A stretch of DNA of 40,478 nt, taken from contig MGXX01000003.1 of the NCBI GenBank assembly GCA_001801515.1, forward strand, positions 1-40,478. Direction: 5' to 3'. Below are positions 1-40,478 of the stretch, in pieces. A model generated the notes under the pieces. It ran no database searches and had not been told where the DNA came from. It worked only from the letters and a program-made list of their open reading frames with translations. The translations under genes were made by a program, and so were the position numbers. This DNA is from Gammaproteobacteria bacterium RIFCSPHIGHO2_12_FULL_38_11. GTDB lineage: Bacteria > Pseudomonadota > Gammaproteobacteria > Coxiellales > Coxiellaceae. The stretch's first letter is position 1, and every line of letters starts with the position of its first letter.

Positions 1-108
1 ATAATCATCACCGAAACGCGGGCGGGAGCCTGCGTGCGAACCTCGCAAAAAACAATATAATCATCACCGAAACGCGGGCGGGAGCCTGCGTGCGAACCTC
101 GCAAAAAA
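1..108. repeat. Two tandem copies of a 56-bp GC-rich repeat
   Basis: A 56-bp unit begins at 1 and again at 57. The second copy matches the first for 52 bases and then diverges in an A-rich tail. The unit holds the core CACCGAAACGCGGGCGGGAG and is much more GC-rich than its surroundings. The reverse complement of a close relative forms three tandem copies at the other end of the window (40325-40478), with the same 56-bp period. The copies are almost identical throughout, so this is a satellite-like tandem repeat and not a spacer array. It has no coding potential. Its position at the exact window edge suggests that an assembly may have broken at it. Confidence 0.9.
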
Positions 109-123
109 TCCCGCAAAAAATAA

Positions 124-152
124 TTCTCTTTTTGGAAATTCGATGGTATTAT
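124..152 (+). promoter_or_regulatory. Possible promoter of the tRNA pair
   Basis: A TATTAT hexamer at 147-152 lies 34 bases before the tRNA-Ser gene and is followed by a GC-rich stretch (GCACCCC) like the discriminator of stable-RNA promoters. The -35 position at 17-base spacing (124-129) is only TTCTCT, so the call rests mainly on the -10 and on location. Confidence 0.3.
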
Positions 153-185
153 GCACCCCTAACTAAAAACAAGATATAAGGTTTA

Positions 186-275
186 GGAGAAGTGGCCGAG
201 TGGTCGAAGGCGCTCCCCTGCTAAGGGAGTATGGGGCCAAAAGTCTCATCGAGGGTTCAAATCCCTCCTTCTCCG
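186..275 (+). tRNA. tRNA-Ser (anticodon GCT)
   Basis: The sequence folds as a class II tRNA. The 7-bp acceptor stem pairs 186-192 (GGAGAAG) with 268-274, with discriminator G at 275. The anticodon arm has a CTCCC/GGGAG stem and anticodon GCT at 220-222, reading AGC/AGU. A long variable arm and a GGTTCAAATC T-loop follow. CCA is not encoded. The gene is 9 bases upstream of tRNA-Arg, so the two are probably co-transcribed and share the terminator at 371-394. Confidence 0.95.
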
Positions 276-284
276 TAATAAATT

Positions 285-361
285 GCGCCCGTAGCTCAGC
301 TGGATAGAGTGTCTGGCTACGAACTAGAAGGTCGGGAGTTCGAATCTCTCCGGGCGCACCA
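285..361 (+). tRNA. tRNA-Arg (anticodon ACG)
   Basis: The acceptor stem pairs 285-291 (GCGCCCG) with 351-357, the discriminator is A358, and a 3' CCA is encoded at 359-361. The anticodon ACG is at 319-321. Its A34 is expected to be deaminated to inosine by TadA, whose gene is in this window at 29324-29779, allowing decoding of CGU, CGC and CGA. The T-arm carries the usual GTTCGAATC. Confidence 0.96.
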
Positions 362-370
362 TAATACACT

Positions 371-394
371 AAAGAGGCTACGGCCTCTTTTTTT
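371..394 (+). terminator. Rho-independent terminator after the tRNA genes
   Basis: An 8-bp perfect stem pairs AAAGAGGC (371-378) with GCCTCTTT (383-390) around a TACG tetraloop and runs into TTTTTTT. It starts 10 bases after the tRNA-Arg CCA and separates the tRNAs from the following gene. Confidence 0.9.
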
Positions 395-430
395 ATAATT
401 GAAACTGCAAGCGCGCGTGGACAATTTTAT

Positions 431-1426
431 ATGCGTAAAAACCCAAACGATAATCGCTTAGTCTACTTACTTTACGACGAACCCGAAAAGCGCGCTCGTA
501 CGGGTCACGTTGCACTCTTTATTACAAAACCCAAGGCATCTCAAAGCAGCCAAGCAATAATTTATTTTTTTTCCCTCTATCACAGCTTAAAACCAGAAAA
601 ACTGCGAAATGCAAATTTATTCGGGAAATTATTATGTCGCGTTGCGTCTTATACTGTCGAATCATTCCTGCTCGAACTTATTATGCGCGGACAATCCTGG
701 GACCGTTTTGACCGCAAAGAAAAAGAAGAAGAAACAACTAAAACCCTCATCGAAACACTCACCAGCGATGAAACACTGCGAAATAAATATTTCAATAAAG
801 GAGTATATAAACACATTGTTAAATTAGACAGCACATCACTGAATATAGACGAGATAATCGCACACCTGGAACAAATCAAAAAAACAGCTTGGTGGGGAAT
901 GTTTTCACCCTTATTATCGCAACTTGTTTCTCTTAACTCAAATACACAAAATTGCTGCTCGGCGATTTCATCAGCACTTGATGCTGGAAAAACCGATATT
1001 TCAAGGCTATCAAAATTCAAGCCGCTTATTGGTTTTGTTACCTTATTTATGCTTTATTCAACACAAAAACCAATTTTAGAAAATAATCTTACGACAACAA
1101 CACTTCAAAATATAGCAATTTTATATTTGATCATTCAATGCATGTTTAGTATTCAAAACGGTTTTAATTATGCAACAGATATAATTTCCATGGCGAAAGA
1201 CAAAACGACTGTAAGCTATGCGCTTTATTCAGCTATTAATGGGTTTTCATTGTTGATTAACGCAGTGGGTTCACCGTTCACAACCAATGCCTGTTCAGCA
1301 CTTTTTAAATTTCCAGCAAGTTTGTATCGAGAAATAATGTCAATGCCTGGAAGCGCGGAATCAGAACTGCGTAGTTTTACAGATGATTCGGGAACTGAGT
1401 TTACTGTTGCAAAACCATTTCCTTAA
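431..1426 (+). CDS. Unknown 331-residue membrane protein with a possible His...Cys papain-like site
   Basis: I do not recognise this protein by family. Visible features are a soluble N-terminal part of about 195 residues followed by three hydrophobic segments (about 198-212, 226-247 and 262-281) that could be membrane helices, and a short polar tail. The N-terminal part has TGHVALFI with His26, a long charged region around 92-130, and a LNSNTQNCCSAISSAL stretch with Asn174-Cys175-Cys176. A His near a first strand, followed much later by an Asn-Cys at the start of a helix, is the order seen in circularly permuted papain-like folds (PPPDE, LRAT, YiiX) and in some secreted proteins of Legionellales. 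That link is my inference. The ATG at 431 has only a weak ribosome site. The gene stands alone on the + strand after the tRNA terminator; the hairpin at 1590-1613 could end its transcript. Confidence 0.7.
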   Translation: MRKNPNDNRLVYLLYDEPEKRARTGHVALFITKPKASQSSQAIIYFFSLYHSLKPEKLRNANLFGKLLCRVASYTVESFLLELIMRGQSWDRFDRKEKEEETTKTLIETLTSDETLRNKYFNKGVYKHIVKLDSTSLNIDEIIAHLEQIKKTAWWGMFSPLLSQLVSLNSNTQNCCSAISSALDAGKTDISRLSKFKPLIGFVTLFMLYSTQKPILENNLTTTTLQNIAILYLIIQCMFSIQNGFNYATDIISMAKDKTTVSYALYSAINGFSLLINAVGSPFTTNACSALFKFPASLYREIMSMPGSAESELRSFTDDSGTEFTVAKPFP

Positions 1427-1442
1427 AAATAATTCATCGCGA

Positions 1443-1538
1443 TGGCGTGAGATTTAAATGTTTTGATTGAGAAAATGTGAAGGAATGCTTATTGCATTTC
1501 GAACATTTTCGAATGAAAAACATTTAAAGATCACGTCA
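1443..1538. repeat. Imperfect inverted repeat (about 96 bp) between the unknown gene and typA
   Basis: The left arm (1443-1488) and right arm (1494-1538) are imperfect reverse complements around a TTATT loop at 1489-1493. Matching blocks are CGTGA with TCACG, TTTAAATGTTTT with AAAACATTTAAA, AAAATGT with ACATTTT, and AATGC with GCATT. No credible gene lies in the 190-base gap. It could be a degenerate palindromic mobile element or a structured RNA. Confidence 0.6.
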
Positions 1539-1561
1539 TATTGGGCGATCAGTTGTACGAT

Positions 1562-1579
1562 TTATTTCGTACCTGTTCC
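1562..1579 (-). repeat. Copy of a short GGAACAGGTACGAAATAA repeat
   Basis: On the minus strand this reads GGAACAGGTACGAAATAA. The same 18-base string, with one base different, is at 6033-6050, and a palindromic version is at 38709-38742. Three occurrences in 40 kb, all outside or at the edges of genes, mark it as a dispersed repeat. Confidence 0.75.
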
Positions 1580-1589
1580 CAAGCATCGC

Positions 1590-1613
1590 GCGAGGGCTAT
1601 CGCCCTCGCTTTT
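1590..1613 (+). terminator. Hairpin with U-run between converging genes
   Basis: GCGAGGGC (1590-1597) pairs perfectly with GCCCTCGC (1602-1609) around a TATC loop and is followed on the + strand by TTTT. It lies 3 bases past the typA stop codon on the other strand. It has a T-run only in the + direction, so it best fits termination of the + strand gene, but the stem could also protect or end the typA transcript. Confidence 0.6.
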
Positions 1614-1616
1614 GTG

Positions 1617-3425
1617 CTACTTACTCGCCCGCTTGCGATCGGTTTCCTTCAAGAACTTTTTACGAATACGAATTGATTTTGGCGTTACTTCAACCAATTC
1701 ATCATCATCAATAAACGCCACAGCACGCTCAAGTGACATCACCATCGGCGGCGTTAGGATTATATTTTCATCTGAACCCGATGCGCGCATATTCGTTAAT
1801 TGCTTTTCCTTCGTTGCATTCACCACCAAGTCATTTTCACGGGTATGCAGTCCAACAATCATCCCTTCATACACATCCGTTTGTGGGCCGACAAATAATG
1901 CACCACGCTCCTGTAGCGCATATAATCCAAATGCACGTGTAATACCCGAACAATTACAAATTAATACACCACGATGACGCGTTTTCATTACTTTATTTTT
2001 TACAGGGCCATAATGATCAAACACGTGATGCATCACACCAGAACCCGACGTTAATGTTAAAAATTTGGTTTGAAAACCAATTAATCCGCGTGTTGGCATT
2101 ATGTAATCCAAACGCACACGGCCTTTTCCATCTGGCATCATGTTTTTTAATTCCGCCTGACGATCCGCTAAATATTGCATAATCGTACCTTGATCGGTTT
2201 CAACTACGTCAATAATTAATTGCTCGTAAGGCTCACACATCACCCCATCGATTTCTTTTTGAATTACTTTAGGACGTGAAACAGATAATTCAAACCCTTC
2301 ACGACGCATATTTTCAATTAAAATAGATAAATGTAATTCACCGCGACCAGAAACAATATATTCATCAGACGCATCACTTTCTTCAACACGCAGCGCCACG
2401 TTTGCAATTAATTCACGTTGTAGACGATCGCCAATTTGTCGACTCGTCACATATTTGCCTTCTTTTCCAGCAAAAGGTGAATTATTCACAGAGAATGTCA
2501 TGCTGACAGTAGGTTCATCAACCGTTAATGCTGGCATTGCTTCAACTTTTTCTGGTGCGCAGAACGTATCAGAAATTCGCAAGTTATCGATACCCGTTAC
2601 CGAAATAATATCACCGGCAGATGCCATCGGAATTTCACGGCGCTCGAAGCCAATGGTTTGAAATAATTGTAAGATACGACCTGGCCTTGTTTTTCCATGC
2701 ATATCAATCACAGTCACATTTGTGTTTGGTTTAATTGTTCCACGTGTTACGCGACCAATACCAATTGCACCCACATAACTTGAATAGTCGATCGCGCTGA
2801 CTTGCATTTGAAATGGACCGTTGGTGTCGACATCAGGTGGCGGTACTTTATCAATAATTGTCTGAAATAAATAATCCATATTTTCTGTTTTGACTGTTGG
2901 ATCTGATGTTGCGTAGCCTTGAATTGCCGAAGTAAAAACAATTGGAAAATCCAATTGTTCATCCGTTGCATCAAGGCTGACAAATAGATCAAATACCTGA
3001 TCAACACACCAGTCAGGTCGCGCACCATCACGATCAATTTTATTAACCACAACAATGGGTTTCAATCCCCAAGAAAATGCTTTTTGTGTTACGAATCGTG
3101 TTTGTGGCATGGGACCATCAACAGCGTCAATTAACAGTGCCACTGAATCTACCATCGATAAAATACGTTCCACTTCTCCACCAAAATCGGCATGGCCTGG
3201 TGTGTCAACAATATTGATATGATAATCGTGCCAACGAATCGCCGTATTCTTGGCCAAAATGGTAATGCCCCGCTCACGCTCCAAATCATTGGAATCCATC
3301 ATGCGTTCAGACAACTCTTCACGCTCATTAAATGTACCAGATTGTTGTAATAGCTTATCCACCAGGGTTGTTTTGCCATGATCGACATGGGCGATAATTG
3401 CGATGTTGCGAATATGCGATACCAT
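1617..3425 (-). CDS. typA: Ribosome-associated translational GTPase BipA/TypA
   Basis: The 602-residue product matches the BipA/TypA family (about 605 residues in enterobacteria), an EF-G-like GTPase that binds 70S ribosomes and assists 50S assembly and growth under cold or other stress. The G domain has AHVDHGKT (12-19), the switch [20 protein letters not shown] and a TSAI-type G5. It is followed by an EF-Tu-like beta barrel, two alpha/beta domains and the family-specific C-terminal region ([31 protein letters not shown]). The ATG at 3425 has a GAGTGAG ribosome site. The WecA-like gene lies 48 bases upstream in the same direction. Assignment is firm. Confidence 0.97.
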
Positions 3426-3473
3426 AACTCACTCTTTTTATAGGTTAAAGGGGGGCAATATACAGTAATTGAC

Positions 3474-4604
3474 TTATATGTTCAACTCAGAACCCCGAGC
3501 GTTAGCGAGTGGAGGCGACGAAGAATGAGCCGAATTTAAATGCATACGCCATGATATTAAAAAATAGACTGCAAAGACGGCACAAAAAATGAGCAGCTGC
3601 CAAAATTCTCTGATGTGTTTGTTTGCCAAGAAAAACCCCCATAATCCAAATGCGATCGATAATACAAACAATAAAAATGTAACCGTACTTAATCGCAAAC
3701 CCCGATCAAATAATAAATAATGCAAATGATCACGGCTGCCAGCAAAAGCAGATTTCCCGGTCATGACACGATGCAATAGAACGGTACATAAATCGTAAAG
3801 CGGATAAGCCAACACCCACAAAACAGTGACTAAATTAAAACCCTTAATTGGGTGGGTTTGTGATAAAAAAAGTTGCGATAAATATAATGCAAACCAAGCA
3901 ATCACAAACCCAGCAAACGTGCTGCCAGCATCGCCAAAAAAAATACTGGCGTGTTTTCGCCAGGGTAACGGCATATTAAAAAATAAAAAAACACAAAGGG
4001 TAGCGAAAAAAAATAATAACAAGGCAGCGTCTTCTCCTTGGTGAAACATAAAATTGTAATAAGCAAGCATTAATGCTTCACCCAGTATAATTAGCCCTGC
4101 CAATCCATCGTGACCATCAATCATATTAATAGCATTAATAAACCCTAAAACAATAAAAATAGTTAGTAAATAGGACCAAATACCAATACCTAAATTTAAA
4201 TTACCGAAAAAGAATAAATTACCCAAATGATCAAGCGAAATATGTCCCCAGACAATTAAAAAAAGTGTTGCTAAACACTGCCCCACTAAACGAATGCGTG
4301 GCGTTAATTCTTTAAAATCATCCATCACACCAATTAACATTAAAACGGCTGAACCCGCTAATAATCCGCGATAATCGCTTAATGAAATATTAAAAGAAAG
4401 TAATGCAAAACAAAACCCTAAAAAAACAGCGATGCCACCAATTAACGGCACTGCATTCAGATGTTTTTTTCTCCCGCCTGGAATATCAACTAAACCAATA
4501 TGCACTGCAATAGGTTTCAATAATTGAATACAAAATAATGTTGTGAAAATACCAATGCAGGCGCTGGCCAAAAAAGAAAATAAATTAATATGCGTAATAG
4601 GCAT
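3474..4604 (-). CDS. WecA-family undecaprenyl-phosphate sugar-1-phosphate transferase
   Basis: This polytopic enzyme transfers a sugar-1-phosphate (GlcNAc-1-P in WecA) from UDP-sugar to undecaprenyl phosphate at the inner membrane, the first step of many O-antigen or enterobacterial common antigen pathways. Family signatures are visible: PLIGGIAVFLG, the Asp-rich MDDFKELTPRIRL, NMIDGHDGLAGL, FFGDAGST and the basic RDHLHYLLFDRG loop. About ten hydrophobic segments fit the family. I chose the ATG at 4604 (376 residues), because homologues begin just before the first helix; an ATG at 4646 with a GGA site and a GTG at 4700 are in frame. The last residues (PPLANARGSE) are encoded by a dispersed repeat at 3486-3527, so the C-terminus looks captured. 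No other polysaccharide gene is adjacent, so the sugar cannot be named. Confidence 0.88.
   Translation of the reverse strand: MPITHINLFSFLASACIGIFTTLFCIQLLKPIAVHIGLVDIPGGRKKHLNAVPLIGGIAVFLGFCFALLSFNISLSDYRGLLAGSAVLMLIGVMDDFKELTPRIRLVGQCLATLFLIVWGHISLDHLGNLFFFGNLNLGIGIWSYLLTIFIVLGFINAINMIDGHDGLAGLIILGEALMLAYYNFMFHQGEDAALLLFFFATLCVFLFFNMPLPWRKHASIFFGDAGSTFAGFVIAWFALYLSQLFLSQTHPIKGFNLVTVLWVLAYPLYDLCTVLLHRVMTGKSAFAGSRDHLHYLLFDRGLRLSTVTFLLFVLSIAFGLWGFFLANKHIREFWQLLIFCAVFAVYFLISWRMHLNSAHSSSPPLANARGSELNI
3486..3527. repeat. Dispersed repeat (family A) forming the 3' end of the WecA-like gene
   Basis: The sequence CTCAGAACCCCGAGCGTTAG, continuing with CGAGTGGAGGCGACGAAGAATG, matches the left arm of the inverted repeat at 22849-22962 with four differences in 42 bases, and an interrupted copy is at 6009-6070. 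It lies inside the coding region and is read as the terminal residues ending ANARGSE. Confidence 0.85.
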
Positions 4605-4706
4605 TTGTTTTTCTGCTAAATAATAATTAAAAAGGATTTTGTACATGTTCCATAACAAGTTGTCTGCAGGAATACCAAGAAGTCTGGAGACGATATACAC
4701 AACAAT

Positions 4707-4712
4707 AATATA
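4707..4712 (-). promoter_or_regulatory. Possible -10 box upstream of the WecA-like gene
   Basis: On the minus strand TATATT lies just before the longest reading frame of the WecA-like gene. Transcription would begin near 4700, which would favour the downstream ATG at 4646 or 4604 over the GTG at 4700. No convincing -35 accompanies it. Confidence 0.25.
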
Positions 4713-4813
4713 ACACCACAGGTGATTTAGAATGCCATCAAAATCAATATGTTAGGGCTGTATTTTATTGTAATACACCGCATCCAGAAACCTAAGCTTA
4801 CCGCATTTTAATA

Positions 4814-5146
4814 CTAATGCGCCACTATTAAATTAGGATTTTTTGCTTCTAGTTTTGCCACTGTTTTCGCCTTGATTCCTTTCACTTTAGACAGGTCAGC
4901 CGTTGTTTTAAATGGCCCATTTTTGGTGCGGTACATGATGATTGCATTGGCTTTTGCTGGTCCTACGCCTTTTAGTGAAGTTAGCTGCGTTACATCTGCG
5001 TGGTTTATATCCACAGGCTGTGTCGCGATTTTAGCCCCAGCATGTCTACCATGATGATTTGGATTCACAGCATTTAGATCAACTGCAAACGATAAATTTG
5101 AAAATAATAATAATGCTGCAACACACGTAAAAATAAGACGTTTCAT
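4814..5146 (-). CDS. ComEA-like secreted helix-hairpin-helix protein
   Basis: The 110-residue product starts with a signal peptide (MKRLIFTCVAALLLFSNLSFA, cleavage after residue 21 or so). It ends with a tandem helix-hairpin-helix domain: VDINHADVTQLTSLKGVGPA, then KANAIIMYRTKNGPFKTTADL and KVKGIKAKTVAKL. This is the ComEA arrangement, a DNA-binding protein of the periplasm that in naturally competent bacteria pulls in incoming DNA. The ATG at 5146 is chosen because it follows a strong AGGAGA ribosome site and opens the signal peptide; the longer frame from 5188 lacks both. No other competence gene is nearby. Short ComEA-like proteins can be taken up in competence, but a role here is inferred. 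Confidence 0.88.
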   Translation of the reverse strand: MKRLIFTCVAALLLFSNLSFAVDLNAVNPNHHGRHAGAKIATQPVDINHADVTQLTSLKGVGPAKANAIIMYRTKNGPFKTTADLSKVKGIKAKTVAKLEAKNPNLIVAH

Positions 5147-5236
5147 AAAATCTCCTGAAGTAAATGAATACCATAAAACGATGTTCATTCTAGTGGAAAT
5201 TTGATTTCTTGCAATACCGTGTTTTTGAGACAGGAA

Positions 5237-5932
5237 TCAGTGATTATGCGCTGATAAAAGTTTAGCTGGATCAGCCACCCCTGTAATGGATCGCCCTATC
5301 ACCAAATAATCTGCCCCAGCAGCAAATGCTGCTTTCGGCGTCATGACGCGTTTTTGATCTTGATTCTCATCAACTTCTAAACGAATACCGGGTGTTACTA
5401 ATAAAAAATCCTTACCCAATGCTTGTCGCAATAACGCTGCTTCATGTGCCGAACAAACAACACCATCGAGTCTATATTCTTTAGCGGCTTTTGCAAATTT
5501 CAATACGGTATTTTCAACAGAATCTGCTACACCTAACCATTTTAAATATTGCTCATCCAAACTCGTTAATAATGTGACACCGATCAACAAGGGTTGCGGA
5601 GAAAATTGATCGACCGCACGACGTGCTGCTTTCATCATCTCTATGCCACCAGACACATGAATGCTCATCATCCATACACCCAATTCTGCAGCGGCAGTGC
5701 ACGCATCCGCAACGGTGTTTGGAATATCGTGAAATTTTAAATCGAGAAAAATAGAAAAACCCTTTTGAATTAATTCACGCACATAATCAGGACCCAGGCG
5801 TGTAAATAAATGTTTTCCAATTTTTAAAATACATAATTTAGGATTGACACGAGAAACAAATTGATCAGCGGATTTTTTATCAGAAAAGTCGAGTGCGACG
5901 ATAATTTTGGGAAGATGTGTTTTTGAATTCAT
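5237..5932 (-). CDS. pyrF: Orotidine 5'-phosphate decarboxylase
   Basis: PyrF performs the last step of UMP synthesis, decarboxylating OMP in the cytoplasm. The 231-residue length is normal. IIVALDF opens the first strand, the catalytic DLKFHDIPNTV motif carries the Asp-Lys-Asp charge network, and the phosphate-binding end (VTPGIRL, then GADYLVIGRSIT) is intact. The ATG at 5932 has a strong GGAGG site. It is followed 90 bases later by the ComEA-like gene, and preceded by the repeat-filled gap after rpsA. Confidence 0.97.
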   Translation of the reverse strand: MNSKTHLPKIIVALDFSDKKSADQFVSRVNPKLCILKIGKHLFTRLGPDYVRELIQKGFSIFLDLKFHDIPNTVADACTAAAELGVWMMSIHVSGGIEMMKAARRAVDQFSPQPLLIGVTLLTSLDEQYLKWLGVADSVENTVLKFAKAAKEYRLDGVVCSAHEAALLRQALGKDFLLVTPGIRLEVDENQDQKRVMTPKAAFAAGADYLVIGRSITGVADPAKLLSAHNH

Positions 5933-6008
5933 TATTGCCTCCAGTTATTGATACTTGGAGCTTTATGTTTTTCGCGTTGGGACAGAGCAATGTGAATTTA
6001 ATTCACGT

Positions 6009-6070
6009 GCTCCGTCGCTTCCACTCGCTAAAGAACAGGTACGAAATAAGTCTAACGCTCGAGGCTCCGA
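6009..6070. repeat. Family A repeat interrupted by the short GAACAGG repeat
   Basis: GCTCCGTCGCTTCCACTCGCT (6009-6029) and ACGCTCGAGGCTCCGA (6055-6070) together equal the right arm of the inverted repeat at 22925-22961 with few differences. Between them are about 24 extra bases containing GAACAGGTACGAAATAAG (6033-6050), the second dispersed repeat of this window. The simplest reading is insertion of one small element into another. The site fills the rpsA-pyrF gap. Confidence 0.8.
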
Positions 6071-6077
6071 ACGATTT

Positions 6078-7763
6078 TTATTTCTGCATCTGTTCCTTCA
6101 ACAAATCACCCAGGGTTGTTTTTGTTGGTGCATCACCACCGACACTGCGTGAACCAGAGTCACCTTTTGGCGGTGTTTCCAATACCTTGTGTGACACATA
6201 GATTTGATGCGTTTTGCGGTCAAAGTTCACCACTTTAACATCCACTTCTTCACCCGCTTTCAACTCTTCCTGCAAATCCTTAATGCGGTCGTAACTGTAA
6301 TCTGCAATACGTAAAATACCGGTTAATTTTTCGTTTAATTGCAATACTGCCTGTTTCGCAGATACTTCATTTACGGTCGCTTTAATAATCGCATTTTTAT
6401 CTAAGCCTTCTAGGGATTCTTCAATGGGATCACCAGACAGCTGTTTAATGCCTAACGAAATACGTTCGCGTTCAGGATCAATCGCAAGAATAACCGCCTC
6501 TACTTCTTGCCCTTTTTGATAAGCTCGAACTGCTTGCTCACCCGCTTCGCTCCAAGAAATATCAGACAAATGTACCAGCCCATCAATTCCACCTGGCAAT
6601 CCAATAAATAAACCGAAATCAGTGATTGAGCAAACAGCCCCTTTTACTTTTTCGCCCACTTGGTGTTTACTTGAAAATTCACCCCATGGATTCGCTTTAC
6701 ATTGTTTGACACCCAATGAAATACGACGACGCGCCTCATCAATTTCCAACACAATCACTTCAATTTCATCATGCAAACTAACCACTTTACTTGGATGCAC
6801 ATTTTTATTTGTCCAATCCATTTCTGACATATGCACTAAACCTTCAACACCATCTTCAATTTCAACAAAACAGCCGTAATCCGTTATGTTTGTTACTTTG
6901 CCAGTAATGCGTGTGCCGGCAGGGAAACGGTTTGCAACATTATGCCAAGGATCTTCACCCAATTGTTTTAAGCCTAATGAAACACGTTGTTTTTCACGAT
7001 CAAATTTTAATACTTTTACTTTAATTTCATCGCCCACTTTTAATAATTCGCTTGGATGTTTTACGCGTTTCCATGCCATGTCTGTGATATGTAATAAACC
7101 ATCGATGCCACCTAGTTCGATAAATGCGCCGTAATCTGTGATGTTTTTAACAACACCAATCACTTCTTGACTTTCTTGTAATTCATCTAAACGAGACATA
7201 CGTTCTTCACGCGTTTCCGCTTCCATCACTGCTCGGCGAGAAACAACAACGTTATTGCGTTTTTTATCCATTTTAATTACTTTAAACTCTAATTCCTTGC
7301 CTTCCAAATAACCGGGGTCACGCACTGGTTTTACGTCAACCAATGAACCTGGTAAAAATGCACGGATAGTACCTAGATCAACCGTGAAACCACCCTTCAC
7401 GCGTTCTGTAATCGTACCCATAATAATGGTTTGCGCCTCAAATACTTTTTCTAATTGCGTCCATGCCCTAGCACGCATTGCTTTTTCATGTGATAAACGT
7501 GTTTCACCGAAACCATTTTCGGGTGACTCTAAAACAACTTCAACGATATCTCCTACATTAACTTCTTCATGCTTAAACTCAGCAATAGGGATAGGACCTT
7601 CGGATTTTAAACCGACGTTAACGGTTATAAATTCATTATCGATTGCAACGACTAAGCCTTCAAGCAAGGTGCCCTGGCGAAGATCAATTGTTTTTAAGCT
7701 TGCTTCAAATAATTCAGCGAAATTTTCTGTTGGGTGAATATTTTCAAGAATAGGTTCAGACAT
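6078..7763 (-). CDS. rpsA: 30S ribosomal protein S1
   Basis: The 561-residue product has six S1 (OB-fold) repeats in the order and spacing of E. coli S1 (557 residues), which helps the 30S subunit bind and unwind mRNA. Repeats 3 to 6 are clear from [58 protein letters not shown] and the more diverged last copy ([16 protein letters not shown]). Repeats 1 and 2 are the ribosome-binding, less RNA-active type. It lies 45 bases after cmk, an order (cmk-rpsA) that is conserved in gammaproteobacteria. The ribosome site before the ATG at 7763 is weak (TGGAAAA), as is common for rpsA, whose initiation depends on structure and autoregulation. Confidence 0.98.
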
Positions 7764-7808
7764 TTTATATTTTCCAAATAGAGCGGTTAGTTAATAATTG
7801 TTTTTAAA

Positions 7809-8495
7809 TTAAGGTAATTTAAAAACCCCTGTTGCTTTTTTAAATACTGCTTCAAAAACACCTTCTACATTCAAATGTGTTGTATCAATCAGTATGACAT
7901 TATCTGCTGGTTTTAAAGGGGCAACTGCACGATTTGAATCTCGCTCATCTCGCACCTGCAATTCTCGCAGAATGTCGGGCAGAGTAACATGCTTACCCTT
8001 TTGTTTCAACTGATTAAAGCGTCGTTTAGCACGTTCTTCAAGGCTTGCTAAAAAATAAAATTTGAGAGAGGCATCAGGGAAAACAACCGTTCCCATATCC
8101 CGACCATCTGTTACCAAGCCCGGCATTTGGCGCATCGCGCGCTGACGATCTAGTAATGCAGCACGAACAAATGGAATTGCCGAGGTAATGGATGCCATTT
8201 GACCGCAGGCTTCAGTCCTTATTTCATTTGTAATATCATGATTATTAACAACTATTTTTGCTTCATCCCCAATAGATGAGGCATGCATTTCAATTTTAAC
8301 TTGATCAATTAAGGTTCGAAGTGCCACGTGATCAGCTGGATCTATTTTCGCATTGAGAACAGCCCAACCAACAGCACGATAAATTGCACCGCTGTCTAAA
8401 AAATGCCAATTGAACTTTTTTGCGAGTAATTGCGCAATCGTACCTTTTCCGCAACCAGAGGGGCCATCAATAGTGATAACTGGAATAATATGCAT
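7809..8495 (-). CDS. cmk: Cytidylate kinase
   Basis: Cmk phosphorylates CMP and dCMP with ATP. The 228-residue protein has the P-loop GPSGCGKGT (residues 11-19), the CMP-binding LDSGAIYR, the family signature DGRDMGTVVFPDA, and RDERDSNRAVAPL near the C-terminus. I use the ATG at 8495 because homologues begin about nine residues before the P-loop; the reading frame extends to 8528 but has no ribosome site there. It is separated from the upstream sugar-acid operon by the hairpin at 8544-8590 and precedes rpsA. Confidence 0.96.
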   Translation of the reverse strand: MHIIPVITIDGPSGCGKGTIAQLLAKKFNWHFLDSGAIYRAVGWAVLNAKIDPADHVALRTLIDQVKIEMHASSIGDEAKIVVNNHDITNEIRTEACGQMASITSAIPFVRAALLDRQRAMRQMPGLVTDGRDMGTVVFPDASLKFYFLASLEERAKRRFNQLKQKGKHVTLPDILRELQVRDERDSNRAVAPLKPADNVILIDTTHLNVEGVFEAVFKKATGVFKLP

Positions 8496-8543
8496 TACAT
8501 TGCCTTTTTTTGAGGTCACTAGCTGCATATTAAAGGATATTTG

Positions 8544-8590
8544 AAAAAACGATAGTGTTTTATTATCGAAAACGTCACCCGTTACTATCG
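8544..8590 (-). terminator. Probable terminator of the sugar-acid operon
   Basis: On the minus strand CGATAGT (8590-8584) pairs with ACTATCG (8556-8550) and is followed directly by TTTTTT (8549-8544). The loop holds a smaller GTTTT/AAAAC stem. It lies 11 bases past the stop of the last operon gene and before cmk. Confidence 0.55.
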
Positions 8591-8601
8591 AACCCCGATT
8601 T

Positions 8602-8949
8602 TTAAATAGGGATATGTTTAACCAAGGCCTTTTTTTCGTGTCTCCAAACAGGATCAGTAGGAAACAGTGAGTTCATAAATACCACTTGTGGCGGCTCTAC
8701 AAACCAAGGTGTTACTGTATCGCGCCAACGAAAAAAATGCGGGGTATTTAAATGCGCATCGAAAGCGGCTTCGTTTTCATAAGCTTCAATAAGATAAAAC
8801 ATATTCGTATCAGTGGGATTTTCTAATAAATCAAATCTCACGCATCCGGGTTCATGGTGAATTGAACCAGTGGCATCGCCTCGAGAGGCCTTTATAAATT
8901 CATCACGATGACCGGGGTGAAGTTTGATAGTAGCAACTAAGGTATACAT
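8602..8949 (-). CDS. ABM-domain (antibiotic biosynthesis monooxygenase-like) protein, LsrG/YgiN type
   Basis: The 115-residue product has a single ferredoxin-like ABM domain: TLVATIKLHPGHRDEF, GCVRFDLLENPTDTNMFYLIE, and an HLNTPHFFRW segment carrying a conserved His. Relatives include LsrG, which isomerises phospho-AI-2, and the YgiN quinol-modifying enzyme. The ATG at 8949 has a very strong AGGAGGAG site, and choosing it removes an overlap with the SDR gene that ends at 8975. As last gene of the sugar-acid operon it may isomerise or detoxify a pathway intermediate, but that is inference. L-fucose clusters often carry a small mutarotase; this protein does not clearly belong to that family. 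Confidence 0.85.
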   Translation of the reverse strand: MYTLVATIKLHPGHRDEFIKASRGDATGSIHHEPGCVRFDLLENPTDTNMFYLIEAYENEAAFDAHLNTPHFFRWRDTVTPWFVEPPQVVFMNSLFPTDPVWRHEKKALVKHIPI

Positions 8950-8974
8950 AACTTTCTCCTCCTGTTTTAAAAAA

Positions 8975-9718
8975 TTATTGTGCAGTATAACCACCATCCA
9001 TAGAAATCAACGAACCTGTCATAAATGGCAAATCTGCAGTACATAAAAAATAAACCATACGCGCCATTTCTTCGGGCGTACCCATTTTATGAATCGGTTG
9101 ACCACTTTCAACATTCTTAATTGCTTCTTCTAAGCTAATATTTAATTTTTTTGCAACAGCTTCATTAGCGTGTATGGCAAGCGGTGTTAGCACTGGGCCC
9201 GGACAAACACAATTAATACGAATATTATGTTTTGCATAATCAATACAAACTGATTTTGTCATTGATGCAATAGAGGCTTTGGTACAACCATAAGCAGTCA
9301 TTTCAGATTTTCCAACAAATGAAGTATCAGACCCTGTTAATATAATAACCCCACCCGTTTTTTTCATGATGGGCAATGCACATTTCAATGTATATAAATA
9401 ACCTTTTACGTTGATATCAACGACACGGTTAATATCTTCAACTGATGTCTCTTCTAATGTGCCATAAACAAATATACCGGCATTGACAAATAAATAGTTA
9501 ATTTCTTTTTCTTTTTTCATTATCTGGTCAAACGCTACTTTTACTGCTTCATGTTTCGATGTATCGCAAATAATCGTTTCAATTAAAGGATGCGAATCAA
9601 CTGGTTTTTGCATATCCAAGTTATAAACTTTGATTTTATTTTCAGAAAATAATTTTGCAGCTGCAAAACCAATGCCTGTTGTTCCACCTGTCATAACAAT
9701 TGTTTTATGTGTTGTCAT
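8975..9718 (-). CDS. Short-chain dehydrogenase (SDR) of the sugar-acid operon
   Basis: A classical SDR of 247 residues: NAD(P)-binding TGGTTGIG near residue 10, acidic NLDM after the second strand (favouring NAD), LFVNAG, catalytic Ser in ILTGSDTSF, and YGCTK with catalytic Tyr and Lys, then NCVCPGPVLTPL and a C-terminal SMDGGYTAQ. It resembles the DHRS6-like enzymes and sugar dehydrogenases found in L-fucose/L-arabinose clusters. It could oxidise the sugar at C1 or the 2-keto-3-deoxy acid at C4; sequence alone does not decide. It lies 27 bases after the fuconate dehydratase gene in the same operon. Confidence 0.88.
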   Translation of the reverse strand: MTTHKTIVMTGGTTGIGFAAAKLFSENKIKVYNLDMQKPVDSHPLIETIICDTSKHEAVKVAFDQIMKKEKEINYLFVNAGIFVYGTLEETSVEDINRVVDINVKGYLYTLKCALPIMKKTGGVIILTGSDTSFVGKSEMTAYGCTKASIASMTKSVCIDYAKHNIRINCVCPGPVLTPLAIHANEAVAKKLNISLEEAIKNVESGQPIHKMGTPEEMARMVYFLCTADLPFMTGSLISMDGGYTAQ

Positions 9719-9745
9719 AAATAATTAATCCTATTTTTATGATCC

Positions 9746-11041
9746 TTAACGCCACTCTTTGCCATTCGGAAATTCGAAGGCATCTAATGAAGCTGGATAC
9801 ATCGTAATGCTATAGCCTGGTTTTGTTGGCGGCATATAATGTCCGCTTTTCATTGAGACTGGATCTAAAAAATGTTCATGTAAGTGATCCACATATTCTA
9901 AAACACGATTTTCAGTTGAGCCTGAAATACAAATATAATCGATCAACGATAAATGCTGCACATATTCACATAAACCAACACCGCCTGCATGTGGACAAAC
10001 AGGAATATTAAATTTTGCAGCCATTAATAAAATGGTAATAACTTCATTCACACCGCCAACACGACAACTGTCAATTTGACAAACATCAATGGCACCCGCT
10101 TCAAGAAATTGTTTGAAGATAATACGGTTTTGACATTGTTCACCCGTTGCAACACCAATGGGTTTAATGGCTTCACGTATTTTTTTATGTCCTAGAATAT
10201 CATCTGGACTGGTGGGTTCTTCGATAAACCAGGGATTAAATTCTTGCAATCCTTGCATCCAGACAATGGCTTCTGGCACATCCCATCGTTGATTTGCATC
10301 CAACATTAATTTACGATGTGGACCAATAACTTCACGCACAATTCCGCAACGCCGTTTATCATCAATTAAATTGCCACCCACTTTTAATTTAATATGATTC
10401 CAGCCGTCATCAATGGCTTCTTGGCATAGACGCCTTAATTTTTCATCAGAATAACCAAGCCAACCAGCAGAAGTGGTGTAAGCAGGATAGCCATGGTCTA
10501 ACATTTCTTGCCTGCGCTTTGCTTTTAAAGGCGCCTTTGCTTGAAGCATTTGTAGTGCTTCTTCTTTTGTTAATACATCTGTTAAATAAGTAAAATCAAG
10601 ACAACGCAATAATTCTTCAGGACTCATATCAACAACCAATTGCCAAACGGGTTTTTTTTCAACCTTTGCCCATAAATCCCATACCGCATTCACAATCGCG
10701 CCCGTTGCCATGTGAATAGCGCCTTTTTCAGGACCAATCCAACGTATTTGACTGTCATGCGTGATGGTGTGCCAAAACGCACCCATGTCTTTTGTAAACT
10801 CACTCAGATCATGTCCGATAATTAATGGTGCAAGTGAGTTAATTGCAGCGACACACACTTCATTACCGCGACCAATGGTGAAAGTCAGCCCATCGCCTTG
10901 CAATCCTTTTTGATCAGTATGCAATGTCACATAGGCTGCAGAATAATCCGGATCTTTATTCATCGCGTCAGAACCGTCGAGATTTTTGGAAGTAGGAAAA
11001 CGAATATCTCTGGCGATTACACCAGTTATTTTAATACTCAT
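9746..11041 (-). CDS. L-fuconate dehydratase (enolase superfamily)
   Basis: The enzyme removes water from L-fuconate to give 2-keto-3-deoxy-L-fuconate; the characterised Xanthomonas enzyme also uses D-arabinonate and other acids. The 431-residue sequence is close to that family along its whole length: FPTSKNLDGSDAMNKDPDYS at the N-terminus, GPEKGAIHMATGA, YTTSAGWLGYSDEKL, and catalytic pieces IKLKVGG (Lys pair about 216-218), MLDANQRWD, FIEEPTSPDD, ATGEQCQNR and CPHAGGVGLCE (catalytic His). I use the ATG at 11041, six bases after a strong AAGGAG; the codon before it is GTG. It is transcribed with the aldehyde dehydrogenase, 11 bases upstream. Confidence 0.95.
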   Translation of the reverse strand: MSIKITGVIARDIRFPTSKNLDGSDAMNKDPDYSAAYVTLHTDQKGLQGDGLTFTIGRGNEVCVAAINSLAPLIIGHDLSEFTKDMGAFWHTITHDSQIRWIGPEKGAIHMATGAIVNAVWDLWAKVEKKPVWQLVVDMSPEELLRCLDFTYLTDVLTKEEALQMLQAKAPLKAKRRQEMLDHGYPAYTTSAGWLGYSDEKLRRLCQEAIDDGWNHIKLKVGGNLIDDKRRCGIVREVIGPHRKLMLDANQRWDVPEAIVWMQGLQEFNPWFIEEPTSPDDILGHKKIREAIKPIGVATGEQCQNRIIFKQFLEAGAIDVCQIDSCRVGGVNEVITILLMAAKFNIPVCPHAGGVGLCEYVQHLSLIDYICISGSTENRVLEYVDHLHEHFLDPVSMKSGHYMPPTKPGYSITMYPASLDAFEFPNGKEWR

Positions 11042-11052
11042 CACCTTCTCCT

Positions 11053-12657
11053 TTATTTATTGTTAATTACTGATCTCGTGAATTCATTATTTATTTTTCG
11101 CCAAATCCCCAACGGATTTTCATCTCTTAACTGATCCGGCAGCATTTCTTGTGGGAAATTTTGAAAACAAATAGGGCGAACAAACCGTTCAATTGCCAAT
11201 GTGCCAACTGACGTCATGTGTGCGCTTGTTGTGGCTGGATAAGGGCCCCCATGAACAATCGAAGCGCAGACCTCAATGCTTGTTGAAAAACCATTCATAA
11301 TTATTCGACCTACTTTCGTACGTAGCACACTTAATAAATCAGCATATTCTTCAAAATCTTTTTTTGTGCCGTGCACGCTCGCTGCTAAATGACCTTCTAA
11401 ACTATGTGCAAGATCAATCAGGCGTGCTTTTGATTCACAGCTGACGATAATGCTGCAGGGGCCAAAAATTTCTTTTTTAATTGCTTCATTTTCCAAAAAC
11501 GTTTTTGCATTTGTTGTGAAAAGTGTAGCGCCACCTTGCGTTTTTTTATCATCCGCTTGATCTTGCATACTTGCTAATTTTGTAACGCCTGAATAATTGC
11601 TGACTGCCTGAATTCCTTGTGCAAAAGCTTGTTGTATTCCCCTGTTGAGCATTGTGCCGGGCTCAGTTTCACTTATCCTTTTTGCGACATTGTGTGAAAA
11701 ATCTTGAAGTGCTTTGCCGTCTAATCCAAACACGATTCCAGGATTCGTACAAAATTGACCGACACCCAAAGTCACTGATTGGTGAAACGCTTCTGCAATT
11801 TTTTCACCACGCTCTGCCAGTGCATGGGGCAGTAAAAAAACAGGATTCAAACTACCCATTTCCGCATAAACAGGAATAGGGTCTGGCCTACTTGCGGCTG
11901 CATCAAATAATGCGCGCCCGCCTCTCAATGATCCCGTAAAACCCACGGCCTTTGTCGCAGGGTGTTTTACCAAACCCATGCCTGTTTCTGTACCTGCTTC
12001 ATGCAGCATTGAAAACAGTCCATCGGGCATATTACATTTTTTAATAGCACGAATAATAGCAGAAGCAACATATTCAGAAGTGCCCGGATGAGATTGATGC
12101 GCTTTGACAATCACAGGATTGCCAGCGGCAAATGCGGAGGCGGTGTCACCCCCTGCAACTGAATATGCCAGCGGAAAATTACTCGCGCCAAAAACAACAA
12201 CAGGCCCTATTGGAACAAACATGCGTCGCAAATCAGGTTTTGGTATTGGCAGACGATTGGGGTCAGCTTGATCAATGGAAGCATTAACCCAAGAACCTTC
12301 TTCCACTAAGCGCGAAAACATGATCAACTGATTAATAGTGCGTTCCTTTTCACCTTGAATTCTTGGTTTGGGTAATCCCGTTTCGTCCGACGCTCTTGCA
12401 ATAAAGTCATCACCCAATGCTTTAATTTCATCAGCGATACACTGAATAAACATAGCAATTTCCTGAGAAGATTTTTGACGATAAATTTCAAATGCTTTTG
12501 TAGCAAGCGTCAACGCATGATCAATGTCTGCCGCCGACGATTTAAAAAATTCGCATGATAAGGCTTCATTTGTCGCAGGATTAATCGCTTGAAATGTTTT
12601 TCCATTGCCTTCAGAGCGTTCATTGCCAATAAAATTTTTCCCAGTTAATGCAGACAT
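11053..12657 (-). CDS. 2,5-dioxovalerate (alpha-ketoglutaric semialdehyde) dehydrogenase
   Basis: An NAD(P)-dependent aldehyde dehydrogenase of 534 residues, of the KGSADH branch that oxidises 2-oxoglutarate semialdehyde to 2-oxoglutarate. Branch-typical strings are FGASNFPLAYSVAGGDTASA, VKAHQSHPGTSE, FTGSLRGGRALFD, AEMGSLNPVF (catalytic Glu near 264) and GVGQFCTNPG (catalytic Cys near 303). The ATG at 12657 is preferred over the upstream in-frame TTG because it follows GGAG by seven bases. Its partner, 13 bases upstream, is an FAH-family enzyme, the usual neighbour of KGSADH in non-phosphorylative pentose pathways. That points to 2-oxoglutarate as the end product. Confidence 0.9.
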   Translation of the reverse strand: MSALTGKNFIGNERSEGNGKTFQAINPATNEALSCEFFKSSAADIDHALTLATKAFEIYRQKSSQEIAMFIQCIADEIKALGDDFIARASDETGLPKPRIQGEKERTINQLIMFSRLVEEGSWVNASIDQADPNRLPIPKPDLRRMFVPIGPVVVFGASNFPLAYSVAGGDTASAFAAGNPVIVKAHQSHPGTSEYVASAIIRAIKKCNMPDGLFSMLHEAGTETGMGLVKHPATKAVGFTGSLRGGRALFDAAASRPDPIPVYAEMGSLNPVFLLPHALAERGEKIAEAFHQSVTLGVGQFCTNPGIVFGLDGKALQDFSHNVAKRISETEPGTMLNRGIQQAFAQGIQAVSNYSGVTKLASMQDQADDKKTQGGATLFTTNAKTFLENEAIKKEIFGPCSIIVSCESKARLIDLAHSLEGHLAASVHGTKKDFEEYADLLSVLRTKVGRIIMNGFSTSIEVCASIVHGGPYPATTSAHMTSVGTLAIERFVRPICFQNFPQEMLPDQLRDENPLGIWRKINNEFTRSVINNK

Positions 12658-12670
12658 AGTCAAACTCCAT

Positions 12671-13498
12671 TTATCTAACAGAATTATTTAGCGTGCCAAT
12701 GCCATCAATCGTAATTTGAATTTCATCTCCAGTTTGCAAGGTAAAATCATTTGGCGGCACCAAACCAGTTCCTGTCATTAAAAAACAACCCGCAGGAAAA
12801 CTATTGTCTCGAAATAAATAAGCAACCAGCACTTTTGGGTCTCTTTTCATTTGTGAAAAAGAAACTGAGCCTTCAAAAGAAACTGCTTTATTTCGAAGGA
12901 TTTTAAGATAAATTATTGCATCGCCAGAGAATGGTTTTTCAGTTAATAAAATGCCAGGTCCCAATGCACAACATTGATCATAAATTTTTGCTTGTGGTAA
13001 ATAGAGTGGATTTTCTGCTTCTATCGAACGTGAACCCATGTCATTACCGACTGTGTAACCAATGATTTTTCCGCCGGGTGAAATAACCAGTGTGAGTTCA
13101 GGTTCAGGCACATTCCAAGCGGAGTCTTTTCGAATACGCACGGCATGGCCGCTACCGACAACACGATGCGGTGTTGATTTAAAAAATAATTCTGGCCTTT
13201 CAGCCTCATAGATTTTGTCATAAAAATTCGCGCCACCAGGTGATTCTTCCATGCGTGCATTTTTGCTTCGAGCGTAAGTCACGCCAGCACCCCATACTTC
13301 TTGTGATTGAATGGGTGCAAGCAAAGTGGATTCTTTTAAGGAAAATCCAGTGAGTGGCTTTTGTGTTGCGATACTTTTTGCGAGAAATTGATATAAATTA
13401 TCGTGAGCAAGTAATGCATCCCAATTTTGTTCAGGTGAACGATAAAAAAGAGTGTCGATACAGAAAAATGCGCCTTCTGTAGTTTTATACAGCTTCAT
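12671..13498 (-). CDS. FAH-family enzyme, probable 2-keto-3-deoxy-sugar-acid dehydratase (AraD1-like)
   Basis: The 275-residue protein has the fumarylacetoacetate hydrolase fold near its C-terminal half: VWGAGVTYARSKNARMEES, RPELFFKST, the metal-binding VPEPELTLVI, then GYTVGNDMGSRSIEAENPLY and LPQAKIYDQCCALGP. The AGVTYxRSxxARMEES start and the NPLYLPQAK string are typical of AraD1-like dehydratases that turn 2-keto-3-deoxy-pentonate into 2-oxoglutarate semialdehyde. The alternative is a 2,4-diketo-3-deoxy-L-fuconate hydrolase giving pyruvate and lactate. The adjacent KGSADH favours the dehydratase. The ATG at 13498 has a TTAGGAG site. Confidence 0.85.
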   Translation of the reverse strand: MKLYKTTEGAFFCIDTLFYRSPEQNWDALLAHDNLYQFLAKSIATQKPLTGFSLKESTLLAPIQSQEVWGAGVTYARSKNARMEESPGGANFYDKIYEAERPELFFKSTPHRVVGSGHAVRIRKDSAWNVPEPELTLVISPGGKIIGYTVGNDMGSRSIEAENPLYLPQAKIYDQCCALGPGILLTEKPFSGDAIIYLKILRNKAVSFEGSVSFSQMKRDPKVLVAYLFRDNSFPAGCFLMTGTGLVPPNDFTLQTGDEIQITIDGIGTLNNSVR

Positions 13499-13530
13499 GA
13501 TAATCTCCTAACCATAGTCAATTACATCGC

Positions 13531-14529
13531 TCAATCTTCTTTTTTGTGCACGATTGTCGTTGGGTCTATCCCGTTGTAATAATATCCGCCTTCACGCCCC
13601 TGATAACGCTCAGCAGCAGATACTTTTGAATGACCATAAGCATGTCCACCATAAATATGACGTGTCATAGCAACTGTTTTAAAAGCATATTTATTGCTGT
13701 CACGAGAAGCAACACATTGAAATACAGCAGCCGTAATCGAAGGTATTGCGACTTCCATATGTAGCGCATCATCGATCAACCAATTCACTTCACCCGTATC
13801 ATCAACGTAACTGTCAATTTTGCCAATGCCATTGTTTTCTTTATAACCTTTGGCTACCGTATCCATAAAAAATCCGCGAATAACCGTGCCGTAACGATAC
13901 GCTTCCAGTGTTTTAGCAACATCAATATTTAAAGGAGCAGATTCAAGCAATGCAACACCTTCTGCAACTGCTTCTGCCATACCATAATTAATACCGTTAT
14001 GAACCAATTTTACAAAATGGCCAGCACCAGCAGGACCTGCGTGCACATAACCCCCTGCCATCGCAATTTTTAACAATACAGGCTCAACTTGAGCAACGAT
14101 TTCTTTATCGCCACCCAACATAAAGCAAGCACCATCTCTTTCAACAGCAACACCACCACTTGTGCCAATATCAAGAAAATGAACGCCCGATTTTAAATAT
14201 TTTTTGTGTCTGCGAATCGAGTCACCCCAATAAGAATTACCACCGTCGACAACGATATCGCCTTTTTCAAGCACTTTAAGCAAATTTTCCATAACGGTAT
14301 CGATTATCGGACCCGATGGAATATAAACGAGAATAATGCGCGGTGCTTGTAAATTTTTAACAAAATCCGCGTAATCTTTGATATAAATCAGACCTGCATC
14401 CAGTAATTTTTTATCCGGTGGGTTAATATCTTGACCTACAACCTTCAAGCCTTCATTTAATCCCTTGTGTGCTAAACCACCTCCCATACGTCCCAAACCG
14501 ATAACACCAAACGCCAGTTGTTTAGACAT
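13531..14529 (-). CDS. 6-phosphogluconate dehydrogenase, decarboxylating (short YqeC/GndA type)
   Basis: This enzyme oxidises and decarboxylates 6-phosphogluconate to ribulose 5-phosphate. At 332 residues it is the short form, lacking the extra C-terminal part of classical Gnd (about 468). It has the Rossmann GLGRMGGGLA, DGGNSYWGDS, the substrate-binding DIGTSGGVAVERDGACFMLGG, and GPAGAGHFVKLVHNGINYGM with catalytic Lys. The C-terminal GREGGYYYN is present. The ATG at 14529 has an AAGGAGG site; the 15 codons upstream in frame are not expected to be translated. It seems to be the first gene of the operon that runs to the ABM gene (32 bases to the FAH gene), tying pentose-phosphate and sugar-acid oxidation together. 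Confidence 0.93.
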   Translation of the reverse strand: MSKQLAFGVIGLGRMGGGLAHKGLNEGLKVVGQDINPPDKKLLDAGLIYIKDYADFVKNLQAPRIILVYIPSGPIIDTVMENLLKVLEKGDIVVDGGNSYWGDSIRRHKKYLKSGVHFLDIGTSGGVAVERDGACFMLGGDKEIVAQVEPVLLKIAMAGGYVHAGPAGAGHFVKLVHNGINYGMAEAVAEGVALLESAPLNIDVAKTLEAYRYGTVIRGFFMDTVAKGYKENNGIGKIDSYVDDTGEVNWLIDDALHMEVAIPSITAAVFQCVASRDSNKYAFKTVAMTRHIYGGHAYGHSKVSAAERYQGREGGYYYNGIDPTTIVHKKED

Positions 14530-14598
14530 TGTCTTCCTCCTTAGTGACAAAACAGCATAAATAAACAATAGCAAACTTTTGAGAATTTGCCTAAATTG

Positions 14599-14964
14599 TT
14601 ACAATAGCGAAAATTCCTGTTCTGCCAAGTCGGCGTACGGTGCAAATGATTCGTCCTGAGATAAAATGAATTTTGCTAAATTTTTTCCGACATAACGTAA
14701 ATCAAAATTTTGAGAAGGAAATGCTTTTATATAATCAGAAACCAAGCTTGCAAAAGCGGCGTCACCAATTGATTCGCATAGCAAAGGGAAATCTTGCTTC
14801 ATCGTTGCAATAATTCTTTCGTAATAACTGTTTTGATAAATTTGTAATTGCTGTTTCGCTGATAATGTTTTTGAGGGGGTGATGCTGTTTAAAACGCGAA
14901 GGTCATTTTTTAGGAGGTAAGATTGGAATTCACGTTGCATGGTTTTTAAATCATCAGTAGGCAT
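14599..14964 (-). CDS. HvfC-type (DUF2063) N-terminal domain protein, short
   Basis: The 121-residue product resembles the N-terminal domain of HvfC/DUF2063 proteins, which act as partners of DUF692 enzymes (HvfB) in copper-related peptide modification. Supporting strings are QREFQSYLL, LQIYQNSYYERIIATMKQDFP, FASLVSDYIKAFPSQNFDL and a terminal APYADLAEQEF. Full-length members run about 250 residues; this one stops where the first domain ends. The frame stays open after the TAA but the sequence does not look like the missing domain, so it is either a genuine one-domain protein or a long-decayed remnant. No DUF692 gene is in the window. It lies 14 bases after hpt, and the ribosome site is weak. 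Confidence 0.7.
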   Translation of the reverse strand: MPTDDLKTMQREFQSYLLKNDLRVLNSITPSKTLSAKQQLQIYQNSYYERIIATMKQDFPLLCESIGDAAFASLVSDYIKAFPSQNFDLRYVGKNLAKFILSQDESFAPYADLAEQEFSLL

Positions 14965-14978
14965 GGTTCTACTCGGTA

Positions 14979-15551
14979 TTACCCATGCTCCGGCGAAACC
15001 ATATAAATTCCAGGCGCATTACGCAAATAACCTTTGTAATCCATGCCATATCCAAATACATAATGATTATCAACGCGCAGACCACAAAAATCCGCATGTT
15101 GCAAACCACCTTCCAGTCGCGCATTATTTTTATCAACCAATACAGCCGTTAATACTTTACGCGCACCTTGTTCAATACAGTATTTAACGATTTCTGATAA
15201 GGTGATGCCACCATCTAAAATATCATCGACAATTAACACCATGCGATTTTTCAATGAACACTGTGGCGTTGCTTTCCAAACCAACTCAGTTCCCACAATT
15301 TTGCGCTGATAACGTGTCGCGTGAATATAATCGACTTCCAATGGAAAATCTAAACGCGGCAGTAAATTACCCAGCGGGACAATACCCCCCACAACAACAC
15401 ATAAAAATAAAGGATTTTCATGTGACAAACGCTCACTGATTTCATGCGCCATATTATCTAGTGCAGCATCGACTTCTGTTTTTGAATAAATACAAGTCGA
15501 TTTTGCAAGCACATCACGAATATGATTAGGTAATATTACATCAGGGGACAT
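14979..15551 (-). CDS. hpt: Hypoxanthine-guanine phosphoribosyltransferase
   Basis: Purine salvage: it joins hypoxanthine or guanine to PRPP. The 190-residue protein has the PRPP-binding loop VLIVDDILDGGITL, the CVVVGGIVPLGNLL loop, and a C-terminal ADFCGLRVDNHYVFGYGMDY that matches the purine-contacting end. It resembles the Pseudomonas-type enzyme (YIHATRY) more than E. coli Hpt. The ATG at 15551 with a GGAG site is chosen; the frame extends to 15656 but overlaps mscS there. It lies 13 bases after mscS. Confidence 0.95.
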   Translation of the reverse strand: MSPDVILPNHIRDVLAKSTCIYSKTEVDAALDNMAHEISERLSHENPLFLCVVVGGIVPLGNLLPRLDFPLEVDYIHATRYQRKIVGTELVWKATPQCSLKNRMVLIVDDILDGGITLSEIVKYCIEQGARKVLTAVLVDKNNARLEGGLQHADFCGLRVDNHYVFGYGMDYKGYLRNAPGIYMVSPEHG

Positions 15552-15564
15552 GTCGCACTCCGTA

Positions 15565-16656
15565 TCAAGCAGGCTGATTTGATCGATTATCGTCATTAAA
15601 ATGCACCGTAGTCGTTGGGAAAGCACATTCTGCCCCATGCGCCTCAATAATTGCAACCGTTTTTAAAAATACATCTTGTTGCACCTGCCGATATTTCGCC
15701 CAGTCGGTTGTTTTGGTAAATACATACATATTTAAATTCAGGGAAGAAGCAGCAAACTCAACAAAATGCACCATTATTGCTTGCATTTGATCAATTCCTG
15801 GATGCTGTCGCAACATCTCATCCACAGTTTTTGTAATAGAGGCGATTTGATTCACGTCATTATAACGCACACCGATCATCGTATTAATTTGACGATTACT
15901 CATGCGTTGTGGGTTTTCAATTACAATGGTTGAAAAAACATTATTAGGCACATACAAAGGCCGTTTTGAAAAAGTACGAATGCGGGTTAAGCGCCAACCG
16001 ATATGTTCGACTGTGCCTTCAATATCGCGATCAGGCGAGCGAATCCAATCACCCACAGAAAAAGGGCGGTCCCAAAAAATCATCATACCACCCAAAAAAT
16101 TCGCGCAAGTATCTTTTGCAGCCAATGCCACCGCAATACCACCGGCGCCGCTGAATGCCAATAAGCTGCTACCACTAAAACCCAATATTGGAAGAATGGC
16201 CAAGACAACAAAAACAGTTAAAATAACGCGTGATAATTGCGCGATGGCACGCACCGTTGTTTTATCGCCGCGTCGCCAATGCGGTGAAATTTCTTGTTCC
16301 ATATTGCGAATAAATTTCAACAAGGACCAATAAAAAGCAGTAATAAAAAATAAACTGCGCAGCGTATTCACAAAATTAACATGGCGAATATCGATATGAA
16401 AACGCAGCATAACGATAGGAACAATAAAGCTGATTGCTAAAACCCAGAAAAAAATAAGCCAAGGCGCATGCACAGATTTAATCAGTGATGCTATCCAAAC
16501 ATGTCGACCAGTATCAAATTGTTTCAACAATATGCGATAAATTGTCCGCGAAAGCCAGTGGAAGGCAATCATTGAAAGCAATATCAAACCAATATTCACC
16601 ATCCAGCGATGAAGATAGATAAGATGTTGTACATCATGAGGCAGCATGGAATGCAT
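15565..16656 (-). CDS. MscS-family mechanosensitive channel
   Basis: The 363-residue inner-membrane protein has about five hydrophobic segments (near 18-40, 65-87, 98-115, 140-160, 165-185). The last, glycine/alanine-rich GAGGIAVALAAKDTCANFLGG, is the pore-lining TM3 of MscS channels. The beta domain follows (FSVGDWIRSPDRDIEGTVEHIG, RIRTFSKRPLYVPN) and then the alpha/beta cage. Size and arrangement resemble YnaI/YbdG-type channels, which release solutes on osmotic downshock. Two start codons, at 16656 and 16647, are possible; neither has a ribosome site. Confidence 0.92.
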   Translation of the reverse strand: MHSMLPHDVQHLIYLHRWMVNIGLILLSMIAFHWLSRTIYRILLKQFDTGRHVWIASLIKSVHAPWLIFFWVLAISFIVPIVMLRFHIDIRHVNFVNTLRSLFFITAFYWSLLKFIRNMEQEISPHWRRGDKTTVRAIAQLSRVILTVFVVLAILPILGFSGSSLLAFSGAGGIAVALAAKDTCANFLGGMMIFWDRPFSVGDWIRSPDRDIEGTVEHIGWRLTRIRTFSKRPLYVPNNVFSTIVIENPQRMSNRQINTMIGVRYNDVNQIASITKTVDEMLRQHPGIDQMQAIMVHFVEFAASSLNLNMYVFTKTTDWAKYRQVQQDVFLKTVAIIEAHGAECAFPTTTVHFNDDNRSNQPA

Positions 16657-16800
16657 AACGTTTTTATAATCTTAAGTTTTAAAGGTAATTTATGTTAGCA
16701 CAAAAGCATTCGAAAATTACATGTCTATCCGGTTGTAACATAATATTGCGAAGGCTGATGCCCATCTCTTTTTACGCGCGAAGAGGTTATGGCAATAGCG

Positions 16801-17760
16801 CTATAAAAACCGAGTGTAGTGTTTCAACCGTCTTGAAAACTCAGGATTTTTCCTTGGACGCACGAAATCAAGTATCTCAACAACGCCTTTGCGTGAATTG
16901 CAGGCCAATAAAATATCGCAGCCTGCCTCCAATGCCCTGTTTGCCCGTTCTTCATAGCCACACATTTTGGCAACTGCTTGCATCGATAAATCATCACTCA
17001 TGATTAATCCATCAAACTGCAATTGTGCACGCAAAATATCCTGTATCCAAAATGGAGAGAAACACACAGGTTGCGGGTCAATATGCTTATAGACAATATG
17101 CGCTAACATAATCGCATCAAGTTCTGTTGATAATTTTCTAAAAGGTGTGATATCCCGTTTGCTCAGCACTTCAAATGAGCGTTCATCAATCGGTAAATCA
17201 AGATGTGAATCAACTGTCACCCAACCATGCCCAGGAAAATGTTTTCCTGTAACAGGCATTTTAAATTGATGGCATTGCGCAATCATAAATTGACTTAATT
17301 CGGTCACTAATTTTTTATTATCACCAAAACTGCGATGAGCAATGACTTTATTACGATCGTAGTCAATATCGAGTACAGGTACTAATGTACTATAAATACC
17401 AGCGTTTTTTAATTCCGAAACCATGACCGATATTGTTTTTGAAAAATTATTTTTAACATTTTCTTTTTCTTTTTCAGTTGCAAAAACATATTTTTCACCC
17501 CATGAATGCATCGAGGGCAATTCGGTAAATTCATCGCGAAAGCGTTGTACTCGCCCCCCTTCTTGATCTACTGTAATAATTAATTTTGAAGAAATAGATT
17601 TTATTTGATGGGTTAATGTTTGTAGTTGCGCAAGAGACTCATAATTACGAGAAAACAAAACAACGCCTGAAATAAAGGGGTGGGATAATATTTCTTTGTC
17701 TTCTTGTGATAAAAATAAACCTGGAATGTCGGCCCAGAGAAATGGGTGTATCTGCTTCAT
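16801..17760 (-). CDS. nagZ: Beta-N-acetylhexosaminidase (glycoside hydrolase 3)
   Basis: NagZ releases GlcNAc from anhydromuropeptides in the cytoplasm during peptidoglycan recycling. The 319-residue product is the short, single-domain GH3 form: VDQEGGRVQRFRD, the catalytic loop GKHFPGHGWVTVDSHLDLP (His-Asp pair) and the nucleophile in IMSDDLSMQAV. No signal peptide, as expected. The ATG at 17760 has a GAGGA site. It lies 7 bases after the DUF1820 gene, so the two are probably co-transcribed. Confidence 0.96.
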   Translation of the reverse strand: MKQIHPFLWADIPGLFLSQEDKEILSHPFISGVVLFSRNYESLAQLQTLTHQIKSISSKLIITVDQEGGRVQRFRDEFTELPSMHSWGEKYVFATEKEKENVKNNFSKTISVMVSELKNAGIYSTLVPVLDIDYDRNKVIAHRSFGDNKKLVTELSQFMIAQCHQFKMPVTGKHFPGHGWVTVDSHLDLPIDERSFEVLSKRDITPFRKLSTELDAIMLAHIVYKHIDPQPVCFSPFWIQDILRAQLQFDGLIMSDDLSMQAVAKMCGYEERANRALEAGCDILLACNSRKGVVEILDFVRPRKNPEFSRRLKHYTRFL

Positions 17761-17767
17761 AAGGTCC

Positions 17768-18100
17768 TCAACTACCAACAAACAGCGGAGACACATTTCC
17801 CTTTTTAATTTTTTCAGACGGCTTGAGACGTGCAGCGCCTTCTTTCATTACCTCGTCAATTCGTAAGATAGTGTGCAGTGGAATATATGAGCGTTTGACA
17901 TCTTTAAATTCCATGCGTAATTTATCTTCGGCTGGATCGATAAGCACGGTGGATTTAGTATCTTGAAAAATTAATTCTTCAATCTCAATAAATCCCATTA
18001 AACTTTCTTCAGTTAAATATTTTGCATATACTTCGTATAATGTTTCATTTTGCACAAAAATAACGCGGTAGATGGGTTGTTCTTCTGGTGTTGTTGTCAT
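17768..18100 (-). CDS. DUF1820 family protein
   Basis: A 110-residue cytoplasmic protein of the gammaproteobacterial DUF1820 family, function unknown. Typical pieces are PIYRVIFVQNETLYEVYAK, a LMGFIEIEELIF segment, LIDPAEDKLRMEF, and VKRSYIPLHTILRIDEV. The ATG at 18100 with an AGAGGT site is chosen; an in-frame ATG at 18118 overlaps the DUF924 gene. It is followed closely by nagZ. Confidence 0.9.
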   Translation of the reverse strand: MTTTPEEQPIYRVIFVQNETLYEVYAKYLTEESLMGFIEIEELIFQDTKSTVLIDPAEDKLRMEFKDVKRSYIPLHTILRIDEVMKEGAARLKPSEKIKKGNVSPLFVGS

Positions 18101-18114
18101 AATTACCTCTTTCA

Positions 18115-18726
18115 TCACGGACGCTCTTCCATTTCTATCAGAAAGTTTAATTCAGCCGGCGTTGATTCTCTGTGCAACGCCTTATTGCGTTGCGGAAATC
18201 GTCCAAACCGCTGAATGACCGCGTAATGATGATTTGCAAATTTTAAAAAGCTGTCAAAGATAACACGAGTCTCAGAAAATGCCAAATTAACTAACGCACG
18301 GTACGCCCGAACTGACTGTTCCTGATGTTCTATTTTTTCAGAATGCAGCAATGGAAAATAATAAAATACGCGCTCAATCAAACTCAATGCATGATCAGAT
18401 TCATGCTTCATTCCATCCAAACAAACCGACAATGCCTTTTCATCTTGTGAAAACGCTTTGTCAGAGCCGCGATACACATGCCTGGCAAGTTGATCGAGCA
18501 CGATAATGAATGCCAGTTGTCCACGCGGCGTTTTCGCCCAATCATCCAATTGCCCAGCATAGGCAGCTTCAACCTGCGTACTGAATTTCGCTTTGATTTC
18601 TTGATCGATTGCGTCATCTTCACCAAACCAAATGCGTGCACGGTGTTCTGTTGGCACAATGGTTTGTTCTACCTGTCCAAACCAAAATTTGAGAATGTCT
18701 TCGTAAGGGGCTGCGGGTGCGGTCAT
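18115..18726 (-). CDS. DUF924 family protein
   Basis: The 203-residue protein belongs to the DUF924 family (TPR-like all-helical, function unknown). Family strings are ILKFWFG, RIWFGEDDAID, TPRGQLAFIIVLDQLARHVYRGS, FYYFPLLHSE and RFPQRNKALHRESTPAE. The ATG at 18726 has an AAGGA site. It is upstream of the DUF1820 and nagZ genes, with 14 bases between. Confidence 0.92.
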   Translation of the reverse strand: MTAPAAPYEDILKFWFGQVEQTIVPTEHRARIWFGEDDAIDQEIKAKFSTQVEAAYAGQLDDWAKTPRGQLAFIIVLDQLARHVYRGSDKAFSQDEKALSVCLDGMKHESDHALSLIERVFYYFPLLHSEKIEHQEQSVRAYRALVNLAFSETRVIFDSFLKFANHHYAVIQRFGRFPQRNKALHRESTPAELNFLIEMEERP

Positions 18727-18764
18727 GATTCAAGTCCTTGTGAATGATTATAGTTACCATCATA

Positions 18765-19217
18765 TCAAACTTGAATGAAAACCGACTCCCCCTCAAGCAC
18801 TTTTTCAAAAAAATCAATCAGATCGGTATTGCGCATACGAATACAGCCATGTGACTGAGGCGTCCCAAGGTATGCTTCATCCGATGTGCCATGGATATAG
18901 ATATAACGGTCAAGTGGCGTTTGCGGGCCCGTTAGCCATAAAATACGGGTTAATATAAAATCACGATCAGGGTACTGCTGCGATAAATCGGCATTCCAAA
19001 TTTCACCCGTTGGCGTGCGCCCTTTAAACACGGTAAAAATAGGCATTGCTTCACCTATTTTTTGATAAATTGTATGTAAACCCAAAGGCGTTTGCCCACT
19101 TCCCTTTTTTTCACCTATGCCGTTTTTAGCAGATGAAATAATATACTCTGAAATTATTTCGTCGTTTGAATTTTTCAAATAGAGCTTTTGCTGGGTGATG
19201 TTGATGGTGATTGGCAT
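18765..19217 (-). CDS. L,D-transpeptidase (YkuD domain), no signal peptide
   Basis: The 150-residue product is almost entirely a YkuD domain, which forms 3-3 peptide crosslinks in peptidoglycan or attaches proteins to it. Catalytic residues are intact: IHGTSDE with His109, and SHGCIRMRN with Cys125. TPLGLHTIYQKIG and the WNADL region are usual for the family. Most family members are secreted, but here the first residues (MPITINITQQKLYLKNSNDE) are already the domain's first strand and there is no signal peptide or lipobox, and no longer frame upstream provides one. Either a start outside the expected place, another export route, or a cytoplasmic role would explain this. Confidence 0.93.
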   Translation of the reverse strand: MPITINITQQKLYLKNSNDEIISEYIISSAKNGIGEKKGSGQTPLGLHTIYQKIGEAMPIFTVFKGRTPTGEIWNADLSQQYPDRDFILTRILWLTGPQTPLDRYIYIHGTSDEAYLGTPQSHGCIRMRNTDLIDFFEKVLEGESVFIQV

Positions 19218-19284
19218 GAAGTTCTCAATATCAGTGTCAGTTGAGAATTATCTCACATTCACACCGTCTGTCCATAAGCGCAAC

Positions 19285-19313
19285 TTTTCTTTTAAGAATT
19301 GGTCAGATATAAT
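19285..19313 (+). promoter_or_regulatory. Probable promoter of the two-helix membrane protein gene
   Basis: A perfect TATAAT lies at 19308-19313 with a weak TTTTCT at 19285-19290, 17 bases upstream. Transcription would start about 25 bases before the ATG at 19346, which has a GATGAGG ribosome site. It lies between diverging genes. Confidence 0.55.
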
Positions 19314-19345
19314 CCAAAACTTAATCACTAGATGAGGTAAATAAA

Positions 19346-20263
19346 ATGACTCGAGAAGCGCAAAATGTTTTGCCCTACACAGCTTCAACTACCGTGGGAT
19401 ATTTGAATGACAAAAACAATTTAACGGCTGCTAATTTAGGGACAGTAAACGCAGTCATAGTGCGCACAACTCATGACGAACTCAATGAAAAAGTCAAACA
19501 CGCAGAACGCGCCTATCTGAAACTGCAGCTGAAATACTATGGCGCCTATGTATTACTATTCGGCGGATCACTCACACTAAGCGCGCTAACAGTTTATCTC
19601 AGCATACTTGCTGTTTTAAATAAAACAGCTGACCCACTATACATCGGCGCTAACCGCAGCGGCGAAGACAGTGAAGACCAGACCCATTTCAATACCAAGG
19701 CAAACTGCGATAGCATACTGTCGGGTTACTTTAACCCTGCTTTTGCAACAGCAATGAAACTTTCTGGTGAATACAGCAATCTAATAAAAGCAGTTTTTGT
19801 CTATGCCTGCGGCGGAAGCCAAACTATAACAGTAGAAAATTCAACTTTTACGCCACCGGAACATGGTGTTTGTGCCGACTACGCTGAATCAAGTATGTCT
19901 TACAGTCCTGGCGACGATAATGGCGCCTTGTCTGCACTTTTTGAATTGTTATCAGGCCTAACAGGCACGCCCGTAGCAACTTTAGTATGCGAAGATACAA
20001 TATACTATGCTTGGCTTGTAACAGCTGCCGTTGTAGCAGCTTTGACAAGCACCACTTTATTTACGCTTGGTATAATGCGCTATTGTCGTTTAGGTATGTA
20101 TAATGATCTCCAAGCACCTGATAGAGAAACGTTCTTGAATAAATTTGATTTCAACTCAGACAAAAACTCAATGAGATCGTTAATAATAGCCCGTGAAAAT
20201 AAGGCTGATGCTCAGTCTACTAATGATCCTCAAACCCCCAGATCAAATTACGGCGCAATCTAA
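19346..20263 (+). CDS. Unknown 305-residue protein with two membrane helices
   Basis: I do not recognise this protein. A polar N-terminal part (1-60) ends in a charged helix (ELNEKVKHAERAYLKLQLKY), followed by a hydrophobic segment at about 63-90, a 130-residue loop, a second hydrophobic segment at about 220-246, and a polar tail of about 55 residues ending TPRSNYGAI. The loop contains exactly four Cys (121, 155, 176, 215), which could form two disulfides if it lies outside the cytoplasm. The gene has its own promoter-like sequence and a GAGG ribosome site, so I consider it real. It stands alone on the + strand between minus-strand genes. A role as a secreted or host-directed membrane protein is possible but not shown. 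Confidence 0.75.
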   Translation: MTREAQNVLPYTASTTVGYLNDKNNLTAANLGTVNAVIVRTTHDELNEKVKHAERAYLKLQLKYYGAYVLLFGGSLTLSALTVYLSILAVLNKTADPLYIGANRSGEDSEDQTHFNTKANCDSILSGYFNPAFATAMKLSGEYSNLIKAVFVYACGGSQTITVENSTFTPPEHGVCADYAESSMSYSPGDDNGALSALFELLSGLTGTPVATLVCEDTIYYAWLVTAAVVAALTSTTLFTLGIMRYCRLGMYNDLQAPDRETFLNKFDFNSDKNSMRSLIIARENKADAQSTNDPQTPRSNYGAI

Positions 20264-20268
20264 TAATC

Positions 20269-21201
20269 TCACAACTCACCCAAAACAGTTTCTACCGATA
20301 CTGTTTTGGGGTCCATGACAATCAAATTGTTCCAGCTGCGCAACCACGTCAATTGTCGTTTTGCCAACTGCCGCGTTGCCGCAAGCACTTTTAATTTCAT
20401 CGTATTCAAATCAATTTTTCCATCCCAATATTCCCAGGCTTGTCGATAACCGACAATTCGCATCGATGGCATGTTTTCATTTAAATCGCCGCGATCTCTT
20501 AAAGCTCGGACTTCATCCAAAAATCCATTTTTCAACATTGTCTCAAATCGCTTTTCAATATTGGCATGCAACCATGCCCTGTCTTCTGGAATTAAAGCAA
20601 TACTCATCACATCAAAATTTTCTAAAACAGATTGCACATTATTTTTTTGTAATACTGAAATGGGTTTTCCAGTTAATAAAAAAACTTCTAAAGCGCGGGA
20701 AATACGCTGCGGATCCTGCGGTTTGATTTTTGCCGCTGCCACTGGATCAATTTCTGCTAAGCGTTTATGCATTGCAATCCAGCCGATTTTTTCTGCATCA
20801 GATAACAATTGATCACGTATCTCTGAATTTGCTGTGGGCAAATCTGCCAATCCAAATAATAATTTGTGAAAATAAAGCATCGTACCGCCTACTAATAATG
20901 GGGTACGATGATGTGCATGAATATCTTTTATTTCTCGCAGAGCATCCGTACAAAACTGTCCGGCTGAATAAGCAAAAGCGGGATCACAAATATTAATTAA
21001 TCGATGCGGCGCACTTTTTAATTCTTCAGGGGACGGTTTCGCAGTACCGATATTCATATCACGATACACTAGGGCGGAATCAACACTGATAATATCCAGT
21101 GCCATTGCTTGCGATAAACAAATCGCCAAATTCGTTTTGCCACAAGCAGTTGGCCCCATTAACGCAATAATTTTTTTCTTAATAAGACCACCGTTTTGCA
21201 T
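20269..21201 (-). CDS. miaA: tRNA dimethylallyltransferase
   Basis: MiaA adds a dimethylallyl group to A37 of tRNAs that read UNN codons. The 310-residue product has the P-loop MGPTACGKTN, the substrate loop DIISVDSALVYRDMNIGTAKP, a HRLINICDP motif, LLVGGTMLYFHKLLFG, and PQRISRALEVF. I use the ATG at 21201 (MQNGGLIKKK), which overlaps the end of the lipoprotein gene by 23 bases and suggests coupling; no ribosome site is evident. The far 3' end overlaps an 11-bp hairpin (20279-20310). Confidence 0.95.
   Translation of the reverse strand: MQNGGLIKKKIIALMGPTACGKTNLAICLSQAMALDIISVDSALVYRDMNIGTAKPSPEELKSAPHRLINICDPAFAYSAGQFCTDALREIKDIHAHHRTPLLVGGTMLYFHKLLFGLADLPTANSEIRDQLLSDAEKIGWIAMHKRLAEIDPVAAAKIKPQDPQRISRALEVFLLTGKPISVLQKNNVQSVLENFDVMSIALIPEDRAWLHANIEKRFETMLKNGFLDEVRALRDRGDLNENMPSMRIVGYRQAWEYWDGKIDLNTMKLKVLAATRQLAKRQLTWLRSWNNLIVMDPKTVSVETVLGEL
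20279..20310. other. Perfect 11-bp hairpin at the 3' end of miaA
   Basis: CCCAAAACAGT (20279-20289) and ACTGTTTTGGG (20300-20310) are perfect reverse complements around a 10-base loop. The structure lies within the last miaA codons and 16 bases past the stop of the + strand gene. No T-run follows on the + strand, so it is not a classic terminator, but it could mark the ends of both transcripts. Confidence 0.5.
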
Positions 21202-21610
21202 TATTTTTTGTTGAAACACAGTTATTACCACTAAAAGTAGAATTGATAATCACACCATGGCGATTAATTTCAAATTGTGTTTCGCATGAAAAAGAATAGC
21301 TGCCGGTGCTGATACCACTGGATGGTAAACGCATAATCGAGGCGGATGGCTGTGTGCTGATGCGTCCAATATTTTGCGGAAATACTTTCACTGCAGAGGC
21401 TTGTTCATTAACACGATACACATACATTTTATTACCATTTTGCATCGGATCGACTTCGTCAGGCTGTCCCCAGCTATGTACCAAAGCTGTTTCAGGTGCG
21501 CCATGCCATGAATCCATTGCTATTTTATAATTTCCCTCAGTCCCACAACCTGTCAAACCTAAAAAAACCACAGGTAAAAAACACAAACAAATCATAGTAT
21601 TAACACGCAT
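21179..21610 (-). CDS. Small lipoprotein of unknown function
   Basis: The 143-residue product has a type II signal sequence (MRVNTMICLCFLPVVFLGLTGC) with the acylated Cys in the LTGC lipobox. The mature part has a SWHGAPETALVHSWGQPDEV segment followed by MYVYRV, a pattern shared by small outer-membrane lipoproteins with a BamE/SmpA-like fold (tentative). The ATG at 21610 has a TGGAG site. The reading frame continues to 21739 but lacks both the site and a signal sequence. It overlaps miaA by 23 bases. Confidence 0.85.
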   Translation of the reverse strand: MRVNTMICLCFLPVVFLGLTGCGTEGNYKIAMDSWHGAPETALVHSWGQPDEVDPMQNGNKMYVYRVNEQASAVKVFPQNIGRISTQPSASIMRLPSSGISTGSYSFSCETQFEINRHGVIINSTFSGNNCVSTKNNAKRWSY

Positions 21611-21708
21611 ATTATTTCTCCAATAAAAAAAGCAGCATAACAGATGATCACCCCACTCCCTTTTTTTTGAAAAAGAAGCTCTATTTTGCGTCAACAAAAT
21701 CGGGGGGC

Positions 21709-22527
21709 TTAATCCCAAATCGGATAATGCTCCAAACAAATTTCCTCATCAAAAAACAAGCGCGTATTGGCTTCAAACGTTTCCGTGTAATCTGATATAT
21801 AAAAATGTTTTGCACCTTGGCCTTTATTTTTATTCATTAAATTATTTTTTTCTAAATAGCCTTTAACAGAAAACGCAACAATTTCAGACGGATCAATAAT
21901 ATCAACTTTATTATTGTAAAAATGGGCAATGTTTTTTTTAATCACCGGGTAATGCGTACACCCTAAAATCAAAGCATCAATATTTTGCAATGTGTCACGC
22001 GACAAATATTCCTCTAAAATAGCATTAATTACCTTTTTTCCGTGAAACCCCTCTTCAATAGCTGAAGCCAATATTGGCGTTGCCTGTGATTTTAAATGGA
22101 TGTCGATATTCAATTCATCTATTCTTTTTTTATAAATATTAGAATTAACTGTCGCTTTAGTAGCAATCAAAGCAATATTTTTTTTTGCGTAGGATTTTTT
22201 TAAATGATTGACTGTTGGGTCAATCACATTCATCACATGGGCTTTGCTGCCAATATACTCTTTAACCAAGTCAAAAGCAGCGGATGATGCAGTATGACAA
22301 GCAATTAAAATGAGTTTGCAGTTTTGTTGTAATAACATATGCGCAATTTTAACAGCGTAGGCTTGAATGGCCGCTGTTGATTTATCGCCATAAGGTAAAT
22401 GGGCGGTATCACCAAAATAAATAATATTTTCATTGGGTAATTGTTCAACTAAAGCTTTAGCAACCGTTAAACCACCAATGCCGCTATCAAAAATACCAAC
22501 GGGGTTGGATGAATGATCAATGCTCAT
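21709..22527 (-). CDS. murI: Glutamate racemase
   Basis: MurI makes D-glutamate for peptidoglycan. The 272-residue protein has VGIFDSGIGGLTV, IIYFGDTAHLPYG, the first catalytic Cys in ACHTASS and the second in LILGCTHYPVI, with the DPSE motif near the end. The ATG at 22527 lies six bases after GGGTG; the GTG nine bases earlier is less likely. It overlaps the 3' end of the ferritin-like gene by 11 bases, so the two are probably translated from one transcript. Confidence 0.96.
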   Translation of the reverse strand: MSIDHSSNPVGIFDSGIGGLTVAKALVEQLPNENIIYFGDTAHLPYGDKSTAAIQAYAVKIAHMLLQQNCKLILIACHTASSAAFDLVKEYIGSKAHVMNVIDPTVNHLKKSYAKKNIALIATKATVNSNIYKKRIDELNIDIHLKSQATPILASAIEEGFHGKKVINAILEEYLSRDTLQNIDALILGCTHYPVIKKNIAHFYNNKVDIIDPSEIVAFSVKGYLEKNNLMNKNKGQGAKHFYISDYTETFEANTRLFFDEEICLEHYPIWD

Positions 22528-22813
22528 CGTGCGCACCCAGTTTTTTATCTGTAAACAAATAGTCTTTTAATTCTTTATTAAAATGTGGGTCGTGTCTGCG
22601 TATCCACTCTAGCACCATTGCTGCATGTTCTTTTTCTTCATCACGATTATGTGCCAGAATTTTTTTGAGCTCAGGATCTTTGCAGGCGTCAACGCGCTGA
22701 TTGTACCAGTCAACTGCTTCAAGTTCTTCCATCAATGATTCAATAGCGCGATGCATATCGCGTGTTTCAACAGATAAGTCTTCAATTCGTTCGTGATAGC
22801 CTTCGTGTGACAT
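22517..22813 (-). CDS. Encapsulated-ferritin-like (EncFtn) protein
   Basis: The 98-residue product matches the EncFtn family of half-ferritins that oxidise iron inside encapsulin shells: HRAIESLMEELEAVDWYNQR, then ILAHNRDEEKEHAAMVLEW. Metal ligands expected for the family are visible (Glu32, and Glu60 and His63 in the ExxH of the second helix). In characterised members a C-terminal targeting peptide docks the protein in the shell, and the encapsulin gene is adjacent. Here the tail (FTDKKLGAHDEH) lacks a recognisable docking peptide, and no encapsulin gene is in the window. The ATG at 22813 has a strong AAGGAGA site. It precedes murI. Confidence 0.9.
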   Translation of the reverse strand: MSHEGYHERIEDLSVETRDMHRAIESLMEELEAVDWYNQRVDACKDPELKKILAHNRDEEKEHAAMVLEWIRRHDPHFNKELKDYLFTDKKLGAHDEH

Positions 22814-22848
22814 AAAATCTCCTTTATATGAATAGCGCCGATTTCTAT

Positions 22849-22962
22849 CTCAGAGCCCCGAGCGTCAGCGAGTGGAAGCTACGAAGAATGCAATAAAAAT
22901 TTTAGATTGAACTTCATTTTTTTGCTCCGTAGCTTCCACTCGCTGACGCTCGGGGCTCTGAG
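22849..22962. repeat. Perfect 35-bp inverted repeat (family A) between putA and the ferritin-like gene
   Basis: The arm CTCAGAGCCCCGAGCGTCAG, continuing GCGAGTGGAAGCTACG without its first G repeated, at 22849-22883 is exactly complementary to 22928-22962, with a 44-base spacer. Single copies of the arm are at 3486-3527 and, interrupted, at 6009-6070. It begins 35 bases upstream of the ferritin-like start and ends 6 bases past the putA stop codon. It has no T-run, though such a strong stem could end transcription from either side. Confidence 0.92.
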
Positions 22963-22968
22963 CTGAGT

Positions 22969-25900
22969 TTATTCTAATGCAAGCAACTGCGCATTTCCTC
23001 CTGTCGCTGTCGTATTCACCGTCATTGTGCTTTCACGGCATAAACGCAACAAATAATGCGGTCCCCCTGCTTTCGGACCCGTGCCAGATAATCCACAACC
23101 ACCAAAGGGTTGCACCCCCACAACCGCACCAATCATCGTGCGATTAACGTAAATATTACCTGTTTTAATGCGTTTTTGAATTTCATCAATAGTAGTGCCA
23201 ATTCTGCTTTGTATACCAAAGGTTAACCCATAACCCAAATTATTTATTTGATCTATCACATCATGCAATTCTTTTCGTTTAAAACAAAGCACATGCAATA
23301 TTGGACCAAATACTTCTTTTTGCAAAATAGCTAAATTAGGAATTTCAAATGCAGTTGGTGCGACAAATGTACCATTTTTTGTTTCGGGTGATAAATGCAT
23401 TTGCGCAATAAACCGTGCGTTTTTATGCATATAATCAATGTGCGCTTCTAATGTATTTTGCGCTGCCGCATCGATTACAGGGCCCACATCAGTTTGCAAA
23501 AAAGCGGTGTTACCCACATCCCAGGTTTGCATCGCACCCTGTAACATTTGAAGAAAATCATCAGCAATGTCATCCTGAACACACACAACGCGCAAAGCAG
23601 AACAGCGCTGCCCCGCACTACCAAAAGCTGAAATCATCACGTCACTGACCACTTGCTCAAGCAGGGCAGAAGAGTCGACAAGCATTGCATTTATACCGCC
23701 TGTTTCCGCTATTAATGGAACAATTGCACCTTTGCGATTGGCTAAGGTTAATTGAATGGTCTTTGCGGTTTCTGTGGAACCCGTAAATAAAACACCATTT
23801 GATCTTTCATCAGCAATTAACGCATTACCCATTTTGCCGCCAGAGCCTGGCATTAATTGTAAAACAGCTTCTGGAACACCAGCTTCATAAAATAATTCAA
23901 CTGCGCGTGCTGCAATTAAAGGTGTTTGTGTCGCTGGTTTTGCAATCACACAATTCCCGGTTACCAAACTCGCTGCCATTTGTCCTGTGAAAATGGCCAA
24001 TGGAAAATTCCAAGGACTAACACAAATTAATGTTCCTAAAGCATGCATGCGCAATACATTGGATTCACCTGTGGGTCCGGGTAAACTCACGTCCGCTAAA
24101 ATTTCACGGGCAATTTTCGCATAATATCGGCAAAAATCGACCGCTTCACGTACTTCAGCAATCGCATCGGGCATGAACTTTCCGGCTTCACGAATTAATA
24201 AAAAAAATAATTCAGCACGATGCATTTCAATTAAGTCCGCTGTTTTCTCCAGTATTTCAGCACGTTTTTCAACGCCTAATTGATCCCATGCAAATTCAGC
24301 TGATTTTGCTTTATCCAATGCAATAGAAACATCAGCCGTTTCTGCCAGTTGAACAAAACCGACAATATCACTTTTATTGTTTGGATTGGTCACTGGTTTT
24401 GCTGCATCTAAATTAAATTTGGCATGCATCGGTGCTGCTTGCCATTGATGCTTTTCAAATACCATTAATTCGTGATCGGCAAAGTGAGATAATTCATCTA
24501 AACGCGTTAAATCAAACCCTCGTGAGTTTTTTCGGGGCGTGAGCACGGACTTTCCATCTGAAAACTTTTCATTTTCAAAAATATCTTTTGGTAATGGAAT
24601 TTTTGGATTAGGAATATGAGTATATGATTGTAATAGTTCAAGCGGGCTCTGCGTTAAAGAATCAACCGTTATTGAATGATTTGCTATTTGATGGACAAAG
24701 GAACTGTTTGCCCCATTTTCTAATAGGCGACGAACCAAATAAGGCAATAAATCTTGATGCTGTCCAACAGGCGCATAAACCCGACTGGCAGCAGCGTATT
24801 TTTTTGAAGTGATCAACACATTATGAAGTGGCTTTCCCATGCCCTGAAGACTTTGAAACTCAAAAGCCCTATTTTTGTCACGCGTCATCCATAAAATAGC
24901 AGCGATAGTGTAAGCATTATGTGTTGCAAATTGTGGATAAATTGTCTCTTGCGCAGACAATAATAATTGCGAACAGGCTAAATAACTAATGTCAGTTGAT
25001 ACTTTACGCGTAAAAACAGGGTAATTTTTAAATCCCCCCACTTGTGCAATTTTAATTTCAGTGTCCCAATAAGCGCCTTTTACCAATCGAACACACATTT
25101 TTTTATGATGCTTTTTAGCAAGTGCTATTAAATATTCTAAAACCGAATAAGCGCGTTTCTGATACGCTTGTACCGCTAAACCCAATCCATCCCAGTTTGC
25201 AAATTCTGGATCGGTAAAAACCGCCTCAAAAATATCGAGCGAAATATCCAAACGATGCGCTTCTTCAGCATCAACCGTTATATAAACACCTACATTTTTT
25301 GCCTGTATTGCAAGCATTTTTAATCGCTTAATTAAAAATGGCACAACCGTTTCTTGTTTGGCAAATTCGTAGCGCGGATGTAGTGCAGATAGTTTGATTG
25401 AAATAGAGGGGGATAAGAAACCTGTCGATACAGTCGGTACTTCACCCATTACTTTAATGGCATTTTGATACGCCATAAAATAATGCTCAGCCTGTGCTTG
25501 CGTTCTCGCCATTTCACCTAACATATCAAAGGAAAATAAATAGCCTTTTTTTGCAAGTGGTTTTGCATTTTTTAATGCTTCGTCAATAGTGCGCCCTAAC
25601 ACAAAATGTTCACTCATGATTTTCATTGAGCGCCTAACTGCTTCACGAATCATGGGTTCACCACAGCGACTGACCAATCCGTACCAACATTTTTTGAATA
25701 TATTTGCGTTAGATTGATCAGCTAATACAGAAGAACCCAAAGACAAACTGCGCGTGGTTAAATTAACAAAGGTAGATTCACTGGCGCCAATATGTTTTTC
25801 CCAATCGCCCGCTGTCAGTTTGTCTTTAATCAGCAGGTCTTCTGTTTCTTTGTCGGGGATTCGTAATAATGCTTCAGCCAAGCACATTAATACCGTGCCT

Positions 25901-26142
25901 TCTTCCGATGACAAATCGTATTCCATCATCAATGCTTCAACAGCGGTTTGTCCATTTTTTTCTTCACGAACCGTGGTGATTAAATCAGCCGCAATGGTTT
26001 GTATTTCTTTTTTATGGGCATCGGAAAACTGAAGTTGATTCATTAACTGCGTAACACACACAGCTTCATCTGCGTAATAATGCTGCGTTATTTTTTGACG
26101 ATACGAAGATTGTTCGGGCAGTATATTTTTAAAAATAAACAT
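22969..26142 (-). CDS. putA: Bifunctional proline dehydrogenase / delta-1-pyrroline-5-carboxylate dehydrogenase
   Basis: PutA oxidises proline to glutamate in two steps with substrate channelling. The 1057-residue protein begins with a helical arm, has an FAD-dependent PRODH barrel (about 200-480; RRSMKIMSEHFVLG, YLFSFDMLGE, VRLVKGAYWD) and then an aldehyde dehydrogenase domain (about 560-1030; SPWNFPLAIFTGQ, AETGGIN with catalytic Glu near 811, GSAGQRCSALR with catalytic Cys near 845, QPFGGCGLSGTG). The N-terminal ribbon-helix-helix repressor domain of E. coli PutA is absent, so it is the enzyme-only form of roughly 1050 residues. No ribosome site is visible before the ATG at 26142. A 35-bp inverted repeat follows the gene. 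Confidence 0.96.
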   Translation of the reverse strand: MFIFKNILPEQSSYRQKITQHYYADEAVCVTQLMNQLQFSDAHKKEIQTIAADLITTVREEKNGQTAVEALMMEYDLSSEEGTVLMCLAEALLRIPDKETEDLLIKDKLTAGDWEKHIGASESTFVNLTTRSLSLGSSVLADQSNANIFKKCWYGLVSRCGEPMIREAVRRSMKIMSEHFVLGRTIDEALKNAKPLAKKGYLFSFDMLGEMARTQAQAEHYFMAYQNAIKVMGEVPTVSTGFLSPSISIKLSALHPRYEFAKQETVVPFLIKRLKMLAIQAKNVGVYITVDAEEAHRLDISLDIFEAVFTDPEFANWDGLGLAVQAYQKRAYSVLEYLIALAKKHHKKMCVRLVKGAYWDTEIKIAQVGGFKNYPVFTRKVSTDISYLACSQLLLSAQETIYPQFATHNAYTIAAILWMTRDKNRAFEFQSLQGMGKPLHNVLITSKKYAAASRVYAPVGQHQDLLPYLVRRLLENGANSSFVHQIANHSITVDSLTQSPLELLQSYTHIPNPKIPLPKDIFENEKFSDGKSVLTPRKNSRGFDLTRLDELSHFADHELMVFEKHQWQAAPMHAKFNLDAAKPVTNPNNKSDIVGFVQLAETADVSIALDKAKSAEFAWDQLGVEKRAEILEKTADLIEMHRAELFFLLIREAGKFMPDAIAEVREAVDFCRYYAKIAREILADVSLPGPTGESNVLRMHALGTLICVSPWNFPLAIFTGQMAASLVTGNCVIAKPATQTPLIAARAVELFYEAGVPEAVLQLMPGSGGKMGNALIADERSNGVLFTGSTETAKTIQLTLANRKGAIVPLIAETGGINAMLVDSSALLEQVVSDVMISAFGSAGQRCSALRVVCVQDDIADDFLQMLQGAMQTWDVGNTAFLQTDVGPVIDAAAQNTLEAHIDYMHKNARFIAQMHLSPETKNGTFVAPTAFEIPNLAILQKEVFGPILHVLCFKRKELHDVIDQINNLGYGLTFGIQSRIGTTIDEIQKRIKTGNIYVNRTMIGAVVGVQPFGGCGLSGTGPKAGGPHYLLRLCRESTMTVNTTATGGNAQLLALE

Positions 26143-26193
26143 ATGTCATTCACATCAATTGAGATAATCACAATCGGCGTGAATGTAAAACAC

Positions 26194-26727
26194 TCACACT
26201 GAGCCGTATCTAGCAATACTATCATTAATTTCTTTTGCAGCAGCATCCTTACCTAACCAGTCACCAATTTTCACCCATTTGTTCGGTTCCATCTTTTTGT
26301 AATTTTCAAAAAAATGCGAAATTGATTGCCGCGTTACCTCAGGAATATCATTCAATATTTGCATGTGAGCGTAATGCACGCAAGCCTTTTGAATGGGTAA
26401 CGCCAAAATCTTATAATCTTCCCCTGCTTCATCGATCATCTGCAAAACACCAACAGCCCGGCAACGCATTAAAGTACCTGGCTGAACGGGATAAGGGGTC
26501 ATCACTAAGACGTCAACGGGATCTCCATCATTGGAAAGTGTGTTAGGCACAAAACCATAATTACACGGGTAATGCATTGCCGACGGCATAAAACGATCGA
26601 CCATCAACAAGCCAGTTTCTTTATCCATTTCATATTTAACAGGCGTTCCATTGGCCGAAATTTCAATGATGACGTTAAAGTCATCAGGGATATTTTTACC
26701 CGGGGAAAGTGAACTGAAAGCCGCCAT
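26194..26727 (-). CDS. ppa: Inorganic pyrophosphatase (family I)
   Basis: Ppa hydrolyses pyrophosphate and drives polymer synthesis forward. The 177-residue protein is typical, with VIIEISANGTPVKYE, the RFMPSAMHYPCNYGFVPNT strand, the signature DGDPVDVLV that binds Mg2+ and pyrophosphate, and KWVKIGDWLG near the end. The ATG at 26727 has an AAGGAT site. It lies 68 bases downstream of the coiled-coil gene. Confidence 0.97.
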   Translation of the reverse strand: MAAFSSLSPGKNIPDDFNVIIEISANGTPVKYEMDKETGLLMVDRFMPSAMHYPCNYGFVPNTLSNDGDPVDVLVMTPYPVQPGTLMRCRAVGVLQMIDEAGEDYKILALPIQKACVHYAHMQILNDIPEVTRQSISHFFENYKKMEPNKWVKIGDWLGKDAAAKEINDSIARYGSV

Positions 26728-26795
26728 AATTATAATCCTTCTTATTAAAAAAAAGGATCATAGCATAGAGTAATACAACGAGAAAGCGGCAATGC

Positions 26796-29282
26796 TTAAG
26801 AAGGAACGATGTGTGAACTGGCACAATCAAGACCTACTGCATATGCAGCTATATTTTCAGCATAGTATGACGATGATTCTGTCGCCGCCTTAAAATCCAC
26901 CCTTTCAATCAGGTTAAAAAAAGCTTCCTTTAGATCAGACATCGCGCGGGTAAAAGAATCATCAACCATAAACACCGATTCACAAGCTGCTTTTTTAGCC
27001 ATCAGTGAAATAAGATTTGCAATAATCGTGAGTAAGGTATCCAGTGCTATAACAAATTCAAAATTGGCATTATCACGCATAATCAGTGGATCAAATTTAA
27101 GTGATAAAACAAAAGTATAAATTTTCAGTAAAGTGTTTTTATAAGTCATGATCGCAGGAGAAAGTCGGTCATAAAAAATAGGACATTTGAGCGCATCCTG
27201 TTTTGTCAGTGTATCCAAAAAATCAGAGAAATCATTCACCGCAATGGTAAGTAGATCTGACGCTCCCGCATTTTTCATTTCATCCCAAGCGTAAGTCGGC
27301 CTTTTTTTTTTAACTTTATGCGCATAATCATGTAAAAATGCGACCATCATTGTCGCATTGTTATCATCACACGAAATTGCATAAAGTGAATCAAAAATAA
27401 TCTGAAAGGCGACTTTAAAAGTCGACTTAACACGAGCGCTATTTTGGTCCACAATTTCACGAACGGAGACTAGCACCTTCTGTTTTTTTGCAAACAATGT
27501 TTTATATCGTTGCATGACTTCTTCCATTTCTTTTCGACGTAAAGCAATCAACGCATTTTCTCCGCCAAACAATCCCAGCGTGACCACACCTATTTTCATA
27601 GCGGGCACAGCGTTTAATGCAACTTCAAGATTAGACGGAGGTAAAAAAGGTGAAACCTGCTTTTCTATATTGTCAGCAGCTAATTTTATACGTTTACATT
27701 CCTTTTGCGAAACTGTCGAACCGCTGATGACAGTATTGATGGCTAAGAAAGTTTCGTTCAATAGCTTATCAAATGTGGCACTTAATTCAGGCGTCAATGG
27801 TATATTTTTCAATTGAAAATCATTTCTACGACGCATCAAACAGAGATAACTTTGCAACAATTCATTAGGCAAATTACCAAATTGATCATGCAATACAAAT
27901 AAAGGATCTTTAAGACTCACTAAAAAAGATTGTATCAACTTTAAATTGGCTGAGTTTACTCTCACGCGATTCAATAGCGTATCGAAATTATAACTTGGAT
28001 CACCGTCTATCGCATGAACCACAGCATTCACCAGCCATATTTTCACCTTTCTATTTTCCTGAACATTATTTAATGCTTCCATTAACTGACATAAAATTAA
28101 AAAATCATTCAACAACAACGGCATCAATTCCGCTGTCTGCATACCCACTTGCTCAAATGAGGAATTTACGCGCAACGATTCAACGGCAGTATTTAATTTT
28201 GTTTTCTGCTTAAAATACAAACGATTTAATTGCTCGCTCACACTAAGATACTGTGCTTCAACACGCTCAGCTTCAATTTGTTTTTTCGTTTTTTTGACAA
28301 CCGGTGCAATTTTAGGTTCAAGCTCTTTTGGCACATCGGCGTTTAAAGATACTTTCTCTTTTTTAGTAAGCGTTTTTTCTAATTCAAGTTTTGGGGGAGG
28401 TTCTTGAGTAGCCTTTTTATCAAGGGCTTTTTTTGCTTTTAATGCCAGTTTATCAGCAACCTTTTGCAATCGTATTGCATCAGCCTCTGCTTTTTCAAAT
28501 TCTTTTTGTGCTTGCAAAGCTTCAGCATCACGTCTTTTTTCCGCTTCTGCCGCTTTTAACTTTTCGGCTTCTTGTTTTTCTAATTTTAACTGTTTTTCAG
28601 CTTGTTTTTTTACTTCATTTTCCAATCTGATTTTTTCAGCTGATTCTTTTTCTAACTTTAATCTTTCTTCAGCGCGTTTTTCAGCGGCTAGCTTAAAAGC
28701 TTCAGCACCAATTGCTTTGTCCAATTTTAATTCTCTAACGCTGAGGCTGTTATCATGTTCTTTTATTTTTTTTTCACTTTCTGCTAACCTCAACGCCTTC
28801 AAAGCTTGTTCGTCAGTTATTTTTTTTAGCGCCAATTCTTTTGCAGCCAGTTCTATTTGTTTACTATCCAGTTCATGAGAAATATTTTCAAGTTCCATTC
28901 TGTGTTTTTCAAGATCATCGTTCGCAATTTTTAATTGCTCTTCCAAATCTTTTTTTTGTGTGTCAGAAGCGTCAAGTAAATTACGCATCAAAATTAAATG
29001 TAATTCATTAGCATTTTTAAAAAGTATTTGAGTAACCAGCAACTTTGATTTTAAATCGTCGATCGTCAAATCTTTTAGCGATAAACCCACTCGAACAACA
29101 GGGATGAGCGGGGGAAGCAACGGCAATGGCAATGGCAAAACAGGATCCTCTGTTGCTAATAAGGGTTGATCACCATTTTCTAAACCAAGATTATTTGTTG
29201 AGGGATCACGATGCACTATCACGCGCGATCTAAATTTCGAAGCATTAGCAAGACCGTTTAATGCAGGGTTATGACGACTCAT
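26796..29282 (-). CDS. Large coiled-coil protein of unknown function (paralogue of the one at 29763-31568)
   Basis: I do not recognise the family. The 828-residue product has a polar N-terminus, a proline/leucine run (DPVLPLPLPLLPPLIPVV, about 47-64), a conserved block LKSKLLVTQILFKNANELH, a very long Lys/Glu/Ala-rich heptad region to about residue 330, a Lys-rich hinge, and a helical C-terminal half. Shared blocks with its neighbour are PVVxVGL, the KxxTQILFKNAN block, FLHxxAHxxKxxR and KCPIFxxRL; about 200 residues in the middle (near 370-590) are unique to this copy. There is no signal peptide or membrane helix. The ATG at 29282 has an AGAGGTG site like that of its paralogue. The architecture suggests a cytoplasmic scaffold or an exported host-directed protein; neither is proved. 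Confidence 0.85.
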   Translation of the reverse strand: MSRHNPALNGLANASKFRSRVIVHRDPSTNNLGLENGDQPLLATEDPVLPLPLPLLPPLIPVVRVGLSLKDLTIDDLKSKLLVTQILFKNANELHLILMRNLLDASDTQKKDLEEQLKIANDDLEKHRMELENISHELDSKQIELAAKELALKKITDEQALKALRLAESEKKIKEHDNSLSVRELKLDKAIGAEAFKLAAEKRAEERLKLEKESAEKIRLENEVKKQAEKQLKLEKQEAEKLKAAEAEKRRDAEALQAQKEFEKAEADAIRLQKVADKLALKAKKALDKKATQEPPPKLELEKTLTKKEKVSLNADVPKELEPKIAPVVKKTKKQIEAERVEAQYLSVSEQLNRLYFKQKTKLNTAVESLRVNSSFEQVGMQTAELMPLLLNDFLILCQLMEALNNVQENRKVKIWLVNAVVHAIDGDPSYNFDTLLNRVRVNSANLKLIQSFLVSLKDPLFVLHDQFGNLPNELLQSYLCLMRRRNDFQLKNIPLTPELSATFDKLLNETFLAINTVISGSTVSQKECKRIKLAADNIEKQVSPFLPPSNLEVALNAVPAMKIGVVTLGLFGGENALIALRRKEMEEVMQRYKTLFAKKQKVLVSVREIVDQNSARVKSTFKVAFQIIFDSLYAISCDDNNATMMVAFLHDYAHKVKKKRPTYAWDEMKNAGASDLLTIAVNDFSDFLDTLTKQDALKCPIFYDRLSPAIMTYKNTLLKIYTFVLSLKFDPLIMRDNANFEFVIALDTLLTIIANLISLMAKKAACESVFMVDDSFTRAMSDLKEAFFNLIERVDFKAATESSSYYAENIAAYAVGLDCASSHIVPS

Positions 29283-29323
29283 AAAAACACCTCTTTTAAT
29301 TACCACATGAATTTAATTTATAT

Positions 29324-29779
29324 TCAACGACGAGATTTAAAAAAAGCTTTAAGAACGACAGCACATTCAGCAGATAAAATATTGCCCGTCCATTTGATAA
29401 TATGATTAAACCGCTGATCATCAAGCAATTGAAAAACACTCTTAATTGCACCCGCTTTTGGGTCAAAAGCACCAAATACCAAGCGCTCTATACGCGCATG
29501 AATCATTGCACCCACACACATCACACAGGGCTCTAATGTCACATACAATGTTGTATTGCTTAATCGATAATTATTTAATTTTTTGGCAGCATTGCGCAAA
29601 CAGATTATTTCTGCATGTGAAGTCGGATCATTGAGTTGAATAGGTTGATTCCAACCCTCTGCAATAATCGTATTGTTTTTAACAATAACAGCACCAACAG
29701 GCACTTCACCCTCAAATTCAGCTTTCTTAGCAAGCATTAACGCATGCTGCATAAATGGTTCGTCAGTGTTTGGGGGCAT
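29324..29779 (-). CDS. tadA: tRNA-specific adenosine deaminase
   Basis: TadA converts A34 of tRNA-Arg(ACG) to inosine; the substrate tRNA gene is in this window at 285-361. The 151-residue protein has the zinc site HAE (in PTSHAEIICLRNA) and PCVMC (in LEPCVMCVGAMIHARI), with proton-shuttle Glu in HAE. GEVPVGAVIV and VFGAFDPKAGAI are family strings. I choose the ATG at 29779, which overlaps the coiled-coil stop by 17 bases; an internal ATG (MQHALML) is possible. It is sandwiched between the two coiled-coil paralogues. Confidence 0.96.
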   Translation of the reverse strand: MPPNTDEPFMQHALMLAKKAEFEGEVPVGAVIVKNNTIIAEGWNQPIQLNDPTSHAEIICLRNAAKKLNNYRLSNTTLYVTLEPCVMCVGAMIHARIERLVFGAFDPKAGAIKSVFQLLDDQRFNHIIKWTGNILSAECAVVLKAFFKSRR

Positions 29780-31568
29780 TGACGTGGCCCTGATCAATAA
29801 TAGCAGGAAACAATTGTTCTATATTTTTCATAAAGTGACTTGCCTTTACAGGCAAAGCACATCTGATTTCTAACGACAAATAATCACGATCAGCAGTCAT
29901 CTCTAAAAATTTATTTTTAAAATCATTTAAATTTTTCCGAAATGGCGCATCAATAATAAAACTAGGCTCATGAATTACTTTTAAAGCCATGTCATTAATT
30001 ATTTTTTCAATCATTTCCTTTAACTCTGTTAAACGTAAAGGTAAGGCAAAATCAAATGACTTGATTATTAAGTTCGTCAAAAAAACATAAACATTCATCA
30101 GCAGTTTTTTGATATTCATCAACTGCTCATCCAATCGACCATGAAAAATAGGGCATTTATCTAAATTACGTTCAGTTAATAATTCCAGTATTTTAACCAT
30201 GTTTATAGCAATATGTGAATGATAATCATATTCCGGGAGAGTTGATGCATTCAAAGAAAAATAGTTTACTCTTCTCCTCTTTATATCATGGGCAAACACA
30301 TGCAAAAACACCACCGCCATAAACTGGTTATCCTTTTCTTTGATAGTATTGAGCGCATCAAACAACTGTTTTAATTCAAAGCCTGATAAACGGTTTTCTG
30401 AAAAGGCATCATCACACAGTTTTTCCACCATAAAATCAATTGTTTTAGCGAAAAATACAGGTACCTCAAACAAGCTTCTATATCTCTCTATTCCCTTTTT
30501 AATGGCATTTGCATGATCTGGAATACGCACATTTCTTGCAGGCGTAAATAGGCCAGCATTCACTTGCGCTTCTGCAAGTATTTTTTCAAATTCATCTTCT
30601 TTTACTTGTCTTTTATTTTTTTTTGCAGGCTTTATTGTTACTGCCTTAGCTTCAGGCAGCTTTTCAACAAGTGTGGACATTTTTTTGATTTCTTTAGCAG
30701 CCAATTTTGCAGCACGCGCATTAGCAATTCTTTCAGCTTCTAATTTGTCTGCACGTTCTTTCTCCATTTTTTTTTCAGCAGCCCTTTTCTCTTTTAGGTC
30801 ATACTCATCAGCAATTTTTATCGCTCGGTCAAGCACGCTTTGTGCTTTCGCTTCTTCAGCAGCGCGTTTTTTTTCTTCATTTGCCAATCTTAATTCCTTT
30901 GCCTTAATCTCTGCTAACCTTAATTGTTCATCAGCTTCTTTTTTTGCCTGGTTTGCTAATCTTATTTTTTCAGCCTCTTCTCTAACAGCCAGATTACGGG
31001 CATCTTCTTTAATACCTGCATCCAATTTTGATTTTTCAACCGCTAATTGTTTTTCTTTTTCTTCTAATGCTAATTCCTTTGTAGTCAGTTCTGATTGTTT
31101 TATATCAAGTTCATTAGAAATAACTTCAAGGTCATTTTTTTGCTTTTCAAGATTATCGCAGACCACTTTTAATTGTTCTTCCAAATTTACTTTCTGTTTT
31201 TCAGAAGCATGCGCTAAATCGGCAGCTAATTTGAAATGTAATGCATTGGCATTTTTAAAAAGAATTTGCGTAGTGCGCAGTTTTGATTTTAATTCCTCGA
31301 TAGTTTGGCGATCACCAAAGAGACCCACTTGCACAACCGGTATCGTTGAATATGAGAGTAAGGGTGGCGGTGGCGCGAAAACAGCATGCGTATTATCGGA
31401 CGGCTGCGGATTTGCTTGTGATGCTATTATAATCGGCGACAGTTCTACAGGACTTCGCTCCAAAGGGGGATAAGGATTGTGCGTACGAAATAAAACAGTT
31501 GAAGGCACGCGCTCAGAGGATACGGCAGCTGAATTATCTGGACTTGTACCTGAATTGCAACGACTCAT
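29763..31568 (-). CDS. Coiled-coil protein of unknown function (paralogue of 26796-29282)
   Basis: The 601-residue product has a Ser/Pro-rich start, a PPPPLLSYSTIPVVQVGL stretch, the block LKSKLRTTQILFKNANALH, a Lys/Glu/Ala heptad region (roughly 110-320) and a helical C-terminal domain. The order of parts equals that of the 828-residue neighbour, but this copy lacks about 200 residues in the middle. It has no signal peptide, membrane helix or recognised domain. The ATG at 31568 has an AAGAGGTG site. Its end overlaps tadA, which suggests the two are translated together. The duplication flanking tadA points to a tandem duplication in which tadA was trapped or conserved. Confidence 0.85.
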   Translation of the reverse strand: MSRCNSGTSPDNSAAVSSERVPSTVLFRTHNPYPPLERSPVELSPIIIASQANPQPSDNTHAVFAPPPPLLSYSTIPVVQVGLFGDRQTIEELKSKLRTTQILFKNANALHFKLAADLAHASEKQKVNLEEQLKVVCDNLEKQKNDLEVISNELDIKQSELTTKELALEEKEKQLAVEKSKLDAGIKEDARNLAVREEAEKIRLANQAKKEADEQLRLAEIKAKELRLANEEKKRAAEEAKAQSVLDRAIKIADEYDLKEKRAAEKKMEKERADKLEAERIANARAAKLAAKEIKKMSTLVEKLPEAKAVTIKPAKKNKRQVKEDEFEKILAEAQVNAGLFTPARNVRIPDHANAIKKGIERYRSLFEVPVFFAKTIDFMVEKLCDDAFSENRLSGFELKQLFDALNTIKEKDNQFMAVVFLHVFAHDIKRRRVNYFSLNASTLPEYDYHSHIAINMVKILELLTERNLDKCPIFHGRLDEQLMNIKKLLMNVYVFLTNLIIKSFDFALPLRLTELKEMIEKIINDMALKVIHEPSFIIDAPFRKNLNDFKNKFLEMTADRDYLSLEIRCALPVKASHFMKNIEQLFPAIIDQGHVNAPKH

Positions 31569-31600
31569 AAATCACCTCTTGAATAATATCTCATATACGC

Positions 31601-31629
31601 AAGGTACAGCGAGTTTTTGACCATTTCAA
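31601..31629 (-). promoter_or_regulatory. Possible promoter of the coiled-coil gene
   Basis: On the minus strand TTGAAA (31629-31624) and TACCTT (31606-31601) are spaced by 17 bases, about 33 bases before the start codon. The -10 is a poor match, so the call is tentative. The rest of the 118-base gap after guaA shows no terminator with a stem and T-run. Confidence 0.3.
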
Positions 31630-31687
31630 GGTGTTTTAGATAATTAATGCGCCCTTAATATTTCTTTGTAGGATTCGAGAAAAATAA

Positions 31688-33361
31688 TCACTCCCACTCA
31701 ATCGTCGATGGTGGCTTTCCAGAAATATCGTACACAACGCGCGATACATGCGGTACTTCATTTAAAATTTTATTACTCACAGCCGCTAAAAAAGCATGCG
31801 GTAATTCAGCCCATTCCGCTGTCATAAAATCAATTGTTTTAACAGCGCGTAACGCAATAACATATTCATAACAGCGCGCGTCACCTTTCACACCCACTGA
31901 CTTTACAGGCAAGAACACGGCAAATGCCTGACTGACTTGATCATATAAATTATATTCACGCAACGCGGAAATAAAAATATCATCCGCCTCTTGTAAAATG
32001 CTTATAAATTCTTTTTTAATTTCACCCAGAATTCGAATGCCTAAACCCACTCCTGGAAATGGATGACGATATACCATTGAGGGCGGTAAACACAGCGCAA
32101 TGCCGAGCGTACGCACTTCATCTTTAAATAGTTCACGTAAAGGCTCAATTAACGCAAAGCGCATATTTTCAGGTAATCCACCCACATTATGATGTGATTT
32201 AATATTATGTGAAGTGCCCGAGGAGGCTTTTCCAGATTCAATCACGTCGGGGTAGATTGTGCCTTGGGCTAAGAATTTAAATCCCCCCGGTTTTGCTGGC
32301 GCAAAACCGACCCCCTTTTTCAAAGGGGGTGAATTGAAAATAGTATCCTGTTTTTCAGAAGGGGGGGGATTAAAAAGAGTATCTCCCATTTCAGAAGATG
32401 CAATTAATTTTTGGGATTCCGTTTCAAAGACATCAATAAATGTTTTCCCAATGATTTTTCTTTTTTCTTCTGGGTCTGTAATATTGCTTAATTTCGATAA
32501 AAATAAAGCCTGTGCATCAACACGAATAACATGAACACCTAAATTATCCGCAAAAACACGCATCACTTGATCACCTTCGTTTTTACGCATTAATCCCGTG
32601 TCAACAAATACACAAGTCAATTGATCGCCAATGGCTTTATGTAATAACGCGGCTAACACAGAAGAATCAACACCACCTGATAAAGCCAACAATACTTTCT
32701 CATTCCCTACTTTTTTTCGAATCGCTTCGATATTTTCAGCAATAATATTTTTGCTCGTCCATTGCGCCTCAACGTGACAAATATTTTTTAAAAAATTATC
32801 TATAATTTTTAAACCATGTTGTGTGTGTGTTACTTCGGGATGAAATTGCACGCCGTAAAATTGTTTTTCTCTGTTAACCATTGCGGAAACAGGCGCATTA
32901 TTTGTTTTTGCAATGATTGTAAAACCAAGCGGAACTTGTGTGACATGATCTCCATGACTCATCCACACATCAATCATTTTTTCAGAAATACCGTGAAATA
33001 ATGGCGTTTTTAAATCAATTTCAGTTTTAGCATAACCAAATTCACGCTTTGCACTTGCTGCGACCACACCACCCAATTGCGCTGCCATCGTTTGCAAACC
33101 ATAACAAATACCCAGCACCGGAATATTTAATTCAAAAATAATAGCGGGTGCGCGCAGTGTATTATTTTCAACAACGGTTTCAGGACCGCCCGATAAAATA
33201 ATACCGCGCGGATTAAAGGCTTTAATTACTTCATCAGAAATACTCGGGTTCATTAATTCGCAATATACGCCGCATTCACGCACACGACGTGCAATTAATT
33301 GGGCGTATTGAGAACCAAAGTCGAGAATTAAAATGCGATGTTTATGAAGATCATTGGTCAT
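31688..33361 (-). CDS. guaA: GMP synthase (glutamine-hydrolysing) with an in-frame insertion
   Basis: GuaA aminates XMP to GMP. The class I glutamine amidotransferase domain has [10 protein letters not shown] (catalytic Cys) and [10 protein letters not shown]. The ATP pyrophosphatase domain starts with the P-loop [11 protein letters not shown], and the dimerisation domain ends [11 protein letters not shown]. The 557-residue length exceeds E. coli GuaA (525). The excess is a segment of about 39 residues near 321-360 with internal repeats ([12 protein letters not shown], then [12 protein letters not shown]), lying just before [13 protein letters not shown]; it is encoded by repeat-like DNA. The frame extends upstream to 33532, but the ATG at 33361 ([13 protein letters not shown]) has a GAAGGG site and matches homologues. 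It starts 10 bases after guaB. Confidence 0.97.
32276..32398. repeat. Palindromic repeat segment inserted in guaA
   Basis: The insert contains a perfect 9-bp stem-loop (CGGTTTTGC with GCAAAACCG, loop TGGC on the + strand), a CCCCCTTTTTCAAAGGGGG hairpin, and two related 36-bp units on the minus strand beginning GATACT. The proline- and glycine-rich peptide it encodes is unlike the rest of GuaA and keeps the reading frame. These are features of a small palindromic element sitting in a gene, similar in kind to the Rickettsia palindromic elements. Confidence 0.8.
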
Positions 33362-33371
33362 AATAACGTCA

Positions 33372-34844
33372 TCACCCTTCTCTCGAATAATTCGGCGCTT
33401 CTTTTGTAATTTGTACATCGTGCACATGGCCCTCACGCATGCCAGCATTCGTAATACGCATAAATTTGGCATGTTTTTGCATGTGCGCAATATCAGGTGA
33501 TCCAACAAATCCCATACAGGAACGCAATCCACCCGTTAATTGATATAAAATATTTCGCAATGAACCTTTATAGGGCACACGACCCTCAATACCTTGAGGA
33601 ACATATTTTTCTACCTCAGCATTTTGATTATCTTGAAAGTAACGATCACTCGAACCAAAAGCTTGTGACATTGCACCCACCGAGCCCATGCCACGATACG
33701 CTTTGTAAGACCTTCCTTGATATAAAATCACCTCACCTGGCGCTTCTTCTGTTCCTGCAAATAGGCCACCAATCATCACGCATGACGCCCCTGCCGCAAT
33801 GGCTTTACACACATCACCTGAAAAACGTATGCCACCATCAGCGACGATTGGGATGTTTTTACCTGCAACCGCTTTCACCACATCGAAAATCGCAGTAATT
33901 TGTGGCACACCGATACCAGCGACAATTCGCGTCGTACAAATGGAACCTGGGCCCATACCCACTTTAATCGCATCCACTCCCGCTTTTGCTAGTGCTATGG
34001 CAGCATCGGCTGTTGCAATATTGCCGCCCATCACTTGTTGTTCTGGATACGTTTTTTTAATCCACGCAATGGTTTCAATTACGCCTTTGGAGTGGCCATG
34101 TGCTGTATCAACGACGATAACATCAACACCTTCTGCAACCAGGGCACAGACACGATCAGCGGTGTCTTTTCCAGTTGTCACCGCTGCGCCCACACGCAAT
34201 TGCCCGCTTTCATTTTTCGTTGCCAAGGGTTTCGTAAGGGATTTTAAAATATCTTTAACGGTATACATACCGCGTAACTCAAATGAATCATTTACAATTA
34301 ATAGCTTTTCAATACGGTGCTGCCGAAATAAATTCATCACCTCTGTGCGCGAAACACCTTCTTTTACAGTAATTAATCGTTCTTTAGGTGTCATCACATC
34401 GGAAACCAATCGATCAAAATTAGTTTCAAAGCGAATATCACGGCTGGTGACAATACCCATTAAATTTTTACCTTGCACCACTGGCATGCCCGAAATATTA
34501 TTTTTATTGGTCAACTCAATTAATTCACGAACACTTGTATTAGAGGTGACAGTAATTGGATCTTTCACCATCCCACTTTCAAATTTTTTAACCTTACGCA
34601 CTTCAAAAGCTTGTTGTTCTATCGACATGTTTTTATGCAAAATACCCATACCCCCCTCTTCTGCTAAACACACAGCCAAGCGATGTTCAGTTACCGTGTC
34701 CATAGCAGCAGATAAAATAGGGATATTTAATTGAATGTTGCGCGTGAGAAACGTAGTAAGTTTTGCGTCTTTGGGGAGAACGTCGGAATATTGGGGAAGC
34801 AAGAGTACGTCATCGAATGTTAATGATTCAGATATAATTTGCAT
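33372..34844 (-). CDS. guaB: Inosine-5'-monophosphate dehydrogenase
   Basis: GuaB oxidises IMP to XMP, the step before GuaA. The 490-residue protein is normal in length: [13 protein letters not shown] at the start, two CBS domains (about 95-205) inserted in the barrel, the catalytic loop GPGSICTTR (Cys near 303), GGIRFSGDV, and the flap [14 protein letters not shown]. The ATG at 34844 has a GAGGTGGG site. It is followed after 10 bases by guaA; guaB-guaA is a classical operon. Confidence 0.98.
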
Positions 34845-34865
34845 TGACCCACCTCACGTTAATTG

Positions 34866-34893
34866 ATTATTGAGTAAATGCACGACAGTCTAA
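34866..34893 (-). promoter_or_regulatory. Probable promoter of guaBA
   Basis: On the minus strand TTAGAC (34893-34888) and AATAAT (34871-34866) are separated by 16 bases, with a predicted start about 15 bases before the guaB ATG. No PurR-like operator is evident. Confidence 0.4.
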
Positions 34894-34922
34894 TAGAAAG
34901 CAGGCTTAGATACCACATTATT

Positions 34923-35123
34923 TTAACTTCCATACTGGCGAGTCACAGCTTGCGAAACAGCTTCTTTTTCAGCAAGGACAATTAGCTTTTGAACATTCTG
35001 ATCAGGGTATCGCTTTATTAACGCACTGGTTCTATCTTGGTAACCCGTCACTTCTATCACTTCTTGAGGTTTACCGTTTGTACCAAATAAAGTTATTTTC
35101 GTACCATTTCGTGTTGCTTTCAT
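34923..35123 (-). CDS. Small hypothetical protein, 66 residues
   Basis: I do not recognise it. The product is soluble and basic (MKATRNGTKITLFGTNGKPQ at the start, ending TRQYGS), with no signal peptide, membrane segment or Cys. A GAGGG ribosome site lies six bases before the ATG, which supports translation. It sits between guaB and the diverging orn gene. A short beta-rich start (KITLFGTNGK) followed by a helical KLIVLAEKEAVSQAV segment is all that can be read. Confidence 0.7.
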   Translation of the reverse strand: MKATRNGTKITLFGTNGKPQEVIEVTGYQDRTSALIKRYPDQNVQKLIVLAEKEAVSQAVTRQYGS

Positions 35124-35146
35124 AAAAACCCTCTTTTATTGTTTTA

Positions 35147-35176
35147 TTGGCTATCAATTCCGCTAAAGAGTATATT
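35147..35176 (+). promoter_or_regulatory. Possible promoter of orn-plsY
   Basis: TTGGCT (35147-35152) and TATATT (35171-35176) are spaced by 18 bases, placing the start about 30 bases before the orn ATG. A second TTGAAC at 35176 has a TATTAA 18 bases away but would give almost no leader. Confidence 0.4.
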
Positions 35177-35214
35177 TGAACATATTAAAATTAACAAAAT
35201 ATTAAGAATAAAAC

Positions 35215-35760
35215 ATGTCGAAAATTAGCGAGAACAACTTGATTTGGATCGACCTTGAAATGACGGGCCTAAATCCGGATCACGATCGAATACTCGAAAT
35301 CGCCTCAATCGTCACAGATGCTAATCTCAATATCGTCTCTGAAGGCCCTGTCTTTGCTATTCACCAAGCACAAACACAACTTGATCAAATGAATAGTTGG
35401 TGCACCGATCAACATGGAAAGTCCGGTTTAACGCAGCGCGTTCAGCAAAGCAATATCTCTGAGGCAAAGGCAGAAGCAGAGACAATCGTTTTTCTCAAAA
35501 AATACGTACCCGAAAAGACATCCCCTATTTGCGGTAATACTATCTATCAAGATCGTCGATTTTTACTAAAATACATGCCGGCACTCGAAAACTTTTTTCA
35601 TTATCGCCAATTAGACGTGAGTACCTTAAAAATTCTTGCCCAAAAGTGGGCACCATCTATTGTTGATGGCTTTAAAAAAGAATCAACTCACCTTGCGTTG
35701 CAAGATATACGCGATTCTATTGAAGAATTAAGATACTATAGAAAATACTTTTTAAAATAA
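35215..35760 (+). CDS. orn: Oligoribonuclease
   Basis: Orn degrades di- to pentaribonucleotides to mononucleotides, including pGpG from cyclic-di-GMP. The 181-residue protein is a DEDDh exonuclease: [20 protein letters not shown] (Asp and Glu ligands), the middle [15 protein letters not shown] with the second Asp, [10 protein letters not shown], and a closing [18 protein letters not shown] with the catalytic His and Asp. No ribosome site beyond a weak TAAGAA. plsY follows 9 bases later. Confidence 0.97.
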
Positions 35761-35769
35761 GGAGATTTT

Positions 35770-36351
35770 ATGTCAGCATTAATCGCAATGATCGTTGCCT
35801 ATTTATTAGGATCTTTATCAGCCAGCATTATTATTGCCAAAATCTTAAAAACACCTGATCCCCGCACTGCGGGTTCTGGCAATGCGGGTGCGACAAATGT
35901 GCTGCGCTTGTCGGGGAAAAAACAAGCTGCATTGGTTTTAATAGGTGATACATTTAAAGGGCTGGTTGCTGTTTGGATTGCCCATATTCTTCATGTTGTC
36001 CGCCTTGATTTAGGTCTCGTTGCATTTGCTGCTGTTGTGGGGCACATTTATCCTATCTATTTTAACTTTAAAGGGGGCAAAGGTGTCGCAACTGCGGTTG
36101 GTGCCATTCTCGGATTGTCGTTTATTTCAGGTGTATTAATGGCAGCCTCATGGGCAGCCATTGCATTTGTAACGCGCTATTCTTCATTGGCATCATTAAT
36201 TTCTGTTATTTTAGCACCGATATTTTTAATTATTTTCAGTCAAAGCCCTTTTTTCTTTCCAGCGATATTAATCGCTGCATTGGTTATTTGGAAACACAAA
36301 GATAATATTGCACGATTACAAAATAAAACGGAAAATAAAATTAAATTCTGA
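35770..36351 (+). CDS. plsY: Acyl-phosphate:glycerol-3-phosphate acyltransferase
   Basis: PlsY transfers an acyl group from acyl-phosphate to glycerol-3-phosphate at the inner membrane, starting phospholipid synthesis. The 193-residue protein has five hydrophobic segments and the three family motifs: DPRTAGSGNAGATNVLR, a FNFKGGKGVATAVG loop, and the third motif near FVTRYSSLASLIS. The ATG at 35770 has an AAGGAG site. It forms a pair with orn, and its stop overlaps the end of rnr by 11 bases. Confidence 0.95.
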   Translation: MSALIAMIVAYLLGSLSASIIIAKILKTPDPRTAGSGNAGATNVLRLSGKKQAALVLIGDTFKGLVAVWIAHILHVVRLDLGLVAFAAVVGHIYPIYFNFKGGKGVATAVGAILGLSFISGVLMAASWAAIAFVTRYSSLASLISVILAPIFLIIFSQSPFFFPAILIAALVIWKHKDNIARLQNKTENKIKF

Positions 36352-38608
36352 CGCTGAAGCAAGCGGGGGTGGAAGCCAAAACAAAATCAATTTTCCGCTG
36401 ATCTAAATCAACTTGCGCAATTTGCACGCGAATAGCGTCACCCAAACGATATGTGAGGTTGCTTGATTTTCCACGCAATAAATGATGCAGAGCATCAAAC
36501 TGATAATAATCATTTTTTAATGCCGTAATATGCACTAATCCTTGGACGTAAATATCTTTTAATTCAACAAAAATACCAAATCCTGTTACATCAGCGATAA
36601 AACCATCAAAAATCTGCCCTACTTTATTTTTCAAGTAATCGCATTTCAACCAATCAGTTGCATCGCGTGACGCCCTATCTGCACGCCGTTCTGTCATCGA
36701 ACAGTGTTCTCCAATGGTTTCGACTTTTTCTGCGCTATACAAAAACGGGGATTTTCTTTGCTTTAAAATAGCTTGTTTTAACGCTCTGTGAATCATAAGG
36801 TCAGGATAACGACGAATAGGAGACGTAAAATGACAATAACTTTCATAGGACAAGCCAAAATGACCACGATTGTCAGTTGAATAAATCGCTTGTTTTAAAG
36901 ATCGCAACATCACGGTTTGAATTAAATTGGCATCTTTTCTTTTTGAAACACGTTCTAATAATTTTGCAAAATCAATTGGTGAAGGACGATCACCGCCTGT
37001 CAATTTTAAAGAAAAGGCTTTTAAAAAAGCTCGTAAATTCGCCAATCTTTCTACATCGGGCAAATCATGAATGCGATACAATATCGGAATACCTGTTTTT
37101 TCAAGATATTGAGAAGTTACTTCATTTGCCAATAACATCATTTCTTCGATAATACGATGTGCAACATTGCGTTTACGTGGAATAATACGATCAATTTTCC
37201 CATTATCAGCAAAAATGATTTGTGTTTCCGTTGTTTCAAATTCTATTGCACCGCGTAATTGACGCTGTAATAAAAGTTTTTTAAATAAGCTATGAAGATT
37301 AGAAAGGTGCGGCGTTAATACCGTATCGGCCGCATCCGGCGCTTCCAAAATAGCCGCTACTTTCGTATAGGTTAACCGTGCCTGGGAATGGATAACCGCA
37401 TTGTCAAAGCGATAGGATTGTACATCCGCATCGTTATTTAACGCAATTTCGCATACCATCGTTAATCGATCGCAATTTGGGCGTAGAGAACACAATTCGT
37501 TTGATAATTTTTCTGGCAACATAGGAATAACACGTGAGGGAAAATAAACAGAATTACCCCGCAATTGCGCTTCTTTATCGAGCATTGAGTCAGGTGTGAC
37601 ATAATGCGCGACATCGGCAATCGCAATAAAAGCACGCCATCCACCATTTTTTAGAGGTTCACAATAAACTGCATCATCAAAATCTTTTGCATCTTCGCCA
37701 TCAATTGTCACAAATGCCAGATGACGTAAATCACGGCGATTTTTCAGGTCATGGGCTAAAACAGCATCAGGTAATTGAGCCACATCGGCTTGTATAGCGG
37801 GCGTAAATTGAAAAGGTAAACTGTATGCCCGAATCGCCAGTTCGACTTCCATACCAGGCGTTAATTGATCGCCCAAAATCTCAATGACTTCGCCCATGGG
37901 TTGACGTCGTGCGGTGGGTTGCGCAGTGATGTTCACAACCACAAATTGCCCGTGAACAGCAGCACCTTCAGCCCCTTTTGGAATAATAATTTCTTGTGTA
38001 ATGGCTTTACTATCGGGGTCAACAAAGGCAATACCGTTTTCCTGAAAAAAACGTCCAGCCACTTGTTGTGTATTTCGTTCTAAAATCTCAACAATGACCC
38101 CTTCCGGTTTTTTACCTTCTTTTGAAATCACGCGAACTAAAACACGGTCGTTGTTAAACACCTGCTGCATTTGACGTGCATGCAAAAAAACATCCGTACC
38201 GCCTGCATCAGGAATTAACCAGCCAAATCCATCGCGATGTGCTTGCACAAAGCCTGCAACCAAAGACATGCGGTCTATCAAACCATAGCGATCACCGCGG
38301 TTTAAAACCAGTTGGCCATCGCGCAGCATTGCACCCAAGCGACGTTCTAGGCCAATACGTTCGTCTTCAATTTTCAAGGCAAAGGCATTGATCATCTGTT
38401 CAAAACTGGCAGGTGTTTTGCGGTCTCTTAAGTATTCTTGGATAAATTCGCGGCTGGGAACAGGGTGTTCGTAAGTTTGTGCTTCACGAGCAAAATAAGG
38501 GTCTTTTTTAGGGTTTTTAAACGCATGTTTCTTATTGGTGCGTTTTTGTTTAGATTTCTTTTTGGGGTTTTTAAGCAATTGCTCGGGTTTTTGAGGTAAT
38601 TTAGGCAT
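36341..38608 (-). CDS. rnr: Ribonuclease R
   Basis: RNase R is a 3'-5' exoribonuclease that unwinds and degrades structured RNA. The 755-residue protein has a Lys-rich N-terminal tail (about 1-35), a helix-turn-helix domain (about 50-105), two cold-shock domains, the RNB domain (VTIDGEDAKDFDDAVY with the catalytic Asp cluster; RLTMVCEIALNN; LSYESYCHFTSPIRRYPD), and a C-terminal S1 domain (GQIFDGFIADVTGFGIFVE). It lacks the long C-terminal Lys-rich tail of E. coli RNase R. No RlmB gene is next to it. It converges with plsY and overlaps its stop. Confidence 0.96.
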   Translation of the reverse strand: MPKLPQKPEQLLKNPKKKSKQKRTNKKHAFKNPKKDPYFAREAQTYEHPVPSREFIQEYLRDRKTPASFEQMINAFALKIEDERIGLERRLGAMLRDGQLVLNRGDRYGLIDRMSLVAGFVQAHRDGFGWLIPDAGGTDVFLHARQMQQVFNNDRVLVRVISKEGKKPEGVIVEILERNTQQVAGRFFQENGIAFVDPDSKAITQEIIIPKGAEGAAVHGQFVVVNITAQPTARRQPMGEVIEILGDQLTPGMEVELAIRAYSLPFQFTPAIQADVAQLPDAVLAHDLKNRRDLRHLAFVTIDGEDAKDFDDAVYCEPLKNGGWRAFIAIADVAHYVTPDSMLDKEAQLRGNSVYFPSRVIPMLPEKLSNELCSLRPNCDRLTMVCEIALNNDADVQSYRFDNAVIHSQARLTYTKVAAILEAPDAADTVLTPHLSNLHSLFKKLLLQRQLRGAIEFETTETQIIFADNGKIDRIIPRKRNVAHRIIEEMMLLANEVTSQYLEKTGIPILYRIHDLPDVERLANLRAFLKAFSLKLTGGDRPSPIDFAKLLERVSKRKDANLIQTVMLRSLKQAIYSTDNRGHFGLSYESYCHFTSPIRRYPDLMIHRALKQAILKQRKSPFLYSAEKVETIGEHCSMTERRADRASRDATDWLKCDYLKNKVGQIFDGFIADVTGFGIFVELKDIYVQGLVHITALKNDYYQFDALHHLLRGKSSNLTYRLGDAIRVQIAQVDLDQRKIDFVLASTPACFSVRI

Positions 38609-38708
38609 GATACTTCTATTTGTTATAATTTATGATTCCCATTATCCATGGAATTGGGTTGGATTGCATTGATTTTGTGATCGTATCGCTGATATACCAA
38701 ACAAACTT

Positions 38709-38742
38709 AGGAACAGGTACGACTTATTTCGTACCTGTTCCT
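38709..38742. repeat. Perfect 14-bp palindrome (second dispersed repeat)
   Basis: AGGAACAGGTACGA (38709-38722) and TCGTACCTGTTCCT (38729-38742) are exact reverse complements around CTTATT. The right half plus the loop reads AGGAACAGGTACGAAATAAG on the minus strand, matching single copies at 1562-1579 and 6033-6050. It is 8 bases past the stop of the EnhB-like gene and could stabilise or end that transcript. Confidence 0.85.
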
Positions 38743-38750
38743 TAACTATA

Positions 38751-39224
38751 TTATGATTCAAATCCGCGAGCATGCATCCGCGGTGTTAATGCAGAAAACA
38801 GCACATTTTCAACAACCCAATAGCCGCCGTCAATCGGATGCTTCGAACTAAAATCGTTGAATTGACAAACACTCAAAAAATTCACACAAGATACAGCTTT
38901 CATACGCCCTGTTTTGCTTTGAAAATGGCATTGCAAATCGAAATTACGATCTGTTAGCAAAATAACCGACCAATGATTCGGCATTAATTGTGAATCCCAA
39001 CCGGCTGAGGCACTGGGGTTTTTCTTTTGATGTGTTAGCCAAATTGCTTTATGACTTTTATTTTTTATTGCATATAAGCGTGGCTTTGCTGTGTGTTGCG
39101 CGTAAAGCAAAACACCGTCTTTTCCAAAGTGAATGCCAGAGATTTGGCAAAATGTTGGGAATTTTTCAATAGCGAAAATGGAAGTTGAGAAAAATACCAT
39201 TATCATAAAATAAAATTTTTTCAC
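38751..39224 (-). CDS. Secreted protein, possibly EnhB-like
   Basis: The 157-residue product has a signal peptide (MKKFYFMIMVFFSTSIFA) and a mature part with four or more Cys: FPTFCQISGIHFGKDG, KAIWLTHQKKNPSASAGWDS, NHWSVILLTDRNFDLQCHFQ, AVSCVNFLSVCQF. The order of Trp/Ser and paired Cys reminds me of the Legionella/Coxiella enhanced-entry protein EnhB, but this is recall from pattern and not certain. A GTG start at 39224 preserves the signal peptide, with an AAGGACC site; the ATG six codons later is an alternative. It lies upstream of rnr and is preceded by a long inverted-repeat region. Confidence 0.75.
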   Translation of the reverse strand: MKKFYFMIMVFFSTSIFAIEKFPTFCQISGIHFGKDGVLLYAQHTAKPRLYAIKNKSHKAIWLTHQKKNPSASAGWDSQLMPNHWSVILLTDRNFDLQCHFQSKTGRMKAVSCVNFLSVCQFNDFSSKHPIDGGYWVVENVLFSALTPRMHARGFES

Positions 39225-39302
39225 TTTTTAAGGTCCTTGTCGAAGTTAAATTGGCTTTCTTGAAGTGGTGGGTCTTCCGGTCTTTTTTATATACGTTTAC
39301 GC

Positions 39303-39519
39303 CATTCTCAACTTTTACAGTAACCTCTAGCAGTGCCAATGGAAGCGAGAGCGCTAGCGACCGCGAAACTTGCATGCACAGTAGCGCTATATTTCATCAG
39401 TGGTTTGTTCGTACTTGTCCGATCATGAAAAAACGTTACTGTGCATGCAAGTTTCGCGGTCGCTAGCGCTCTCGCTTCCATTGGCTTCGATTCAACTACA
39501 CAATTAAAAGTTGAGAATG
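39303..39519. repeat. Nested inverted repeats (15-bp outer, 48-bp inner arms)
   Basis: The inner arms at 39336-39383 and 39437-39484 are perfect reverse complements over 48 bases (beginning CCAATGGAAGCGAGAGCGCT) with a 53-base spacer. Outer arms CATTCTCAACTTTTA (39303-39317) and TAAAAGTTGAGAATG (39505-39519) are also perfect. The element fills most of the 334-base gap between the EnhB-like and YgjP-like genes and has no convincing gene. It looks like a MITE-type or other palindromic element. Confidence 0.92.
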
Positions 39520-39558
39520 ACGTTACGATTTAAAGTATATACAATACCACTCTTCTTA

Positions 39559-40266
39559 TCAAACCAACCAGCGCGGTAACAATTGATCGGCTTTGCGCAA
39601 CAGCTTCACCTGCGCACGAAAATCAGGGACAAAACGTGCAACAGATTTCCAAAAAGAAGCCGAATGATTCAAATGAATAGTGTGACATAGCTCATGGATT
39701 AAAATATATCGCGCCAAGGTTTGAGGTAAAAATAAAATTTTATAATTTAATTGAATATTTTTTTTCGCAGTACAACTTCCCCACACTGTTTTCTGCGCAC
39801 GTATACTGAGTTTTTGATACGGCAAATGACATTCAAGTGACAGTTGATTTAATAATTCACCCAACTGTTTTTTCGCTTGTTTTTTTAAGCAATGAATAAC
39901 AGCAGGGACACAAACTGAAAAGTCTGTTATGGCGCCGTAAAAAATAATTTTATTTTTAACAGCGCGGTAAGAAACACAAGTCGTTGCATTAATGGGGCGA
40001 TAATGTATTTCAATAGACTGATTAACAGCTGTTAATACAATTTTTTCAGGTAATGTTTTTTGATCTGAATGATTGGGTAATAAAAAAGTAAATTGCTGCG
40101 CATGTTTTTCAATCCAATTTCGGTGCTCGTTTAAAAAATTAATCACATTGACATTTTTCTTTCGTTCAGGGATAACGATTTCCAAGCCGGAACCGGCATA
40201 AATGCGCATCGACACATTTTTCGCGCGTTTGCTGTAACGAATTTTGTGAGGAGGTGGCCAGCGCAT
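39559..40266 (-). CDS. YgjP-like (SprT/M48-related) metal-dependent hydrolase
   Basis: The 235-residue protein has the YgjP/DUF45 layout: a beta-rich N-terminal part beginning RYSKRAKNVSMRI, then KTVWGSCTAKKNIQLNYKIL and the zinc motif ILIHELCHTIHLNHSASFW (HExxH near 191, third His after it). A predicted zinc metallopeptidase of unknown substrate, often encoded as a single gene. The ATG at 40266 has no obvious ribosome site. It is next to the terminal tandem repeats. Confidence 0.9.
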   Translation of the reverse strand: MRWPPPHKIRYSKRAKNVSMRIYAGSGLEIVIPERKKNVNVINFLNEHRNWIEKHAQQFTFLLPNHSDQKTLPEKIVLTAVNQSIEIHYRPINATTCVSYRAVKNKIIFYGAITDFSVCVPAVIHCLKKQAKKQLGELLNQLSLECHLPYQKLSIRAQKTVWGSCTAKKNIQLNYKILFLPQTLARYILIHELCHTIHLNHSASFWKSVARFVPDFRAQVKLLRKADQLLPRWLV

Positions 40267-40300
40267 GGGGCTTTTGGTTTATGCCGAGTTGGTTTTCGGT

Positions 40301-40306
40301 ACTATA
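40301..40306 (-). promoter_or_regulatory. Possible -10 box of the YgjP-like gene
   Basis: TATAGT on the minus strand lies 34 bases before the start codon. The -35 position has no good match, so this is tentative. Confidence 0.3.
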
Positions 40307-40324
40307 ACACAAAAACGTGTTACT

Positions 40325-40478
40325 GCGAGGATCGCACGCACCCTTCCGGGCGCGTTTCGGTGATGATCATATTGCTTGTCGCGAGATTTGTACGCACCCT
40401 GCCGGGCGCGTTTCAGTGATGATTATATTGCTTGTCGCGAGGTTCGCACGCACCCTTCCGGGCGCGTTTCGGTGATGA
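40325..40478. repeat. Three tandem copies of a 56-bp repeat (last one cut by the window edge)
   Basis: Units start at 40325, 40381 and 40437, each opening GCGAG and containing GGGCGCGTTTCGGTGATGAT or a close variant. The first and third differ by one base over the 42 shared; the second has several changes. The reverse complement of the repeat at 1-108 is the same element with a variant core (GGCTCCCGCC in place of CCCTTCCGGG). The arrays thus face each other across the window. Confidence 0.92.

Follow-up and report, generated by a model that had tools for sequence, protein, structure and literature searches.

The Rickettsia palindromic elements are repeats of 105-146 or about 150 bp (PMC2229807, PMC10969869, excerpted text). 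According to the excerpted text of a 2024 review, these elements stand out by their unusually high frequency in genes, and similar protein evolution elsewhere is there treated as merely conceivable (PMC10969869). The fusion of a repeat to a gene in frame is already a known kind of event, which the accessible portions of PMC2229807 report for ERIC/IRU, the 107-bp Correia form and YPAL, also in Gammaproteobacteria.

Here we analyzed a 40,478-nt stretch of DNA (the window), whose guaA gene encodes a GMP synthase longer than those of its relatives. We consider it highly probable that a short mobile repeat found in uncultured Coxiellaceae-like bacteria, itself non-autonomous, entered the ATP-pyrophosphatase domain of GuaA, in the loop before the FLAQGT strand. 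Among the titles and abstract openings listed in searches of the open-access literature, a coverage mostly outside subscription journals, there was no account of this repeat.

Results

An in-frame insert in guaA

The features of the window are as follows.

31688-33361, minus strand: guaA, GMP synthase (glutamine-hydrolysing); NCBIfam NF000848, open frame 31688-33532
32276-32404, minus strand: guaA insert of 129 nt (12 nt in genome G007), in frame with guaA throughout; four empty sites compared at the DNA level
32279-32330, plus strand: 52-nt palindromic unit belonging to the dispersed family, antisense to guaA; scored at 44.4 bits by model R1 (E 6.5e-13 for the window)
32288-32309, plus strand: hairpin 1, 9-bp stem with loop TGGC, arms 32288-32296 and 32301-32309; perfect 9-nt arms
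32310-32330, plus strand: hairpin 2, 9-bp stem ACCCCCTTT/AAAGGGGGT with loop TTC, arms 32310-32318 and 32322-32330; perfect 9-nt arms
32316-32397, no strand: 36-nt tandem duplication, about 2 copies; Tandem Repeats Finder
21666-21706, minus strand: possible decayed second copy, just 3' of the stop of a murI-like gene; R1, 8.0 bits, E 0.15, weak

The guaA product, whose start at MTNDLHKH is an assumption, matched NCBIfam NF000848 with 778.6 bits against a cut-off of 400. When the protein was compared by phmmer with the solved GMP synthases 7sbc and 3tqi, the alignment split in two, leaving query residues 377-414 or 377-415 unmatched between QKL and the FLAQGT strand. The size of the insert was taken from G007, the closest genome with whole sequence to compare: its empty site has 12 nt between AAAAATTA and TTCTTAGC where the window has 129 nt, which makes the window guaA 117 nt (39 codons) longer. 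The initial annotation, which had put GuaA at about 39 residues longer at one place, was correct in the length gained, and its end at 32398 has to be moved six bases further, to 32404. The spacing between FIDVFE and GTIYPD is 53 residues in the window GuaA versus 14 in G001, G005, G006 and G007, the genomes parsed by this pattern (it failed on G008, G009, G011, G012 and G014). All nine close genomes are without the guaA insert, with the two aligned halves of GuaA abutting or at most 6 nt apart, so that the insert is not the feature conserved in all close relatives, with no copies elsewhere, that the initial annotation had set out as the contrary case. It is likewise missing from 80 of 80 named relatives, in which just 6 to 8 residues face the 45 query residues 318-362. 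An assembly artefact is less likely because the cluster of proteins identical to the window GuaA (P0002) has five member sequences on three contigs, possibly from one sample. The in-frame guaA insert of the window is confirmed as real. Near guaA, a 601-residue frame at 29763-31568 had no NCBIfam match at E 0.001.

An AlphaFold2 model of the window GuaA had a mean pLDDT of 78.9 and as a whole matches known GMP synthases. Modeling of this kind had been suggested in the initial annotation. In the model the insert region (residues 350-377) comes after helix 316-343 and ahead of strand 380-385, and its pLDDT stays under 50; values below 50 were also obtained for residues 1-18, 390-401, 405-413, 507-512 and 569-576. 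The model suggests that the Pro/Gly-rich insert peptide is probably disordered in GuaA.

Anatomy of the insert and of the repeat unit

The two hairpins that had been read from the extra DNA are present as two pairs of perfect 9-nt arms, side by side and 3' of an unpaired AAATCCCCC leader. The general plan of the unit is the same: over ~43-53 bp, an unpaired AAATCCCCC leader is followed first by a hairpin whose stem varies and then by one, CCCCCTTT/AAAGGGGG, that is more constant. The stem sequence of hairpin 1 differs among copies with compensating changes, whereas hairpin 2 is far more constant. The RNA fold of 32276-32398 reached -48.8 kcal/mol versus -31.9 (sd 3.76) in 200 shuffles (z -4.49, none of the 200 as good), and a search of Rfam with the guaA insert gave 0 matches. 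The tandem of about 36 bp also reported at this place does exist (period 36, 1.9 to 2.2 copies) but is not the repeat family; it is a local duplication, each copy of which takes in one arm of hairpin 2 by sequence layout. Tandems with one hairpin arm were also found in valS (27 bp) and anmK (39 bp), and all these lengths are multiples of three.

Covariation of the stems was assessed in two alignments, with shuffles that retain relatedness among units. In A4 (11 equal-length units), hairpin 1 had 10 cells altered on both sides, a number that none of 500 shuffles reached, and A5 (13 longer units including that of the window, 8 of them distinct) had 3 such cells (5 of 500 as high). The number of pairs with change on both sides was not above shuffles (173 of 500 as high in A4, 51 of 500 in A5), nor were further pair types (500 of 500 in each). 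Sliding the stem partners lowered paired cells and covariation score in both alignments, and exchange of arms among equal-length units gave paired values of 0.767 on average and 0.823 at maximum versus 0.833 observed (0 of 2000 as high). Across 39 units, 27 have five of the six frames free of stops, 10 have four and 2 have three. Five or more open frames occur in 19% of base shuffles and in 5% of 50-mers of the window, compared with 27 of the 39 units; base composition accounts for part of this openness.

Dispersal of the repeat family

The initial annotation had raised the possibility that the insert belongs to a larger family and had suggested a search of relatives with it. A larger family does exist, with the unit dispersed in two related genomes, G001 and G007. 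Blast with the insert yielded 42 matches (E up to 1, best 3.7e-11) in G001, a Coxiellaceae MAG, most of them spanning the unit; matches in G002 and G003 were weak (best E 0.24). A strict pattern of the unit occurred in 5 of 141 relatives (28 in G001, 16 in G007, 2 each in G103 and G140, 1 in G120), and the reversed pattern, used as a control, had 0 matches in all 141. The model R1 was built on 38 units that the pattern had picked out in G001 and G007 (alignment A1), and it was kept sequence-only because RNAalifold gave no base pairs on the gapped alignment. With partial matches counted, R1 found the family in 4 of the 36 genomes of the taxonomic family of G007: 54 matches in G001, 27 in G007, 2 in G005 and 2 in G011, both of the latter covering hairpin 2 only. 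The presence of the family is thus patchy, as 32 of these 36 genomes had no match. On wider sets R1 matched 17 of 187 relatives at E 0.01 and 10 of 369 class-level genomes at E 0.0001 (some shared with the relatives set), with rough E-values and with weak matches outside G001, G005 and G007 often being hairpin 2 only. The single full unit found in G005 lies in aroA (locus L153), its other R1 match covering hairpin 2 only; this unit looks like a remnant preserved inside a protein, the rest of the genome being almost free of the family. In G148, several two-unit copies (L203-L212) lie, by eye, inside an outer palindrome of about GCGGCCT / AGGCCGC, as though the units had landed in, or been lengthened by, another inverted repeat.

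The initial annotation had also predicted copies in other genes of the same genome. Within the 40-kb window, R1 detected no second in-frame unit, the sole other match being the weak, decayed and extragenic copy at 21666-21706 (E 0.15), which follows a gene that we take by eye to be murI. A short stretch at 25027-25039 (TTTAAATCCCCCC) was judged a chance likeness; it sits in a frame reading QVGGFKNYPVF, presumably PutA-like by eye. The strict pattern had 0 matches in IMG/VR. A plasmid search with the guaA site returned, among the 20 of 35 records listed, guaA genes and short unannotated matches, never the whole insert.

No target duplication was detected at 42 two-unit stretches, where exact matches of at least 3 nt averaged 0.76; flanks averaged 0.60 when shuffled, and 23% of the 500 shuffles reached the observed value. 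No transposase for the unit was found. Y1_Tnp is present in 114 of 187 relatives, whether or not they carry the unit. Around eight Y1 genes in seven stretches of G005, G007, G148 and G170, a sample outside which the Y1 gene of G001 falls, no adjoining unit was seen below E 1. A RAYT link finds no support in these data, with Y1_Tnp also in non-carriers and no unit beside the Y1 genes examined.

Recurrence in the GuaA loop

Among the best 120 of 7999 scored GuaA proteins, 111 have the same 29 residues in the loop stretch. The exceptions are the window GuaA with 68 residues, P0003 with 43, P0006 with 39, P0115 with 46, and five proteins with 31 or 32. When compared with translated units of G001, the insert of the window scored 63 (shuffle maximum 43) and the peptides of P0003 and P0006 scored 62 and 65 (shuffle maxima 37 and 35; n=200 in each case), the best unit for P0006 (L110 of G001) having joined the 38 units of A1 after its likeness was seen by eye. 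The insert of P0115 (NVTSRDGLIPREPGMAGG) was rejected as an element, since 109 of 200 shuffles scored as high; it occupies the same loop in a more distant GuaA, is unrelated to the unit and may come from a different repeat family.

These comparisons, made on peptides for P0003 and P0006, favor independent insertions into one tolerated loop of GuaA. A single ancestral guaA insertion, inherited and then decayed, would explain why the window GuaA and P0003 have a common site between KL and FLAQGT, and inheritance does occur in this family, to judge from a left junction that the aroA copies of G005 and G007 have in common (by eye). We regard such a history as rather unlikely, because the peptides PPLKKGV.. 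(window), TSFEKGGRRA.. (P0003) and LKKGVDERSESGG (P0006) fit different frames or stems, with peptides alone compared for the last two, and because the element peptide of P0006 replaces residues further upstream in the loop. The empty loops of P0004 and P0005 and the empty sites of the nine close genomes also speak for repeated independent insertions.

In-frame copies in other genes

Thirty-two of the 103 distinct units in loci L081-L220 lie inside a longer open frame. Counting as insertions those with a recognized protein flanking the unit on both sides, we took 10 of these 32 rows (L089, L091 twice, L140, L153, L182, L186, L187, L193 and L208) and left out 22 (L081, L092, L122, L124 with three rows, L134, L154, L159-L163, L166, L170 with three rows, L171, L181, L196, L204 and L213). 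Four of the left-out loci were put to an annotation search. In L154 and L160, Pfam recognizes protein at a single flank of the unit; L166 has a Pfam HsdM match across the site, but its unit match is hairpin 2 only, in a distant genome; and the L124 rows, whose frames we take by eye to be pilin-like, had no NCBIfam match at E 1e-40.

In-frame copies were found in aroA of G001, G005 and G007, in dnaE of G001, and in pheT, valS and anmK of G007, and a related form of the unit lies in frame in hisF of the more distant G148. Comparison of DnaE, PheT, AnmK and HisF with solved structures gave alignment gaps or breaks at the inserts. In PheT, the spacing between the flanking motifs is 25 residues in G005, G006, G008, G009, G011 and G014 and 20 in G001, versus 40 in G007 (G012 lies outside the parsed set). 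Aligned by eye and anchored on W, pheT of G007 lacks one residue of G005 ahead of the site but has 16 additional codons (48 nt) at the site itself, and it reads as a clean 16-codon insertion. In locus L089 of G001 (117-2924), gcvPA and gcvPB run on as a single frame of 936 residues, a two-unit copy of 78 bp lies where they meet, and the match of the GcvPB model to this frame starts at model position 47; a fusion of the two genes by the element is possible.

The AroA loop between RDHTE and PGD has 31 residues in 64 of the 101 parsed homologues (of 120 listed). In the nearest homologues (P0122-P0160; L182, L091 and L153) its length is mostly 10 to 54 residues, and some of these loops are simple repeats (HTHTHTHT) or element-like peptides. 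As far as sequence comparison goes, the AroA loop itself is altered in this clade. The AroA inserts replace native residues rather than adding beside them, a loss that may predate the insertions because AroA of G008 has a short loop without the element. In comparisons with 200 shuffles each, the AroA peptides of P0147, P0145 and P0130 were like shuffles (28, 11 and 189 as high), that of P0148 was barely distinct (2 as high) and that of P0155 was distinct (0 as high).

Growth of a length-variable GuaA loop by slippage of the 36-bp low-complexity unit, with no mobile element involved, would suit the tandem truly present in the insert, the unrelated insert of P0115 in the same loop and the simple repeats gained by the AroA loop of this clade. 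We consider it very improbable, as the near-constant length of the loop in the GuaA survey means that it is not generally variable, and slippage is already contradicted by the match of the 52-nt unit to dispersed copies in other genomes. Least likely of all, by a little, is that the hairpins serve the host, for example by terminating transcription or by giving the guaA mRNA a regulatory fold: the stable RNA fold and the possible decayed copy of the window, which directly follows a stop codon, are compatible with such a role, against which stand the lack of an Rfam match, the nine close genomes whose guaA is without the insert, and the occurrence of the unit in genes unrelated to one another, in the sense orientation in pheT and aroA and antisense in guaA and hisF.

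Discussion

Entry of a mobile repeat into guaA can be pictured as follows. The source bacterium probably belongs to the Coxiellaceae, to judge from the nearest named GuaA loci and proteins. The unit may depend for its movement on a trans-acting enzyme, with single-stranded hairpins perhaps as the substrate; movement of this kind is proposed, with low confidence, because no target duplication was seen. An insertion whose length is a multiple of three would be readable as a peptide because most units have five stop-free frames, and with a net length divisible by three the guaA insert is predicted to be translated into a Pro/Gly-rich peptide. Insertions that break genes would be removed by selection. 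The 36-nt tandem may have arisen after the insertion, by slippage at the hairpin arm. GuaA would presumably stay active, and the repeat would give the host nothing.

The copies in essential enzymes of related bacteria look like seemingly selfish DNA that has turned into part of proteins, and the family is a gammaproteobacterial one, found in GuaA, AroA, DnaE, PheT, ValS and AnmK of related bacteria. Because close relatives have filled and empty versions of these enzymes, the tolerance, cost and fate of the inserts are directly measurable. The extra peptides should also be flagged in proteins from MAGs, so that annotation and structure prediction do not take them as functional parts.

Among described repeats, QMITE1 and QMITE2 of Coxiella burnetii are alike as MITE-like repeats in Coxiellaceae with about 50 copies each; by the description in the excerpted source they differ from the unit here in size (300-400 bp and 150-190 bp, respectively), in their direct repeats and in the GTAG REP of QMITE2 (PMC5896051). 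No target-site duplication, by which a narrow-sense MITE is recognized, was seen for the unit. REP and REPIN sequences share the short palindromic unit, often in inverted doublets with a spacer, according to the accessible portions of PMC3116915 and PMC3733652; the inverted doublets here are 42 two-unit stretches of 60-186 bp found by pattern, some of which overlap and many of which come from more distant genomes. The GTAG or CGTC tag described for REP and REPIN in the excerpt of PMC3733652 is missing here, and the units here lie inside genes. In the 39 units, GTAG and CGTC each occur 2 times in the 5' stretch, and GTAG 0 times and CGTC once in the 3' stretch. ERIC/IRU, Correia and YPAL are likewise short non-autonomous repeats with open frames fused to genes; compared by their description in the accessible text, they are about 100-200 bp long with one long stem-loop, unlike the unit here (PMC2229807).

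The initial annotation had likened the insert in principle to the Rickettsia palindromic elements, and the likeness has been strengthened by the finding of a dispersed unit that lies in frame in several other housekeeping enzymes. By the descriptions in the excerpted sources, the Rickettsia elements are alike in being a dispersed palindromic repeat between and within genes, in frame in conserved proteins (PMC2229807, PMC10969869). The same descriptions set them apart from the family here, which has its own two-hairpin sequence and gammaproteobacterial carriers; its unit of ~43-53 bp is shorter than the Rickettsia elements and does not fit their 105-150 bp size class, and its two-unit stretches span 60-186 bp. 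We tentatively raise a broader reading, which we hold to be somewhat doubtful: the family may represent one more lineage of protein-coding palindromic elements, unrelated to that of Rickettsia but with a comparable preference for conserved enzymes. Such a lineage would have colonized the same permissive loops repeatedly and independently (perhaps three times in GuaA and several times in AroA) and would be shaped for reading in five of six frames, so surviving in essential genes and even, as in G005, outlasting its intergenic copies.
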